A stretch of 64,000 nucleotides of DNA from Dyadobacter jejuensis. GTDB lineage: Bacteria; Bacteroidota; Bacteroidia; Cytophagales; Spirosomataceae. A program made the translations under genes and the position numbers. Within the stretch, counting starts at the first letter, position 1; each line of letters opens with the position of its first letter. Below the pieces are notes generated by a model. That model ran no database searches. It was not told the DNA's origin and saw only the letters and a list, made by a program, of their open reading frames with translations. Below are positions 1 through 64,000 of the stretch, piece by piece. The stretch covers positions 62,001 through 126,000 of the forward strand of contig NZ_QGDT01000008.1 in the NCBI RefSeq assembly GCF_003149085.1, given 5' to 3'.

Positions 1-39
1 GATATACGGATCTCATCATTTCGGGTTATAATTTTAAGC

Positions 40-3000
40 TTATCGCACTCGATACCCTTGTAAAGGCTTATCGAAGGCACCAATAAAAATCACTTCTTTC
101 TTTCCTACGGGCACCTGAAGTACCGATTTCACATCGCCCAATACCGATAAACCTACCTTGGGTTGGGATATATATTCGAATCGTCCATCGTCATGGCCCT
201 TCAACACGAAGCCATAATTAGCATCGACAGCCCCAATTTTCAGGCGATTGGCCGATTTATTGCCCAATAACAGGAAGTCTTTGATCCCATCCGAGTCTAT
301 ATCCTTGTACAAAAGGTTGGTTACAGGGGCAAATTGGGCTTGGATCGGCAATTTTTGCTTGATTAGCTTTCCATTCTTCTGTATAAATAGAGAGGTTTCT
401 AAGGTGTTAATTTTTAAAACCTTCGCACGCTGCCTCTGTTCCTCGTCGAGTATATCCTGGATGTTGGCGTCAGCATAAGCCTGGTACGATCTGAATTTCT
501 TGCGCATTCCAAATATCTGATCGTTTAACTCGTCGCGGCTCACGAAAGGATAAGGCTTCCCCTGAATGTAGAAGCTAAAAAATGGATCGAGAGAGCCATT
601 TTCATCGAAATCACCATAAACCAATTCGGCAGGTTCTTCCTCTGTGGCCCTAATTTGGGAGTTTAAACCAAAATTCCCAGCAAAGATATCCACCATCTGG
701 TCTCCGTTTACATCGGCGAGGTACAAGGTACTCCATAGCCCCTCTGGCTCTTTGTCGAAGTATTGAAGGGTGGCATCTTTGAAACCTTCTTGAGTATTCA
801 GATATATTTTTATCGGCATATACTCTCCACAAAGCACTAAGTCGGGGCGGCTATCGCCGTTAATATCGGCCCATTGGGCATCGGTTACCATGCCTATATG
901 AGAAAATGGCACCTCTCCCACTTGGAAAGTCCCCTTCCCATCGTTGATCAACAGAAACGAGGTGGGGCTTTCTGGATACCGGCCAGGAATGATGCGCCCC
1001 CCTACGAACAAATCCATATCCCCGTCCAAATCGAAATCGACGGGTCGCACACAGGACTTACTACTGGCCTTTAGGTTAGGCAATGAAAGCACCGATAGCT
1101 CGAGTCCCCCCTTCTGGTTATTTATATAGAGCTCATCTTGTAGGGCTAGGCTTCCTGCAGTATAAAACGAATACCCACCTTTGGCAATATAAAGATCGTC
1201 GTAACCATCGCCGTTGGCATCGAAAAATACGGCCGCCGACTGCGCACTGCTGTTCTCGTCGCCAATATTAAAATCGGCCAGCTTGTCAAAGGTACCATCG
1301 GGGCGTTGCATCCATATATTACCGCGACTTTCTAAATGCCCGGAAATATATATATCGGCAAGTCCATCGTTATTAATGTCGCCTTGGGCCATCACAGGAC
1401 CCACTTGAGAGTACATCGATAACATGAGCGGTTGCCTTTTAAAATCATTTTCATCGAGGGCGACATGGGTATAAGGGAAGAGCCCATCTACTGGCTCCAA
1501 CAGGCTGCTCATGCTGGGTGAGGACAGCCTTTCTTTTCTATGGCCTGCGTCCTTTTTCTCGATCGTGTGCAGCTGGTCCAGGGCTAGGTTCACCAGCCGC
1601 TGCTCCGCCCCATCGGGCCATACCACGCGCACCGAATCGATGGACTGGTGATATGCACCCATGCCAAAATGAATCCTGGTCGATACCGCCGATAAATAAC
1701 CTCTGGTGGGACTTACTTCTTGGTATTGCATTTTCCCATCGGCATACAGATATACCTTTGCCCCTAGGGCATTAATATTTCCAGTGGGCTGTTGCAGTCG
1801 AAACTGAATATAATGATGTGTATTTTCATTATGACGGTTTTCGTAAAGTGATGCGGGTTCATTGATATTATTGACCACCAGGTCCAGATCGCCGTCGTTA
1901 TCCAAATCGGCATAAATAGCCCCGGCCGACACCGCCGCCTGGTCCAGGCCCCAGTCCTGCTGCATTTTGGAAAAGGTAAGATCCCGATTATTCTTAAAAA
2001 TGTAGTTGGAAAGCCGCGTAGAAGGCATGGCGTTGACCAGATCGAGCAGGTGCACAGGCTCCCTGTCTATGGCCTTACGAATCTTATAATCGCCCCAATA
2101 CCTCAAGAAATCTTTATTGGTATAGTCTCGATAATACCCATTACTTACAAACAAGTCCTTATAACCATCGTTATCAAAGTCGGCCAATAGTGGACTCCAG
2201 CTCCAGTCGGTATTGGAAACGCCAGCAAGCTGGGCAATTTCGCTAAAAGTGCCGTCCCCATTATTCAACTGTAACATATTCCGCATAAATTGCTGATGCA
2301 AATCCTGTCGTAACATCAACTCAAAAGCCTCATAATTCTCTTGCAGTTGCAAAAGCTTTTGCCGACGATTATCTTCAGGAAGCATATCTAAAGACATCAG
2401 ATCGGGTAGGCCGTCGTTATTGAAGTCGGCAATATCGACCCCCATCGAGAACTGCGCCAAATGACGAAAATATTGCTTGGTTACGTCCTTAAAAGTCCCA
2501 TTTCTTTGATTGATATAAAGGTAATCCGACTCATTATAATCGTTGGTCACGTACATATCCGGCCATCCGTCCATATCCACATCGGCTACTGCTACGCCTA
2601 GGCCAAATGTAAGGGGGTATTGATGTATACCAGCCGCTTCGCTTACATCTACAAAGTTCCCTCCCTTATTCTCAAATAGTTTGTTTCCGGCCCACTCGTC
2701 GGTTTGTTGACGGAATTTGGCCAGTTCCATATTATCGATTTTCTTGACGCTATGGTTTAACAGCAACATATCCAAATCCCCGTCTCGGTCATAATCTAGA
2801 AACGCTGCTTGGGTGCTATAGCTCGACGAGGCCAGTCCATACTTTTCGGCCTGTTCCTCAAATTGCACCACACCTCCCTTTACACCCTGATTGATAAACA
2901 ATTGATTCTTCCGAAGAGCCTCTTCGACTTTCCCAGAATAGCAGATATATATATCCAATAAGCCATCTCCATTGACGTCGGCCATGGTAACACCCGTTTT

Positions 3001-3348
3001 CCAGCCGCCCTTTCGGCCCAACAGCTCTTTGGAGGCCGCCTTGGTGATATCCTTAAACCTAAGCCCACCCTGGTTGAGGTATAACCTATTTTCACTCATA
3101 TTGGAGGTCAAGAAGAGGTCTTCCAACCCATCGTTATTAAGGTCTCCCACGGCCACGCCGCCCCCATTATAGAAGTACTCATAGGCCATAACATTCAGAT
3201 TCTCCTTATCGTCGAGGGTGTTTTCGAACGAGATATTGGACTCTTTGCTGGGAACTTGGCGGAACAAAGGCTGCTGCCCCCAGGCATAGAGGCTTCCTAA
3301 CAAAAGGATAACAAAAACTAAAGATGGGATAAGACGTGGCATCGACAT
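40..3348 (-). CDS. Secreted FG-GAP/VCBS repeat protein with ASPIC/UnbV domain
   Basis: 1102 aa. The N-terminus is a signal peptide (MPRLIPSLVFVILLLGSLYAWG) ending near residue 24. Many calcium-binding FG-GAP/VCBS motifs of the form DxNxDGxxD follow (for example VGDLNNDGLEDLFL near residue 67) and form one beta-propeller over roughly residues 60-520. An ASPIC/UnbV segment (NALGAKVYLY...GYLSA...HFGMG...VVWPDG) lies near 525-605, and a second FG-GAP propeller near 640-1000. Such proteins are exported, probably to the cell surface, and are often encoded next to SusC/SusD pairs in Cytophagales; the biochemical role is not established. It lies downstream of susD on the same strand, with a hairpin in the 134-bp gap, so co-transcription is possible but not certain. 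The family call is firm, the function unknown. Confidence 0.9.
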   Translation of the reverse strand: MSMPRLIPSLVFVILLLGSLYAWGQQPLFRQVPSKESNISFENTLDDKENLNVMAYEYFYNGGGVAVGDLNNDGLEDLFLTSNMSENRLYLNQGGLRFKDITKAASKELLGRKGGWKTGVTMADVNGDGLLDIYICYSGKVEEALRKNQLFINQGVKGGVVQFEEQAEKYGLASSSYSTQAAFLDYDRDGDLDMLLLNHSVKKIDNMELAKFRQQTDEWAGNKLFENKGGNFVDVSEAAGIHQYPLTFGLGVAVADVDMDGWPDMYVTNDYNESDYLYINQRNGTFKDVTKQYFRHLAQFSMGVDIADFNNDGLPDLMSLDMLPEDNRRQKLLQLQENYEAFELMLRQDLHQQFMRNMLQLNNGDGTFSEIAQLAGVSNTDWSWSPLLADFDNDGYKDLFVSNGYYRDYTNKDFLRYWGDYKIRKAIDREPVHLLDLVNAMPSTRLSNYIFKNNRDLTFSKMQQDWGLDQAAVSAGAIYADLDNDGDLDLVVNNINEPASLYENRHNENTHHYIQFRLQQPTGNINALGAKVYLYADGKMQYQEVSPTRGYLSAVSTRIHFGMGAYHQSIDSVRVVWPDGAEQRLVNLALDQLHTIEKKDAGHRKERLSSPSMSSLLEPVDGLFPYTHVALDENDFKRQPLMLSMYSQVGPVMAQGDINNDGLADIYISGHLESRGNIWMQRPDGTFDKLADFNIGDENSSAQSAAVFFDANGDGYDDLYIAKGGYSFYTAGSLALQDELYINNQKGGLELSVLSLPNLKASSKSCVRPVDFDLDGDMDLFVGGRIIPGRYPESPTSFLLINDGKGTFQVGEVPFSHIGMVTDAQWADINGDSRPDLVLCGEYMPIKIYLNTQEGFKDATLQYFDKEPEGLWSTLYLADVNGDQMVDIFAGNFGLNSQIRATEEEPAELVYGDFDENGSLDPFFSFYIQGKPYPFVSRDELNDQIFGMRKKFRSYQAYADANIQDILDEEQRQRAKVLKINTLETSLFIQKNGKLIKQKLPIQAQFAPVTNLLYKDIDSDGIKDFLLLGNKSANRLKIGAVDANYGFVLKGHDDGRFEYISQPKVGLSVLGDVKSVLQVPVGKKEVIFIGAFDKPLQGYRVR

Positions 3349-3436
3349 GGTTTTTCTATAACACGATCAAGTAGGGATGAAGTAAAACTAAAAAACTCCA
3401 ACGATTAGTTGAAGTTAGTGAATTGCAATTAGAATT

Positions 3437-3473
3437 ACTCAGGGCTAGGGAAGAAATGCCCTTAGCCCTGAGT
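3437..3473 (-). terminator. Hairpin between susD-like gene and FG-GAP gene
   Basis: Inverted repeat ACTCAGGGCTA / TAGCCCTGAGT (11 bp, extended by a GGG/CCC pairing across a bulge) directly after the SusD-like stop codon. On the minus strand it is followed by AATTCTAATT rather than a clean T-run, so termination may be partial and some read-through into the FG-GAP gene is plausible. Confidence 0.5.
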
Positions 3474-3482
3474 TGTATCATT

Positions 3483-5096
3483 TTATTTATCCCACCAGCT
3501 TCGTGAGACCCAGTTATCACCACTGCTGAGCCTACCGACGGCAGCTTGGTAGTTCACCCCATTATAGGTGGCCTCCGTAGTAGGATAAGGCTGACGACGG
3601 GGAATAGCCCCACCCGAGAAATTACCCACATAATTGATTGGAGTTAATTCAGGATAGCCAGTCCGCTTCCAGTTGTTCCATGCTTCTACAAAGTTGAACA
3701 GCAAACCAGTAGTAGCCCAATATTGCTCATTGATTTGTTGCAAAGCCATGGCCTCAACCAATGGGTGTTCGGCCGCATAGGCATCGGCTGTGGCCGCACC
3801 GATGGCTGCATTACTGCCAAAAGGAGCCAAGGATTGGATACCAGCCGAAACTGCCTTCATATAATGATCGGCTGCAGTCCCGCCCACAGAAAAGCCTCTA
3901 GTAGCGGCTTCCGCCAGAAGAAGCTCTGTCTGAGCATAGGTCAGTACGAACAAAGGTGCACTTCTGTCTCTGTAGAAAGACGTTGGTCTCGAATATTTAC
4001 CAATTGGAGTAACGTTCGCCCCCGACCCGCTGGGGCCTGGATAATTTGGAGCGTTACTGATATCGGTAGCTCCTCCATTTAAATCATACCCATTGGGCAG
4101 GCCTATTTGATTGGCCGGGGTCATGTCACCGGCTTCGTCGATACTTTGATTAGCAGCAAGGCCGGCAGCCGGCACTTCGGCTATCTTACCCAGACGGGGG
4201 TCATCATTCGCTTGTAGGTAATCGATCATACGTTGGCTCCAACGCACCTGATAAATATCAGCTGGAGTAGACAAAGCCGATCCATTCCCGTTATTATATC
4301 CATTGGCCTGGTCGGCCATGATATAGGCATCGTCGGCAATACTAGCAAAGGTCCCCCCTGCCGCTGCCTTTTCGGCATAGGTCTTGGCCATTGCTTCATC
4401 GACCTTCGTCAGGCGCATGGCTAGTTTAAGCATTAACGAGTAGCCAAATTTTTTCCATTTAGTAATATCTCCATCATAGGAATAGGCATCATTGGTAGGG
4501 GCAATTCCCGCTGGATCCAAAGCAGAAACTGCAGCATCCAATCGACTCAAAAGAGAGCCATAAATACTTTCCTGAGTATCATAAGCGGGGAGCGTAATTT
4601 GATCCGACTTGGCACGCAAGGCTTCCGAATAAGGTATATCGCCATAGACGTCGGAGATATTGGCCAAACTCTGAACCTGCATGATGATAGCAATATTCAT
4701 CAAATTGGCCAACTCGGGACGATCCTTCGTAAGTTGCTCCATTTCGAAGGCAAAGCTAGCCGCCCCAAAATCGGTATTCCAAACACTCGCTAAATAGGAG
4801 TTCGTATTACTGGAAATCACATATTTGTCGGCATTACTATAATAGTTGGCCGCTCCAGATGTAGTAGATGCAAGGATCTTCACCCACATACTCTGAAAAA
4901 GGATCCCCCCGTTATAACCGGCAGTGGCCGAAGCATTTCGCCATTGTATACTCGGCAGTAATAAGTTCGCATCGAAAATATCCTGTGATGCCCGGGTAGG
5001 ATCCGTATTAATTTCATCAAAATTATCTGTACACCCGAATTGGAATAAGCCAATCAGTGCCAGGGTATAAATCGTTTTTTTCATGGTCATCATCAT
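3483..5096 (-). CDS. SusD/RagB-family outer-membrane lipoprotein (SusD-like_2 type)
   Basis: 537 aa. It has a lipoprotein signal with Cys in LIGLFQFGC, followed by DNFDEINTDPTRAS, the usual start of mature SusD-like_2 proteins. Internal features fit the alpha-helical TPR-like SusD fold: the YGDIPYSEAL and KWKKFGYSLMLKLAMR segments and the C-terminal WATTGLLFNFVEAWNNWKRTGYPEL. SusD lipoproteins cap the SusC channel and bind the imported oligomer or glycan; the substrate cannot be read from sequence. The ATG overlaps the susC TGA (ATGA), so the two are translationally coupled. Starts at codons 1, 2, 3 or 5 (MMMTMKK) are all possible; MKKTIYTLALIG gives the cleanest signal peptide. Confidence 0.93.
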   Translation of the reverse strand: MMMTMKKTIYTLALIGLFQFGCTDNFDEINTDPTRASQDIFDANLLLPSIQWRNASATAGYNGGILFQSMWVKILASTTSGAANYYSNADKYVISSNTNSYLASVWNTDFGAASFAFEMEQLTKDRPELANLMNIAIIMQVQSLANISDVYGDIPYSEALRAKSDQITLPAYDTQESIYGSLLSRLDAAVSALDPAGIAPTNDAYSYDGDITKWKKFGYSLMLKLAMRLTKVDEAMAKTYAEKAAAGGTFASIADDAYIMADQANGYNNGNGSALSTPADIYQVRWSQRMIDYLQANDDPRLGKIAEVPAAGLAANQSIDEAGDMTPANQIGLPNGYDLNGGATDISNAPNYPGPSGSGANVTPIGKYSRPTSFYRDRSAPLFVLTYAQTELLLAEAATRGFSVGGTAADHYMKAVSAGIQSLAPFGSNAAIGAATADAYAAEHPLVEAMALQQINEQYWATTGLLFNFVEAWNNWKRTGYPELTPINYVGNFSGGAIPRRQPYPTTEATYNGVNYQAAVGRLSSGDNWVSRSWWDK

Positions 5097-8000
5097 TTAA
5101 ACTTGATACTTACATTAACACCAAAGTTCCTGGTCGATGGAAGACTCGTTCCCTCAATACCTGCATAACTCAGGTTGGCACCAAAGGTAGCCTCTGGATC
5201 AATATTGGTTGTTTTCTTCATCAAAATAGCTAAATTACGCGAAGCCAAAGAGATGTTTACAGCCCGTACTAGAGGCCATTTTTCTAGTACCCTTGCAGGA
5301 ATGCTATAGCCGAATGTAAGTTGGCGTAGCTTTATAAAGTCACCATCAACCACACTCACTCCCGTTACATTATTAGCTAGAGCAGTATAATAACCTTCTG
5401 CGCTGGCCGTAACTGTATTGGCATTTCCACTCTCGGTAACGCCGGTTGTTATACCATCTCTACCCTCTAGGGTCATTTGATGTAACCCACGTCGGATAGC
5501 ATAGTTTTCAGTGGCCGAAAGAATTTTATTTCCATAGTTGTAATCGATCAAAAAGGATAGATTAAAAGGTCCGAAAGTAAAATCGTTATTAATACCACCA
5601 AATAAAGTAGGCAACACCGAACCATAGCTTTTAAGATCTCCTCTTACTGGATAGCCCGCCGCATCTACGACAATTTGTCCATCAGCAGAGTATTTGTAAT
5701 CATAAGCCTTAATCTGAGGACCGGCCTCACCCACTACAAATGCCGTTACAGCATTTCCAAGAGTTGCACGGTTACGTCCCAAGTTAATGGTCTGGTTATT
5801 CTCGTCGGTCTGTAAAATTTTATTTTTAACCGAAGTTAGGTTGAAGGACACATTCCATCCAAATTTATCCGTTTTGACAGGCGTTCCAGTCAATTGCATT
5901 TCCAACCCTTTGTTCTGAATTGACCCAGTACCCACTACCCCACTGGTATAGCCCGTTGCAGCACTGTAGTTAGCAGGCATAATTTCATTTTTGGTTTTCT
6001 GAGCATAATAGCTAAGATCAAGACCTAGGCGACTTCCGAAAAATTTCAACTCCAAACCAACTTCCACTTCACTTTTTGTAAATGGTTTAAGGAACAAGTT
6101 AGGAAGGGAGAAACCAAAGTTACCAGTTGCTACACCATTAAGTGCATTACCTACGCCGTAATAAATGGCCGTACCATAAGCCGTAGTAGGTTCGCCACTG
6201 GTCACCGCATAAGATGCCCGTAGCTTACCAAAGCTAAGATTAGGTACCTCAACCAGATCATTAAATATAAATGCCCCAGTTACCGAAGGAGTAAAGATCC
6301 CGCGATTCTCCTTAGGAAGTGTTGAATAGGTATCATAACGACCTGTAGTCCCCAAAGTAAGGAACCCTTTATAACCCAAATCTACACTATAATAAGCCGA
6401 TTGTACTTCTGTTTGAAAATAGTTATACGATCTGTTATAATTGACCACATTATTGTAGCTATATAGATACGGCAGTACAAATGGACTTCCACTGATCCCA
6501 ACTTTTTCGTATTGGTTTTTCCGAATGTTACCTCCTACTAAGGCATCAAGAGAGAAATCGGTTCCGAAATTCTTGTTCAACCCAATTAATCCATCTAGAT
6601 TCAACTCAGTACGTTGAGCGGTAGAGAGTTCGTCCAGTGCTCCCTTAGCCTCCGTTGAATAGGCCGTCCCCCAAGGTGTCACCTTAAATATTCGGTCGTT
6701 GGCATTATCGTAACCAATTCTAGCTTGAGCATACAGCCAATCGGTAAAGTCATACTTCGCCGAGGCCGCCGTAATAATCCGCTTTCTACCTACATCATTT
6801 TTGAATTGGTTAATCACAAAATACGGGTTAGTCACGTATTCATCGTCACTGAATTGAATTTCTTTGCCAGTTACAAGGTCATAACCTGGATCCAAAATCC
6901 TTTGATCGATATTAGTAGCCAAGAACAACCCGTTATTAGCATTCATCGGGCCATCGCTCAAAATGGGCTTATTGGTTACCAATTCATCCACGTAATTAGC
7001 CATTACATTCACACTCAACTTACTGGTAATGTTTTGGTCGACCGTCAAGTTGAAAGTTTTTCTGTTAAGTCCACTATTTGGAACAATGGCCTTATTATCC
7101 AAATTGGCGAACGAAAACCGGAATGATCCATTATCACCACCCTTGGTTACAGATACACTGTTGGTAAAGTTTGTTCCATCTCTGTAAAAATTCTTGATAT
7201 TATCCTTTTGTGCCGAATAGGCATAGGTATTACCATCGAACTGTATTACCTGTGATCCGTCTAAGGGAGCTCCCCAGCTCATTCGAGCGGTTTGCTGAGC
7301 CGATGCCGCAGTAGTTGGTTTTTGACCCCCAACCCCTTGTCCATATTCATACTGGAAATCAGTCAGGTCCATGGCTTTATCTACCGCATAGTTCATATTA
7401 TAATCTACGGAGAAGCTACCTTTTTTACCTTTTTTGGTGGTAATCAGAATCACCCCATTCGAAGCCCGAGCACCATAAAGTGCCGATGCCGACTGTCCCT
7501 TCAAAACGGTCATGTTTTCGATATCATCAGGGTTTAAGTTCCCAAGGCCATCGCCACCATCGGCACCACCCCACTCACCTGCACTACCCCTCTGGGTATT
7601 GTCCATAGGCACCCCGTTGATCACGATCAGCGGTGAACCTCCAGAGTTCATACTCGGCATACCCCGCATCAAAATCTTGGAAGTACCACCGGGACCACCA
7701 CTGGTTCCTTTAACATTTAAGCCGGCCACTCGACCTGCCAAAGAGTTACCAACGTTGGTTTCCCGTGCACGGGTCATGACGTCCCCGCCAATGGTAGTCA
7801 CCGAATAACCTAACTTCCGGGTCTCTTTCGATACCCCAAGTGCCGTCACCACCACCTCTTGCAAGTTGGCTACATCTGGAGCCAGATCGACGGTTATCTC
7901 ACTTCTATTACCCACGGCCACCTCTTTTTTAAGGTATCCTATTGAGGAAAAAACCAAGGTAGTACTTTCAGTGACGCCTGATATCGTAAAGTTACCTTCG

Positions 8001-8188
8001 GCATCCGCGTTTGTTCCGCGTGTAGTTCCTAATATCGTGACAGAAGCCCCAGGCAAGCCCTGTCCTGTCTCATCTAATACCTTTCCCGTAATCGACCGGT
8101 CCTGAGCCATAGCCGGGGAAATCAGCAGAACCACCATCCACAAAGGGATTATAGCTCTAAGAGAAATCTTCATAAATTGTTCCATCAT
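5093..8188 (-). CDS. SusC/RagA-family TonB-dependent outer-membrane transporter
   Basis: About 1031 aa from the chosen start. An upstream ATG at 8263 would add a 25-residue tail that spoils the signal peptide, so MMEQFMKISLRAIIP (8188), or its inner ATG at 8173, is preferred. After the signal (LLISPAMAQ) comes a carboxypeptidase-regulatory-like domain (ITGKVLDETGQGLPGASV). Next are a TonB-box-like stretch (LQEVVVTALGV) and a plug domain with the SusC signature SALYGARASNGVILITTKKG. A 22-stranded barrel ends in ...VSIKFK. It forms the outer-membrane import complex with the overlapping susD gene and is energised by TonB/ExbBD. The substrate is unknown; a candidate promoter lies far upstream at about 8.52 kb. 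Confidence 0.95.
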   Translation of the reverse strand: MMEQFMKISLRAIIPLWMVVLLISPAMAQDRSITGKVLDETGQGLPGASVTILGTTRGTNADAEGNFTISGVTESTTLVFSSIGYLKKEVAVGNRSEITVDLAPDVANLQEVVVTALGVSKETRKLGYSVTTIGGDVMTRARETNVGNSLAGRVAGLNVKGTSGGPGGTSKILMRGMPSMNSGGSPLIVINGVPMDNTQRGSAGEWGGADGGDGLGNLNPDDIENMTVLKGQSASALYGARASNGVILITTKKGKKGSFSVDYNMNYAVDKAMDLTDFQYEYGQGVGGQKPTTAASAQQTARMSWGAPLDGSQVIQFDGNTYAYSAQKDNIKNFYRDGTNFTNSVSVTKGGDNGSFRFSFANLDNKAIVPNSGLNRKTFNLTVDQNITSKLSVNVMANYVDELVTNKPILSDGPMNANNGLFLATNIDQRILDPGYDLVTGKEIQFSDDEYVTNPYFVINQFKNDVGRKRIITAASAKYDFTDWLYAQARIGYDNANDRIFKVTPWGTAYSTEAKGALDELSTAQRTELNLDGLIGLNKNFGTDFSLDALVGGNIRKNQYEKVGISGSPFVLPYLYSYNNVVNYNRSYNYFQTEVQSAYYSVDLGYKGFLTLGTTGRYDTYSTLPKENRGIFTPSVTGAFIFNDLVEVPNLSFGKLRASYAVTSGEPTTAYGTAIYYGVGNALNGVATGNFGFSLPNLFLKPFTKSEVEVGLELKFFGSRLGLDLSYYAQKTKNEIMPANYSAATGYTSGVVGTGSIQNKGLEMQLTGTPVKTDKFGWNVSFNLTSVKNKILQTDENNQTINLGRNRATLGNAVTAFVVGEAGPQIKAYDYKYSADGQIVVDAAGYPVRGDLKSYGSVLPTLFGGINNDFTFGPFNLSFLIDYNYGNKILSATENYAIRRGLHQMTLEGRDGITTGVTESGNANTVTASAEGYYTALANNVTGVSVVDGDFIKLRQLTFGYSIPARVLEKWPLVRAVNISLASRNLAILMKKTTNIDPEATFGANLSYAGIEGTSLPSTRNFGVNVSIKFK

Positions 8189-8643
8189 ACGAACCAAATT
8201 AAAAGTGTTAATTAAACCTCTATACCACATAATGTTTTGTATACAATAGTTACACCAAAACATACAATAGGTTTAGAGGCCCAAATATGAAAAAAAAATA
8301 TTTAATAAAAAAAATTAATAAATAGGAATTATTATTAATAAAAAGATAATATAGGTAGTTTAATTTATAAATTTTCCTGGATTAATCCAAGCAAAACATA
8401 TCAATTCCCAATTCTAACAATGAATATTAGAGAAAGACAATTACAATAAAATTGTGGGGTAAAACAGAATAAAAGAGAAGTATACTACCAGATACATGTC
8501 TTTTACGTTAGGGATAGGGATCAAAGATAATACCATTTGAGGTAAAAACCAATGTCAACAAGGGGAATCAAACCGTATGCATAATGAGACCCAATATTTC
8601 GAACAAGACCGGATATTTGCCTAATTTATTAATTAACAATACT
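8189..8643. other. AT-rich leader/intergenic region upstream of susC
   Basis: 455 bp of very AT-rich DNA with no credible gene. It holds a 10-bp palindrome TTGTATACAA (8237-8246), whose TTTTGTATAC part (8235-8244) recurs upstream of the second susC, and the promoter candidate at 8522-8553. If that promoter is used, susC has a long untranslated leader of about 330 nt. Confidence 0.6.
8522..8553 (-). promoter_or_regulatory. Bacteroidota-type promoter candidate for the first susCD operon
   Basis: On the minus strand a TTG at 8552-8550 is followed by exactly 20 nt and then TATCTTTG (8529-8522). This matches the Bacteroidota -7 consensus TAnnTTTG and -33 TTTG with a 19-21 nt spacer. Predicted transcription start is near 8515. 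It was found by eye; no experimental evidence. Confidence 0.5.
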
Positions 8644-9585
8644 TTAATCCCTTACAAAACCTATATTTCTCTTTAGTCCAGAAAATTTTGTTCTTTTAAT
8701 TGGAGAGTTCTTAAACACTTTAGAAAAAACTTCACTGGTAATTTCGATGAAATCTGCATCCGTAAGCTCCATAAAGGCAATAGAAGGGGTGAACCCTGGA
8801 GTCTGATGCGGGGAAGAAAATCGATTCCATGGGCAGACGTCCTGGCAGACATCGCAGCCAAAAATCCAATTTTCAAACTTCCCTTTTGCATCTTCTGGAA
8901 TCGCTTCCTTAAGTTCGATCGTATAATAACTGATGCATTTGTTACCATCTACTACGTATGGCTCCGAAATCGCATCGGTCGGACAGGCATCTAGGCAGCG
9001 GGTGCAGTTCCCACAGTAATCCCGAATGGCCCCATCGGGTTCCAGTTCCAAATCACAAATAATTTCTCCAATAAAAAAGAAGCTTCCCATGCTCCTATTG
9101 ATTAGATTGGCATTTTTACCTATCCATCCTAAACCACTTTTGGCAGCCCAGGCCTTATCCATCACGGGGGCCGAGTCCACAAAAACCCGACCTTGAACCT
9201 CGCCAATTTCCACTTCTATAGCTTCTACGAGTTGGGCCATTTTCTCCTTCAACACATAATGGTAATCGACCCCATAGGCATACTTCGATATTTTGAGGTC
9301 TTCTGGACCCTCACTACGAACGTGCTCAGGATAATAATTCAATAATACCGAAATCACACTTCGGGCCCCATCGACCAGCTTGCGGGGGTCGAGCCTCTTA
9401 TCGAAGTGGTTGGCCATATAGTGCATTTGGCCATGTGCGGCACGGTCTAGCCATTGCTCCAAACGAGGGGCCTCCTGCTCGAGGAACTCGGCCTTAGAGA
9501 TTCCACAGAAATCAAAACCAATCTCTTGCGCCTTTTGTTTGACAATACGGCTGCGCTCCTGTCGTACAATATCGGGATGAGTCAT
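8644..9585 (-). CDS. queG: Epoxyqueuosine reductase QueG
   Basis: About 313 aa from [13 protein letters not shown]; an ATG 36 nt further upstream would add 12 unusual residues. The N-terminal part carries the cobalamin-binding DUF1730 region ([41 protein letters not shown]). The C-terminal half has two 4Fe-4S clusters, [12 protein letters not shown] and [11 protein letters not shown]. QueG reduces epoxyqueuosine to queuosine in the wobble position of GUN tRNAs using B12 and iron-sulfur clusters. It ends soon after KRNIGFVRD, so it lacks the HEAT extension found in longer homologues. It is divergent from grpE, with 113 bp between the starts. Confidence 0.95.
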
Positions 9586-9589
9586 ACTA

Positions 9590-9597
9590 CAAAGATA
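9590..9597 (-). promoter_or_regulatory. -7 element TATCTTTG abutting the queG start
   Basis: Perfect TAnnTTTG match on the minus strand, only 4 bp before the chosen queG ATG. If used, the mRNA would be nearly leaderless, or the start codon is further downstream. No -33 element at the normal distance was seen. Confidence 0.3.
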
Positions 9598-9669
9598 CAA
9601 AACTGAGTAGCAAAATGTCATCTTGTCAGTATTTGGACTCCTGGCAAAGTAATTTAGCAGGCTTCTGCG

Positions 9670-9677
9670 TAACTTTG
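9670..9677 (+). promoter_or_regulatory. -7 element TAACTTTG upstream of grpE
   Basis: Perfect TAnnTTTG match 21 bp before the grpE ATG at 9699. There is no TTTG at the usual -33 distance, so it is either weak or activator/alternative-sigma dependent. Confidence 0.4.
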
Positions 9678-9698
9678 CGATTTAAACAGAGCCAGAAT

Positions 9699-10274
9699 AT
9701 GCCCGAGAATAAGGAACAAGAATTAGAAAACGCAGAAAATACTGCCGACATGCCTACAGATGCTGACAATCTGGAGGATGCACAGACACCAGCAGAAGCA
9801 CCTGTGGAAGGGCCAGAAGCTTTGGATCCCTTGGATGCAGCCAAACTGGAAGTATCCGAATTAAAAGACAAATACCTAAGGCTATATGCGGATTTTGAAA
9901 ACTTTAGAAGACGCACCGCCAAAGAAAAACTAGAGATGTTCTCTTCGGCGAATGCCGACATGATGAAGGCCATGTTGCCCATAGTGGACGATTTCGAGCG
10001 TGCCAATCAATCCTTCGAAACTTCCAACAATTTGGAGGCCTTAAAGGAAGGTGTGGATTTGATCTATTCGAAATTGATCAAAACTTTAGAATCGAAGGGA
10101 CTAAAACCGATGAGTGCCAAAGGCGAGGCTTTCGATGCGGAATTACACGATTCCATAGCGCAGTTCCCCGCCCCCACCGAGGACCTTAAAGGTAAGGTAG
10201 TCGATGAAATAGAAAAAGGGTATTATCTTAACGACAAAGTGATCCGCTTCGCTAAAGTAGTGGTTGGATCTTAA
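9699..10274 (+). CDS. grpE: Nucleotide exchange factor GrpE
   Basis: 191 aa from MPENKEQELENAEN; the longer reading from 9615 overlaps the candidate promoter and adds a non-conserved N-terminus. An acidic, disordered N-terminal region of about 55 residues precedes the long coiled coil (LKDKYLRLYADFENFRRRTAKEK, the conserved GrpE dimer helix). The C-terminal beta-wing domain follows (FDAELHDSIAQ...GKVVDEIEKGYYLNDKVIRFAKVVV). GrpE releases ADP from DnaK. dnaJ follows 99 bp downstream on the same strand, forming the usual chaperone pair; dnaK is not in the window. Confidence 0.97.
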   Translation: MPENKEQELENAENTADMPTDADNLEDAQTPAEAPVEGPEALDPLDAAKLEVSELKDKYLRLYADFENFRRRTAKEKLEMFSSANADMMKAMLPIVDDFERANQSFETSNNLEALKEGVDLIYSKLIKTLESKGLKPMSAKGEAFDAELHDSIAQFPAPTEDLKGKVVDEIEKGYYLNDKVIRFAKVVVGS

Positions 10275-10373
10275 AAACTGTATTTATTAAGCATGATGTA
10301 GCGGTGAAAAGAATCATACGCTTTAGAGTAAGTAGATGACGATAATCGTCGCAGTACACATCCCATATCAAGT

Positions 10374-11537
10374 ATGTCAAAGAAAAGAGATTATTACGAA
10401 ATACTAGGCGTTGACCGAAGTGCTTCAGTCGATGAAATCAAAAAATCGTACAGGAAGCTAGCCATCAAGTTTCACCCCGACAAGAACCCGGACGATCCCA
10501 CTGCTGAGGACAAATTTAAAGAGGCGGCTGAGGCTTACTCGATCCTTAGCGACGAGGCCAAGCGCAAGCGATATGACCAGTTTGGTCATGCTGGTGTAGG
10601 TGGTGCGGCGGGAGCTGGAGCTGGAGGCTTCGGTGGAGGCTTTACCATGGACGATATTTTCTCTCAATTTGGCGATATATTTGGAGAGAGCAGCCCCTTT
10701 GGTGACATCTTTGGCCGTTCGGGCGGTGGCGGTGGACGTCGGATGCGCAAGGGGTCCGATCTACGCATCAAGCTTAAGCTTAACCTAGAAGAGGTGGCTA
10801 ATGGCGTTGAGAAAAAAATAAAAGTTAAAAGACATGTATCCTGCGACACCTGTGGTGGCAATGGCGCCAAACATGGCACCGCACTTACCAACTGTGGTAC
10901 TTGCAATGGTTCGGGCCAAGTACGTAAGGTAGTTAGTACCATGCTCGGACAGATGGTATCGACCACCACCTGCCCTACTTGTAATGGCGATGGCAAGATC
11001 GTCAGCGAGCGTTGCGACTCTTGTGCAGGAGAGGGCCGTCTACTTCAGGACGACCTGATCACCCTCAATATTCCTGGTGGAGTAGCCGAGGGCATGCAGC
11101 TCTCTATGTCGGGTAAGGGCAATGTGCCCCCTCGTGGAGGCGTAGCCGGAGACCTGCTGATCGTCATTGAGGAAGAAGAGCATCTACAACTCAAAAGAGA
11201 TGGCACCAATGTGGTATTCGATATGCACTTAAGCTTTATAGAAGCGGCATTGGGAACCACCACCGAAATACCAACCATAGACGGTAAAGCGCGCATCACC
11301 GTGGATGCCGGTACACAAGCCGGTAAAATTCTTCGCCTAAAAGGAAAAGGAATTAAGGACTTGAATGGCTATGGCAAAGGCGACCAGCTGGTACATATTA
11401 ATGTATGGACCCCACAGCAGCTTTCGTCCGACGAGCGAGAAACTTTAGAGTCATTGAGAAACTCACCTAACTTCCAGCCCAAACCTGGGAAGCATGAAAA
11501 AGGTTTTTTCGATAAAATGAAAGACTTCTTTCATTGA
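10374..11537 (+). CDS. dnaJ: Chaperone protein DnaJ
   Basis: 387 aa. The N-terminal J domain carries the HPD motif at residues 34-36 (FHPDKNPDD). A Gly/Phe-rich linker follows ([20 protein letters not shown]). Then come four zinc-binding CxxCxGxG repeats ([32 protein letters not shown]) and the C-terminal substrate-binding domains ([18 protein letters not shown] onward). It stimulates DnaK ATPase activity and delivers clients. Length and order are canonical for class I DnaJ. It is the last gene of the grpE-dnaJ unit; a strong terminator follows 13 bp after the stop. Confidence 0.98.
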
Positions 11538-11550
11538 TACTACCCCTTTA

Positions 11551-11582
11551 AAAAAGCCGTTGAGTTTTCAACGGCTTTTTTA
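11551..11582 (+). terminator. Rho-independent terminator after dnaJ
   Basis: Perfect stem AAGCCGTTGA / TCAACGGCTT with a GTTT loop, flanked by an A-run on the left and a T-run on the right. It could work in both directions. Confidence 0.9.
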
Positions 11583-11613
11583 AAATCACTTCATCTCCCT
11601 CATAAATTTATTT

Positions 11614-12486
11614 ATGAATTCCAGTCCAGGTAAAAAGACGAGTCCCCGTTTATGGATTCGAATTAGCTTAGCCGGTCTTTTAGTTTCCTGGCTCCTCGTT
11701 GCGCAGTCCTGTATGCGATTTCGCTCCAACGAAAAGGAAGTAAGGACCTATTTTAAGGAAAAGCAAGTGCCGGTGGAGTCCATTCATTTTACTGTTCAGG
11801 ACCAGCCCCTACATTATTTAAAGACTGGCCAGGAGGGCCTTCCCACCCTATTTTTCGTGCATGGTTCCCCAGGCAGCACCGATGCCTTCCAATCCTACCT
11901 GTCCGACTCCAGCCTATTAAGACGCTTCCGGATGATCGCCATCGACCGGCCTGGTTTTGGATATAGTAATTTTGGAAAGCCTCAGCACCTAGAAACTCAA
12001 GCCCACTTTATAGCACAGATTATAAAAAAAGAAGCCAATGGTGCGCCGATACACCTAGTGGGCCATAGCATTGGAGGCCCAGTTATTGTGCAACTGGCCC
12101 AGAACGATCCAACATTATTCGCTTCGTTAACCATATTGGCAGGGTCTATTTCTCCAAAAGACGAACCCAGAGAACTGTGGCGCTACCCCTTAGCCTACTT
12201 CCCATTGAAGTACCTCTTACCCGGCGCCTTTCGCCCCTCCAATCAGGAGATTGTATTCTTCAAAAAGGACCTTTACCAACTAGACAAGGGCTATGACCGG
12301 CTTACTATGCCCGTGACCTTCATACATGGCGATGCCGATAACTTTGTAACAGTCAATAATGTAGCCTATGGCCTTAGCAAGCTAAAACATAACCCGCATG
12401 TCGAAAAAATGATTATCCACGACGCCGACCATTTTATCCCATGGAAACATAAAGAGGTCATCGTGAAGCACCTTTTAACCCTATAG
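11614..12486 (+). CDS. Alpha/beta hydrolase, probable lipoprotein
   Basis: 290 aa. A basic N-terminus and hydrophobic segment end in LLVAQSC, a near-consensus lipobox, so the enzyme is probably membrane-anchored outside the cytoplasm. The alpha/beta-hydrolase fold shows the oxyanion-hole HGSPGS, the nucleophile elbow GHSIGG (Ser about residue 152), a late acid in FIHGDADNFV and the catalytic His in HDADHFIPW. The substrate is not predictable; esterase, lipase or haloalkane-type activities share this pattern. The next gene begins 14 bp downstream, so the two are probably co-transcribed. Confidence 0.85.
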   Translation: MNSSPGKKTSPRLWIRISLAGLLVSWLLVAQSCMRFRSNEKEVRTYFKEKQVPVESIHFTVQDQPLHYLKTGQEGLPTLFFVHGSPGSTDAFQSYLSDSSLLRRFRMIAIDRPGFGYSNFGKPQHLETQAHFIAQIIKKEANGAPIHLVGHSIGGPVIVQLAQNDPTLFASLTILAGSISPKDEPRELWRYPLAYFPLKYLLPGAFRPSNQEIVFFKKDLYQLDKGYDRLTMPVTFIHGDADNFVTVNNVAYGLSKLKHNPHVEKMIIHDADHFIPWKHKEVIVKHLLTL

Positions 12487-12500
12487 CATCCCCCATTGAA

Positions 12501-13718
12501 ATGACCATCATGAACGCTGTTATTCGAAATATCTCCCTTTCCTTTCTTACTCTCTTTATTGTACTGGTTATGCACCCCAGCCATACTTCAGCTCAGCAAT
12601 CAGGCGCTGTCTCATCCCTAAAAGTAGCTACTTTTAACGTGAGCATGGAATCTCAAAACTATCAGAAGGGCACCACTCCCCCCCTTTCTGAGGCTATTTT
12701 AAAAAATGAGTTGGCATCCGGACAAAACGATCAGATTCGCAATATTGCCCGCATCATACAAATGGTCCGTCCCGATGTAATCCTACTCAATGAGTTCGAC
12801 TATATCGAAAACCCCGAAGAAGGTATACAGTTATTTATAAAAAACTATCTCCAGAAAGGTGAGTCACCGATAGACTATCCATATTTCTATTATAATACGG
12901 TAAACACCGGACAACCCAGCCCCTTCGACCTTGACAATGACGGAAAAGCGTCCCAATATGGCGCCGATGCTTGGGGGTATGGGCTTTATCCTGGTCAGTA
13001 TGGAATGGTATTGCTTTCTAAGTACCCCATACAGAAAGAAAAGGTACGCACTTTTCAACATTTCAAATGGAAGGATATGCCCGGTGCACTCCTTACTAAA
13101 AAGGCCGATGGCAGTAACTGGTACTCCAAAGAAGCCTGGGAGCAATTCCCCCTGTCGTCGAAAGCACATTGGGATATACCCATACGGGTGGGCAAAAACA
13201 CCGTCCACTTTCTGGCCAGTCACCCTACTCCACCGGCCTTCGACGGCCCCGAAGATCGCAATGGCAAGCGTAATCATGACGAAATAAGATTCTGGAAGGA
13301 TTATATCAACGGCTCTGCCGCTGGCGGCTATATATACGACGACCAGGGTCAGCGTGGAGGCCTTACCGGACCAAAGCGATTCGTTATCCTAGGAGACCAA
13401 AATGCCTCTCCAGATGAGGGAAATGCGCGCACGGAAGGTATTCAATCCTTGCTACAAGACCCATTGGTGCTAAGCCAGCCGACACCTGCCAGCGACGGTG
13501 GGGCACAGCATAGCCCCAATAACCCGGTAGCATTGCATCATACGGCTTCCTGGCGTATGCGCGCCGACTACGTGCTTCCCTCACGCTTTGGATTCACGAT
13601 CACGGATTCTGGAATTTTTTGGCCTACCAAAGATGCCCCCAACTACGCTCTAATAGACAACCGCGGCGCCAGCTCCGACCACCGCTTGGTATGGGTAGCG
13701 CTCCGTTTTAAGGAATAG
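12501..13718 (+). CDS. Secreted endonuclease/exonuclease/phosphatase (EEP) family protein
   Basis: 405 aa with a signal peptide ending around HTSAQQ. EEP-superfamily landmarks appear in order: KVATFNV (Asn metal ligand), DVILLNEFDY (Glu ligand), YGMVLLSKYPI, HFLASHPTPP, FVILGDQNASP (GDxN-like) and ALIDNRGASSDHRLVWV (SDH with the catalytic His). The family includes phosphodiesterases, DNases and sphingomyelinase-like enzymes. Because it is exported, a nutrient-scavenging phosphodiesterase is a reasonable inference. Start choice between codons 1 and 4 (MNAVIRNISL) is open. It is the second gene of a pair with the hydrolase. Confidence 0.85.
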   Translation: MTIMNAVIRNISLSFLTLFIVLVMHPSHTSAQQSGAVSSLKVATFNVSMESQNYQKGTTPPLSEAILKNELASGQNDQIRNIARIIQMVRPDVILLNEFDYIENPEEGIQLFIKNYLQKGESPIDYPYFYYNTVNTGQPSPFDLDNDGKASQYGADAWGYGLYPGQYGMVLLSKYPIQKEKVRTFQHFKWKDMPGALLTKKADGSNWYSKEAWEQFPLSSKAHWDIPIRVGKNTVHFLASHPTPPAFDGPEDRNGKRNHDEIRFWKDYINGSAAGGYIYDDQGQRGGLTGPKRFVILGDQNASPDEGNARTEGIQSLLQDPLVLSQPTPASDGGAQHSPNNPVALHHTASWRMRADYVLPSRFGFTITDSGIFWPTKDAPNYALIDNRGASSDHRLVWVALRFKE

Positions 13719-14063
13719 TCCTATGAACAAGCGCCCACAGCCCCCTTCCCTCACAGTCCATATACGAAACTGGGTGTATCAGGACTGTGGGGCCACCTTT
13801 ACCCCCTGCTATCAGGAGCTTCATCACAACATAAACCCACCTCGGCACATCTAGCACTAAAATAATATTTTTTTGTTTTAATTCCATTCGGGTAAATTCC
13901 CAACCCTTCGTCTTTATACTATAAAGACGAAGAAACTGGGGATAGTAAGCTATGGGCAAAACCCATTCTGCAATCGATTGCTGAATATTAAGAATGAACC
14001 CCTAACGGCATTCTTCCCATTTCAACGCATAAAAACGATTATTAAGTGATAACGGTTATAGAG
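13719..14063. other. Intergenic region with two inverted repeats
   Basis: 345 bp without a convincing gene. It holds an 8-bp inverted repeat CACAGTCC/GGACTGTG (13752-13759 and 13782-13789), an AT-rich stretch near 13860-13880, and the strong 12-3-12 hairpin at 13906-13932. Confidence 0.6.
13906..13932. repeat. 12-bp perfect inverted repeat with 3-nt loop
   Basis: CTTCGTCTTTAT, ACT, ATAAAGACGAAG. There is no T-run on either strand, so it is not a standard intrinsic terminator. It sits 131 bp upstream of the cytochrome gene and might be an operator or an RNA stem in its leader. Confidence 0.7.
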
Positions 14064-17000
14064 ATGGATGTGCGAATTGCAGGTATTAAATACATATGCT
14101 GGATCCTTTTAGGAATCGGCCTGTGGAGCTGTGGGGTAAAGAAACCGGAGGAAATACTGTTGGCAGAAACAGAAATACCAGAGTTCATCGACTTCAATTA
14201 TGACGTAAAACCGATCCTCTCCGACAAATGCTATGCCTGCCATGGGCCCGATGAAAAGAAACAAAAAGGGGGTTTGAGGCTGGATACGCCCGAGGGGGCC
14301 TATGCCGCCTTGAAAGACAACCCCAACAAGCATGCCATCGTACCGAACGACCTTTCGGCTAGCATGGTATATACCCGCATGATCAGCACCGATCCGGAAT
14401 TACAAATGCCTCCTCCCAATTCGAACCTCACGCTTTCTGCTAAGGAAATCGCCATCATAAGCCGATGGATCGAACAAGGGGCCGTTTACAAGCCACATTG
14501 GTCATTTATTAAACCCGCTCTCCCACAGATTCCTACACTGAAGGATCAGGCTTGGGTGCGCTCCCCCATCGATGCCTTCGTAGCCGCAAGGCTGCAACAA
14601 CAAGGCCTACAACCTTCGCCACCCGCCACTGCCGAAGATCTGATACGCAGGGCTAGTTTCGACCTCCTAGGGCTCCCCCCAAGTCTTGAAGAAATAGAGG
14701 CTTTCACCTCCTCGCCCACCGACCAGGCTTACGAAGCACTCCTAGACAGGCTATTGGCCTCTCCTGCCTATGGTGAGCGCATGGCTAGCGAATGGATGGA
14801 CGTAGCTCGGTATGCCGACAGCGACGGGTATCTCGACGATAAACACCGGGACTTCTCCCCATGGCGCAACTGGGTAATAGACAGTTATAATAGAAATATG
14901 CCCTATAACCGATTTATCACCTGGCAGCTAGCCGGCGACCTGGTCGCCAACAAAACCCAGGAGAGTATACTGGCTACGGCCTTTAACCGGTTACACAAAA
15001 AAAATTCCGAAGCAGGTATCGTCTTTGAGGAATATCGGGTAGAATATAACGCCGACCGCGTACAGACCGTCAGCCAGGCCGTATTGGGGCTATCGGTACA
15101 ATGTGCCCGTTGCCACGACCATAAATACGATCCCATTAGTCAAGAAGCCTATTACAAGATGTTTGGACTTTTTAACAGCACCAACGAAATAGGTAGCCCA
15201 GTCTACGGGCCCGATCAGACCCCGGGCCCAGCACTCTTGCTTACCGATCAGGAAAGTGAAACGCTCCTAACCACGATAAGAACAAAAATTAAAAAAGAAG
15301 AAAACGGGATTAAAACACATAAAACTCAAGCCACATCCGCATTTAACACATGGCTTGCGTCCACCACGGTAGACGCCAAAGTCCTGAACGCCGGTATGGA
15401 GAAGAGCCTGGTGGCCTATTACCCTTTCGACAAGATAAATAATTCCAATCCAAGCCAGATCAGTACGCCAAACCTAGCCCAACCCCAGCAGCCTGCCCTA
15501 TGCAAGGAACCTATCCTACAGTCAGGCAAAAAGGGTAATGCCTATTTCGTAAGCGACTATAACAGTATCAAGCTAGGCCATGGCATAGGTTGGAAAGAGC
15601 GTACCGACGCCTTTACGGTCGACCTTTGGATCTACCCGAAACGGGTATATCCCGATGCGGGCATTTTTTACCATTGCGAGGATATCCGGCTCGGCTATAA
15701 AGGCTACTCCCTACGGCTGGCCGACAACAAATTACAATTCATAGTGGCCCATTCCTATCCCCAAAATGCGATTCAGGTGAGCACTCAAAAGGCTGTCCCC
15801 GCTAACCGCTGGACTCGGGTAACGGTGACCTACGACGGATCGAGCAAGGCCGAAGGGGCAAAAATATATTTGAACGGAGAGACCACCCCCTTAAGCCAAG
15901 ACTTCGATAATTTATATAAAGGAATTTTATATGAAAAAAATATACATACCTACACTTTCGAAGGCTTTACCTTAGGCCAGCGCAACCTGTTAATTCCTTT
16001 TAAGGACGGCGGTATCGACGAATTAAAAATCTATGACAGAGATCTGACGCCCATAGAGGTTTTGTATTCGGAAAAACCCGCCAAGGTGTGGGAAGCCCTG
16101 GCCAATGATGATACCAAAAACAAACTCCTTAGGCCCTACTATTTCGCTAGGGCAGACCAAGGCTATAAGCGGCAAAAAAAATCGTTAAAAGTACTGATGG
16201 ATCAGGAGAACCAGGTGCTCAATGCTATTCCCGAAATAATGGTCATGGGCGATTTACCCTCGCCCCGGCCTACCTATGTGCTAGGGCGTGGGGTGTACAA
16301 TATTCATGAACAAGAAGTGAAACCATCGGCCATAGAAACCGTACTGCCATTTGCAGGCAAATTCCCTCCCAACCGACTGGGGTTGGCCCAGTGGCTTTTT
16401 GACAAAGACCACCCCCTCACCGCTAGGGTATATGTGAATAGAATATGGCAAATGCATTTCGGCCATGGCCTTGTCCGGTCTGCTGCCGACTTCGGCAATC
16501 AGGGCGACTTACCTACCCATCCAGACCTACTGGACTGGCTGGCGCTAAACTTTATGGAGTCGGGATGGGACGTAAAAAAGCTACACAAAACCATTATGCT
16601 ATCGGCCACTTACCGCCAAAGCTCGGCATTGAACCCCAAACTACTAGAAAAGGACCCTGAAAACTTACTCTTAGCCCGTGGGGCTCGATTCCGGCTAAGT
16701 GCCGAGATGATCCGCGACAACGCCCTTTCTGTCAGTGGCCTGCTCGTGAGCCGCTTAGGTGGGCCCAGTGTGTATCCTTACCAGCCCGAAGGGATATGGG
16801 ATGAGCTGAGCGACAAATCGTGGCGTTATAAATACCTCCAAGAGCCTGGTGATGGACTGTACAGGAGGAGCCTGTACACGATCTGGAAGCGTACCTCCCC
16901 ACCACCTGCCATGCTCATCTTCGATGCACCAGAACGGGGCGAATGCGTGGTAAAGCGTCGCCCAACCAGCACGCCACTTCAAGCCTTAGTATTGCTCAAC

Positions 17001-17318
17001 GACCCCCAGTATTTGGAGGCCGCACGAAAGCTGGCCGAAAGGCTATGGATGGCTGGAGGGTCGAACCAGCAACAGCTACTCGGACAGGCCTTCCGGCTCC
17101 TTACAGGCAGGTCGCCCAAAGCCAAGGAAATGGATATACTAAGCCAATATTATGAGGATGAACTCAAAAAATTCAAAGAGCAGCCTCAAAAGGCCCGTGC
17201 GTATTTGAGCACGGGATATTTACCCCTAGCACCGGGGCTGCCTCCGGCCCCGGTGGCCGCATTGGCTACCGTAGCCCATGCCATTATGAATACCGACGAA
17301 GCCTATACCCGCAAATAA
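14064..17318 (+). CDS. Planctomycete-type cytochrome: PSCyt1 - DUF1549 - LamG - DUF1553 lipoprotein
   Basis: About 1084 aa from ATG 14064; the reading could also start at GTG 14046, which is less likely. The lipobox GIGLWSC anchors it to a membrane. A c-type heme motif CYACH lies near residue 56 in the PSCyt1 domain (PILSDKCYACHGPDEKKQKGG). The DUF1549/PSCyt2 domain (IDAFVAARLQQQGL...RRASFDLLGLPPS) carries a second CARCH near residue 347. A LamG/concanavalin insert (VAYYPFD...DLWIYPK...YLNGE) and DUF1553/PSD1 (VNRIWQMHFGHGLVRSAADFG, RRPTSTPLQALVLLNDPQ) follow. The family is abundant in Planctomycetes and appears in Cytophagales, always with a DUF1501 partner, as here 8 bp downstream. A role in oxidising polysaccharide-derived substrates is inferred, not shown. 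Confidence 0.93.
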   Translation: MDVRIAGIKYICWILLGIGLWSCGVKKPEEILLAETEIPEFIDFNYDVKPILSDKCYACHGPDEKKQKGGLRLDTPEGAYAALKDNPNKHAIVPNDLSASMVYTRMISTDPELQMPPPNSNLTLSAKEIAIISRWIEQGAVYKPHWSFIKPALPQIPTLKDQAWVRSPIDAFVAARLQQQGLQPSPPATAEDLIRRASFDLLGLPPSLEEIEAFTSSPTDQAYEALLDRLLASPAYGERMASEWMDVARYADSDGYLDDKHRDFSPWRNWVIDSYNRNMPYNRFITWQLAGDLVANKTQESILATAFNRLHKKNSEAGIVFEEYRVEYNADRVQTVSQAVLGLSVQCARCHDHKYDPISQEAYYKMFGLFNSTNEIGSPVYGPDQTPGPALLLTDQESETLLTTIRTKIKKEENGIKTHKTQATSAFNTWLASTTVDAKVLNAGMEKSLVAYYPFDKINNSNPSQISTPNLAQPQQPALCKEPILQSGKKGNAYFVSDYNSIKLGHGIGWKERTDAFTVDLWIYPKRVYPDAGIFYHCEDIRLGYKGYSLRLADNKLQFIVAHSYPQNAIQVSTQKAVPANRWTRVTVTYDGSSKAEGAKIYLNGETTPLSQDFDNLYKGILYEKNIHTYTFEGFTLGQRNLLIPFKDGGIDELKIYDRDLTPIEVLYSEKPAKVWEALANDDTKNKLLRPYYFARADQGYKRQKKSLKVLMDQENQVLNAIPEIMVMGDLPSPRPTYVLGRGVYNIHEQEVKPSAIETVLPFAGKFPPNRLGLAQWLFDKDHPLTARVYVNRIWQMHFGHGLVRSAADFGNQGDLPTHPDLLDWLALNFMESGWDVKKLHKTIMLSATYRQSSALNPKLLEKDPENLLLARGARFRLSAEMIRDNALSVSGLLVSRLGGPSVYPYQPEGIWDELSDKSWRYKYLQEPGDGLYRRSLYTIWKRTSPPPAMLIFDAPERGECVVKRRPTSTPLQALVLLNDPQYLEAARKLAERLWMAGGSNQQQLLGQAFRLLTGRSPKAKEMDILSQYYEDELKKFKEQPQKARAYLSTGYLPLAPGLPPAPVAALATVAHAIMNTDEAYTRK

Positions 17319-17326
17319 AGTTTACT

Positions 17327-18781
17327 ATGGACGATATCAAAAAAGCCTTTGCACAACTCAACCGACGTGATTTCCTTACCAAAGCAGGGCTAGGGTTCGG
17401 CTCCTTGGCACTTACCAGCATGCTTGGGTCCTCTCAGTCGACAGCGCCGGCGGGTAGCACCCAGGCCATAGAAGCCTTCATAAAAGGGCCACATTTCCCG
17501 GCCAAGGCCAAGCGTGTCATCTATCTGTTTATGAGTGGAGGCCCCTCCCAGCTCGAGACCTTCGACTACAAACCGGCCCTGGCCAAATGGCACGGCCAGG
17601 AGATTCCCGATTCGGTGAGAGGCACCCAGCGAAACTCTGGAATGGTAGCGGGCCAATCGACATTCCCATTGGTAAAATCGATCTATGATTTCAAACAATA
17701 TGGCCAATCCGGCGCCTGGGTAAGTGAGATACTGCCCTATACGGCAAAAATTGTAGACGATCTATGTATCATCAAGTCGGTCCAGACTGAGGCTATCAAC
17801 CATGAGCCGGCGGTCATGTTCGTGCAGACGGGCTCTCAACAAAGTGGCCGCCCATCGATGGGCTCTTGGCTAAGCTACGGACTGGGTTCCGACAACGAGA
17901 ACCTCCCCCATTTTATGGTCCTTATCTCCAAAGGCCTCAGCGACCAGCCCTTGAGTACCGCCGCCTGGGCCAACGGCTTCCTTCCCTCCCACCATCAAGG
18001 GGTACACCTCCGAGCGGGAAAAGATCCCGTTTTATATTTACAAAACCCTCGGGGAGTCGACAGGGCCGATAGGCGAAAAGCCCTGGACCAAGTAAGGGCG
18101 CTCAACGAGCAGCAGTTTGGGCTGTGGGGCGACCCAGAGATCCACTCCAAAATCAGTCAATACGAAATGGCCTATAAGATGCAGACTTCCGTTCCCGAGG
18201 CTGTCGATACCAGCCAGGAGCCCGACTACATCTACAAAATGTATGGAGAAGAGGCCCGGCAACCGGGAACTTTCGCAGCCAACTGTTTACTGGCCAGAAG
18301 AATGGCAGAAAAAGATGTTAAATTCATTCAACTCTATCATATGGGCTGGGACCAACATGGCAATCTACCTTCGGGAATAAAAAAACAAGCTAAAGATGTA
18401 GATCAAGCTTCGGCAGCCTTAGTTCAAGACCTCAAACAACGGGGACTACTGGACGACACCTTGGTGGTATGGGGTGGCGAATTTGGCAGGACCAGCTTCT
18501 CGCAAGGGCAGCTCACCAAAAATAATTATGGCCGCGACCACCATCCCGGTTGTTTTACGATGTGGATGGCCGGAGCCGGCGTAAAACCGGGCATGGTATA
18601 CGGCGAAACCGATGAGTTCAGCTATAATGTAGCCCATAACCCCGTGCATGTCCATGACTTCCAAGCCACCGTCCTACACCTCTTTGGAATGGACCACGAA
18701 AAATTGGTTTTCAAACACCAAGGCCGGAGGTACCGACTTACCGATGTCCATGGAAAAGTCGTCCAAGCCATATTATCGTAA
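17327..18781 (+). CDS. DUF1501 protein (alkaline-phosphatase/sulfatase-like), Tat-exported
   Basis: 484 aa. The twin-arginine signal LNRRDFLTKAGLGFGSLAL lies at the N-terminus. The DUF1501 core includes KRVIYLFMSGGPSQLETFD, VQTEAINHEPAVMFVQTGSQQSGRPSMGSWLSYGLG, DTLVVWGGEFGRTSFSQG and GRDHHPGCFTMWMAGAGVKPGMVYGETDEF, all typical. The fold is related to sulfatases and phosphatases with a conserved metal site, but the reaction is unknown. It is translationally linked to the cytochrome gene (8-bp gap) and the two probably act together in the periplasm. It is convergent with the following TPR gene, separated by only 7 bp. Confidence 0.93.
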   Translation: MDDIKKAFAQLNRRDFLTKAGLGFGSLALTSMLGSSQSTAPAGSTQAIEAFIKGPHFPAKAKRVIYLFMSGGPSQLETFDYKPALAKWHGQEIPDSVRGTQRNSGMVAGQSTFPLVKSIYDFKQYGQSGAWVSEILPYTAKIVDDLCIIKSVQTEAINHEPAVMFVQTGSQQSGRPSMGSWLSYGLGSDNENLPHFMVLISKGLSDQPLSTAAWANGFLPSHHQGVHLRAGKDPVLYLQNPRGVDRADRRKALDQVRALNEQQFGLWGDPEIHSKISQYEMAYKMQTSVPEAVDTSQEPDYIYKMYGEEARQPGTFAANCLLARRMAEKDVKFIQLYHMGWDQHGNLPSGIKKQAKDVDQASAALVQDLKQRGLLDDTLVVWGGEFGRTSFSQGQLTKNNYGRDHHPGCFTMWMAGAGVKPGMVYGETDEFSYNVAHNPVHVHDFQATVLHLFGMDHEKLVFKHQGRRYRLTDVHGKVVQAILS

Positions 18782-18788
18782 GTAACAC

Positions 18789-19907
18789 CTATTTATAAGC
18801 CTTGGCTTCTTTGATGAGGGATCGATACTCCGCCGTTTCCAGGCATTTTTTATAATACGCTTTGGCCTTGGCCCTATCCCCTTCCCGATGGGCAATACGC
18901 GCCAAACCCGCATAAGCCAAAGGCACATACTCGTCGGTATATTGGCTGTCGTGAGGCAGACGAATAGCCGCAAGATAGGCGTTCTTGGCAGCCTGGTCAT
19001 TTTTGTCCTCTTTTTCCAAAAGCATCGCAGCAAATAATTGATGGGCACCGGGATAAAAGCCGGTATTATATTTTTTTAGTTTGGTCATTTTAGCCTTAGC
19101 CTGCTGATATTGCTGAGCCAGAAGTTGAGCCTCTATATATTTCATCATAAAAAGCGGATTCTCGGGATACCAATCCACCAGTTTTTGCATAAAGAAAACG
19201 GCTTTGTCTGTGCGCGTCTCATATTTGGTGTAAATATGCGCCAAATAATAGCACGATTCTGCCCTCGTAATGGTCCCTAGTCGCGTCCCAATTTCCATCT
19301 GTTTTAACCCCAGCTCTTTATTTCCACTCTTAAAAAATATCATGAGTGGTTTTACGATGGGATGCACCTCTGGATATAACTCCACATAATAATTGTACAT
19401 CCCAGAAGTGAAATAAAACTCAGGATTCTTACCGGTTAGTTTTAGCCCTTCTGTAAATGCCCCATAAGCCCTTTTGCCTTCGGTAGCCGCATTGATAAGC
19501 TCCCCATTATAATTATGCATCATGGCCAGGTACCCACGGGCCACCATGGTATAAAATACCGCTTCGGGATCCTTACTATCGTCTCCAAACTTTTTTTCGA
19601 CGGCTTCTAAACATTTATTCAGATGATCAACATATACTTTAGACATGGTCTTATGATCCTTTACCGGCAAGTACTTCCAAAACAAAACGAAAGAGTCGAG
19701 GATATGCGATACGGGATGACCAGGATACTGACGTTCTATTTTGTTGATCAACAACTGAGCTTCCGAAAATTCGTAATTGTATATTTTGTCCAAGCTCGAT
19801 TGTATCGTTTTGATGGCATTGGCATCATTCAACAGCTGGCTATGCGCTTGTGTACTTCCTAATGCAAATAATAGACCGAGTATTAGTCTTAAATAATGTA
19901 ACTTCAT
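18789..19907 (-). CDS. Secreted TPR-repeat protein of unknown role
   Basis: 372 aa with a signal peptide (LRLILGLLFALGSTQAHSQ). The mature part is helical with TPR-like pairs, for example AVFFMQKLVDWYPENPLFMMKYIEAQLLAQQYQQAKAKM and, at the C-terminus, VPLAYAGLARIAHREGDRAKAKAYYKKCLE. A periplasmic or outer-membrane scaffold role is likely. There is no enzymatic motif. It ends 7 bp from the convergent DUF1501 gene. Its start faces the M16 peptidase gene divergently, with 136 bp between. Confidence 0.8.
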   Translation of the reverse strand: MKLHYLRLILGLLFALGSTQAHSQLLNDANAIKTIQSSLDKIYNYEFSEAQLLINKIERQYPGHPVSHILDSFVLFWKYLPVKDHKTMSKVYVDHLNKCLEAVEKKFGDDSKDPEAVFYTMVARGYLAMMHNYNGELINAATEGKRAYGAFTEGLKLTGKNPEFYFTSGMYNYYVELYPEVHPIVKPLMIFFKSGNKELGLKQMEIGTRLGTITRAESCYYLAHIYTKYETRTDKAVFFMQKLVDWYPENPLFMMKYIEAQLLAQQYQQAKAKMTKLKKYNTGFYPGAHQLFAAMLLEKEDKNDQAAKNAYLAAIRLPHDSQYTDEYVPLAYAGLARIAHREGDRAKAKAYYKKCLETAEYRSLIKEAKAYK

Positions 19908-19932
19908 GCTGTTGACGTAGTAAAAAAATGAT

Positions 19933-19964
19933 TTTGGTAGTATGCTTCCTTACGAGTAGCTTTG
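19933..19964 (+). promoter_or_regulatory. Bacteroidota-type promoter for the M16 peptidase gene
   Basis: TTTG (19933-19936), a 20-nt spacer and TAGCTTTG (19957-19964) match -33 TTTG and -7 TAnnTTTG. Predicted start is near 19971, about 73 nt before the ATG. Confidence 0.6.
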
Positions 19965-20043
19965 CTTATAACCGAAAAACAATCACACAGGTTTCTAAGC
20001 GATGGCTTAATAACCCCAACTGATAAAAATATTATATTAAAAT

Positions 20044-21282
20044 ATGATTCGTTACGACCAGTTTACCTTAGACAATGGCCTACAAGTTTTCGTTCATGAA
20101 GATTTTGCCACTCCTATGGCAGCCGTTAACATCCTATACAATGTGGGCTCTAGGGATGAAGATGAATCGAAGACCGGGTTTGCGCATTTGTTTGAACATT
20201 TGATGTTTGGGGGTTCCAAAAACATCCCCAATTACGACATCCCCGTTCAACGGGTAGGAGGAGAAAACAATGCCTTCACCTCCCCCGATATTACCAATTA
20301 TTACATTACACTGCCAGCCAACAATATAGAAACGGCGTTTTGGCTGGAGTCGGACCGTATGATGAGCCTCTCCTTCGACCCCGAAGTGCTGGAAGTTCAG
20401 CGAAAGGTGGTCATAGAGGAGTTCAAACAACGCTATCTGAACCAACCATATGGGGATTTATGGCTAAAACTTCGTCCGTTGGCCTATACCCAACACCCCT
20501 ACCGCTGGGCTACCATTGGGAAGGAAATCAGCCATATAGAACAAGCGACGATGGACGATGTTCAGGAGTTTTTTTATAAATTCTACAGGCCCAATAATGC
20601 CGTAATGGTAGTGGCAGGGGCCGTTCATACCGACGATATCAAGAAACTCGCTCAAAAATGGTTTGGAAATATTCCGGCAGGCAAGGCCTATCACCGCGCC
20701 CTTCCGCCAGAGCCTCGGCAGCTTCAAGCCCGGATATTGGAAACCTCGGCAGCAGTACCGCTAGACTCCCTGGTCAAGGTATTTCATATGCCTGGACGCT
20801 ATGACATGGGGTACTATGCCGCCGACTTGCTCAGTGACATTCTGGGTAGGGGCAAATCCTCCCGGCTCTACCAACGCCTCTTGAAAGATCTCCCAATATT
20901 TAACAGTATTAGTGCCAGCGTAACGGCATCTTTGGACCCCGGCTTACTACTTATCAAAGGAAATCTGAATCCCGGAGTAAAACTAGAAGATGCCGACTCG
21001 GCCGTTGACGAAATATTGGCGGAACTGGTTGCAGAGGCGGCCAATGAACAGGAAATCACCAAGGTAAAGAACCAAACGGAAGCCACGTTGGCATTTTCGG
21101 AGGTGGAGCTTCTGAACAGGGCCATGAACCTGGCCTTCGCTGCCAATGCCGGCAATGTAGACTGGGCTAACGACGATGCCGCCCTCATTAGGCAGCTTAC
21201 CGCCGAAGACATGCACCAAGCAGCACAAACCGTACTGAGGGCCGAAAACGCATCGACCTTATACTATCGATCGGAAGGCTAA
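20044..21282 (+). CDS. M16-family zinc metallopeptidase (processing-peptidase-like)
   Basis: 412 aa. The inverted zinc motif HLFEH (residues 48-52, in GFAHLFEHLMFGGS) and the downstream Glu of the EVQRKVVIEEFKQR helix form the M16 active site. The C-terminal half-domain includes GRGKSSRLYQRLLKDL, the usual substrate-positioning region. There is no signal peptide, so it is probably cytoplasmic, or exported by an unseen route. It is convergent with a second M16 gene of similar size at 21.4-22.7 kb. M16B peptidases often work as heterodimers of an active and an inactive subunit, but here both genes keep the zinc motif. Confidence 0.93.
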   Translation: MIRYDQFTLDNGLQVFVHEDFATPMAAVNILYNVGSRDEDESKTGFAHLFEHLMFGGSKNIPNYDIPVQRVGGENNAFTSPDITNYYITLPANNIETAFWLESDRMMSLSFDPEVLEVQRKVVIEEFKQRYLNQPYGDLWLKLRPLAYTQHPYRWATIGKEISHIEQATMDDVQEFFYKFYRPNNAVMVVAGAVHTDDIKKLAQKWFGNIPAGKAYHRALPPEPRQLQARILETSAAVPLDSLVKVFHMPGRYDMGYYAADLLSDILGRGKSSRLYQRLLKDLPIFNSISASVTASLDPGLLLIKGNLNPGVKLEDADSAVDEILAELVAEAANEQEITKVKNQTEATLAFSEVELLNRAMNLAFAANAGNVDWANDDAALIRQLTAEDMHQAAQTVLRAENASTLYYRSEG

Positions 21283-21320
21283 CCTCCTCGGCTACGGCTC
21301 AACGGCCTTGCCATAGGAGG
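21283..21320 (+). other. Nested stem-loop directly after the M16 stop codon
   Basis: CCTCCT pairs with AGGAGG, and inside it GGC/GCC and GGC/GCC pairs nest around a short loop. This is a compact, GC-rich structured segment beginning right after the stop and 24 bp before the terminator. It may be a 3' stabilising structure or chance. Confidence 0.35.
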
Positions 21321-21344
21321 AAGTTTTCATTTAGCTCTCCATAC

Positions 21345-21387
21345 AAAAAGGGAGAAAGGTTTCTACAAAAACCCTTCTCCCTTTTTT
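21345..21387. terminator. Bidirectional terminator between convergent M16 genes
   Basis: Left arm AAAAAGGGAGAAAGGTTT and right arm AAACCCTTCTCCCTTTTT pair along 18 positions with one mismatch. A-runs and T-runs flank it, so it serves both converging transcripts. Confidence 0.9.
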
Positions 21388-21404
21388 ATATTACGCACCT
21401 TATA

Positions 21405-22694
21405 CTATTCTGGGAGGAAAGTAAGGTAACTAAAGTCGTCCTCATGAAACATCTCCTGGGCGATTCCCTGAAGCTGACTAGAGGTAACCTGTTCTATTTC
21501 CTGAAAAATCTCCGGTAAGGAATCCACTTTACCCGTGTCTAACAAGCTTTTGGCCATCATGAGCATGAAGTTCATATTACTCTCTTCCGACATGGCCAAC
21601 TGGCCCATGAGCTGAACTTTGGTCTGGTGTAGCTGGGAAGTAGAAAGAGGAACCTCCCGAACCTTTTTCAACTCCTTTTTGATTAGGGCTATGCTTTTTG
21701 AAAGCTGCCTGGCTTCGGTACCGAAGAAAAACCCGAGAAAACCTGTATCCAGATAAGGCGTGTAATTGGCCTCTATCGAGTAAACAAATCCGTATTTTTC
21801 GCGAAGCGATAAATTGAAACGAGAGTTCATACCGGGTCCACCCAATAAGTTGACCAACATAAAAAAGGGCAGGCGCTGCTCATCGAGCAAGGCATAGGAC
21901 GGATGCCCCATGGCGCATTGGGCCTGGGTGATCGCCCGCTCACGCTGCTCCACCTTGGGAGTATAGCTCTGAGGGGCCAGCCGTATCCTACTCGTTCTCC
22001 GATGGGGTATATGACTCAAATATTTCTCTGCGACTCTTACCACCTTCGCAAAGGGCAACCGGCTCACCGACGCTACGACGATCTGTTCGGTATCCAGATT
22101 TTGCTCAATAAAATCGATCAACTCCTGCCTACCGAAGCCGTTGACGGTTTCGGAAGTCCCTAAGATATTATTGCCCAAGGCATGATTCGGAAATACCAAC
22201 TGATCGAAATCATCTTGAATCGCATCTTCGGGGGAGTCTACATACATAGACATTTCTTCTAGGATCACATTACGCTCCCTTTCCAATTGCTTTTCCGGAA
22301 ACACGGAATGAAACGTAATATCAGCCAATAGTTCCAGGGCCTTCTCAAAATGAGCATCTAATACCGACGCATGGAAACATATTTTCTCCTTGGTGGTATA
22401 GGCATTGAGTTCTCCGCCTACATTTTCGAGCCGGTTAATGATATGATAAGAACGTCGTTTTTCCGTTCCTTTAAAGGCCATATGTTCCCAAAAATGAGCC
22501 AATCCTTGTTGATGTGGCAGCTCATCTCGACTGCCTATGTCGAGCATAATGCCACAGTGGGCTATTTGGGTATGAGGTACTTGCTTATGGGCTATGCGAA
22601 TCCCGTTCGGCAAAGTAAATACCTGATATTCTTCTGAAAGCACTATGGGGGAAGCATTCGGAGGAATCCGTTTGCCTGAACTGTTTCTCTTCAT
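21405..22694 (-). CDS. Second M16-family zinc metallopeptidase
   Basis: About 429 aa from ATG 22694 (MKRNSSGKRIPPNASP); the reading can be extended upstream only through a TTG codon and without conservation. The active-site motif HFWEH (in GLAHFWEHMAFKGTEKR) and the following RERNVILEEMSMYVDSPED helix supply the zinc ligands. The C-terminal half carries GGPGMNSRFNLSLREKYGFVYSIEANY, typical of the YmxG/PqqL group. It is probably a processing protease. It converges on the other M16 gene with a shared terminator and is divergent from the GT9 gene. Confidence 0.93.
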   Translation of the reverse strand: MKRNSSGKRIPPNASPIVLSEEYQVFTLPNGIRIAHKQVPHTQIAHCGIMLDIGSRDELPHQQGLAHFWEHMAFKGTEKRRSYHIINRLENVGGELNAYTTKEKICFHASVLDAHFEKALELLADITFHSVFPEKQLERERNVILEEMSMYVDSPEDAIQDDFDQLVFPNHALGNNILGTSETVNGFGRQELIDFIEQNLDTEQIVVASVSRLPFAKVVRVAEKYLSHIPHRRTSRIRLAPQSYTPKVEQRERAITQAQCAMGHPSYALLDEQRLPFFMLVNLLGGPGMNSRFNLSLREKYGFVYSIEANYTPYLDTGFLGFFFGTEARQLSKSIALIKKELKKVREVPLSTSQLHQTKVQLMGQLAMSEESNMNFMLMMAKSLLDTGKVDSLPEIFQEIEQVTSSQLQGIAQEMFHEDDFSYLTFLPE

Positions 22695-22740
22695 TCCTAA
22701 TAAACACAAAAAACCCACCGATAATTTAGGGTGGTCTCTG

Positions 22741-22748
22741 CAAAAATA
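22741..22748 (-). promoter_or_regulatory. -7 element TATTTTTG upstream of the second M16 gene
   Basis: TAnnTTTG match on the minus strand, 46 bp before ATG 22694. No TTTG was seen at the -33 distance. Confidence 0.35.
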
Positions 22749-22778
22749 CGGACTTTTGCGTGAAACACTGTGAAATAA

Positions 22779-23768
22779 ATGGATTCTAAACGCATTCTGA
22801 TTATTCAAACGGCCTTTATAGGAGATGTAATTCTGGCTACCTCACTTTTAGAAACCGTCTATAAGGCCTTTCCTACGGCTAAAATCGACTTTTTGCTTCG
22901 GCAAGGAAACGAAGGGTTACTAGAGAATCATCCGTTTGTACATCGTACCTGGGTTTGGAAAAAGAAAGAATCCAAATATGGAAGCTTATGGAAGCTACTG
23001 AAGGCTTTTCGCAAGGAGAAATTTGATATCGTAATCAACCTACAGCGCTTTGGTGCTACCGGGATCCTAACTGGCTTTTCTAAAGCTCCCATTCGAGTCG
23101 GCTTCGTTAAGAACCCTTTTTCATTTCTTTTTACCCATACGGCTCCTCACGAAATAGGCTCGGGCTTGCACGAAATCCACAGAAACCATCGTTTGCTGGC
23201 CCCTCTCACTACGGTAGTCTGCCAGGCCCCCAGGCTATATCCCAGCACTGCCGACCGGCAGCAGGTAGCCGCTATGCAAACGGCCCCATATGTATGCATA
23301 GCGCCTTCGTCGGTTTGGTTTACCAAGCAGTATACCGAGGCGGGATGGGTGGACTTGATCGACCGGCTCGACGCCCCTACTCAAGTATACCTACTGGGTG
23401 GACCAACGGACCAGGCTCTCACCGAGCGCATCCGTCAACGGTGCCTTAGCACCGACCGGGTGACCAATCTGTCGGGCAAGCTCACCTTCCTACAGTCGGC
23501 GGCTCTGATGCAACAAGCTACGATGAACTATGTGAACGACTCGGCTCCTTTGCATATCTGCTCTGCCACCGACGCAGCGGTAAAGGCAATTTTTTGTTCT
23601 ACAGTTCCCGAGTTTGGCTTTGGGCCCCTATCGCCACAGGCCAAGGTCATCCAAACTCCGCAGACCTTAGCCTGCCGACCTTGTGGATTGCATGGGCATA
23701 AAGCATGCCCTGAGGGTCATTTTAAATGCGCCACGAGTATCAGCACCGAACAACTCCTGGAGTCATAA
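22779..23768 (+). CDS. Glycosyltransferase family 9 (heptosyltransferase-like)
   Basis: 329 aa. The N-terminal Rossmann segment KRILIIQTAFIGDVILATSLLE and the FDIVINLQRFGATG segment are typical of GT9. In the C-terminal donor domain VCIAPSSVWFTKQYTEAGWVDLIDRL, LTFLQSAALMQQATMNYVNDSAPLHICSA (with the nucleotide-sugar-contacting DSAPLH) and the Cys-bearing CRPCGLHGHKACPEGHFKC are visible. GT9 enzymes transfer heptose or related sugars to lipid A-core on the cytoplasmic face. There are no other LPS genes beside it. It converges with the TPR gene downstream with 14 bp between stops. Confidence 0.9.
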   Translation: MDSKRILIIQTAFIGDVILATSLLETVYKAFPTAKIDFLLRQGNEGLLENHPFVHRTWVWKKKESKYGSLWKLLKAFRKEKFDIVINLQRFGATGILTGFSKAPIRVGFVKNPFSFLFTHTAPHEIGSGLHEIHRNHRLLAPLTTVVCQAPRLYPSTADRQQVAAMQTAPYVCIAPSSVWFTKQYTEAGWVDLIDRLDAPTQVYLLGGPTDQALTERIRQRCLSTDRVTNLSGKLTFLQSAALMQQATMNYVNDSAPLHICSATDAAVKAIFCSTVPEFGFGPLSPQAKVIQTPQTLACRPCGLHGHKACPEGHFKCATSISTEQLLES

Positions 23769-23782
23769 ACCACCCAGTTGCT

Positions 23783-25150
23783 TTATTGACGGTATTGTTC
23801 TATGATTTTGTACAGGGCTTTCTGTTTATCCAGTTCTTGAAAGAAATCGAAAAGCTGTATATGTCCGTCATAGTCGAGGGTAAGAGCCGTTTCCAAAAAT
23901 ATTAAAGCTTCGCGGTAGTCGCCAGAATGAATGTGATACACCGCCATATGGTAGTACAAGTCGGCCTCCTCGGGAAGATCCTCTATGGCTGCCTGTAGCA
24001 AGTCAATAGCTCGGGCATAATTGCCTTGTTCAAAGAGCACCAAGGACCATTTTAACCAGATTTCCGGATTGGAAGGTTCTATTTCAGCGGCCTTTTCGAA
24101 CGCTTCAAAGGCTGAAATCACATTGCCCACTTTAAATTCCGTTTCTGCCAAGGCCAACCAATAGTCAGGATTAAGGGCGGTTATCTGTATGGCCCTTCTA
24201 AAAAAGCCTACTGCTTCATACCATCGTTCTAGTTCGTTGAAACATATCCCAAGACCATACCATCCATCGTCCCACATGGGATCCAACTTCACAGTTTTCT
24301 GATAGCATTTAATGGCCTGATCGTACGCTTCCAGCCTTTCATAGCAAGTCCCTAAGCAGCAATGGATTTCGGGTTGGTCATCTTCCAACTTCAAAGCAAT
24401 GAGGTATTGGGCTTTGGCATCCTCAAATTTTTCGAGGCTCATATAGGCATTCCCTAGCTGAAAATAACCGGAGGCAAAGTCTTCCTTAATCAATATGGCA
24501 TATTCCAAGGCTTGAACAGAATCGATATTCCTGTCGAGCCTCCGGTAGGCCACCCCCAGATTGAACCACGCCAACCAAGAAAACGGGGCCTGATCCACTA
24601 AGTCGGTATAATAGTCCAGGTGAGATTCCAGCTGACCCAGCATTTCCAAGCAATGGGTAAGTTCTAGAAGGGCATCCTCATGATCCAAATTATGAGCAAG
24701 GGTCTTTTTGAAATAGCCGACAGCCTCCTCGAGCTTGCCTGCATTTTGGTAGGTCTGGCCCAGCTGAAAGTAGATTTCATCTTGGTCGTCGACCCTATAG
24801 GCCAGGCTCTCCAATAGCTCCACAGCCTCTTCAAAATCCCCTACCATATTGGCCAAGGCCACCTGCATAAAGGTTATTTCTACGTCACCAGGGTGAAATA
24901 ATGCCGCTCGGTCGAGCAGCTCATGAGCCTGTTCGTGGTCGCCTTTGTTGGCGAGAACCTGCACCTTGCTCAGGATCAGGTCAAGGGAATAAGGAAAATC
25001 GGCCAGCCCCCTGTCACAGGCCAGCAGGGCTTTTTCCCAATCGCCCATTTCCATGTAATGACCCGTAACCTTTTCAAAGGTTTCCAGATCCACAAACTCC
25101 TGTTCACTCGACTCCAACATTTTTTCAAACCTTTGGAGAGTCTCGTTCAT
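23783..25150 (-). CDS. Cytoplasmic TPR-repeat protein
   Basis: About 455 aa from MNETLQRFEKMLES (ATG 25150); an ATG at 25183 is also possible, and the longest reading begins at a TTG. It has no signal peptide. It is built almost entirely of tetratricopeptide repeats, with about ten recognisable units such as EIYFQLGQTYQNAGKLEEAVGYFKKTL, FASGYFQLGNAYMSLEKFEDAKAQYLIAL and GWYGLGICFNELERWYEAVGFFRRAIQI. It is strongly acidic. A protein-interaction scaffold is the safe call. It is separated by 191 bp from the SDR gene on the same strand. Confidence 0.88.
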   Translation of the reverse strand: MNETLQRFEKMLESSEQEFVDLETFEKVTGHYMEMGDWEKALLACDRGLADFPYSLDLILSKVQVLANKGDHEQAHELLDRAALFHPGDVEITFMQVALANMVGDFEEAVELLESLAYRVDDQDEIYFQLGQTYQNAGKLEEAVGYFKKTLAHNLDHEDALLELTHCLEMLGQLESHLDYYTDLVDQAPFSWLAWFNLGVAYRRLDRNIDSVQALEYAILIKEDFASGYFQLGNAYMSLEKFEDAKAQYLIALKLEDDQPEIHCCLGTCYERLEAYDQAIKCYQKTVKLDPMWDDGWYGLGICFNELERWYEAVGFFRRAIQITALNPDYWLALAETEFKVGNVISAFEAFEKAAEIEPSNPEIWLKWSLVLFEQGNYARAIDLLQAAIEDLPEEADLYYHMAVYHIHSGDYREALIFLETALTLDYDGHIQLFDFFQELDKQKALYKIIEQYRQ

Positions 25151-25341
25151 ATTTTTTTTCCTTTCTCCGAAATTTTTCTCCATTTCAACTATGCTTCCGT
25201 TACAGTGATGAACCCCTTCCTTCTTATTCCTTCTAAAAGCCAAATGAAAACACCATTTTAGAAAATTTAGTGCACCAGTTACCTGCAATAAAATAAATCC
25301 AAATTGGAGATAGTAGAAAGTTATAAATTTTTATGCTTTTA

Positions 25342-26340
25342 TCAAACGCCCGCCTTCAAACTTTCACAGACACGGGTAATGGTATCCTGCAAAGGAGTAA
25401 ATTCAAAACCGATTGTATTCTTTATTTTTGAATGGTCATAAGTAATCTTCCTAGCACTGGATTGGGCCGTTTCTTTGGTGATCAAAGGCTTGGTACCCAA
25501 TAGCCAGGTCCTTACAGCCTCTACCCGCCAAATCACCCCGGCTAGGGTCTTTCCTACGGCATACCGAGGGCGCCGCTTTCCCATGGCATCGGCAATCATA
25601 AAAAACAAGTCCTTATAAGATATATTCCCGGCGTTCAGCAGAAAGCGCTCACCACTAATCTCTGAAAATAGCAGCCTAATAATCACCGAGGCCACATCAT
25701 GCACATCCACATAATTGGCTACCCCCTCGGTATAAAATGGATTCTCCTGATATACATATCTAAAAATCTGGGTACTGCTTTTCCCCCAATCGCCTTCGCC
25801 TAATATTAAGGTCGGGTTTACAATGACTGCCTCAAGTCCCTCGGCTATGCCCCTCCAAACTTCTAGCTCAGCCAATTGTTTGGTTTTTGCATATTCCGAA
25901 TTTTCAGGTGAATCCTCCCACTTTTGATTTTCGTTGAGCACTACCGTACTTCCTGTTGCCAATTTTCGAGAGTCGGGCCGGCCCAAAGCGGCAATGCTGC
26001 TCACATGGCATAGCTTACGCACCCCGAATTGTAAACAGGCATTTACGACATTGGCAGTCCCGCGTTGATTAACCTGGTACATCATGGGCCGGTCCTTGGG
26101 GACAAATGAAACCACTGCAGCCGCATGGACCACATAATCCATACCCTCCATGGCCTGCTCTAGACTACCCGGGTCGAGCACATCGCCCTCCACCCAGTTG
26201 ATCCGAGATTGTATCCCTGCCAGCAGGGAACGTTCGGAATTGGCTCGTACGAGGGCAAATACTTGGTGCCCGTCTGCCAACAATAATTTACAAGTGATGC
26301 TGCCAACTAAACCCGTGGCGCCTGTGATTAATACATTCAT
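25342..26340 (-). CDS. NAD(P)-dependent epimerase/dehydratase (extended SDR)
   Basis: About 332 aa from MNVLITGATGLVGS; an extension to 26364 begins at TTG. The nucleotide-binding GATGLVGS glycine motif is at the N-terminus, DYVVHAAAVVSF follows, and the catalytic YAKTK (YxxxK) sits in NSEYAKTKQLAELEVW. Substrate-side motifs VNPTLILGEGDWG and the C-terminal region resemble dihydroflavonol-4-reductase or ladderane-type extended SDRs. The substrate is unknown. It is divergent from metG with 190 bp between starts. Confidence 0.9.
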   Translation of the reverse strand: MNVLITGATGLVGSITCKLLLADGHQVFALVRANSERSLLAGIQSRINWVEGDVLDPGSLEQAMEGMDYVVHAAAVVSFVPKDRPMMYQVNQRGTANVVNACLQFGVRKLCHVSSIAALGRPDSRKLATGSTVVLNENQKWEDSPENSEYAKTKQLAELEVWRGIAEGLEAVIVNPTLILGEGDWGKSSTQIFRYVYQENPFYTEGVANYVDVHDVASVIIRLLFSEISGERFLLNAGNISYKDLFFMIADAMGKRRPRYAVGKTLAGVIWRVEAVRTWLLGTKPLITKETAQSSARKITYDHSKIKNTIGFEFTPLQDTITRVCESLKAGV

Positions 26341-26530
26341 TCTTTTTTGTTGCGAGTCAATCAAAGTTCGGGCTTAAATATCGGTTGGCAAAAATTTAGA
26401 TAAAAAAAGACCTTATGCAGTTTACCAAAACTATCAACCATTTAAAGTTCCTTTTTCTTAATTTCGCAAGATATTACTATTTGGCTTCCTAGCAAGAGCC
26501 ACGTTACCAATCTCTAATAACGCGAGACAC

Positions 26531-28609
26531 ATGTCCAAAACCACCCCAAAAAGATATACTGTTACTGCAGCACTCATCTACGCCAATGGCCCCATACACA
26601 TTGGACATTTGGCTGGCTGCTATATTCCGGCCGACATATACGTTCGTTATCTACGCTCCCAAGGGCGTGAGGTCGTGTTTGTCAGCGGCACCGACGAGCA
26701 CGGTGTTCCTATCACCATTCGAGCCAAAAAGGAAGGGCTAACGCCTCAACAGGTGGTCGATAAATATTACAGCCAGATCGATGCCTCCTTTAAGGAACTC
26801 GGTGTATCCTTCGATATTTATTCTCGTACGAGCAAGCCTATTCATCATCAGACGGCTCAAGAAATATTCACAGATCTTTACGATAAGGGAGTATTTATGG
26901 AGCAAACCACCGAACAATATTATGATGAGCAGGCAGGACAGTTTTTGGCCGATCGCTATATTGTGGGCACCTGCCCGGTGTGTGCGTCTCCTAATGCCTA
27001 TGGCGACCAGTGTGAAAAATGTGGGTCTACCCTGAGTCCCATGGAATTGATAAACCCTCATTCGGCGTTGTCGGGATCCAAACCCGTATTGAGAACGACC
27101 AAAAACTGGTTTTTACCCCTCGATCAGATGCAAACCAGGCTCGAGGAATATATTGGCAGCCATCCCGAATGGAAAACTAATGTGCTTGGACAGTGCCAAT
27201 CATGGCTAAAAGATGGCCTAAAGCCTCGTGCCATGACTCGCGACCTGGACTGGGGAATAAAGGTTCCCTTGCCCGACACCGACAACAAGGTCCTGTATGT
27301 ATGGTTTGAGGCCCCAATAGGTTATATATCGGCCACCAAAGACTGGCTGACTCAGCAGAATGGCACCGATGAAGGCTGGGGTAAATGGTGGCTCAAGCAA
27401 GACAAAGATTCCGATCAAGAAGATACTAAACTGGTTCACTTTATTGGTAAAGACAATATCGTGTTCCACTGCATCATATTCCCGGCCATGCTGATGGCCG
27501 AAGGAAATTATGTATTGGCCGAAAACGTTCCTGCCAATGAGTTTATGAACCTGGAAGGAGACAAAATATCGACCTCCCGCAACTGGGCCGTGTGGCTTCA
27601 TGAATACCTAGAAGAATTCCCCGGCAAACAAGACGTATTAAGATACGTACTGGCCGCCAATGCTCCCGAAACCAAGGACAGTGAGTTTACATGGAAGGAC
27701 TTCCAAACGCGCAATAACAGCGAACTGGTCGGAATATATGGCAACTTTATCAACAGAGCCGTGGTACTAACTCAGAAGTTCTGCAATAGTCAGGTGCCCC
27801 AGCGTGGGGAGTTGGAGCCAATAGACCAACAAGTATTGGAAGAACTAGCCGCTTACCCTGGAAAGATAGCCGAGTCGATGGAAAACTACCGCTTCCGTGA
27901 GGCTCTAGCCCATATCATGGACTTAGCCCGCAGCGGAAACAAATACCTGGCCGACACGCAGCCCTGGCATACGATCAAGACCGATCCGGAGCGGGTCAAT
28001 ACGATCATGAACATTGCGTTACAAATTTCCGCCACTTTGGCCATCGTGTCTGAGCCAGTATTGCCGCATACCTCTGCCAAAATAATGGATCAATTTGGAA
28101 TGGAATCGGCCTTATGGAAAGATGCTGGCCTGGCCGACCTACTGGAACCCGGCAAGGCTATAGGTACGGCAGCCTTGCTTTTCGAAAAAATTGAAGATAG
28201 TGTTATCGCAGCCCAGATTGAAAAATTGCAGGAAGCCAAGCGCCAGAACGAATTAGAGAGTAAGGTCGTCGCCCCCGTAAAGGAAGAGGTTCAATTTGAC
28301 GATTTTTCTAAAATGGATATACGCGTGGTTACCATCGTAGAAGCGCAGGCCGTCCCCAAGAGCAAAAAGTTATTAAAAATCGTGGTGGATACCGGTCTGG
28401 AGACGAGAGTGGTCCTCAGTGGAATTGCCGAGCATTTTAAGCCCGAAGAAATTGTAGGGCAACAGGTACTATACCTGGCTAACCTCGCTCCACGCAAAAT
28501 GATGGGAACCGAAAGCCAAGGAATGATCCTGATGGCGGAAGATCGAGATGGAAGTCTGCACTTCGTTCAGCCTAAGGCGGCTACTTGGAATGGCGCTACG
28601 GTCAACTAA
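26531..28609 (+). CDS. metG: Methionyl-tRNA synthetase
   Basis: 692 aa. The class I signature is [10 protein letters not shown] (HIGH, about residue 20). The zinc-finger [19 protein letters not shown] has four Cys, and the second signature appears as DKISTSRNW, the KMSKS variant common in this MetG group. The anticodon-binding helical domain ends near residue 570. The C-terminus (from about 585) is a Trbp111/EMAP-like tRNA-binding domain ([27 protein letters not shown]...[15 protein letters not shown]), giving the long dimeric form. Single gene with its own terminator. Confidence 0.98.
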
Positions 28610-28617
28610 GACGATCG

Positions 28618-28656
28618 AAACGGGAAGGGCCATAACAGACCCCTTCCCGTCTTTTT
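28618..28656 (+). terminator. Rho-independent terminator after metG
   Basis: Stem ACGGGAAGGG / CCCTTCCCGT (10 bp) with an 11-nt loop, followed by CTTTTT. Confidence 0.9.
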
Positions 28657-28667
28657 AATCCTTATTT

Positions 28668-29003
28668 TTATTGAAATTCTTGCCGCACCTTCTCAAAAAT
28701 TGCTACGATTTGCTTGGATAAGCCCTCACACTCTTGCAATGAAAGATGATCCAGTGAGTTTGTAACAGCATTAACGACCACCCGTCCCTGCTGATCTACT
28801 ACGGCTTCATTCCGTTTTACTAATTTTAATATCTCTTGCCATTCGGCCACCAGCGGGTCCGAAAAATAACGTGACTCAAGTATATTAAAATAAGCCGACT
28901 GTGATTTCAACTTTTCTTTTAGTTCTTGAGGCTGTTGGATAGATTTTAATTCGGCTACCAGTTTGGAGAGTTCGATAAATGCGAAGATGTTAGATTTCTT
29001 CAT
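28668..29003 (-). CDS. Small hypothetical helical protein
   Basis: 111 aa, not recognised. It has no signal peptide or membrane segment (the N-terminal FAFIELSKLVAELKSIQQ is amphipathic). The predicted secondary structure is mostly helical, with one short VVDQQGRVVVNAVTNS strand region. It is a stand-alone gene converging on the metG terminator and followed upstream by the Hsp20-like gene on the same strand. Codon use is like the neighbours. It could be a small cytoplasmic regulatory or stress protein; nothing shows which. Confidence 0.6.
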   Translation of the reverse strand: MKKSNIFAFIELSKLVAELKSIQQPQELKEKLKSQSAYFNILESRYFSDPLVAEWQEILKLVKRNEAVVDQQGRVVVNAVTNSLDHLSLQECEGLSKQIVAIFEKVRQEFQ

Positions 29004-29291
29004 AACGTTAAGTATTGATTGGAGGAGTAACTTTAAAACTTGCCTCTAAGATACAGCTATGTAGAACTATTATTTCATCCCAGCCATTAAATTATAGCTT
29101 CCCCCCAACCACAAACCTTACATATTCCTATTGGTCCTCCAACAAATCCTGTTTCTTAGATAATTTAATATAGGTAACTGATTTTAACTTAAGCGGTTAA
29201 AATAAAAAAGGCAGCTCCCGTGATCACAGATAAATACAACTGCACCAACAGCACCTAAACCTACCTGACCTTATCCTAGAACATGGAAAGA

Positions 29292-29711
29292 CTACAGTTT
29301 GCCTATATCCACTTTTTTACGAAAATTATGATCGTCGGTACCAAAAGGCAAATGAAGCACTAAGGCCCTCCGCTGTTGGTCATAATTGGCGGTTATCTCC
29401 TGAGTGTCAACCCCATCGGGCAGCACAAAATGGTTGATTACCCTGATCGACTTCCATTGATGCTGTTCGTCGTTCTGGTCTGCAAAGATCGGTATCAAAT
29501 GATACAATTTGATGGTATTCTTACCCTTGCTATTTTTTTCTATTTCGACTTCGAGGTCCTCTACTTCAATACCAGGGGTCTTTACGGTCACCCGATATTC
29601 ATGCTTTAATTCTTTCAAATCTATCGCCGGCACACTCATGCCGCCACTCACTGTATTGATGAAATCGATATTCATCAACATTTCCTGGGGTATTTTTAGT
29701 TTGCTTTCCAT
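29292..29711 (-). CDS. Hsp20/alpha-crystallin-like small heat shock protein
   Basis: 139 aa. The central part reads as an alpha-crystallin beta-sandwich: PAIDLKELKHEYRVTVKTPGIEVEDLEVEIEKN, then a strand pair, FVLPDGVDTQEITANYDQQRRALVLHLPF (the usual LP..vd.....A....GvL.i.lP pattern). It lacks a clear C-terminal IxI oligomerisation motif, so assembly may differ from classic sHSPs. It is a probable ATP-independent holdase in the cytoplasm. A 17-bp palindrome lies 150 bp upstream of its start. Confidence 0.75.
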   Translation of the reverse strand: MESKLKIPQEMLMNIDFINTVSGGMSVPAIDLKELKHEYRVTVKTPGIEVEDLEVEIEKNSKGKNTIKLYHLIPIFADQNDEQHQWKSIRVINHFVLPDGVDTQEITANYDQQRRALVLHLPFGTDDHNFRKKVDIGKL

Positions 29712-29860
29712 GGCTTCTTGTTTTAGCTTAAAAGATACTAGCTAAACAAAAAAAATACCATACCAAAAATTTCCTAAAGTAAAGAAAAACACCAAACCAA
29801 GTACTTAAGTCCACGCTTTTCCCACCCAACCATGTCACAATATCACCGCTCACAACAATA

Positions 29861-29877
29861 AGTGACATTATGTCACT
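29861..29877. promoter_or_regulatory. 17-bp palindrome AGTGACATTATGTCACT
   Basis: Perfect 8-1-8 palindrome in the 169-bp gap between the SelT/W/H-like stop and the Hsp20-like start, with a further half-site ATGTCAC at 29832-29838. No T-run follows, so a protein-binding operator is more likely than a terminator. Confidence 0.45.
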
Positions 29878-29880
29878 ATC

Positions 29881-30171
29881 CTACTTTTTATCACTATGCC
29901 CTAAAGGTTTATCAGGGGCTATCTGGTCCCTAACCAATTGCTTTAGCGCTTTCGCTTCCGGAAAACCTCCATCTCTTTTACGTTCCCAAATAAGGGAATC
30001 GTTCACCCAGATCTTAAATTCTCCGGCCTGTTCTGCTGGGGCCAAACTTACGGAATGGAGATCCTCCACAAAGGTGGTCAGGAGCTCTTGAGCTAGCCAA
30101 GCCGAACGTAACAGCCAGCCACATCGGGGGCAATAAGAAATTATAATACTCGCTTTCAACATAAACTCCAT
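29881..30171 (-). CDS. SelT/SelW/SelH (Rdx) family thioredoxin-like protein
   Basis: 96 aa. The N-terminal beta-strand is followed by the CxxC redox motif CPRCGW (Cys14, Cys17), where eukaryotic relatives often have selenocysteine. The rest fits the Rdx fold: LLRSAWLAQELLTTF helix, VSLAPAEQAGEFKIWVND and LIWERKRDGGFPEAKALKQLVRDQIAP. Start could be codon 1 or 4. It is a probable thiol oxidoreductase of unknown partner, cytoplasmic. It is the upstream neighbour of the Hsp20-like gene on the same strand. Confidence 0.85.
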   Translation of the reverse strand: MEFMLKASIIISYCPRCGWLLRSAWLAQELLTTFVEDLHSVSLAPAEQAGEFKIWVNDSLIWERKRDGGFPEAKALKQLVRDQIAPDKPLGHSDKK

Positions 30172-30498
30172 TTTTTGAGTAAGCTACTATATAGATAACC
30201 AGATGAATAAATTTGCAACCTTAAACTCGGCTCTAATTGAATTATCCTAATTAAAATTAAAACTGATAACTGGAAAAAATATAGAAAATAATCGTACTAG
30301 ATATAGAATTACTAATTCTCAGCCAACTAAGTAAATTTACCTGTTTTTTAGACAATTTATTCACAACTACCTAAATAGTAGCTAATTACATAAGATACCG
30401 TTAAATAAGTTCCATCTATTTGGTTTGTTAAAGATAAACCCAAGGATTAATTTTATTCTAGTTACTATCCTAATATTCAACTTTACACTTTTAAGATC
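30172..30498. other. AT-rich intergenic region
   Basis: 327 bp, markedly AT-rich, no gene seen. It contains a TAAATTTG -7 match (30208-30215, plus), a 6-3-6 palindrome AGAATTACTAATTCT (30305-30319) and the promoter candidate at 30424-30455. Confidence 0.6.
30424..30455 (+). promoter_or_regulatory. Promoter candidate for the 132-aa unknown gene
   Basis: TTTG (30424-30427), 20-nt spacer, TAATTTTA (30448-30455). The -7 box lacks only the final G of TAnnTTTG. Predicted start is near 30462, about 37 nt before the ATG. Confidence 0.4.
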
Positions 30499-30897
30499 AT
30501 GCCAAAATACACAGGAAAAGAAGGCAAATTACTACCGGCCAAGCAAATAAAGAGCCTTTTGGAGGGACATAAGAAGCAACGGGAGGATCAAGAAAGCCGG
30601 GGGCATCATTTTATTGAATCGGAATTTTTCGGTCTAGAAACTTTTAAGCACATGCTAGAAAAATGTGGTGGAAATCCAGTTGGTTTTAAAGTATATTATG
30701 GCAACCAGCTAGAAAACCGGGAAGGTAAAGAGCCTATGCCCGATGTAAATGGCAGGCCAACCTCCAGGATCATCATTGTCCCCGTGGACGCCGATGGCAA
30801 CAACCTGATGGGCGGGAAAACACTCCCGGGCCATAAAGACGCAGACGACGACGGGGAGGCCATGGGAGACGGCCCTACTTGTCCGCATTATTGCTAG
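30499..30897 (+). CDS. Hypothetical protein with Gly/Asp- and Cys-containing C-terminus
   Basis: 132 aa, not recognised. It has no signal peptide. A basic N-terminus (MPKYTGKEGKLLPAKQIKSL) is followed by a helical stretch (FGLETFKHMLEKCGGN) and a beta segment (GFKVYYGNQLEN, SRIIIVPVDADGNNLMGG). The acidic tail DADDDGEAMGDGPTCPHYC has two Cys and a His, and could bind a metal. Good codon use, an A-rich start and a candidate promoter support a real gene. The 7-TM gene follows 75 bp downstream on the same strand. Confidence 0.65.
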   Translation: MPKYTGKEGKLLPAKQIKSLLEGHKKQREDQESRGHHFIESEFFGLETFKHMLEKCGGNPVGFKVYYGNQLENREGKEPMPDVNGRPTSRIIIVPVDADGNNLMGGKTLPGHKDADDDGEAMGDGPTCPHYC

Positions 30898-30972
30898 TCC
30901 TAGAGGGGGCCAACTAGGGCTCCCCTTCAGCAAGCCAGCCCAGGCTGGGAGCGCCTAACCAATTATTCCAAT

Positions 30973-31671
30973 ATGTTTGACAACTATATAGGGTTATGCA
31001 TGAGACATCCGCTGCAATGTATACCCGTCTTCATCACACTAATACCGTTATTGATACTCATTAAAAAGGAAGCGTATGTCATAGCCCCTTATTTAATTTT
31101 ACTCATATTCCTGATCACCAAACTGGCTATTGACTTGGCTATGTTCCATTTGGCAGCTAATAGAATAAACAATATCATCTTATACAACTTAAGCTTACCC
31201 ATTTCATATACATTACTAGCGGGGATGTTCATTTATAAACTGGATTCTGGAGTTCTTAAAAGGCTAGTAGCCACCAGCATAGTAGCTTTTGCCATTTTTT
31301 CTGTTTGGGATATGCTCAATGTAAACCCGCAACTCGAGGACAACCACCACCATGCCATGGTGCCCTATGCCTCCACCATTCAATGTATTCTGATGCTATT
31401 ATGGATTTTGCTTTACTTTTATGAATTAATGAAGTCGATGAAAGTGCCTAATTTATTCACTTCTACCTTTTTCTGGATTTGTTGCGGGCTATTATTATAT
31501 TATTCGAGTTTTGTATTTATTGCGCCAGTACTACATTATACCGAAAAATGGGATAATCCATTATCAATAGGCTTCGCCGCCAACATTTCCTACCTATTCG
31601 AAATCTTTTATTTGATCATGATGAGTATAGGATTAATGAATTTCCAAAAACATAATTATGCAAGACATTGA
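30973..31671 (+). CDS. Seven-transmembrane protein preceding a histidine kinase
   Basis: 232 aa with seven hydrophobic segments near residues 14-32, 36-58, 68-88, 94-113, 130-150, 160-184 and 200-223. There is no enzymatic motif and no extracellular domain of size. Its last 14 bp overlap the histidine kinase gene, so the two are translationally coupled. I infer that it is the membrane sensor, or a partner, of the kinase, which has only one membrane helix of its own. Base composition is more AT-rich than neighbouring genes, as expected for a hydrophobic protein. No family was recognised. Confidence 0.75.
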   Translation: MFDNYIGLCMRHPLQCIPVFITLIPLLILIKKEAYVIAPYLILLIFLITKLAIDLAMFHLAANRINNIILYNLSLPISYTLLAGMFIYKLDSGVLKRLVATSIVAFAIFSVWDMLNVNPQLEDNHHHAMVPYASTIQCILMLLWILLYFYELMKSMKVPNLFTSTFFWICCGLLLYYSSFVFIAPVLHYTEKWDNPLSIGFAANISYLFEIFYLIMMSIGLMNFQKHNYARH

Positions 31672-32515
31672 GGAGCTTAAATTTGTGCTAGTAATTGCGA
31701 CCCTGGCAATGTTATTGATGGCATTTTTTGTCATCTCCTTCGTTATGCTCTATCAAAAAAAGAAATTTGAAGCCGAAAAAAAACTGAATGAAGTAGAAAA
31801 GGGGCATAATAAAAGGCTGCTCGATACGGCTTTGGATTCGGAAGAAACCGAGCGGAGGCGAATCGCCCAAGACCTTCACGACGATATTGGCACCATGCTG
31901 TCGCTCACCAAGCTAAGCCTAAACCAACTTAATAAAATAGCCCTAGAAAGTGATAGCAAGGAAAGAGCCCTAATCAGGAAGTCTCAGAGTCTGGTCGAAG
32001 AAACCATCCTACATGTCCGAAGGATCACCAGGGACTTAGTCCCGACGACCTTGGAACGCTTTGGCTTATCGGAAGCCATCAGTGAATTTATCAATAAATT
32101 AGAGGCAGACAATCAATTAAAAATAAGCTTTCATTCTAACGCCGACGAATTCCCCAGACAACAGCAGAAAGTAGAACTCACCCTATACCGGATCATGCAA
32201 GAGCTTGTTAATAACGCCATTAAGCATGCCAAATGTACCTTTATAGAAATTGAGTTAGAAGTAACCACTGAGTTCCTTTTTCTAAGAGTTACCGATAATG
32301 GCATTGGATTCGATGCCCAACAATTGAAAGACAGCAATATGACGGGCCTTGGCCTCCTGGGTATTGAGAGTCGCTTAGCCATCATTAATGGTATCGTACG
32401 GTATGTATCTCCTGCCACGGGTGGGTCCATGGCCATTGCTCAGATACCCGTAGCCCCGGTGACTGCCGGCAAACCTGAACCGCTACATCCATATAAAAGA
32501 GCCAGGATTTCCTAA
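31658..32515 (+). CDS. Sensor histidine kinase, NarX/LiaS type (HisKA_3 + HATPase)
   Basis: 285 aa. One N-terminal membrane helix (about residues 8-31) and a short coiled coil lead to the HisKA_3 box ERRRIAQDLHDDIGTMLS, with phospho-acceptor His74. The HATPase domain shows the N-box ELVNNAIKHAK and the G-box DNGIGFD...GLGLLGIESR. There is no periplasmic sensor domain, so input probably comes from the overlapping 7-TM protein. The response regulator gene follows 41 bp downstream. Confidence 0.95.
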   Translation: MQDIEELKFVLVIATLAMLLMAFFVISFVMLYQKKKFEAEKKLNEVEKGHNKRLLDTALDSEETERRRIAQDLHDDIGTMLSLTKLSLNQLNKIALESDSKERALIRKSQSLVEETILHVRRITRDLVPTTLERFGLSEAISEFINKLEADNQLKISFHSNADEFPRQQQKVELTLYRIMQELVNNAIKHAKCTFIEIELEVTTEFLFLRVTDNGIGFDAQQLKDSNMTGLGLLGIESRLAIINGIVRYVSPATGGSMAIAQIPVAPVTAGKPEPLHPYKRARIS

Positions 32516-32556
32516 ATTGCACCATCATTAGCCAGGGAGTCCTCAATTAAGATCCT

Positions 32557-33234
32557 ATGAAAACAGAAACAACCACCAATAAGGTCCTCAGACTAGGAAT
32601 TGCCGATGACCACGAATTATTCAGAAAGGGATTTATTGCCATGCTCAGTGGGATTACGGAGTACGAGTTTATCCTAGAGGCGGGTAACGGACAGGAGTTA
32701 TTGGACAAAATGGCCTTGGACACTCCCGACATTGTTTTTATGGACCTGCAAATGCCCATTATGGATGGCATACAGGCTACCGAGCTCGCTTTTGAACGAT
32801 TCCCCAATATTAAGATCATCGTAGTATCGATGTATAATGAAGATCGGTTTGTAATCGATATGCTCGAAAAAGGGGTTCAGGGCTACCTGTTAAAGGATAC
32901 CAGTCCCGACGAGGTCGAAAAAGCCATTCACCGGGTAGCTGAAGAAGGTTTTTATTATAATGATTTCGTATCTAAAGCCATGCATAGGAAAATGGCTACC
33001 CGCGCAACCAACAAACACCCGCATTTCCCTAATGCCTGCAATGTAGCCCTATCGCCAAGGGAACAGGATGTATTGCAGCTTATTTGTGATGGCCTATCCA
33101 CGAGTGAAATTGCGGAAAAGCTCTTTATCAGTATCCGAACGGTAGAAGGACATCGACTAAGAGTTTTGGATAAAACCGGAACCAAAAATACAGCGGCGGC
33201 GGTGGCGTTCGCCTATAAGAACCATTTAATATAA
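32557..33234 (+). CDS. NarL/LuxR-family response regulator
   Basis: 225 aa. The receiver domain has the acidic pair ADD (residues 16-18), phospho-acceptor Asp63 in DIVFMDLQMPIMDG, the switch Ser in IIVVSMYNE and the conserved Lys in GYLLKDTSP. The C-terminal LuxR helix-turn-helix is LSPREQDVLQLICDGLSTSEIAEKLFISIRTVEGHRLRVLDKTG. It is the cognate partner of the upstream kinase. Targets are unknown; no repeated operator was seen around the gene. Confidence 0.96.
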   Translation: MKTETTTNKVLRLGIADDHELFRKGFIAMLSGITEYEFILEAGNGQELLDKMALDTPDIVFMDLQMPIMDGIQATELAFERFPNIKIIVVSMYNEDRFVIDMLEKGVQGYLLKDTSPDEVEKAIHRVAEEGFYYNDFVSKAMHRKMATRATNKHPHFPNACNVALSPREQDVLQLICDGLSTSEIAEKLFISIRTVEGHRLRVLDKTGTKNTAAAVAFAYKNHLI

Positions 33235-33339
33235 AGACGGAAGGCCTTGGCCGAGCGGATTCTTGATATATTTATTTTATATTGATCAAAAAAACGCTTT
33301 ACCACTTTTGATGGTTAGGGGCAATATCCTCTTTTCTAT

Positions 33340-34020
33340 ATGAAAGCACTCATAGTTTGTACCAATCAAGGTCAGTATCCCGGCAAGTCGACCCAAACTG
33401 GAATTTGGCTCAACGAGGTGACTCATTTTTTTGAAGTACTCAACAAAAAGAAAGTGCTCATCGATATCGTTAGTCCCTTGGGTGGCACCATCCCGATAGA
33501 CCCCCGTAGCAAGGAAGGAAAAGACGAATTGAACCATAAATATATGGCCGATGCGGAGTGGAATAAGCGATTAGAAAAGTCCCTCAGCCCTCAAGATATA
33601 CATCCGAGCGACTACCGCCTCATCTATTTTGCAGGGGGGCCAGGTTCCATGTGGGATTTACCCCATCAGGCTACCTTGGCTGCTATAGCCTTAGAAATTT
33701 ATCAACGGGGTGGTCATATCACCGCCGTAGGACACGGGGTAGCCGGACTTTTACCTATCATGCTAGACCATGGAGTCCCTTTCATTGCCGACAAATACCT
33801 TACTGGCTTTACCAATTTGGAAGATAAATTAGTAAGTTTCCTTAGCGACACGCCCTTTTCGTTGGAGGACAGCCTCAAGCAAAAGGGTGCACATTTCACC
33901 AAATCGGTACTGCCTTTCCTGGAACATATTGAGCTAGACGAAAGGCTGATCACGGGCCAAAACCCCCAATCGGCCTATAAAGTCGCCAGTAAAGCAGTAG
34001 AAGAACTTTTTGAAAAATAA
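33340..34020 (+). CDS. DJ-1/PfpI-family (type 1 glutamine amidotransferase-like) protein lacking the nucleophile Cys
   Basis: 226 aa. The Hsp31/DJ-1 fold is clear: KALIVCTNQ, GIWLNEVTHFFEVLNKKK (with the conserved Glu), VDIVSPLGG-like strand, LIYFAGGPGSMWDLP and the nucleophile elbow. The elbow, normally A-V-C-H-G, reads ITAVGHGVAGLL, so codon 131 is GGA (Gly) at 33730-33732. The His remains. Glyoxalase III, protease or deglycase chemistry of this family needs that Cys, so this copy should be inactive in that chemistry or repurposed. The frame is intact, so it is not a pseudogene by structure. Confidence 0.88.
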   Translation: MKALIVCTNQGQYPGKSTQTGIWLNEVTHFFEVLNKKKVLIDIVSPLGGTIPIDPRSKEGKDELNHKYMADAEWNKRLEKSLSPQDIHPSDYRLIYFAGGPGSMWDLPHQATLAAIALEIYQRGGHITAVGHGVAGLLPIMLDHGVPFIADKYLTGFTNLEDKLVSFLSDTPFSLEDSLKQKGAHFTKSVLPFLEHIELDERLITGQNPQSAYKVASKAVEELFEK

Positions 34021-34048
34021 TCTCGCTACGGCTGTACTGGCTGAAATA

Positions 34049-34594
34049 TCAAATGCCTTGCTCTTTAAAGAGCGACTTAAAACTAGGCAATAACAGATCC
34101 TTTTCGGAAACATTAGGCTCGGCCACTCCCCAGTCGATGGCCAGCTCTGGATCGTTCCAAATAATACCCGATTCGGCAGCCTTGTTATATACATTGGTAC
34201 ATTTATAACTAAAGACTGAATCTTCTAAGGCCGCGAATCCATGGGCGAACCCTTCCGGGATATAGGCCATATTATTGAGCTCGGCTTTCAAATCAAAAAT
34301 TACATACTTCCCAAAAGTTGCGGACTCTGGGCGTACATCCACGGCCACATCCAACACCCTGCCAGACACTACACGCACCAACTTACCCTGTGCATAAGGA
34401 GCATTCTGAAAGTGCAGCCCCCTTACTACCCCTTTTTTGGAAAAGGACTGATTATCCTGAACGAAGTCGCTAGGCAATCCCAGGCTTTTAAAAACTTCGG
34501 CATTGAAAGATTCAAAAAACAGCCCTCTTTCGTCTTCAAACACCCTAGGAAATAGCTCTACTAGTCCGGAAATGGAAGTTTCTTGAATGCGCAT
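34049..34594 (-). CDS. rfbC: dTDP-4-dehydrorhamnose 3,5-epimerase
   Basis: 181 aa cupin-fold enzyme. The active-site motif GVVRGLHFQ (His61) is visible, with DVAVDVRPESATFGKY, MAYIPEGFAHGFAALEDSVFSYKCTNVYNK and NDPELAIDW in family order. It makes dTDP-L-rhamnose precursors for surface polysaccharide. The other rml genes are not adjacent, so it stands alone here. It converges on the DJ-1-like gene (28 bp apart) and is divergent from pyrF. Confidence 0.96.
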   Translation of the reverse strand: MRIQETSISGLVELFPRVFEDERGLFFESFNAEVFKSLGLPSDFVQDNQSFSKKGVVRGLHFQNAPYAQGKLVRVVSGRVLDVAVDVRPESATFGKYVIFDLKAELNNMAYIPEGFAHGFAALEDSVFSYKCTNVYNKAAESGIIWNDPELAIDWGVAEPNVSEKDLLLPSFKSLFKEQGI

Positions 34595-34643
34595 AGTTGG
34601 ATATATTGTGATTATAAGTATTGAAAAAGTCTGAATATAGGCG

Positions 34644-34680
34644 CAAATTTATGAATCTATTGGCAGAGGTTGTAATTTCG
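34644..34680. promoter_or_regulatory. Divergent promoter region, rfbC / pyrF
   Basis: Minus strand: TAAATTTG (34651-34644), a perfect -7 match 50 bp before the rfbC ATG. Plus strand: TAATTTCG (34673-34680), one mismatch from TAnnTTTG, 20 bp before the pyrF ATG. No clear -33 boxes. Confidence 0.45.
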
Positions 34681-34699
34681 GCGCAATATTTTAATTATC

Positions 34700-35530
34700 A
34701 TGACTTACGATACGCTTTACGCCCATATTTTAGAGAAAGAATCCTACCTATGTGTAGGGTTAGACACGGACATCCGTAAAATCCCTAGCCATCTATTGAA
34801 GGAGAAGGATCCTATATTCGAATTTAACCGTCAGATCATCGACGCCACGCTCCCCTATTGCGTGTCTTATAAGCCCAATATCGCCTTTTATGAGGCGCTT
34901 GGAGCCAAGGGCTGGGAGAGCCTCCAGAAGACCATGGAGTATATCCCCAAAACTCACTTTACCATTGCCGATGCCAAAAGAGGGGATATTGGTAATACTT
35001 CCAGCCTTTATGCGCGTACCTTCTTCGACCCATCCGCCTCCGGATTCGATTTTGATTCGGTAACGGTGGCTCCCTATATGGGCAGCGACTCCGTACTGCC
35101 TTTTCTCGAATTCGAAAATAAATGGGTCATTTTACTCGCCCTAACCTCCAACCAGGGAGGGAGTGATTTTCAAAGGTTACAAACTCCTGAAGGTCCATTA
35201 TACGAACAAGTTTTGCGTACTTCTCAGCAATGGGCAGGAGCCGACCGCATGATGTACGTCGTGGGAGCCACCCAAACCCAAGACCTAGCGCATATCCGAA
35301 CCTTAGTACCCGATCATTTTCTGCTCGTCCCGGGTGTAGGCGCCCAAGGTGGCAGCCTTCAGGAAGTATCTCGTATCGGAATGACCAGCCGTTGCGGACT
35401 GCTCATTAACGCCTCCCGAAGTATCATTTATGCGAGCAATGGCCAGGATTTTGCCCTAAGGGCGGGAGAAGAGGCGCACAAACTGCAACAAGAAATGGCC
35501 CAATACCTACAACAATACCGGGGTGTCTGA
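34700..35530 (+). CDS. pyrF: Orotidine 5'-phosphate decarboxylase (type 2)
   Basis: 276 aa. N-terminal YLCVGLDTD and the catalytic charged network in [20 protein letters not shown] (Asp91, Lys93, Asp96) identify the enzyme. The phosphate-binding C-terminal part is [10 protein letters not shown]...[10 protein letters not shown]. It decarboxylates OMP to UMP in pyrimidine synthesis. The length and the DAKRGDIGN form place it in the longer type-2 group found in Bacteroidota. lysA follows 42 bp downstream and is probably co-transcribed. Confidence 0.97.
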
Positions 35531-35572
35531 CACCACATTACCATCACAACCCGTCTTATAGAAGTACAACCC

Positions 35573-36802
35573 ATGCAACGTAACGAAAGTAACCAATACC
35601 ATATCCAAGGCCTAAGTCCTGAGAAACTCGTTCAAGAATTCGAAAGTCCACTTTATGTCTATGATGCAGGCACCATCCGCCAAAAGGTGGGTGAATTGCA
35701 GTCGGCATTTCAGGCCGTCGATCTAAAAATTAAATATGCCTGCAAGGCCAACACCAATTTATCGATACTCCGTTTGATGCGGGAACTCGGTGTGGAGCTC
35801 GATGTAGTCTCTCCTGGTGAAATGCAGATGGGCGTATTGGCCGGGTATACGACCAGCCAAATCACCTTTACCCCGAGTGGGGTACCCTTTTCAGAAGTAA
35901 AACAGGCCGTCGATGCGGGCGCCATCGTCAATCTGGACAGCCTCCCGTTGCTGGAATGGTTTGGCCAAACATATGGGGCTACCAAGCCTTGTATGATTCG
36001 CATCAAGCCTAACGTTGCTGCCGGAGGAAACGAAAAAATTATGACGGCTCATGCCGATTCTAAATTTGGGATCTCTGTATTGCTCTTGGACTCTATACTG
36101 GACATAGTAAACCGGTACGATATTAAAGTAATAGGCCTTCACCAGCATACTGGCTCCGACATCAAAGATGCCGCTCCTTTCTTGAAAGTGGCCGATATCT
36201 TATTCGATGCGGCCAAGCACTTTAAGGATCTTCAAATTATCGACCTCGGAGGAGGCTTCAAGGTTTCCTATAAGCCTGGGGATGGAATCACCGATATGAA
36301 ATTGCTAGGATCAAAAATATCGGAACGTTTCCAAAAGTTTTGCCAGGCATATGGCAAGCCCTTGCAATTATGGTTTGAGCCAGGAAAATTTTTGGTCAGC
36401 GAATCGGGCTACTTGCTCACTACGGTGACCGTGGTAAAAGAAGACCCTGCTCGTAACTTTGTCCATATCGACTCGGGACTCAACCACCTCATACGCCCTA
36501 TGATGTATGGCTCTTATCACCATATCCTCAATACCTCTAATCCGTCAGGACCCGAAAAACATTATAATGTGGTAGGGTACATCTGCGAAACCGACACGTT
36601 CGCCTCGGATCGGGTACTGCCAGAAGTACGGCAAAATGATATCCTCGCCTTTATGAATGCCGGAGCCTACGGCATCACCATGAGCTCCAACTATAACGCC
36701 CGCTTCCGCCCTGCCGAGGTACTGGTAGACCATGGTCAAGCCAGCCTAATCAAAAGAAGGGAAACCTTAGAGGACCTGCTGCGAACTCAAATGGGATTAT
36801 AA
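35573..36802 (+). CDS. lysA: Diaminopimelate decarboxylase
   Basis: 409 aa. Fold-type III PLP enzyme: the PLP-binding Lys58 is in IKYACKANTNL, followed by ELDVVSPGEMQMG, GLHQHTGSDI, DLGGGFKVSY and WFEPGKFLVSESGYLL. The C-terminal domain has YICETDTFASDRVLPEV, the substrate-specific CEscD-like motif of LysA, and NAGAYGITMSSNYN with the active-site Tyr. It converts meso-diaminopimelate to lysine. It is the last gene of the pyrF-lysA pair, followed by a terminator. Confidence 0.96.
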   Translation: MQRNESNQYHIQGLSPEKLVQEFESPLYVYDAGTIRQKVGELQSAFQAVDLKIKYACKANTNLSILRLMRELGVELDVVSPGEMQMGVLAGYTTSQITFTPSGVPFSEVKQAVDAGAIVNLDSLPLLEWFGQTYGATKPCMIRIKPNVAAGGNEKIMTAHADSKFGISVLLLDSILDIVNRYDIKVIGLHQHTGSDIKDAAPFLKVADILFDAAKHFKDLQIIDLGGGFKVSYKPGDGITDMKLLGSKISERFQKFCQAYGKPLQLWFEPGKFLVSESGYLLTTVTVVKEDPARNFVHIDSGLNHLIRPMMYGSYHHILNTSNPSGPEKHYNVVGYICETDTFASDRVLPEVRQNDILAFMNAGAYGITMSSNYNARFRPAEVLVDHGQASLIKRRETLEDLLRTQMGL

Positions 36803-36810
36803 GTAAGTAC

Positions 36811-36850
36811 AAAAATAAAGGAGCACCCAAAAGGCGCTCCTTTATTTTTT
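36811..36850 (+). terminator. Rho-independent terminator after lysA
   Basis: Stem AAATAAAGGAGC / GCTCCTTTATTT closed by a short loop and followed by further T residues. Symmetrical A and T runs mean it may also act on the minus strand. Confidence 0.9.
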
Positions 36851-36915
36851 GGAAACCCTAGTCGTTAATCCTAGGTAGGGCTATCGATCATCTTTAGTTT
36901 TAAAAACCAGGGTTA

Positions 36916-37080
36916 TTAGGTAACAAATTCGGATTTACCACTCCCACCCTCGGCATCATCGGTCAAATATAGACTAGCCCGAAAATCCTCTATGGCCCTA
37001 TAGAAAACATACTTTAACCAATGTAATAACCCTTTATCCGCTTCAAGGACATTAACATAGCTAAGTATGGAATCGGTCAT
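36916..37080 (-). CDS. Short open reading frame of 54 codons, possibly a gene remnant
   Basis: Begins with ATG at 37080 and ends with TAA at 36916. The product starts MTDSILSYVNVLEADKG and contains HWLKYVFYRAIEDFRASLYL, with codon choice like the neighbours. It starts 34 nt after the stop of the frameshifted segment at 37115-37367 on the same strand. It could be the tail of the same decayed gene or a small independent protein. No family recognised. Confidence 0.35.
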   Translation of the reverse strand: MTDSILSYVNVLEADKGLLHWLKYVFYRAIEDFRASLYLTDDAEGGSGKSEFVT

Positions 37081-37114
37081 AGATATTAAATCTGACTTTA
37101 GAGCGAAAAATCTA

Positions 37115-37367
37115 TTAACTATTTGTTTTTTGTAACAAAGTACCCAATTTCCTTCCGGTGAGCCCTTTGATTAGGGCCACTTCTCCGGGCCGATAGGCAC
37201 GACCATCTGGATAGAAGCTGTCATAAACCAAAGTTCAGGTTCCCTGGCATACCATTGGCTCGCCTGTTATATACTTCAAATACTACGCTGCCTGTCGGTT
37301 TCGTCAATTTGACATCCCTTATTGCTGTATGAAGTAAAAAATACCAATACGTAATAACGGCAACCTT
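37115..37367 (-). pseudogene. Frameshifted remnant of an unidentified gene
   Basis: On the minus strand one frame reads ITYWYFLLHTAIRDVKLTKP, then SVVFEVYNRRANGMPGNLNF, and stops at TGA (37223-37221). The neighbouring frame, overlapping at 37225, continues YDSFYPDGRAYRPGEVALIK, then GLTGRKLGTLLQKTNS, to TAA at 37117-37115. Both halves have protein-like composition and normal codon use, and join if one base is restored near 37224. No ATG opens the first frame after the upstream TAA at 37370. The parent family was not recognised. Confidence 0.5.
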
Positions 37368-37449
37368 TTAAATATTCGTCATCAAACCCTTATTGATGCT
37401 ATTATTTAGCACAATTTGTAGTTATATCTATATTATATTGTTTTAGGAT

Positions 37450-38295
37450 TTAAAAAAGCCACTTATAAAACGCCAACCCCTCCGTGGCCAGGTCATCGGC
37501 GCTGTTGGCGAGTGGGCGCCAGATGCTAGCAGCCTTAGCTAGTTCCTTAGAAGGTTGGCCGAAAGTCTCTATCACGATGGCGCCTTCATACTGGATCTCT
37601 CGTAGGGCGTCACGTAGGTCTTCCCATTCCAAATGGCCCGTACCTGGAGTGCCCCTATCGCTCTCATTACCTTGCACATGGCATAGCAGATCTTTGCCAA
37701 TCGATCGGACACTCTGGGCTATATTTTTCTCTTCTATATTGGCATGAAAGGTATCCAAAACGATTTTGAGAGAAGGGTGACCTACTTCGCCTACCAGCGC
37801 TAGGGCCTGGTCTACGGTGTTGATCATATCCGTTTCGAAGCGGTTTAAAGGTTCCAAACCCAAAACAACTCCTTCTACCCGCGCCAGTTCGGCCAATTCA
37901 TGGAGGGTTTCGACGCACCAGCTTCTTTCTCGTTCTTTTTGCTCGGCGCTCACCAGCCGTGTCTTGCCGACGGCCGAATAGAGGGGACCGCCAAAGAGTG
38001 GACTCTCCATATAAGCGGCAATGCGAATACAATCCAGAATATAGGTTTTACCGATTTCGCGAAAGTCGGGGTTGGTACTAGAAATATCACGCTCAGCACC
38101 GAAGGCTCCACTGATGGTAACTTTCAAATCCAGCTCCCTGGCTGCCAGGCGCACGCTTTTCCAATCGATTAGAGAGGGGTCTTCTACCGCAATTTCGATC
38201 AGATCGTAACCCATGGCTTTTACCTTCTTAAGCAAAGGAAGCTGAGCGGTAGAAAAAGGAGAAGCCCAAACGAAGGTACTAATACCAAATATCAT
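37450..38295 (-). CDS. TIM-barrel sugar isomerase/epimerase (D-tagatose/D-psicose 3-epimerase-like)
   Basis: 281 aa from ATG 38295 (MIFGISTFVWASPF); a TTG 12 nt upstream is less likely. The AP-endonuclease-2 fold has the metal ligands of the DTE/DPE family: Glu in GLEPLNRFETD, Asp in IVLDTFHANIEEKN, His in CHVQGNESDRGTPGTGHLEW and Glu in AIVIETFG. It probably epimerises or isomerises a keto-sugar made by the neighbouring oxidoreductases. It is the last gene of a minus-strand cluster with Gfo/Idh/MocA and ThuA genes. There is no signal peptide, so it is cytoplasmic. Confidence 0.9.
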   Translation of the reverse strand: MIFGISTFVWASPFSTAQLPLLKKVKAMGYDLIEIAVEDPSLIDWKSVRLAARELDLKVTISGAFGAERDISSTNPDFREIGKTYILDCIRIAAYMESPLFGGPLYSAVGKTRLVSAEQKERERSWCVETLHELAELARVEGVVLGLEPLNRFETDMINTVDQALALVGEVGHPSLKIVLDTFHANIEEKNIAQSVRSIGKDLLCHVQGNESDRGTPGTGHLEWEDLRDALREIQYEGAIVIETFGQPSKELAKAASIWRPLANSADDLATEGLAFYKWLF

Positions 38296-38370
38296 AACAC
38301 AAGTCAATTATTCGCCAAAGGCGAATGAAGGGCCCACCTCAATAACTTGGAGGCGGGCCCTGTAAATAAT

Positions 38371-39489
38371 TTATAGTCCGAAGGTAGGCACCTCTACACG
38401 CTCCCCACCTTTCATGGCCGATTCATGGGCACAGATACCCGCACAAGTATAGTTGGCCGCCAACGCAGCGTCCACCGCCGAGTCACGCCCCTCTATAATG
38501 GCCGCAACAAACTCTTGCACCAAATGAGGATGCGAGCCTCCATGCCCGGCTCCTTGCAAGAAAGACACATGATTGGGGTCATCGATTTTCTCCCTTTTGG
38601 TAAAATGTTTGATGGGCTCTATCAGCAATTCATCGGTATCGGGCACATCGGTTCTGACGGCATTCTCACCTCCATCGAACACCACATGCTGCTCATCCTG
38701 CAGTTGTTCCCATTCGAAGGACATTTTGGTACCGTACACATCATAGCTCTCCCGGTACTGGCGAACGACGTCGAAGAGAGAGCGGGTTGCTTCTGCCACC
38801 ACATCCGAGTCTTTTAGCTTGAAGGTGGCCGTTTCTACCGCAAACGGAGAGCCATAACGACTGGTGAGGTCCTCAGAGAGCCTGCCAGAACCGTGGCATA
38901 CCACCGACTCCGCCACGGTATTATTGATCTTCAACAAGGGGGAAATGGCATGCGTACCATTGAGCATTGGGGGGTAGCCCTTCCAATATTCTCCCCAGCC
39001 CTCCATACTCATGTCCTGAATATGCGAGCCGCGTACAAACTGAATCTTCCCTAGCGCTCCTGACTCCGCTTTTTTAAGGCCAAATAAGAATTCACGCGTA
39101 TAAAGCGCCGTCTCCATCATCATGTACACTTTGTTAGCTCGGCGCTTAGCCTCCACAATAGCCTCACAGTCGGCTACCGTCATGGCCATGGGAATGGTAC
39201 AGGCCGTATGCTTACCGGCATTTAAGGAGGCCAAGGTCATACGGGCATGCTCGGGGACGGGCGTCACGATATGAATGGCATCAATATCGTCTCGTAAAGG
39301 GACGTCTTCAAAATGCTCAAAAACGAGATTTGGGTCTAGGTCAAACTTCTTCGTCAGTTCTTCACGTGTCTGCCGATTTCTGGTACATATCCCTACCGCC
39401 TTTATATGGGGATGACTCTGATAAATAGGGATAAATTCCTTGCCGAAACCCATTCCTACTATTACCACCGTTATTTGTTTCTGATTCAT
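38371..39489 (-). CDS. Gfo/Idh/MocA-family oxidoreductase with a TIP in place of EKP
   Basis: 372 aa. The N-terminal Rossmann fold binds NAD(P) (VVIVGMGFGKEFIPIY). The position of the usual catalytic EKP motif reads GKHTACTIPMAMTVADCE, so the conserved Lys is replaced by Ile. The C-terminal alpha/beta domain follows (YWKGYPPMLNGTHAISPLLKI, with a His, and SFLQGAGHGGSHPHLVQEFV). It probably acts on a sugar or sugar acid in the cytoplasm, with catalysis by other residues, or is a non-oxidising relative. It lies 75 bp upstream of the isomerase gene and 63 bp downstream of the ThuA gene. Confidence 0.9.
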   Translation of the reverse strand: MNQKQITVVIVGMGFGKEFIPIYQSHPHIKAVGICTRNRQTREELTKKFDLDPNLVFEHFEDVPLRDDIDAIHIVTPVPEHARMTLASLNAGKHTACTIPMAMTVADCEAIVEAKRRANKVYMMMETALYTREFLFGLKKAESGALGKIQFVRGSHIQDMSMEGWGEYWKGYPPMLNGTHAISPLLKINNTVAESVVCHGSGRLSEDLTSRYGSPFAVETATFKLKDSDVVAEATRSLFDVVRQYRESYDVYGTKMSFEWEQLQDEQHVVFDGGENAVRTDVPDTDELLIEPIKHFTKREKIDDPNHVSFLQGAGHGGSHPHLVQEFVAAIIEGRDSAVDAALAANYTCAGICAHESAMKGGERVEVPTFGL

Positions 39490-39552
39490 ACTCTTTTAAT
39501 AGATTGTATAATATAATTCATTCCTTAGCTTCAAGACACCCGCTTGGGGGAC

Positions 39553-40287
39553 CTATTTTGACACCCACTTCACCGCATTCCTAATAAGGCTTTGATAGGC
39601 CGGCAAGCTATGTGAACCGGCATCATGGCCTAAGGCTATGCCCAAAATTCTCCCCTTTCCATATTGGACTTCAAAAACACTCGGAAAAACGGCATCTGAT
39701 TGCGTAGACTTAGCCGTTGCCAGCACCTTGATGGGCGAACCTTCTGGATCCGATTTGAAATAATAGAGCTCATCATCGAGCTCAAAAACGGCTGGCACAC
39801 CTTTCATTACCGGGTGGCTTGGGGCGGTGATGCTCACATCAAAGGGGCCATATTTGTTGTGCCCCCGAGCCCCACCTCCTACCAAATTTTTATTGTATTC
39901 GGGCCAATCGGCCCAGTTGTACCAAAGGGCCGGATGTGCCAATACCACCCCTTTTCCCGCCTGCGAAAAGGCCATAATTGCTTTTCGTATCGTTTTATCC
40001 TCAATAGGTTGATTATTGGCCAAAAACAAGACATCAGTATCGGGTAGCAGGGTTAGTATTTGACTAGGATCCTGGGTGTAGGTTACCTTGGCCAGCTTAC
40101 CTCGCTCCAGGGTTGCCACATCTTCCTGCTTATACCAGCGATCGAAGTCATGGGAGGACCCTCCTCCCACCATCAATACCCTTATCCCTTTCTTCTTAAC
40201 AGAACTGTGGGCTTGGCCTCCAATGCTCAGAAGGAGCAATAATGATAACAAATAATACGTACTTCGCATACTTTGGTGCATTTTCAT
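39553..40287 (-). CDS. Secreted ThuA-domain protein
   Basis: About 244 aa from ATG 40287 (MKMHQSMRSTYYLL); a longer reading begins at TTG. The signal peptide ends near GGQAHSS. The ThuA (trehalose-utilisation, glutamine-amidotransferase-like) domain shows IRVLMVGGGSSHDFDRWY, DVLFLANNQPI, GKGVVLAHPALWYNW and GRILGIALGHDAGSH. It lacks a catalytic Cys at the elbow, as is usual for ThuA. It is the second ThuA domain in the cluster, since the upstream gene starts with one. A periplasmic role in carbohydrate utilisation is inferred from family and context. Confidence 0.9.
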   Translation of the reverse strand: MKMHQSMRSTYYLLSLLLLLSIGGQAHSSVKKKGIRVLMVGGGSSHDFDRWYKQEDVATLERGKLAKVTYTQDPSQILTLLPDTDVLFLANNQPIEDKTIRKAIMAFSQAGKGVVLAHPALWYNWADWPEYNKNLVGGGARGHNKYGPFDVSITAPSHPVMKGVPAVFELDDELYYFKSDPEGSPIKVLATAKSTQSDAVFPSVFEVQYGKGRILGIALGHDAGSHSLPAYQSLIRNAVKWVSK

Positions 40288-40306
40288 GAGGTAAAAATTC
40301 CGTTTC

Positions 40307-43300
40307 TTATTTGACAACCCGCAGGATACCGTTCATTCCCCGCCAATGTCCCGGGAAGGTACATACGAATGGGTAGTCGCCGGGCTCAGCCGGAACTGTA
40401 AACTCTAAGGTTACCGTCTCTCCAGAGTTCACCAATTTGGTAGAGAAAAGCACCTCAGGAATGTCGGGGACATAGTATCGCTGAGCGGCCTGTGGATCGG
40501 TAAGTAGGGCATCGGCAGCCTTTCCCACGGTTTCCAAAGTACCTGGACGGGCAATCAGCATATTATGCTGCATCCCATCGGGATTTTCAAGAATAATGGC
40601 CACCTTTTGTCCGGCCTTTACTTTTATCAATGTTTTAGAATACTGCAACATCTCGGGCACCACCGACAGCTCGATCACTTCCACATCGGTGGTGGGCTTA
40701 AAGGTCGATTTCTTAATGACGGTTACTGGACTTTGGCTAACTTCGGGCCTATTGAGCATGAGCTTGGCCTTTTGAAAACTCCCCCTAAAGGAAAACTTGT
40801 CGGGATAAGCCCCAATTTTAGTCTCTCGATCCTCCCCACTCCTTACTGTCTCCGGCAAAGGAGCGCGAAACAAACCATGCGTATTTCCTGTAGCCGCCAA
40901 CTCCCCGTCAATCTCCAGGGTCAGCTTACCAGAATTGTCTAAGCGAGCCAGTACCTCAAATTTTTCGGGCAGGTCGGCATCAGATTGCACCTTGGTCTGC
41001 ATCCCGTGCTGGTTTACCTGTACTACCACCCTCCCATTGGCAATGTAGAGGGCATAGCCCGCTGTGGCATCTCCCTGTCCCATAATAAAGCCCTCTAGCT
41101 CATAGTCTTGATCTTTGGTAATGAGGACCGACAGTGCAATCTCCTTGCCTGTAACGTCGGGTGCAAACTGCATGGTGGTTCTGCGTCCCAAATGATATAC
41201 TTCCTGACGCAAGGAGTTACGGATTTTTTCTGCAAATGCCGTCGGGCTGTTATCCCTTATGGCGGCAGCCAAAAACCCCTCTTCCTGTGCTATGGCCGCA
41301 GCTAGGAGGGCCTTGGCTATCCACGGATCCGCTGCATTTTCTTCTACTTTCGTGGCATTATAAAGCGCTTCTCCTATGGCCGGATCGGCCGGGTAATGGA
41401 TCAGGCTCACTAGGGCCGCCAGCCGGGTATTCAGATCCGTATCTTTAAGCAAAGGCACCATCGCATCAAAACTTTGGCGGTTTCTTGGCAATACGTCCAC
41501 TGCCGCTTTCCGAACTCCCGCTGCCGGGTGCTTCAAGGCCTGCACTACCACACGAACGGCCTCTGGGTGGCTGCCATCCAGCATACCCAGGCCATGCAAG
41601 GTCCATAATGCGTGCACGGCTGGACTATTTAACCCAATGGAATCCACGGCCTTATCCCCAATTATTTGATATAAGACGGGGGCCACCGACCGATCCCCCG
41701 ATTCGACCAATAGCCTTTGGGCGGTCATCCTCCAGAACATATTGTCGTTTCGGAGGGCGGCTAAAAGCCCAGGTTTGTCCTCTATCGACAGCCTTGGCTG
41801 AGGTTTCTTCACCGCCTTTTTGTAAACGACCCTGTACACTCTCCCGTGATTGGTATCGCGCATCTGGCTTTCGAAGGCATTTCCCTGTCCATGAGGCTGC
41901 TCTGTAAACGGAAGGATAAACTCTGAAGGCGACTGACGCGGAACGAATACGTTGTGCTGTATGATAAAGTTATACCAATCGGCCACCCAAACGGCTCCAT
42001 CGGGCCCCACTTCGGCATGCACCGGCCCAAACCATTCGTCGGAGCTGGCCATTAGGTTCCATCCATCCGATTCCTTAAAGCCGGCTCCATCTTTTTCGAT
42101 AATGGCATGATGAACAAGCCGAACGGTAGGCTCCGACACAAAGGCCACCCGGTTCCAGTAGGACTTGGGGTAGTCGCGTGCCGTATAAAAATGATGTCCT
42201 GAGGCGGCGGTAAAGCCTCCTACCACATCCACTTGGCGCAAATTGGGCGTCATAGCATGCGCATCGTAATGTCCGTCAATTTTTTGCACAGACTGAATTT
42301 CCTTCTCTTCCCCCTCAAGCCGCCTTTGCATATATCGCGCTGGCATGGAGTAAAAAGCACTATGGGTATTATTGGCCGTCGATAGGAACACGTTATTGTC
42401 TTCGGTGAAGCCTAATCCCCAGGTATTATTGCTGGTATTGCCCAAAAAGGCAAAATCGGAGCCGTCGGGATTAAAATGATAGACTCCCTGAGGAAATTTC
42501 AGTTTCTGCCCATCGACTACCCCGTCGAACCCAGAGTAGCCATTGACTCCCCATATCTTATTATCGAAGCCATATTGCAGATGCGAAGGACCGGCATGGG
42601 TATCGTTTTTACCCCACCCGGTCATAATCACCCGTCGGACGTCGGCCACGTCATCCCCATTGGTATCCTTTAAAAAAACAAAATCGGGCGCCATAGAGAC
42701 GATCACCCCGCCCTGAGAGAATACCATGCTCGTGGGGATATTGAGCCCATCGGCAAAAACGGTAAATTTATCGGCCTTGCCATCGCCATCGGTATCTTCG
42801 CAGATTTTGATGCGGTCGTTGGCCTGCCCATCGGTCTCCTTAAAGGTGTTGGGGTAGTCCACCGACTCCACTACCCAAAGCCGACCCCTTTCATCCCAAG
42901 CCATAGAAATGGGGTTTTGAATGTCGGGTTCTGCTGCAAAAAGCTGGATTTCGAAATCGGCCGGCACTTGAATTAACTTGCTCGATTGGGCTGGAGAAAG
43001 AGCGACCTGTTCTTGGGGTACTACATGGCGCTGGGTAAACCCTGCGATGGTATCGGACTCGTAAATATCGGGATCTGGAATGTCTAAGGCCGCAATTTGT
43101 TCGGACACTCTGTCACCAATCGCCCAGAGGACGCCGTTACGTACCAAATTCAAAAAACCAATATTGGTCCAGGTTTTGTCTTCATGGCCATAGGCCGTGT
43201 AAAACACCCGCCCCTTACCTTGGGTGCGTACCCAAGTATAAGGCTCATGATGGGTACCATCGACCCGCTCACCCAATATCAGGTTATCGGGGTTGAGTCG

Positions 43301-43831
43301 TTGATGTACATAGGTTTCATCCCAGGTCTCGAAGGGGGTGATACCCTTCAGGACTGGGTGCTGAGGCTGTAGAATGGTATTGGCAAAGGAACCAGTACCA
43401 TGCGAGGCAAACTGCCCCCCGATAGCCGAGATATACCAATCCGAATTCCGAAAACAACCCGATGCCGAATGAATAGGGATAAGGCCTTTGCCCCCGTCTA
43501 CGAAAGCCTTGAGCGCAGCCTCCTGCTGTGGAGGTAAAGAATCGTGATTGGCATAGATAATCAGGCCATCAAATTTGGAAAGGTTCTCCGTATTGAGATC
43601 CGCCAAATCGGTGGTATAGGACATATTCACCCCACTCCGAAATAGCTTTATAGCCAGCCAAGGTGCATATTTCCCCGAGTCGTGGTGCTTGCTCTGATGC
43701 CCCAAAAAAAGCACTTCGCCTCGACGTGCTGAAGGTACCCCCTCCGACTGCCTGGTATGCTGCACCGTTTGGTGACTTTTAACACAACTTACTACGATGA
43801 CCCACAGGATCAACGCTTTCCAATATTTCAT
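40307..43831 (-). CDS. Giant lipoprotein: ThuA - PVC-type dehydrogenase propeller - HEAT - lectin-like - azurin
   Basis: 1174 aa. The N-terminal lipobox is IVVSC. A ThuA domain (about 35-250: GEVLFLGHQS, GKGLIPIHSASGCF, GRVFYTAYGHED) is followed by a six-bladed propeller of the membrane-bound dehydrogenase type (about 285-640: FEIQLFAAEPDIQNPISMAWDERGRLWVVES). HEAT-like repeats (about 690-870) and a concanavalin-like sandwich (about 890-1030) come next. The C-terminus is a cupredoxin: His1089 (GMQHNML), Cys1157, His1162 and Met1166 give the azurin C-x4-H-x3-M copper site. No CxxCH is present, although relatives usually end in a heme c. Probably a surface or periplasmic sugar oxidase that passes electrons through copper. 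Confidence 0.92.
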   Translation of the reverse strand: MKYWKALILWVIVVSCVKSHQTVQHTRQSEGVPSARRGEVLFLGHQSKHHDSGKYAPWLAIKLFRSGVNMSYTTDLADLNTENLSKFDGLIIYANHDSLPPQQEAALKAFVDGGKGLIPIHSASGCFRNSDWYISAIGGQFASHGTGSFANTILQPQHPVLKGITPFETWDETYVHQRLNPDNLILGERVDGTHHEPYTWVRTQGKGRVFYTAYGHEDKTWTNIGFLNLVRNGVLWAIGDRVSEQIAALDIPDPDIYESDTIAGFTQRHVVPQEQVALSPAQSSKLIQVPADFEIQLFAAEPDIQNPISMAWDERGRLWVVESVDYPNTFKETDGQANDRIKICEDTDGDGKADKFTVFADGLNIPTSMVFSQGGVIVSMAPDFVFLKDTNGDDVADVRRVIMTGWGKNDTHAGPSHLQYGFDNKIWGVNGYSGFDGVVDGQKLKFPQGVYHFNPDGSDFAFLGNTSNNTWGLGFTEDNNVFLSTANNTHSAFYSMPARYMQRRLEGEEKEIQSVQKIDGHYDAHAMTPNLRQVDVVGGFTAASGHHFYTARDYPKSYWNRVAFVSEPTVRLVHHAIIEKDGAGFKESDGWNLMASSDEWFGPVHAEVGPDGAVWVADWYNFIIQHNVFVPRQSPSEFILPFTEQPHGQGNAFESQMRDTNHGRVYRVVYKKAVKKPQPRLSIEDKPGLLAALRNDNMFWRMTAQRLLVESGDRSVAPVLYQIIGDKAVDSIGLNSPAVHALWTLHGLGMLDGSHPEAVRVVVQALKHPAAGVRKAAVDVLPRNRQSFDAMVPLLKDTDLNTRLAALVSLIHYPADPAIGEALYNATKVEENAADPWIAKALLAAAIAQEEGFLAAAIRDNSPTAFAEKIRNSLRQEVYHLGRRTTMQFAPDVTGKEIALSVLITKDQDYELEGFIMGQGDATAGYALYIANGRVVVQVNQHGMQTKVQSDADLPEKFEVLARLDNSGKLTLEIDGELAATGNTHGLFRAPLPETVRSGEDRETKIGAYPDKFSFRGSFQKAKLMLNRPEVSQSPVTVIKKSTFKPTTDVEVIELSVVPEMLQYSKTLIKVKAGQKVAIILENPDGMQHNMLIARPGTLETVGKAADALLTDPQAAQRYYVPDIPEVLFSTKLVNSGETVTLEFTVPAEPGDYPFVCTFPGHWRGMNGILRVVK

Positions 43832-44155
43832 ATTTACTTACTTTATCTAAAAAAAACGTTAGGTAATTCTTAACACAGAATAGTATTCTATTCTCCAAGT
43901 CCAACGACTCGACGTATGGCCCTTGGGAGAACATCAGCCCTTAGGCATGGATGAATTTAGGCCGCGAAAATTACTTCAATCAGCCCCTATAACGGAACCC
44001 TTAGCTCGTTTAAATACCCCAGCATATGGCCCTAAAGTAGCCTTTACCCTCCCACCGAACAATAACGCTATAGTATACACGTAACCCACCCAGCCGATAC
44101 CCGATCGACCTGTCGATACACGCTGATACTTCAAATATTCAGGAAAACCTGCCTT
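43832..44155. other. Intergenic region upstream of the giant redox gene
   Basis: 324 bp. It contains the palindrome at 43877-43894. On the minus strand the frame of the upstream FecR-like gene stays open after its TGA for about 60 codons, to TGA at 43978-43976, with a hydrophobic stretch GIGWVGYVYTIALLFGG. This may be the lost rest of that gene or chance. Nothing else seen. Confidence 0.5.
43877..43894. promoter_or_regulatory. 18-bp operator candidate AGAATAGTATTCTATTCT (copy 1)
   Basis: Perfect 7-4-7 inverted repeat AGAATAG-TATT-CTATTCT, 46-63 bp upstream of the giant redox gene. It matches 16 of 18 positions of the element at 45168-45185 upstream of the sigma gene. Confidence 0.65.
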
Positions 44156-44431
44156 TCACTTCATTTTACCTTTTACCACCTCCCACATTTTGCTACTTTG
44201 CTCGGCGCTGGGTTTGTGACGCCCCGTATCCACAGCCAGTAGCAATACATATTCACGGGCAGATGCTATTAAACCCGTCGATTCCGGAAACTGCACCTGA
44301 TAGTCATGCCAATAGCGATCCTGTATCGTATCCGGATTAAGTACCCAATCGATAAACTTGTCGTGCCGTATCAGCTCAGTAAGGGTAAAGGGTACTGCTT
44401 TCATCTGGTTTGCCTTTCTGGTGCCATTCAT
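44156..44431 (-). CDS. FecR-like protein reduced to its N-terminal (sigma-binding) domain
   Basis: 91 aa. The sequence LIRHDKFIDWVLNPDTIQDRYWHDYQVQFPESTGLIASAREYVLLL matches the pattern of the N-terminal cytoplasmic domain of Bacteroidota FecR anti-sigma factors. A TGA follows MWEVVKGKMK, exactly where the membrane helix and periplasmic FecR domain normally begin. It lies 62 bp downstream of an ECF sigma gene, the usual FecR place. In E. coli the isolated FecR N-terminal domain promotes FecI activity, so this short form may be a constitutive sigma activator or a simple cytoplasmic anti-sigma factor. Truncation by mutation is also possible, since the frame stays open after the stop. Confidence 0.7.
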   Translation of the reverse strand: MNGTRKANQMKAVPFTLTELIRHDKFIDWVLNPDTIQDRYWHDYQVQFPESTGLIASAREYVLLLAVDTGRHKPSAEQSSKMWEVVKGKMK

Positions 44432-44493
44432 ATACTAAGAGTCGGGAAATCGGTAAACGACCCCTTCAATGCATGCGTATTTCGAATAAAATT

Positions 44494-45114
44494 TTAAACA
44501 TTCAGGAGGAGAGCCAAGCACCACAAGGTTAGGTGTGCCAATTCTTGAGCCAATCTCATATGGGTCAAGGCTTTATATAAGAAATTTCGAACCGACTTCT
44601 GGCTTACTCCCATCATCTGGGCTATTTGCTCGTTGGAAAGGCCTTCGTAATACCGCAAGGTAATGGCTTCCAGCTGGCGCTGAGGAAGGGAGTTGATCAG
44701 TTTCTGCACCATTTCTTTGCGCTGACCTTCGGACTCGGCAGCGATCATAAGCTGTTCGGTATCGCCCAAAGACTGAGCCAAAAGGACTTCCTCGGGCACC
44801 GCACTCAGGTCGTCGGTGTGGCTATGCCGATCCATTCCTTTACGAATACGCCTACGCAAACAACGCAACAAGTAGTATCTGATGGACAGAACCTGTTCTG
44901 TAAGCCCTTCCCTTAGCCTCCAAATATCTATGAACACATCCTGAATGGCATCTTCCAGCAGGTCGGTCTCCGAAGTAAGCTTGCTGCCATAATTATAAAG
45001 ATGGGGATGGTACTTTTCAAATAGGAAGGTAAAGGCGGCCTCATCGCCAGAACGTACGGCCTTCCACAGCTGTGGTTCTGTTTCCCAAACTCCGAAAGGT
45101 TCTATTTTTTTCAC
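44494..45114 (-). CDS. ECF-type RNA polymerase sigma factor (Bacteroidota FecI-like)
   Basis: 206 aa. It begins with GTG; no ATG is available upstream. Region 2 is seen in GDEAAFTFLFEKYHPHLYNYGSKLTSETDLLEDAIQDVFIDIWRLRE and region 4 in INSLPQRQLEAITLRYYEGLSNEQIAQMMGVSQKSVRNFLYKALTHMR. A hydrophobic C-terminal tail (LTLWCLALLLNV) is odd for a soluble sigma factor and may contact the membrane or a partner. It is followed by the FecR-N gene. No SusC/SusD pair is adjacent, so the likely targets are the redox cluster genes, which share its upstream palindrome. Confidence 0.93.
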   Translation of the reverse strand: MKKIEPFGVWETEPQLWKAVRSGDEAAFTFLFEKYHPHLYNYGSKLTSETDLLEDAIQDVFIDIWRLREGLTEQVLSIRYYLLRCLRRRIRKGMDRHSHTDDLSAVPEEVLLAQSLGDTEQLMIAAESEGQRKEMVQKLINSLPQRQLEAITLRYYEGLSNEQIAQMMGVSQKSVRNFLYKALTHMRLAQELAHLTLWCLALLLNV

Positions 45115-45146
45115 GATAGACTAGGTGCTGCAAAATCATCAATGGT

Positions 45147-45154
45147 CAAATATA
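45147..45154 (-). promoter_or_regulatory. -7 element TATATTTG upstream of the sigma gene
   Basis: Perfect TAnnTTTG match on the minus strand, 32 bp before the GTG start. The shared 18-bp palindrome occupies the place of the -33 box, 13 bp upstream. Confidence 0.45.
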
Positions 45155-45167
45155 ATAATTTTTCATT

Positions 45168-45185
45168 GGAATGGTATTCTATTCT
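45168..45185. promoter_or_regulatory. 18-bp operator candidate GGAATGGTATTCTATTCT (copy 2)
   Basis: 16 of 18 positions identical to the perfect palindrome at 43877-43894, with the left half-site degenerate. It sits 54-71 bp upstream of the sigma gene and overlaps the expected -33 region of its promoter. Confidence 0.65.
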
Positions 45186-45242
45186 TACACCGAAGTCGGG
45201 AGGGGAATAGCCTTTTGCACTATTCCCCAGTCGTAATCGACC

Positions 45243-46694
45243 TTATAATTTCAAATCCCAGCCATCGCGGTATTCTCTTTTTACGAACTGATTGGCATTT
45301 TCATAATTGGTCACCTTCATATTCTCGGCATCCCAATACAGTTTTTTACGTCCTAAATATTTATCTGCCGAACGTTTCGCTGTGGGGTTATCGCGCGACA
45401 TCCAGCTTCTGAGGGCCAAGTTGCCAATGAGGATACTTTCAGTAAAGGGAGCGGCGTATTCAAAGGGCGAACTAGTAACCCCCTTGCCATAGCCATCCAT
45501 ACATGCATTTACCCATTGCAGATAGTGGTCCTCGTTGGGTACGCGCGCCAAAGTTTCGGGAACATTCACGATTTCATTCTCCTTCAGCGGAAGCAACCGA
45601 GGGTTGGCCCCATAGCAGTCGGCCATCAGCTTTCCTTTGGAACCGATAAAGAGCACCCCGCCATCCGAATTTCCAAATGCATCTCCAGGCTCGAGCTCCT
45701 CGGGCAGTTCAGGCAATATCCCGCCGTCGTACCAGCTGACCTTAATATTCCCTTCCCCGTCGTTGCGGGGGTAGTCGAGGTGAATAGAAGTGGTAAAGGG
45801 CGTCCATGCCGGGTTATTATCTTGCTCTCTTAAAGTAAAAGTCCAAGTACCTCCTACGCTACACTCCACTGAAGTAGGATAAAGGATCGGCAATATCCTA
45901 TACACAGGATCCATAATATGGCAGGCCATATCGCCAAGCGCTCCGGTGCCATAAGGCCACCAGCCTCGCCAGTTCCATGGCAAGTAGGATTTGTTATACC
46001 CCACCTTGGGTGAAGGTCCTAGCCATAGGTCAAAATCGAGCTCTTTAGGGATGGGGTCTATGGTGTCAGTAGGTACGGCCTGTGGCCAAACCGGACGGTT
46101 GGTCCAGCATAACACCTTTTCTACCTTCCCAATAATTCCTGAGTTATAGAGCTCCTGCATGCGGCGCACCCCATTCCCCGAACCACCTTGGTTCCCCATT
46201 TGGGTGATTACCTTGTATTTCTTGGCCGCTTGACCAAGGATTCGGGCCTCATAAATATCGTGGGTCAGGGGCTTTTGGGTATACACATGCTTGCCCAGTT
46301 GCATAGCCGCCAATGTAGCCACCGCGTGGGTGTTGTCGGGGGTAGAAATGGAGCATGCATCGATATTTTTATGCTCCTTCTGTAGCATTTCTCTAAAGTC
46401 CCTATAGTAGTTGGCCTTGGGGAAATTCTCCCTAGAAGTAACCGCCTGCCTGTCATCAACATCACAAAGGGCCACTATATTCACATGGGGACTCTTGGCA
46501 AAGCTCGCCAAGTCGCTTCTCCCCTTGCCCCCTACCCCAATACCAGCAATATTGAGTTTATCACTTGGAGCGATATATCCTTTTCCTAGAACATGGCGTG
46601 GAACAATAAAGAAAGAGCTGGCCGCTAAACTACTCGCTTTGATAAATTCCCGGCGTGTCGGGGCATTCGCTTTAGTTGACTTTTGGTCTTTCAT
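45243..46694 (-). CDS. Tat-exported Gfo/Idh/MocA-family oxidoreductase
   Basis: 483 aa. The twin-arginine signal TRREFIKASSLAASSFFIV shows export with bound cofactor. The Rossmann domain has KLNIAGIGVGGKGRSDLASF and IVALCDVDDRQ; the EKP-type motif is GKHVYTQKPLTHDIYEA with the Lys kept. The MGNQGGSGNGVRRMQELYNSGIIGKV and WPYGTGALGDMACHIMDPVYRIL segments define the secreted subfamily common in Bacteroidota and Planctomycetes. It probably oxidises or cleaves a sugar derivative in the periplasm. It lies upstream of the sigma gene on the same strand, with 128 bp between. Confidence 0.93.
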   Translation of the reverse strand: MKDQKSTKANAPTRREFIKASSLAASSFFIVPRHVLGKGYIAPSDKLNIAGIGVGGKGRSDLASFAKSPHVNIVALCDVDDRQAVTSRENFPKANYYRDFREMLQKEHKNIDACSISTPDNTHAVATLAAMQLGKHVYTQKPLTHDIYEARILGQAAKKYKVITQMGNQGGSGNGVRRMQELYNSGIIGKVEKVLCWTNRPVWPQAVPTDTIDPIPKELDFDLWLGPSPKVGYNKSYLPWNWRGWWPYGTGALGDMACHIMDPVYRILPILYPTSVECSVGGTWTFTLREQDNNPAWTPFTTSIHLDYPRNDGEGNIKVSWYDGGILPELPEELEPGDAFGNSDGGVLFIGSKGKLMADCYGANPRLLPLKENEIVNVPETLARVPNEDHYLQWVNACMDGYGKGVTSSPFEYAAPFTESILIGNLALRSWMSRDNPTAKRSADKYLGRKKLYWDAENMKVTNYENANQFVKREYRDGWDLKL

Positions 46695-46814
46695 ACTTTC
46701 GTTAGATATGGGTTTCTATTGGGTTGGTAATTGGTATACGCCAAAGGCCTATAACAGGACTATTCACATACCAAATATTACAAAACCCAAAGCCACAAAA
46801 CCAACCAACCTACT

Positions 46815-47549
46815 TCATCCATCGTTATTATTAATGATCCTATCGGCCAGCCTTGGCCAGAGCCTATGAAGGATTCGCAACAGTCTTATCTTCCCAATAT
46901 TGGCCTCAAACCGATCGTGCTTAAAGCATATTACGAAGGCATCGGCAAGCTGGTCAGCGGATATTTTCCCCTTCCCTCTGCCTTGGGTCATATCGGTCGC
47001 CACCAACGGGGGGATCAGTTCAAAAACCCTGGTATTGGGCAGCTGATAACGGAGCGACTGGGAAAATAAATGCATGGCGGCTTTACTGGCACTATAGACA
47101 GCCGCCAACTTTTTGGGTACTATGGCCATCCCAGACGATACATTAATAATGGCCGATCGATGATTGGCCATCAGTATAGGCAATAGCGCTGCCGTCAATT
47201 TGGCTGGAGCTAGGAAATTGACGGTCATTTCATAATCGATTTTACTGAAAATATGGGGCTCCTCTGCAAATAGGTAATTATACTGAATACCCGCATTATT
47301 GATGAGGATATTCAGATCGGGATGTTCTCGTTCAATAAAGAGAATAAGGCGATCCAAATCGGCTGGCACTGCCAAATCACCCATAAAGGTGGCCAGGGTT
47401 GGATATTGCTTTTGAATAGAATCCAAATCAGCTTCGTTTCTTCCGGTAATAATCACCCGGTTGTTCAGTGACAAAAACTTCTTGGCAAGTGCTAATCCGA
47501 TCCCCCGAGTCGCCCCGGTGATCAGGATTTTATGTTGACTAAGCTCCAT
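46815..47549 (-). CDS. Short-chain dehydrogenase/reductase (DltE-like)
   Basis: 244 aa classical SDR. The cofactor motif TGATRGIG is at residues 11-18, NNAG is in LNILINNAGIQYNYLF, and the catalytic Tyr and Lys are in AVYSASKAAMHLFSQSLRYQL. INVSSGMAIVPKK supplies the active-site Ser. The C-terminus (GRGKGKISADQLADAFV) resembles the DltE/YbbO-like oxidoreductases. The substrate is unknown. It is separated from the secreted oxidoreductase gene by 120 bp on the same strand. Confidence 0.93.
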   Translation of the reverse strand: MELSQHKILITGATRGIGLALAKKFLSLNNRVIITGRNEADLDSIQKQYPTLATFMGDLAVPADLDRLILFIEREHPDLNILINNAGIQYNYLFAEEPHIFSKIDYEMTVNFLAPAKLTAALLPILMANHRSAIINVSSGMAIVPKKLAAVYSASKAAMHLFSQSLRYQLPNTRVFELIPPLVATDMTQGRGKGKISADQLADAFVICFKHDRFEANIGKIRLLRILHRLWPRLADRIINNNDG

Positions 47550-47746
47550 TTTATGTAAAGGTTAAAATCCATCGTTTTCTCCCGCCATTTCAATACACCA
47601 ACGGCCCTTTGTACAAGCATTAACAATACCTGCCATACCACGGTGGTGGATCGACAGCCTGCTTGGCAAGGGCCTATGACCTTCATGAAATAGCGTTACA
47701 AATAACCGGCTTGTTTACGGGCCGTCCATTTACATAGGTAAAGAAA

Positions 47747-48322
47747 TCATCCTTTGGTCCGCATTTTTCTAATCCGGCTCAACTGCGTGGGTGTAATGCC
47801 GAGATAAGAGGCTATATGATATTGCGGAATGAGGTTTTCTAGCTCAGGAAATTCATTTTTGAAAATCTGATAACGTTTATCGGCATTTAGCAATACGATT
47901 TCAACCTCACGCCTTTCTTTCTGTACAAAATATTGTTCGGCAAGTATCCTTGACAACCGTTCCAAATCGGGCCACTCATCGTAGCGCTTCGTGAGGGAGT
48001 GGTAATCGGCTTCCCAAATATGGCAATCGGTAAGCGCCTGCAGATTGATAGGACTAGGCTCTCCCGTAACCAGGGAAGAAAATCCACCAATAAAACAAGG
48101 AGCCCTAAAAAAATGCTTGTTATACTCCTGCCCACCCTCTGTACGGTAGTAGGCTCGAAGGATTCCGTGTTCCAATATCCCAAACTTTTTGGCCACCTTT
48201 CCAGCCTCCACAAACGATTCGTGTTTCCTGAGTGCGACCTCACAAAAGATCCCCTCCAATTCACGCAGGGTAGCGGGAGTTAGCGGAGAGATAGAACATA
48301 GATATTGGAACAGCTGCTGCAC
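47747..48322 (-). CDS. Crp/Fnr-family transcriptional regulator
   Basis: About 191 aa from a GTG at 48322 (VQQLFQYLCSISPLTPATLRELEG), with AGGAG 4 nt before it. No ATG is available, and the open frame extends upstream only into a hydrophobic, non-conserved stretch beginning at a TTG. The cyclic-nucleotide-binding-like beta-barrel (LRKHESFVEAGKVAKKFGILEHGILRAYYRTEGGQEYNKHFF) is followed by a helix-turn-helix, ENLIPQYHIASYLGITPTQLSRIRK. This pattern is usual for Bacteroidota Crp-like regulators, mostly without a known ligand. It is divergent from nothing and lies 197 bp upstream of the SDR gene. Confidence 0.88.
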   Translation of the reverse strand: MQQLFQYLCSISPLTPATLRELEGIFCEVALRKHESFVEAGKVAKKFGILEHGILRAYYRTEGGQEYNKHFFRAPCFIGGFSSLVTGEPSPINLQALTDCHIWEADYHSLTKRYDEWPDLERLSRILAEQYFVQKERREVEIVLLNADKRYQIFKNEFPELENLIPQYHIASYLGITPTQLSRIRKMRTKG

Positions 48323-48464
48323 GACTCCTGTATTTAGTAGGTACAAAAAAACTGGAAGACTCCAAAGGCCTATCGTATTGCCCTGAAATATAGGACAAAA
48401 AATTAAAAGCCTAGGGCTTATTATCTCAAATTGGCAAGAATTTAAAAATAACTGGCTACCTACC

Positions 48465-48496
48465 AAAAGAGCGCAGCGACCGATGGTCCTGCGCTC
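48465..48496 (-). terminator. Rho-independent terminator after the class-V aminotransferase gene
   Basis: Stem GAGCGCAG / CTGCGCTC enclosing an inner GACC/GGTC pairing, with TTTT on the minus strand immediately after. Confidence 0.75.
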
Positions 48497-48518
48497 CTAG
48501 TCTAATATTTTATTTCAT

Positions 48519-49592
48519 TTATATGCCAGCAAGTCCGGCCGTCAGCTGTTCCACCTGCTCTAAGGAAGTAGCCGGGAAATTGGCAATACGGATCTGTTGC
48601 TCTTTGAATTTGCCATAGCCACTACCTACTACCATCCCTTTGGTTTTTAGGGCCTTAATAACCTCCGATGAAGGACGCTCCGTGTCGGCCACGACAACCG
48701 TTTGCGACTGGAAAGGCTTCTCCTTTACGAAGGCAGAAAAACCGGGGGTTTTCTCTATAAAATCGTACAATATTGCCGCTTTCTGTTCGGTCTGTTGGCG
48801 AATCGTATCTACGCCTATGGCATTCATCTCCGCCGCTATTTGGCCTAGCAGATAGATCCCCATCACGTTAGGCGTAGCAGGGGTTTCATGATTCAAGGCA
48901 TTTTTCCAAAGGGTAGGCAAATCGTTATGAGCCCCTATGGAATAGGTCTTTTTGATCTCCTGAGCCTTTTCCAAACATTTTTCACTCACGATCCATACCC
49001 CCAGGCCTGCTGGCAGTCCAAAAGCCTTTTGAACGGAAAAGAATGCGTTTTCGATCATAGCGTAGTCTAGAGCCGGATAAGGGGCTGAAGACACCATGTC
49101 GACGGCCATAAACCGATCGGGGTGCTTGGCCTTTAACCGATGTATCTCCTCCACGGGCATCTGTACCCCTGAGCTCGTTTCGTTATGCGTCACGGCAATC
49201 AGTTCGGCGTATTCCGGTACCACTATTTCCGAAGCTGAAAATCCCTCTCCCATGGGCTTTTCTAATTTATGAGCGTATTTGTTGAGGGCATGTGAATAAT
49301 CGGCAAATTTTGTCGAAAACGAGCCGTTTACCAGGTGAAAACTTTCCATGGCCACACAGCTAAAGACAATACGCTCCCAGGCTTCGGAGGCTGACCCTAA
49401 GAATAGGATTTGATGGGACTCGGGTACATTAAGAAGGGCACGTACCTGCTCCACCGTATATTGGTGCAAGGACCTATATTGGGCACTTCTATGAGAAATG
49501 GACCCTAGCTGCTGGCTCACAAAATTCTGTAAGTGCTTGTCGAAGCTTGGATAAAGCTGAGCGGGACCTGGAGTAAAGTAAATTTGGGACAT
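48519..49592 (-). CDS. Class-V aminotransferase, probable phosphoserine aminotransferase
   Basis: About 357 aa from ATG 49592 (MSQIYFTPGPAQLYP); a longer reading starts at TTG. The fold-type I PLP enzyme shows FLGSASEAWERIVFS, LIAVTHNETSSGVQMP, FMAVDMVSSAPYPALDY (PLP Asp) and the Schiff-base Lys in FFSVQKAFGLPAGLGVWI. Its place next to the SerB-SerA gene suggests it is the SerC-equivalent that transaminates 3-phosphohydroxypyruvate. Sequence alone also fits alanine-glyoxylate-type enzymes. A terminator hairpin separates it from serA, so it may have its own promoter. Confidence 0.88.
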   Translation of the reverse strand: MSQIYFTPGPAQLYPSFDKHLQNFVSQQLGSISHRSAQYRSLHQYTVEQVRALLNVPESHQILFLGSASEAWERIVFSCVAMESFHLVNGSFSTKFADYSHALNKYAHKLEKPMGEGFSASEIVVPEYAELIAVTHNETSSGVQMPVEEIHRLKAKHPDRFMAVDMVSSAPYPALDYAMIENAFFSVQKAFGLPAGLGVWIVSEKCLEKAQEIKKTYSIGAHNDLPTLWKNALNHETPATPNVMGIYLLGQIAAEMNAIGVDTIRQQTEQKAAILYDFIEKTPGFSAFVKEKPFQSQTVVVADTERPSSEVIKALKTKGMVVGSGYGKFKEQQIRIANFPATSLEQVEQLTAGLAGI

Positions 49593-49634
49593 ATAATTAG
49601 TAATTGGAGTGAATTCTACATTCGTTGTTTTGCA

Positions 49635-49685
49635 AAAAACCAAAAAGGTTTGATTAAAGAAGTAACACCCTTAATCAAACCTTTT
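49635..49685 (-). terminator. Strong hairpin terminator/attenuator between the serA fusion and the aminotransferase
   Basis: Perfect 15-bp stem AAAAGGTTTGATTAA / TTAATCAAACCTTTT with a 13-nt loop. On the minus strand it runs into TTTTTGGTTTTTT. Confidence 0.85.
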
Positions 49686-49705
49686 CAGCTTAACTTGGTG
49701 ACATC

Positions 49706-51610
49706 TTAGTACAGCATTCTAAACCGAATGGTCCCATCTACCTCTTTCACCATTTGGATAAACTCTTCGGTATATTTTTTAGAAATATCCACGATTACAT
49801 ATCCAATATGTTCGTTAGTCTTCAAATATTGACCCGTGATGTTAACATTCGTATCGGCAAAAATACGGTTCAACTTCGCCAAAACACCTGGCACGTTGGC
49901 GTGTATATGAAGCAAACGATGCGAATCTTTGAGCTTAGGTAGCTGCACCTCAGGGAAGTTGACACTACCATACGAGCTTCCATTATTCATAAACTCCAAC
50001 AATTTGGCCGGAACAAAATGGCCTATGTTTTCCTGTGCTTCTTCGGTACTGCCTCCAATATGAGGGGTCAAAATCACGTTGGGCAGGCCTATCAACTCAC
50101 TCTCAAAGGCTTCCTTATTCGTTTTGGGTTCTTTAGGGAACACATCGACACCAGCACCAGCGACCTTACCACTTTTAATGGCCTCGGCCAAAGCCTTGAT
50201 GTCCACTACATGGCCCCGCGACAGGTTCATAAATATCACCCCGTCTTTCATCAAATCGAACTCCCGCTTGCCGATGATATTGGTATTTTCCTTGCGACCG
50301 TCCACATGAAGGCTGATGACATCGGAGATACTCAGGAGCTCGTCTAGGGTACTCACCTTACGCGCATTTCCTAGTGATAGCTTTTCTATCTCATCGTAGA
50401 AAAACACTTCCATACCCATGGCTTCGGCTACGACCGAAAGCTGGGTTCCAATGCTACCATAGCCTACCATTCCTAGCTTCTTGCCTCTTACCTCGAAACT
50501 ACCATTGGCCGACTTGTCCCATTTACCCTCGTGCATCATATTGCTCTTAGGGACAATGTTACGAATCAACAGGATCATCTCCCCTATAGCCAGCTCTACT
50601 ACCGAACGGGTATTGCTATAAGGTGCATTGAAGACGGCGATGCCGCGCTTGGCAGCTTCGTCCAAGTCGATCTGATTAGTACCGATACAAAAAGCACCGA
50701 TCGCCATCAACTTGTTGGCATGCTCCAATACTTTTTTGGTGATATTAGTCTTCGAACGGATCCCAATGATGGACACATCCTTAATGCGCTCACAAAGTTC
50801 GTCTTCGTCCAAAGCCCCTTTTACGAATTCAACATTAAATCCTTCTTCTTCAAATGCCTTGAGGGCGGCGGGGTGCACATTTTCCAAAAGCAATACCTTG
50901 ATACGGCTCTTGGGATAAGACTGGCTACGCATTAACTTATTGTCGAAAAGGAAATCGTCCAAAGAGGTAGCGATATGATCGGCCACGGCCACCACCTTCT
51001 CTCTTTCAACATTTTCGGTAAAGGCATAAAACCGGTCGGCTAAGCCCGATTCTTTCATCTGATAATCGGTATAGCCATCGCCAATCACGTAAACCTCACC
51101 TTCTAGCTTTAGATTTTCCAGCAACTTAATTTTACCTCCGTCGGTAGATAGCACGTTGTCTGTATCAATTCCAACAATATTTCCTTCTTCGTCGAAAAGA
51201 AACTCATTGGCAAAAACATGGTCGGCCCGGATACCCAATTCGGTAGCTACCGGAACTATAAATTCTTTAAAGCCGCTCGATACAATATAGATCTGATCTG
51301 TATTTTCAGAAAGAAACTGCTTATTACGTAAAAATGAATCGGAAACCTTCGTTCTTAGGAAGGAGATCAACTCCTCAATATGGGAGCGATTCCCACTCAA
51401 CAAATCGATTCTCTGCCGAAGACCTTCAGCAAATGACATTTCTCCACTCATTCCCTTATCGGTCAGATTACGGATCTGCCCGACAATCTTTTCCCGCTCG
51501 GGATTATTGGCTAAAGCAATGGCGGCCAGTTCGTCCAACCCCTCCACTTTGGTGAAAGTGCTGTCGAAATCGATAATAATGTACGGAGACGTAAGCGTTA
51601 ATGTTGACAT
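49706..51610 (-). CDS. serA: SerB-SerA fusion: HAD phosphoserine phosphatase + phosphoglycerate dehydrogenase
   Basis: 634 aa. The N-terminal HAD phosphatase (about 1-225) has DFDST with Asp14 and Asp16, VSSGF, a Lys in DGGKIKLLENL and GDGYTD, all four HAD motifs. The dehydrogenase (about 235-555) has the NAD-binding LGMVGYGSIGTQLSVVAEAMG, FMNLSRGHVVD (catalytic Arg), the acidic catalytic segment and the His in LTPHIGGSTEEA. The C-terminal ACT domain (HIHANVPGVLAKLNRIFADTNVNI) may bind serine for feedback inhibition. One protein can therefore carry out the first and last steps of serine synthesis, with the neighbouring aminotransferase in between. Cytoplasmic. Confidence 0.95.
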   Translation of the reverse strand: MSTLTLTSPYIIIDFDSTFTKVEGLDELAAIALANNPEREKIVGQIRNLTDKGMSGEMSFAEGLRQRIDLLSGNRSHIEELISFLRTKVSDSFLRNKQFLSENTDQIYIVSSGFKEFIVPVATELGIRADHVFANEFLFDEEGNIVGIDTDNVLSTDGGKIKLLENLKLEGEVYVIGDGYTDYQMKESGLADRFYAFTENVEREKVVAVADHIATSLDDFLFDNKLMRSQSYPKSRIKVLLLENVHPAALKAFEEEGFNVEFVKGALDEDELCERIKDVSIIGIRSKTNITKKVLEHANKLMAIGAFCIGTNQIDLDEAAKRGIAVFNAPYSNTRSVVELAIGEMILLIRNIVPKSNMMHEGKWDKSANGSFEVRGKKLGMVGYGSIGTQLSVVAEAMGMEVFFYDEIEKLSLGNARKVSTLDELLSISDVISLHVDGRKENTNIIGKREFDLMKDGVIFMNLSRGHVVDIKALAEAIKSGKVAGAGVDVFPKEPKTNKEAFESELIGLPNVILTPHIGGSTEEAQENIGHFVPAKLLEFMNNGSSYGSVNFPEVQLPKLKDSHRLLHIHANVPGVLAKLNRIFADTNVNITGQYLKTNEHIGYVIVDISKKYTEEFIQMVKEVDGTIRFRMLY

Positions 51611-51767
51611 GAAACGGTAGATAACGGAATTAATTTCTAGCTGTATTTAAAGAATCAGATCGCCTAAAGTAGAGCTTTATCCAATCAGGCCACAAAATTA
51701 CAAATCTGATTCTTACCGCCCTAACAAAATTTGCAATGCTTCCGTTTTAATTTACCGTTAAATATCG

Positions 51768-52406
51768 CTAAGAACTGGTGATAGGCATATCTGAAGCGCT
51801 GGCTTCCATCATGGCTTTCCCCCTCAGCCTACTTAAGGTGGCCGGGTCGACATTCAGATAGGAGGCTTGAAGGGCCACCGAGATACGCCCAGACATACCA
51901 GGGTACATTTTTTCGAACATCCGTAACCGATTCATAGGATTCCGAAAACAACACATTTTCACCCTCAAATCGGCCATAATCATGGTATTTTCGAAGAGCA
52001 CCCGGGCGATGTCTGGATGGGCACGGTGAATCGATAAGTAATCTTCAAAACAAAGTCTATACAATTTCGAGGGCTCCAAGGTCTCTATATAGGAGGTCGC
52101 TGGGGTTTGATGGAGGAAGCTCCGTATGTCCGTCAAAAAACCACCCTCCGCCACGATCCAACTGGTGATTTCCCGTTCCAAAAACTCTCCAGACTTCAGC
52201 TCGCTCATGCGCTTCTCTTCTTGAATGGTATGATAGGCCCTCAATACCCCATTCCCCACAAACCACACCGTATTGCTGATGGCATCTGGCTTCAATAGGG
52301 TCTTTTTGGCAGGCACTTTTATCGGTTTCATATACGACATTATTGGCTCTACCTTGCTTTTATCGAGCCTTGTCAGATGCATTAATTGCTGTAATAAGGT
52401 TTCCAT
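51768..52406 (-). CDS. Crp/Fnr-family transcriptional regulator
   Basis: 212 aa. It has the cNMP-binding-like barrel (MKPIKVPAKKTLLKPDAISNTVWFVGNGVLRAYHTIQEEKR) and a C-terminal helix-turn-helix, ISVALQASYLNVDPATLSRLRGK. The long central dimerisation helix carries an odd CC pair (DLRVKMCCFRNPMNRLRMF). Ligand and targets are unknown. It is a single gene, 157 bp upstream of the serA fusion on the same strand, with about 640 bp of non-coding DNA on its other side. Confidence 0.88.
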   Translation of the reverse strand: METLLQQLMHLTRLDKSKVEPIMSYMKPIKVPAKKTLLKPDAISNTVWFVGNGVLRAYHTIQEEKRMSELKSGEFLEREITSWIVAEGGFLTDIRSFLHQTPATSYIETLEPSKLYRLCFEDYLSIHRAHPDIARVLFENTMIMADLRVKMCCFRNPMNRLRMFEKMYPGMSGRISVALQASYLNVDPATLSRLRGKAMMEASASDMPITSS

Positions 52407-53044
52407 GCCGTCGCTCGTTATATTATAACCCTCCCAACAATCGACTAATTAATGAGTACAACATACTCAATATAAGCAATTTGAAAGAAATAATATGTAG
52501 TACACTTACTACCAATACACCTAAACAACCAGGCTTTGTACCGATATTTGTCCAGATAGTTTGAGCCGTAGACAGAACCGTAAAGGATACTTTAGAAGAC
52601 TATCCGATTGAACAGAAACAAATTAGAAATTATGTAGGTAAATCATTGGACGACTCTTGTAAAGAATCTACTATAACCACTTCATAAAGCCTAGGTGATA
52701 GATACTGGTTACATCATACGGCAAGAATGGCCTCTTGAATGCGGTGTACTACTCAAATGGACTATTCTAAACGACTTTCGAATAGAAGCCTGTCCAGGCC
52801 TTGAAATAGAATTTGCAGCATTTTTTTTAATCGTCGACCTATATTTTTGCGTATTCCTGGCCCAGTCAGGCCTAACTGGGCCAAAAAACAACCCTCCCCA
52901 ACCAGCAACTCTCGTAGCGAGCCCCGTTGGAGAGGGTGTAAATAGGGTGTTTCGTTGCAAGCTAGCGATGACCCTCCATTCTTTCCTCCACGGCGAAGTA
53001 TTAGCCACTGCTTCAGACAAACGCAAATTGGGTATTCCCCTTCA
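52407..53044. other. Large intergenic region with hairpins
   Basis: 638 bp with no convincing gene. Overlapping open frames on both strands here are low-complexity shadows. It holds a perfect 9-bp inverted repeat TGGCCCAGT/ACTGGGCCA (52858-52883) and the terminator hairpin at 52883-52937. The rest of the region, 52407-52857 and 52938-53044, shows nothing. Confidence 0.55.
52883..52937 (-). terminator. Terminator of the second SusCD operon
   Basis: Minus strand: ACCCTCTCCAAC pairs with GTTGGGGAGGGT (one mismatch in 12), enclosing a smaller GCTCGC-type stem, then TGTTTTTT. It sits about 110 bp after the lipoprotein stop. Confidence 0.7.
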
Positions 53045-53890
53045 CTATTTCTTTGATTCGGCCGGCCTGGTGGTCATGACGCCTAAGGTACCTGACGACT
53101 CCTTTTGTAGCGGCAGCCTGACGGGGGAAGCCGGTGCCATCACCTTGATAGGATTCGGTACTTTCAAGCTTTTTTGGCCAGCAGGAATCAGCGGATTGGT
53201 ACGGCTGCTGATAAAGCTGGCCGTAAAAGTACCTGGCGTATTAAAGGTGAAGGTAGCCACCGAATCGACACTGGTCATACCGGCCACGCTCCAGCTTCGC
53301 GAATCGGGCCTACCGACCGTAGTCATATCTACAAATTGGAGGGAATCGCCTGAACTTACATAAATAGTATCTTCTGCAAGCGGAATCTCTATGCCGGCAT
53401 GCAATATTCTTATCTGAGGCACTAAGGTATCATACACATCGACCATAAAGGTATGATCCATAAGCCAGTGGTCGCCCTCTCTGACGGCATATACCGTGTC
53501 CAAGCCTACATAGGCCACCGAATCGCGGAAGGTATCGATCAGTCGGACGGTCTGCATTCCGCTTTTTTTAAAATAAACATGAACGGTTTTATCCTCTGAT
53601 TCCAAACCAGCATTGGTCAAAATAAAGGGATCCAGTATCGTATCCTTGGTAGATGCGTTGCTACTCAAAAAATAATTCCCTTCGCTGATGATCCATTTAT
53701 GACTGAGGGCCATTTGGGACAAGTCTGCAAAAGATATAAACTTATTAAGCCCCACCGCGTAGGTCGGCTGCCGAAAGATACTGGTATACCAGGCTACTGA
53801 GGAAAAAGTATTGGGTTCGACATACTCCTTGGAACAACCAGCCAGGAACCCAATCACGGCCAAAAGTATGATGCTCTTTAATTTTTTCAT
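53045..53890 (-). CDS. Surface lipoprotein with PKD-like domain, third gene of the SusCD operon
   Basis: 281 aa. The lipobox LAVIGFLAGC is followed by SKEYVEPNTF. Two beta-sandwich-like parts follow, the second (about 180-245: SGDSLQFVDMTTVGRPDSRSWSVAG...ATFTFNTPGTFTASFI) matching the PKD fold with its typical W...G...T...F pattern. It probably binds carbohydrate or peptide at the cell surface together with SusCD. The gene follows susD with a 20-bp gap and is the last of the operon. The C-terminal tail (LPLQKESSGTLGVMTTRPAESKK) is unstructured. Confidence 0.8.
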   Translation of the reverse strand: MKKLKSIILLAVIGFLAGCSKEYVEPNTFSSVAWYTSIFRQPTYAVGLNKFISFADLSQMALSHKWIISEGNYFLSSNASTKDTILDPFILTNAGLESEDKTVHVYFKKSGMQTVRLIDTFRDSVAYVGLDTVYAVREGDHWLMDHTFMVDVYDTLVPQIRILHAGIEIPLAEDTIYVSSGDSLQFVDMTTVGRPDSRSWSVAGMTSVDSVATFTFNTPGTFTASFISSRTNPLIPAGQKSLKVPNPIKVMAPASPVRLPLQKESSGTLGVMTTRPAESKK

Positions 53891-53910
53891 AGTCGACGTA
53901 TCGCGTTACA

Positions 53911-55671
53911 TTAATTAGTCAAAATGGATGGATTGGTAGTTACCTCTACGTTGGGCAGGGGCCAATAGGCGTGCTGGGAGGCCACATAATTCTGTGCCGC
54001 CTGGCCATAGTCCGATATGACCACATAGCCCGTCTTGGTCCCTTCCGTCAACACACTCGCCCAACGGGTGGCAGGCTTGCCTTTTACATCGACATAGGGG
54101 TAATGCTCTCCATAGTATACCTTTTTGGACAGTTCTTCGAATCGCTGTTTGGTAATACCCCAACGCCGCAAATCGATATGCCTTTCGGCGTGGCCTTCCA
54201 ACGACAATTCCAAAGGCCGCTCCACATACATCAGATGGTCCATCACCTGCGCAGCGGTGTAAGCCTGTTCATCGTGCATAGAGCCAGGGTGCTCGCTGGA
54301 AGCACTGGGACCAATTAGCCTCAGAGCCGAACGATACCTCACTTTATTGATATACCGCAGGGCCTCCGCGACTCCAGCTTCGTCGGTTCCTCCTTGTATC
54401 AGGCACTCAGCGTACATCAAATAGACGTCGGCCAGGCGGATTACCCGTACATTAACCCCCGACCGCTGATTGGGGAAAATATCTTTTTCGTTGGTTACAA
54501 TATCCCAGTTTGAATACTTCCTATAATAGGCCGTTTCCCCATTATTAAAAGCTGCTGCTTGTGCGGGAAGCACCTGGTAGTAGTTCAGGTCCTTATCGTC
54601 CACCAAGGCAATGGAATAGGAAGTGCGTAATGAATAGCTCCGTAAACGCTGGGTACCATCCGCATTTTTAACAAAATTTCGAGTATCGAGCGTATCCATT
54701 GCCTCATTTTTATAGGCCATAATAAGCCATGAGCTAGGGTATACCGACCGATACCCCCCTACCGGACTTACCATATAGCTGTATAAATTAGACACTTGTT
54801 GCTCATCATATGGATTGATTTGAGACTTAAAGGCCAAAGAATAGCTGATCTCCAAAATGGATTCTTTGTTAAATTCCGATTTGGTGGTAAAGTTATCCCC
54901 AATACTAGGCATCAACGAATAGCCATATTCGGGATTCTCAATTACATCTTTAAAATAGGTAATAGCCTGATTATAATCCTTTTCGTACAGATAGGTCATG
55001 CCTAATACGGCCGTTGCAGCCCCCTTCGTAACGCGGCCAATGTCCTTTGTAGCGGTCCATTTGACGGGCAAATTTTCTCGGGCATATTCCAAGTCTTTAA
55101 CAAAAAACTCGAGTACCTTATCGGCGGGCTGGAGTCCTTGGTAAAATTGGCTTTCATCTTCGGGAACAAAATCGAATAACGGGACGCTCCCTTCATTATA
55201 GGAATTGTACAGATACGAATAGAACAGCCCCCTAAAGAAATGTGCTTGTGCTTTGATGATGGTACCTCTGCTGATACTCGCCTCATCCTTATAAGTAGGC
55301 ATTAGCTTGTCAATGGCGTTAATCACCTGGTTAGCCCTGAAAATCCCCGTGTACAAGGCGATCCATTTATTATTAGGAGTGCTGGAACCATTATTAAAAT
55401 TTTGAAGATAATAAATATTGGAGGTGTTGGGCCGCCCATACCCCGGATAGGTCATATCTGCGCGGTTGTTTTCATCTCCGATCGACATGATATTTTGATT
55501 TTTGAAGGCATTATAAACAGCAATCAACCCGGCGTCGGCATCATCTAGATTCTGCCAGAAACTATCCGTCGACATCTCGTTGGGGTTCACCTGAGTGAGA
55601 AAATCGTCGCAGCCGGTCAGGTTCAGCAGGGCCAGTACCAGCAGTAGATATTTGAATCGTATTTTTTTCAT
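53911..55671 (-). CDS. SusD/RagB-family outer-membrane lipoprotein
   Basis: 586 aa. The lipobox ALLNLTGC is followed by DDFLTQVNPNEMSTDSFWQN, a canonical SusD start. The conserved SusD helices HFFRGLFYSYLYNSYNEGSVPLFD, RLADVYLMYAECLIQGG and LELSLEGHAERHIDLRRWG are all present. It caps the SusC channel and binds the imported glycan. Sequence alone does not tell which glycan. It sits 24 bp downstream of the susC gene on the same strand. Confidence 0.95.
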   Translation of the reverse strand: MKKIRFKYLLLVLALLNLTGCDDFLTQVNPNEMSTDSFWQNLDDADAGLIAVYNAFKNQNIMSIGDENNRADMTYPGYGRPNTSNIYYLQNFNNGSSTPNNKWIALYTGIFRANQVINAIDKLMPTYKDEASISRGTIIKAQAHFFRGLFYSYLYNSYNEGSVPLFDFVPEDESQFYQGLQPADKVLEFFVKDLEYARENLPVKWTATKDIGRVTKGAATAVLGMTYLYEKDYNQAITYFKDVIENPEYGYSLMPSIGDNFTTKSEFNKESILEISYSLAFKSQINPYDEQQVSNLYSYMVSPVGGYRSVYPSSWLIMAYKNEAMDTLDTRNFVKNADGTQRLRSYSLRTSYSIALVDDKDLNYYQVLPAQAAAFNNGETAYYRKYSNWDIVTNEKDIFPNQRSGVNVRVIRLADVYLMYAECLIQGGTDEAGVAEALRYINKVRYRSALRLIGPSASSEHPGSMHDEQAYTAAQVMDHLMYVERPLELSLEGHAERHIDLRRWGITKQRFEELSKKVYYGEHYPYVDVKGKPATRWASVLTEGTKTGYVVISDYGQAAQNYVASQHAYWPLPNVEVTTNPSILTN

Positions 55672-55695
55672 CGTAATTTTTTAAAATGTCAGCGA

Positions 55696-58600
55696 TTAGA
55701 ATCCCAATTGAAAACCTACTCGGTATTGTGCACTCATGGGATAAGTCCCTTTGTCGATCCCCCTCGAGGCGAGTCCGTCACCACCTACGTCCGGATTAAA
55801 GCCCATATATCGAGTGAGGGTAATCGGGTTTTGTGCCGCTACATAGAGTCTCAATTTATTTAGTTTAGCCTTTTTAAGAACGCTGGCCGGGAACTCGTAA
55901 CCCAAACTCACGTTACGCAACCGAATAAAGGAACCATCCTCAATCCAGTAGTCAGACCAGCCCCGTGCGTTCAGATGTGAGCCACCTCGGTAGGCAGGAA
56001 TATTAGAGTTCTGATTATCGGAGGAATATTGATATACCAGATCCTGAGCGGTTCCATACTGATAGGCAGCCGTTCTGGTGGCATTGATTAGCTTGGCACC
56101 ATACGACCCGTACCATTGCATGCTGATATCGAAATTCTTGTAGCTAGCATTGAGGTTCAGCCCTATCGTAAACTTAGGAATTCCACTACCCGCATATACC
56201 CGGTCGTCGTTATTGAGCAGGCCATCGCCTTGGTCGGGCACACCATCTCCATCGGTATCCACCGTTTTCTTATCCACATAAATAAGGTCTCCCATTTTGG
56301 CCGTAGGCACCAGTTTCTGATAGGCCGCCAGTTGCTCCTGCGATTTGACGATCCCATTGGTTGGCATCACCATAAACGCCCCTGCTGGTAGCCCCACCTG
56401 AATGACGGTCACCTGATCCACATTGTCGACGTACCCTCCCGAAAGGTAGTTGACCGTATTGGTTCCGGACATTTTCGTGATGGTATTAATGTTGCGGGTA
56501 AAGGTGGCATTGGTGGACCAGGAGAATTTCCCCACTTTTCTATAACCAGCCGACAACTCTACTCCTTTATTGGTCATGTCCCCGACATTGAGTACCACTG
56601 TGGCGTTTTTACCCGCTCCGGTAGTGGGAGGAACCGCCAATGGAAACAGCATATCCCTTTTCTGCGTATTATAGAAGTCGGCGGTAAACGTGAATTTATT
56701 TTTAAAAAATGACATATCCACTCCTATATTACTCTGAACAGAAGTCTCCCATTTCACATTCTTATTGGCATAGCTCGTTTGGGTGTCGCCAAGGCCCAGC
56801 AACTCCGAGCCGTCAGGCCCGAAGGCATAATCTTTGTTGAGGGTGATCGTAGCGGCATTGCTATAATCTAGGAAATTCTGGTTACCGGTCGTTCCCTGGC
56901 TCGCCCTGACCCTTAGGCTACTGATCTTATCGAGCAATGGCTTAAAGAATTCTTCGTCCGAAACATTCCAACCCGCCGAAAAAGAAGGGAATAATCCCCA
57001 GCGATACTTCTTAGAAAACCTGGAGGAGGCATCTCTACGGGCACTCACACTCAGCATGTATTTCCCCTTATAATTATACTGAACCCTTCCGAGCATTCCG
57101 AGTAAGGTGTTGGTCTTGTTTTGGTTATAGCCCGTACCCGACCCCGCATTAGGATCCAGAGTAGCCCCGTTCAAGACCGTAATGTCATTGCTTAACAAAT
57201 CGTACTTTTGAGCAAAAAATGAACTATAGGTATATTCTTCCGCCGTAATACCTCCAAAAACATCGAGATGATGGCCTCCAAAAGTTTTGGTATAACTAAG
57301 GGTATTCTCAAAGGCGAAATTGGAGAGTCGATCACTGAAATTGTACACCCCCGAGCGTACTTGTTGCGGCAGCAGTACCCCATCGTTATCGTAGGTCTTG
57401 ATGAGCGGGTTGATCCGCACGCGCGTGTCGGCGGTACTGCTTCCTCCAAACCGCGTCATAAATTTCAAATCCTTCGTAATCGCATATTCTGCCTGGATAT
57501 TCCCATTGAACTGGCCTCCTTTTCTACGATCTTTTTGTTGGAAAGTAGCGGCCAAATATCCCATATTCTGTGCTTGGCCACTTCCATTGGCGCCTGCGTT
57601 GGTAATGCTCTGCAGGTTAGGATCCACTGGCTGCTGGTAGGGAGCGTATTGATAGATCCTCGACAGCATTCCATATGGCGAATATTGCTGATTTTCGGTC
57701 CGTAGTCCCAAGCTCGTACGAATGGTCCATTTGTTTTTGGTAAAAGAGGTATTGGCCCTAACATTGAACCTTTCGTATCCCGAGTTAATGATCATCCCAT
57801 CCTGCCCAAAATAATTGGCATTGACACTATAGGTCAAATCCTTCGTCCCTCCCCGAACATTCAGGCTATAGTTCTGTATGGCCGCATTATTTTTTTCTAT
57901 GACATTCGTCAAATCAGTATTGTGCAGAAAGCCATCGGTGGTGTTCTCTAAGGGAGACCAGGTGTTCCCCAGATTCGTACCATTCTGATTCTTTTGCCAA
58001 AGAAAATAGCTATACATATAATCTTCGAAATTGGTCCTAGGAACCCCTGATGTAATGTTTTGAATGCCGTAATAGCCGTCTAGGTCCACCTTCATGGTTC
58101 CAGCTTTCCCCTGCTTGGTCGTTATCAGGATTACCCCTCCCGATCCCCTGGTTCCATAGATAGATGCCGAGGCGGCATCCTTCAGTACATCGATGGTGGC
58201 GATCTCACTTATACTTAACTTAGGATCGCCCCAATACGGAATTCCATCTACTACATATAAGGGTTGGTTGGAGCCAGTCACCGAGGTGATACCACGGATT
58301 TGGATATTAGAACTGGCCCCTGGCTCTCCTGAACTCGACTGTACCGACACCCCGGCGATTTGCCCCTGCAAGGCCGTCCCCAAATCCGACGTCGACGACT
58401 TGCTCAACACCTCGTTATCTACCTGTGCCACGGCCCCGGTTACTTCTTTCTTTTTCTGGGTGCCATACCCCACTGCTACTACTTCTTGCAGTTGCACTGC
58501 ATCCTCCATAAGCTGTACGTCTAGCTTAGCCTTGCCGCCAATGCTGGCTGCCTGCGTAACGAATCCTACAAAAGAAAAAACTAAGGTCCCTTTGGCAGGA

Positions 58601-58806
58601 GCCTTTATCTGGTAATACCCCTCCCCATCGGTGGTGGTGCCATTTTGAGTACCCTTGAGGAGGACCGTCACCCCGGGTATGCGCTCGCCCTCGGGGCCGG
58701 TGACCGTACCACTCACCGTTTGCGCCAGAGTGGGCAAACTAGCTAGCACAAGTAAAAATACAAAAACTCCTACTCTCATAGGAATACAGTCTATCCTTTT
58801 CTTCAT
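55696..58806 (-). CDS. SusC/RagA-family TonB-dependent outer-membrane transporter
   Basis: 1036 aa. The signal peptide ends near LPTLAQ. The carboxypeptidase-regulatory-like domain (VSGTVTGPEGERIPGVTVLLKGT) occupies about 30-115. The TonB box LQEVVAVGYGTQKKKEVTGAV and the plug with ASASIYGTRGSGGVILITTKQGK follow, and the barrel ends in the terminal aromatic motif GFQLGF. It imports an oligomer with the SusD partner. A 780-bp AT-rich region lies upstream; no complete promoter was found there. Confidence 0.96.
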   Translation of the reverse strand: MKKRIDCIPMRVGVFVFLLVLASLPTLAQTVSGTVTGPEGERIPGVTVLLKGTQNGTTTDGEGYYQIKAPAKGTLVFSFVGFVTQAASIGGKAKLDVQLMEDAVQLQEVVAVGYGTQKKKEVTGAVAQVDNEVLSKSSTSDLGTALQGQIAGVSVQSSSGEPGASSNIQIRGITSVTGSNQPLYVVDGIPYWGDPKLSISEIATIDVLKDAASASIYGTRGSGGVILITTKQGKAGTMKVDLDGYYGIQNITSGVPRTNFEDYMYSYFLWQKNQNGTNLGNTWSPLENTTDGFLHNTDLTNVIEKNNAAIQNYSLNVRGGTKDLTYSVNANYFGQDGMIINSGYERFNVRANTSFTKNKWTIRTSLGLRTENQQYSPYGMLSRIYQYAPYQQPVDPNLQSITNAGANGSGQAQNMGYLAATFQQKDRRKGGQFNGNIQAEYAITKDLKFMTRFGGSSTADTRVRINPLIKTYDNDGVLLPQQVRSGVYNFSDRLSNFAFENTLSYTKTFGGHHLDVFGGITAEEYTYSSFFAQKYDLLSNDITVLNGATLDPNAGSGTGYNQNKTNTLLGMLGRVQYNYKGKYMLSVSARRDASSRFSKKYRWGLFPSFSAGWNVSDEEFFKPLLDKISSLRVRASQGTTGNQNFLDYSNAATITLNKDYAFGPDGSELLGLGDTQTSYANKNVKWETSVQSNIGVDMSFFKNKFTFTADFYNTQKRDMLFPLAVPPTTGAGKNATVVLNVGDMTNKGVELSAGYRKVGKFSWSTNATFTRNINTITKMSGTNTVNYLSGGYVDNVDQVTVIQVGLPAGAFMVMPTNGIVKSQEQLAAYQKLVPTAKMGDLIYVDKKTVDTDGDGVPDQGDGLLNNDDRVYAGSGIPKFTIGLNLNASYKNFDISMQWYGSYGAKLINATRTAAYQYGTAQDLVYQYSSDNQNSNIPAYRGGSHLNARGWSDYWIEDGSFIRLRNVSLGYEFPASVLKKAKLNKLRLYVAAQNPITLTRYMGFNPDVGGDGLASRGIDKGTYPMSAQYRVGFQLGF

Positions 58807-59122
58807 AGAATGATCAGATTTCTGATGGTAATAAAGTTCAAACCAAACCCGTATGTAACCGATATGGCCAAATAGTATTATTTAATGAATCGTTCTTTTG
58901 AATCAGAAGACATGACGGAGCCTGTCTATAGCCTAACAACCTATTAACCTACTTGTTATCAGCCTATATAAAACCCTAATCCTTCAAATGCTTATAAATA
59001 CGCTCAGGAAGTACTAATATGCACCATGTCAACATTTAACAATAAAAAAAACACTTCTCTTAATTTTACACCCACTTGCGCCTAGGGTATATGAATTTAC
59101 AGTCTATTAATAGAATTATATA

Positions 59123-59130
59123 CAAATGTA
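59123..59130 (-). promoter_or_regulatory. -7 element TACATTTG, possible start for the second susCD operon
   Basis: TAnnTTTG match on the minus strand, about 320 bp upstream of the susC ATG, a leader length similar to that of the first susC. The nearest TTTG is 26 nt upstream, too far for a normal -33 box. Confidence 0.35.
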
Positions 59131-59480
59131 TTTTGTATACGGAGATAGACTTATAACAAAATTAGCAAGAACCAATACTATTTTAGTATTCATATACTTT
59201 TGGGGCCAATTTATTGTATTTTTCCAATGTTAAACTAAGTTCTATATGAAGTATAATTGATGTTAATATTTCAGATATATAGGAAGATACAACAATTAAA
59301 CCTAGGTGACTTAATATCAGAGTTTTGACCAACAATCTTTGATAAATACTAATCGTACTAGAAAAAGGGGACAGGCAATTTACTTGTACCCTAAAGTTAC
59401 AAATAAGACAACTTAGGTACCCCCTCCGACTTTTGGAGCTCACAGTCGATGGAGCAGAGAAAGGGAATCATTTATCATGC

Positions 59481-59523
59481 AAAAAGCCTATTATTCAATG
59501 TTTTAAATTGAATAATAGGCTTT
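59481..59523 (-). terminator. Terminator of the siderophore receptor / PepSY operon
   Basis: Perfect 17-bp stem AAAGCCTATTATTCAAT / ATTGAATAATAGGCTTT with a 7-nt loop and TTTTT after it on the minus strand. Confidence 0.9.
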
Positions 59524-59587
59524 AGCGTGATAGAATGATACTAGTGGTAAGGAGCGTAGTACGGCGTACTTACGTCGCCTTTCGGCA

Positions 59588-60733
59588 TTAAGCTTCCACG
59601 ATAGTTGGGTAAGTCTTGCTCCCTTTCCTTTTAAATTTCCTTCCAAACCAAAGTAAAGCCCCCGTTACAGGCAAGCTAGCAATTACCAGGCTCGACAAAA
59701 AAGCGATGATTTTGCCGGGGAGTCCTCCAATGGCCCCTATATGGATATCGTAGTTCATCCTTAATATTTTATCCGGGAATTTGGCTTGTTCATATTTACC
59801 ATATATTCCAGTGGTTTCCAGCTCTTTCAGCGTATGTTGGTCGAAAAATCTAAAATCGGTATCATAGAAAAGCCCTTCACTATTCGACACTTCTACATAG
59901 ACACTTTCATCCTTACTAGCGGGATAATGAATTTCGTAAGCCTTGGCCTCCGGCGATTCCCGCTGAAGCTGATCGATCAACCTATCGTATGCAACCGTGG
60001 TGGAATCGGTAGGCTTTCCTACATTTTCTGGAATAATAAACTTGGCCTCTTTCTCCCCGCCAGTTGATTTATAAACGACGTATTTGAGCCAGTTATAACT
60101 AATTAATGAGCCAGTGAATGCTAAAGTAAAGGCAAAAATCCATACGTATATACCAACCACCGTATGCAGATCGAAGTTCTTCCTTTTCCATCGGGTGGTA
60201 GCCTTCCAATCGAATTTCAGACGTTGTTTTAATCCATTAGATTTTTTGGGTATCCACAACCATACACCCGAAACGATAATGAGCAAAAAGAGCAATACAG
60301 AGGCAGCAACCACCTGCTCACCTATTTCTCTAGGCAGCCAAAGCCGTAAATGTCCTTTCAAAATAAAGGCAAAGAATCCTTCCAAGCGATTTTCAACGCG
60401 TATGATCTCCCCCGAGTAGGGGTTCAGAAACACACTTTGATAGAATTCGGGAGTTTTATCATAAAATACCACCTCCAAGGCATCTCCCGCCTTCTTATAA
60501 ATGGTACCATGGATACTATTCTGGGGAAAAACACCTTGGGCTATCTCCTTGGCCTGGGAGGGGGTTATCATGGCTTGTTGCTGAGGCACAACCTTTTGAT
60601 AATCGTCAGATAGCCCTTCTATCTCCTCTTTAAAAGCCCAAAAACAACCGGTAATAGCCACCACAAATACCACTGCGCCTGTTACTAAACCCAGGATTTT
60701 ATGAATCTCGAATAATAATTTTCTAACGTTCAT
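59588..60733 (-). CDS. PepSY-domain iron-regulated membrane protein (PiuB-like)
   Basis: About 381 aa from ATG 60733 (MNVRKLLFEIHKILG); an upstream GTG is possible. PepSY_TM topology: helix 1 (ILGLVTGAVVFVVAITGCFWAF), helix 2 (VVAASVLLFLLIIVSGVWLWIP), helix 3 (VGIYVWIFAFTLAFTGSLISY) and helix 4 near the C-terminus (IIAFLSSLVIASLPVTGALLWFG). The conserved WKRKNFDLHTVVGIY and MNYDIHIGAIGG carry His residues thought to bind heme or metal. These proteins accompany siderophore receptors and probably reduce or release iron at the inner membrane. It lies 55 bp after the TonB receptor gene. Confidence 0.92.
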   Translation of the reverse strand: MNVRKLLFEIHKILGLVTGAVVFVVAITGCFWAFKEEIEGLSDDYQKVVPQQQAMITPSQAKEIAQGVFPQNSIHGTIYKKAGDALEVVFYDKTPEFYQSVFLNPYSGEIIRVENRLEGFFAFILKGHLRLWLPREIGEQVVAASVLLFLLIIVSGVWLWIPKKSNGLKQRLKFDWKATTRWKRKNFDLHTVVGIYVWIFAFTLAFTGSLISYNWLKYVVYKSTGGEKEAKFIIPENVGKPTDSTTVAYDRLIDQLQRESPEAKAYEIHYPASKDESVYVEVSNSEGLFYDTDFRFFDQHTLKELETTGIYGKYEQAKFPDKILRMNYDIHIGAIGGLPGKIIAFLSSLVIASLPVTGALLWFGRKFKRKGSKTYPTIVEA

Positions 60734-60788
60734 CTTTTCAAACACGTAAAAAGAGCAAACCGGAGTCTGCTCTTTTGGAGGTTATCTT

Positions 60789-63203
60789 CTAAAAATTATA
60801 AGTAATATTAGCCAAAATTGCCCTAGGAGTCTGAGGGGTAATGGTCGTCCAACCCTTGTAATATTCCTTATTAAAGGCATTATTAAGTTTAAGTCCTATA
60901 TGGTAATTGGAGGCTCTGTAAAACAAGGAGGCATTGGCAATGGTATAGGCAGGGAGGATAAATTCATTGGTAGAGGCATAATTAATGGCAAAGCGCTCAC
61001 TAGAACCATTAAAGCCAAGGCCAAATCCAAATCCTTCTAATTTTCCTACTGGAAGTTCGTAATTGGCCCAGAAGTTGTACAAGGTCTTGGCACCTGCATC
61101 TAAGGACCTTCTATTCAGAATCTCTTCGTTATCCGACTTGGTAGTTTCACTATCATTATTGCTATAGCCCGCTCGTATATTAAGCCCCTTTACAGGATTG
61201 GCATTTAGCTCTACCTCGAAGCCCCTACTGTAAACCTCCCCGCCTTGAATCTTATTAAAAATAGAAGTAGGGTCGGTGATCACCTGGTTCTTCACCTTAA
61301 TATCGTAATAACTTAGCGTAAGATTTAACTTATTCTTCATGAGATTGGTCTTTATACCAAATTCAAGCTGGTTGGCCTGTTCGGGCTTGAATGATTTAAA
61401 AGTTTGAGGACCCTCGTCAGGATTCCCCACCAATGCAGGAGCCACATTGGTAAAACCATTTTGATAATTGGCAAACACCGATACTTGACCCAATACAGGT
61501 TGGTAGAGCAGGCCAAATTTAGGCGACAAGGTGGTTTGGTTATAATCATCATCAGAGGTATCCAAATCGCCCCGATTATTAAATCGGTCGAGGCGAAGGC
61601 CCACCATTCCGGAAAGTCGACGGGTAAAGTTGATTACATCGGAGGCATAGACGCTAAATGTTTCATATTGGGTTTTAGAGTTGCCCACTGGCTGAGTAGA
61701 CAAGGCAGCATCTACCCCTGAAGTCGACAAGGGGTATGCGGTATCTTCGACGGCGGCGGTATAAGGGTAGTCGCCATTAGCCCCTCCCTGGGGGGTAACA
61801 TTGCCATAAAAAGCATAACCACTATTATTGCTAATAGCAGTGGCTGTAAAATAATCTAAACCGATCACGACTCTATTCCGCAAGGCACCTAGTTTCAAAT
61901 CACCTATAAAATTCTGCTGAATGTCACCGGTTTGGGTGCTGGCATTTTGCTTATTGACAAAGCGGGTGAAGGTTACCGTATCGAATACACCTAAGTCGTA
62001 CAAGTAAGAATAATAACCTTTGGTGGACGTGTTGCTCTTGGACACCAAGGTTTGAGATTGCCAGCGATCCGATAGTTTATAGTCCATCTCTACCCGATAA
62101 TTTTGGGTAGGATTCTTGAGCGACAGATCGTTGCTAGTAAAGGACAATTTATTATTATAGCCCAATTCTTCCAGATTTTTCGCCTTGGTTGGAGCCGCCC
62201 GGTTTAAGAACAAGAACATCGGGTTGGTCTGTTCGGCCTGGGTGATTTCGCCATAAAAGGAAAACGACAGCCTATTATTGACCTGATAAGATAAGGATGG
62301 AGCGATAAAGAACGACTTTCGAAATCCGGCATCCTGAAAGCTCTGTTGCGTGGCATATGAGGTATTGAGCCTAAAGTATATTTGCTTCTCCTTGCTCAGA
62401 GGGGTGTTAAAATCCGCCGTAAGTTGATTGAGGCCATAAGACCCCGTCGTAAAAGACAAAGCTCCACCGGTTCCGATGTACGGTTTTTTGGTCACTACAT
62501 TAATAAGTCCTCCATAAGCACTTACTGCATTCCCAAACAGGGTGGCAGAAGGCCCCTTCAATACTTCTATTCGCTCTATGTTTGCAGGGTTGATGGTCCC
62601 ATTGGTAAGTCCCGGAAGGCCATTGACGAGCTTAGGCTGAACTGAAAACCCTCGAAGCGTAAAATATCCCGCTCCATCACCCCCTCTACCCGTACTCGTC
62701 CACAGGTTATCCACTCCCGCAGCGTTTTTTAGGGCATCGTCAAAATTGGTCACTATTTGCGATTGCAATAGGTAATTGGTAATGGTGCTATATACCTGCG
62801 TATTTTCAAAATCCCGAATGGGGAGTTTGGAAACATAGGCCGTTTCATTTCTTGAAAACTTATTATCCCTTTCACCGGAAACTACAACCTCCCTCAGGAT
62901 CTCATCCCCTTCAAAAAGTATAATTCCCTTGAGGTCCACACTCCCTTTTATAGCCTGAAAAGGAAGTTCCTTGGTTTTAAATCCTACCGAGCTAACCAGC
63001 AACACGTGCTCTCCTTCCGGTACACCCGACAACTCAAAATACCCCTTCTCATCGGACTGGGTACCGATTTCATGGTTCTTAATCATCACCGATACACCCA
63101 CCAAAGCGTTTTGGGCGTTATCAGTAATCACTCCTTTCACCTTCTGCGCCTGGGCATAACACCCCATGGAGAAGAATAGTATAAAAGCTACAAAATGCTT
63201 CAT
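60789..63203 (-). CDS. TonB-dependent siderophore-type receptor
   Basis: 804 aa. The signal peptide MKHFVAFILFFSMGCYAQAQ is followed by a carboxypeptidase-regulatory-like domain (VKGVITDNAQNALVGVSVMIKN). The plug domain (QIVTNFDDALKNAAGVDN...GGDGAGYFTLRGFSVQPKLVNGLPG, then IERIEVLKGPSATLFGN) and a 22-strand barrel ending in ANITYNF follow. The plug is of the FhuA/FecA siderophore type. The PepSY gene downstream supports ferric-siderophore uptake. A well-formed promoter and a palindrome that could be an iron-responsive operator lie upstream. Confidence 0.95.
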   Translation of the reverse strand: MKHFVAFILFFSMGCYAQAQKVKGVITDNAQNALVGVSVMIKNHEIGTQSDEKGYFELSGVPEGEHVLLVSSVGFKTKELPFQAIKGSVDLKGIILFEGDEILREVVVSGERDNKFSRNETAYVSKLPIRDFENTQVYSTITNYLLQSQIVTNFDDALKNAAGVDNLWTSTGRGGDGAGYFTLRGFSVQPKLVNGLPGLTNGTINPANIERIEVLKGPSATLFGNAVSAYGGLINVVTKKPYIGTGGALSFTTGSYGLNQLTADFNTPLSKEKQIYFRLNTSYATQQSFQDAGFRKSFFIAPSLSYQVNNRLSFSFYGEITQAEQTNPMFLFLNRAAPTKAKNLEELGYNNKLSFTSNDLSLKNPTQNYRVEMDYKLSDRWQSQTLVSKSNTSTKGYYSYLYDLGVFDTVTFTRFVNKQNASTQTGDIQQNFIGDLKLGALRNRVVIGLDYFTATAISNNSGYAFYGNVTPQGGANGDYPYTAAVEDTAYPLSTSGVDAALSTQPVGNSKTQYETFSVYASDVINFTRRLSGMVGLRLDRFNNRGDLDTSDDDYNQTTLSPKFGLLYQPVLGQVSVFANYQNGFTNVAPALVGNPDEGPQTFKSFKPEQANQLEFGIKTNLMKNKLNLTLSYYDIKVKNQVITDPTSIFNKIQGGEVYSRGFEVELNANPVKGLNIRAGYSNNDSETTKSDNEEILNRRSLDAGAKTLYNFWANYELPVGKLEGFGFGLGFNGSSERFAINYASTNEFILPAYTIANASLFYRASNYHIGLKLNNAFNKEYYKGWTTITPQTPRAILANITYNF

Positions 63204-63241
63204 TGTATTTATTTAGACTGATTATATATTGAACACGCCAG

Positions 63242-63273
63242 CAAAAGTACAAGAAAAGCATAGCCCTCCAAAA
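63242..63273 (-). promoter_or_regulatory. Bacteroidota promoter of the siderophore operon
   Basis: Minus strand: TTTTG (63273-63269), 19-nt spacer, TACTTTTG (63249-63242). Both boxes and spacing match the consensus. Predicted start is near 63236, about 33 nt before the ATG. Confidence 0.65.
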
Positions 63274-63279
63274 CTATTT

Positions 63280-63290
63280 AGAATTATTCT
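63280..63290. promoter_or_regulatory. Palindrome AGAATTATTCT next to the -33 box
   Basis: 5-1-5 inverted repeat 6 bp upstream of the -33 TTTTG, in an AT-rich block. Position and gene function suggest an iron-responsive (Fur-like) operator, but it does not match the classic 19-bp Fur box. Confidence 0.35.
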
Positions 63291-63413
63291 TATTAAATTT
63301 TAATGAACTAAAAAACGGGAGCAGAAAGTGATCAATTCCGCTCAATAAAAGACGGCCCCTAGCTTATTCACCAAGAAACAGCAGTATTCCTACCCATGGG
63401 ACATAAGTTAGGG

Positions 63414-64000
63414 TTATGATTCAAAAAACTTATAAGCGTGGAGTTCGGACCAATAGACATCGTCGACGATGCGAGCCGGGCGAAAGCCACAATGCCCTCC
63501 CTGAGCCGGGCTTTGGAAGGATATATGCGGATTGGCCGTCAAAGTAGGCACTGGTATGCTACCAATAGGAACGATGGGGTCGTTATGAGCATTAACTACC
63601 AAAGTAGGTATGGCTATTTCGCTCACGAAATGCATGGAACTACAGCTGGTATAATAATGGTCAGCCCCATTGAAACCATGAATCGGAGCCGTAAAAAGGT
63701 GGTCGAAGTCGTAGAGCGTCTTTACACGTTCGTAGGCATTCAGGTCTATCTCTCTAGGAAACAAGCGTGCTTTCTCATAAACCTTCGGTTTTAGTGTCTT
63801 CAGGAAACGGTACATATATATTTTATTGCGAGGGGCTATCATAGCCAAGCTACAAGCCTTAAGGTCGAGTGGGGCACTATATACCAGTGCTTTCTCGATA
63901 TGCGGGTCCAGGTTCCGTCCCTTTTCTCCCAAATACTTCAGGGTAAGGTTCCCTCCTAGGCTAAAGCCCATCAGCCCTATGCGCTTATAGCCTTGGGCGA
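63414..64000 (-). CDS. Alpha/beta hydrolase, YheT-like (5' end outside the window)
   Basis: The frame runs off the right edge; the visible part (about 195 aa) reads on through ...AQGYKRIGLMGFSLGGN, so the ATG at 63971 is internal. The nucleophile elbow GFSLGG is followed by LTLKYLGEKG and LDLKACSLAM, typical of the YheT/ABHD1-3 group. The acid is in TLVVNAHNDPIVP and the catalytic His in PAQGGHCGFR. The family comprises predicted hydrolases of lipid esters. The N-terminal part cannot be seen. Confidence 0.88.
   Translation of the reverse strand, partial: AQGYKRIGLMGFSLGGNLTLKYLGEKGRNLDPHIEKALVYSAPLDLKACSLAMIAPRNKIYMYRFLKTLKPKVYEKARLFPREIDLNAYERVKTLYDFDHLFTAPIHGFNGADHYYTSCSSMHFVSEIAIPTLVVNAHNDPIVPIGSIPVPTLTANPHISFQSPAQGGHCGFRPARIVDDVYWSELHAYKFFES

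Follow-up and report, generated by a model that had tools for sequence, protein, structure and literature searches.

Two near-identical palindromes before an ECF sigma/FecR N-domain gene pair and a ThuA-cupredoxin operon at a receptor-less locus of Dyadobacter jejuensis

The sigma/FecR locus and its palindromic sites

The locus described here lies in a window of 64,000 nucleotides, the whole stretch of DNA that was analysed (G000:C8:62001-126000), taken from contig C8 of the Dyadobacter jejuensis assembly G000 (5.76 Mb, 72 contigs). An ECF sigma factor gene and a very long gene encoding a multidomain protein (the giant gene) stand at either end of a short segment, each preceded by one copy of an 18-bp element. 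The features, in window positions, are:

39553..40317, minus strand: second ThuA gene, 254 aa, overlapping the end of the giant gene
40307..43831, minus strand: giant gene, 1174 aa, with ThuA, DUF7133 (TIGR02604), HEAT_2 and cupredoxin (Copper-bind) domains
43832..44155, minus strand: intergenic segment, in the place of the FecR C-terminal part, SusC, SusD and DUF3823 of relatives
43877..43894, minus strand: site 1, AGAATAGTATTCTATTCT, a perfect 7-4-7 inverted repeat, 46-63 bp before the giant gene start
44156..44431, minus strand: stand-alone FecR N-terminal domain, 91 aa, aligning to residues 1-81 of a 381-aa FecR
44494..45114, minus strand: ECF sigma factor gene, 206 aa, with Sigma70_r2 and Sigma70_r4_2 (Pfam) and an NCBIfam sigma70-ECF match above cut-off
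45168..45185, minus strand: site 2, GGAATGGTATTCTATTCT, a near-copy of site 1 (16/18), 54-71 bp before the sigma gene start
45243..46694, minus strand: Gfo/Idh/MocA oxidoreductase gene, upstream of the sigma gene, whose best NCBIfam match, the glycoside 3-dehydrogenase BT_2158 family, falls below cut-off (479 of 750 bits)
47747..48466, minus strand: Crp-like regulator gene with a cNMP-binding domain, and no match in the regions of 35 relatives

The window holds a sigma factor with regions 2 and 4, as a FecI/FecR system requires, together with the cytoplasmic end of FecR, while the parts that would face the cell exterior are missing. The 91-aa FecR N-domain protein itself gave no Pfam or NCBIfam match, and a tblastn search with the 381-aa FecR found nothing else in the window that would supply the periplasmic FecR domain. 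Likewise, there is no SusC gene between the FecR-N gene and the giant gene, and so no STN-bearing receptor at the locus; three other SusC-like matches, 29-37% identical, lie elsewhere in the window. The DNA directly upstream of the giant gene (43832..44155) had no other match at E 0.001 in its own genome or in 47 other genomes of the genus, and the closest named records of the giant protein are nearly all from Dyadobacter. Further upstream, the segment between the oxidoreductase gene and serC (46815-48466) holds a short-chain dehydrogenase gene besides the Crp-like gene, neither of which occurs in the 35 relatives' regions. The oxidoreductase resembles the periplasmic glycoside 3-dehydrogenase BT2158, which is involved in disaccharide use and whose mutant, according to an excerpt of the published work, did not grow on trehalose, leucrose or palatinose (PMC11300592). 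As the match to that family falls below its cut-off, a corresponding substrate and role of the window protein would be putative.

A preliminary description of this DNA had reported the two 18-mers, their agreement at 16 of 18 positions, the perfect repeat at site 1, the distances to the start codons and the matching orientation, all of which were confirmed when measured from the giant ATG at 43831 and the sigma GTG at 45114. Both genes are transcribed from the minus strand, and along transcription site 1 reads AGAATAGAATACTATTCT and site 2 AGAATAGAATACCATTCC, with five of the seven arm pairs kept in the latter. The reported absence of a third copy in the window holds at up to two mismatches to site 2; the one match with three mismatches (13002-13019) falls within an ORF. 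A mechanically called plus-strand ORF of 95 aa (45125-45412) overlaps site 2, and we do not take it for a gene.

Thirteen bp downstream of site 2 stands TATATTTG, which fits the Bacteroidetes -7 box consensus TAnnTTTG as given in an excerpt of PMC7366714, and site 2 would overlap the expected -33 region. Such a position would suit either a repressor or an activator touching RNA polymerase, and the data favour neither. A clear -7 box is visible for the sigma copy only, with none clear before the giant gene. No RNA family was found in the window by Rfam at gathering thresholds, and a scan for E. coli-type promoters and terminators, the model of which leaves Bacteroidetes promoters outside, returned 2 and 2 compared with 2.0 and 1.4 in shuffles.

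An ancestral locus and its shortened FecR proteins

Comparison with related genomes offers a ready explanation for the proximity of the two genes. In 32 of 35 relatives' regions the order is sigma-FecR-SusC-SusD-DUF3823-giant, with the place of the giant gene taken from a separate search where a region ended at it. Throughout these 32 intact loci a full FecR, aligned over residues 1-376 or more of 381, is accompanied by a full-length SusC, aligned from its first residue (at L209 in two overlapping pieces); in the intact locus L164, FecR has FecR and FecR_C domains and SusC has an STN domain. The preliminary description had tied the sigma/FecR-N pair to the giant operon by way of the palindrome. 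The tie exists, but it does not run through the motif: judged from gene order, it is the shared ancestry of a single locus, the middle of which is missing here, and it is older than the motif. In the 62 bp between the sigma stop and the fecR start (44432-44493), a block RGRGGTCA...GCTCT conserved in relatives is partly kept.

The window is not alone in having a shortened FecR. Here the protein ends after its N-domain, and SusC, SusD and DUF3823 are missing before the giant gene. The three non-intact regions among the 35 are L200 (genome G061), L153 (G022) and L215 (G040), the last of which yielded serC alone of the queries used. G061 keeps an intact sigma gene, its FecR stops at the end of an 84-aa N-domain and its SusC starts past the place of the STN domain, which Pfam likewise did not find in it (L200:3204-7097). 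In G022 the sigma frame is broken, the FecR N-domain is 89 aa long and there is no SusC; the frameshift falls near sigma residue 135 (L153:8521-9131), beside an intact FecR N-domain frame, and may reflect either decay or sequencing error. Outside the genus, at locus L077 of a metagenome-assembled genome, the sigma gene, a FecR N-domain of 88 aa and the giant gene follow closely on one another, and G064 has a 133-aa FecR composed of the N-domain and a hydrophobic segment, followed by an STN-less SusC (L260:2077-6001), SusD, DUF3823 and the giant gene. FecR is therefore truncated in the window, G061, G022, L077 and G064, and an N-domain frame stands beside an intact sigma gene in the window and in G061. 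When 150 genomes of the family were searched with the FecR N-domain, 59 had a match; among the matches listed, four were in short open frames (G000, G061, G064 and G084, the last with an internal stop), and G022 was not listed.

In a tree of the giant protein, the window and G061 form a clade (support 100/99), whereas G022 falls in a group (99/96) of species that have a full FecR where this was looked at, G040 excepted. Placing the FecR truncation on this tree, which does not include G064, requires at least two changes, and on these sequence data the truncation arose at least twice. Both truncated-FecR loci that keep a SusC, in G061 and G064, belong to different genera, and in both the SusC is STN-less. 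These linked fates of the FecR periplasmic part and the SusC STN domain suggest a dedicated partnership at the locus, in which the lost outer-membrane receptor probably once told the sigma factor when to act.

This arrangement recalls FecI/FecR/FecA signalling (E. coli fec, Pseudomonas fox/fiu/fpv), in which an ECF sigma gene is likewise followed by fecR, and the intact relative L164 shares the FecR and FecR_C domains and the STN domain on a TonB receptor. The window differs in having a FecR that is no more than the 91-aa N-domain and no receptor at the locus. An excerpt of PMC9249621 describes E. coli FecR N-terminal fragments, studied as laboratory mutants and constructs, that make FecI active without ferric citrate, whereas an FpvR N-fragment of Pseudomonas inhibits instead; the window version is a natural gene. 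Given these two precedents, the 91-aa N-domain may either activate the sigma factor or inhibit it in soluble form and, by analogy with the E. coli case, could make it signal-independent. Separated from the rest of FecR, it should be unable to receive a signal across the membrane, which fits the absence of a receptor. A sigma/anti-sigma pair of Bacteroidota at a polysaccharide utilisation locus is also known from PUL24 of B. thetaiotaomicron (BT1877/BT1876), where nonsense mutations in BT1876 or its deletion raise transcription of BT1871, a gene of that locus, as stated in an excerpt of PMC11501099. In that case it was mutants made in the laboratory that lacked the anti-sigma factor, whereas the window retains in nature an N-domain that may inhibit or activate. 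Among titles and abstract openings, a literature search gave nothing on natural stand-alone FecR N-domains in Bacteroidota and nothing on Dyadobacter ECF promoters. The loci described here provide natural variants with which to test whether FecR N-domains of Bacteroidota activate or inhibit their sigma factors.

Occurrence of the motif and the elements of related promoters

The motif is rare. Across the whole D. jejuensis genome, the pattern RGAATRGTATTCTATTCT at up to one mismatch finds sites 1 and 2 alone, and two mismatches add one intergenic match together with two others, at C1:483966 and C3:341096, which were rejected as both lie inside ORFs. A relaxed consensus, RGAATAGNATNCYATTCY, has three matches with zero mismatches, all on contig C8 and all intergenic (outside ORFs of 100 aa or more) just before genes. 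The additional match is:

G000:C8:205799-205816 (L169:9800-9817): third site, a zero-mismatch match to RGAATAGNATNCYATTCY, 46-63 bp before the NAD synthase ATG at C8:205862

The third site sits between a MacB/FtsX-like permease gene and the NAD synthase gene, the product of which has CN_hydrolase and NAD_synthase domains and no obvious link to the sigma or giant gene. It has no counterpart before NAD synthase in the six relatives compared. About 1.4 kb away is a gene that, judged by its first residues, resembles a LacI-type regulator (L169:7376-8416). The N positions of the consensus were fixed after the third site was known and two of the three sites are present by construction; only the place of the third site and the low background in the genus, where 47 other genomes have a single zero-mismatch match, inside an ORF, therefore count as evidence. 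In a search at up to three mismatches the pattern gave 36 rows and a reversed control 9, and as most of the loci looked at lie inside ORFs, looser matches mean little. A wider regulon was considered on the strength of a near-match at fumarase (C2:221045) and rejected: this sequence lies downstream of a block, cctaactttac, that precedes fumC in 7 of 7 genomes compared. G061 has a weaker sequence resembling the near-match, which we read as a non-site.

Orthologous promoters do not share the motif. No sigma or giant promoter of a relative examined carries it, and a conserved motif before giant-gene orthologues was rejected, as none of 80 such loci had an upstream match within one mismatch of the 12 arm bases. 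Among these 80, no Dyadobacter locus matched within two mismatches; four loci of other genera did, and in three of these the match falls on the start of the matched gene or just within it. There is therefore no phylogenetic footprint, and from these comparisons the palindromic pair is real, lineage-specific and younger than the link between the sigma and giant genes.

The relatives have conserved promoter elements of their own. Before the sigma gene stands AATnnnATTTTA...TAGCTTTATGC; G022 and 31 of the 32 intact loci have its AATnnnATT core, at about -55 to -61. A 30-mer of this element (up to three mismatches) occurs once per genome in 27 of 48 genomes, and in each it immediately precedes the sigma gene. 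For the SusC promoter, which is presumed to be the target of the sigma factor, a pattern search found a conserved YTATGACRTA-type box in G061 and 29 of the 32 intact loci. As the two elements differ, the ancestral sigma gene does not look autoregulated. Neither was recognised in the window. A matrix of the SusC box scores 1.7 and -2.2 in the two window promoters (background median 1.4; relatives 8.6-22.8). The best score of the sigma-element matrix in the window sigma promoter is 6.7, at AAAAATTATTATA, beside the -7 box and off the motif, which exceeds only the 90th percentile of the background (4.8; 99th percentile 12.6; relatives 10.6 or more).

Possible origins of the sites and a proposed new operator

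The simplest explanation for the pair is coincidence, whereby two AT-rich promoter segments look alike and one is palindromic by accident. Perfect 7-4-7 repeats are indeed common, with seven in the 64 kb including site 1, and it was for this reason the pair that was tested, being the unusual part. When the window's 29 upstream regions were put through 60 simple shuffles, such pairs arose 0.23 times on average, and 0.017 times within 5 kb, and the absence of the sites from orthologous promoters would also be expected of an accident. For the neighbouring promoters themselves, however, only 3 of 3000 dinucleotide shuffles of both upstream regions reached 16 of 18, and none of 3000 also had a perfect palindrome; no such pair occurred in 881 region pairs at 35 related loci. 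The match in distance and orientation, and the third intergenic match compared with one site in 47 genomes of the genus, also argue against an accident. An origin by chance is unlikely, and we give it rather less than a one-in-three standing.

The preliminary description had also suggested a sigma-dependent promoter element, which would place the sites within promoters that the ECF sigma factor recognises, so that it would control its own gene as well as the giant operon. One site does precede the sigma gene and the other an operon descended from the presumed ancestral target, in the same orientation and at similar distances. This reading found no support in the matrix scores: the relatives' sigma and SusC promoters carry different conserved sequences, the SusC-type box scores low in both window promoters, and the sigma-element matrix, built from 31 relatives, gives -1.8 (sigma promoter) and 2.3 (giant promoter) at the motif, against a median of background maxima of -1.3. 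The region-4 helix of a sigma factor reads the -35 element. Its KSVRNF core is invariant among the 16 proteins aligned, and a change of -35 specificity would therefore be unexpected. Together, these points place sigma-dependent promoters well below a shared operator, and we consider them improbable. The same scores bear on the idea that the sites descend, with divergence, from the ancestral sigma-gene element, a copy of which reached the giant promoter. Site 2 does contain an AATnnnATT core (GAATACCATTC), no more than about 5 bp from where the ancestral one lies; against this, nothing else of the ancestral block can be recognised and the nearest relative, G061, lacks the core, making a remnant very improbable indeed.

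A shared operator is the plausible reading of the motif, a part of the preliminary description that stands insofar as the motif is rare and its three consensus matches are all just before genes, and is qualified by the absence of the motif from every orthologous promoter examined. Placed at promoter positions, as given by distance to the start codon, before several transcription units and rare elsewhere, the palindrome has the distribution expected of an operator. Its layout, two arms around a 4-bp centre, is that of Fnr-type operators (TTGAT n4 ATCAA), from which it differs in arm sequence. The nearby Crp-like regulator, also put forward in the preliminary description as a binder, is not favoured: a copy with 59% identity over residues 45-236 is present in G061 (C1:313342), a genome that has no consensus site, and the neighbour is thus not a strong candidate.

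We propose, at about even odds, that the sites are operators for one putative regulator at the sigma/FecR-N pair, at the giant operon and, as a third, before NAD synthase, and that they arose in this lineage after the loss of receptor-coupled signalling. In this model, based on the relatives' layout and on knowledge of the Fec family, SusC would ancestrally have released the sigma factor through a full-length FecR, and the giant gene would have been the distal part of the SusC-SusD operon. Reduction of FecR to its N-domain and loss of the SusC, SusD and DUF3823 genes would have followed, leaving the giant gene in need of a promoter of its own. The two sites would have arisen thereafter in the promoters of the sigma/FecR-N pair and the ThuA-DUF7133-cupredoxin operon, and the sigma and giant genes may in this way have been put under new common control.

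More tentatively, this group may repeatedly have cut loose receptor-coupled sigma signalling, reducing FecR to its cytoplasmic N-domain and leaving SusC without STN or gone while the sigma/N-domain pair was kept. The window pair and its last remaining target operon would then have come under a new common palindromic operator, turning a switch for outside signals into an internally controlled sigma circuit. Should this hold, the locus would be a counterpart in nature of the FecR truncations made experimentally in E. coli, and it would illustrate how a sigma circuit can be uncoupled from its receptor and rewired. Taken by itself the motif is modestly interesting, less so than the recurrent shortening of FecR together with the loss of SusC or its STN domain.

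Palindromic sequences also occur between FecR and SusC in relatives. In the SusC leaders of L154-L167, L201-L214 and L216-L219, a palindrome GATCAGYCATG-n-CATGACTGATC follows an A-run downstream of the SusC box, and the same leaders contain a second possible hairpin, GGGGAAGATTTCGTTGAATAATCTCC. The intergenic palindrome is a possible operator or reverse-strand terminator.
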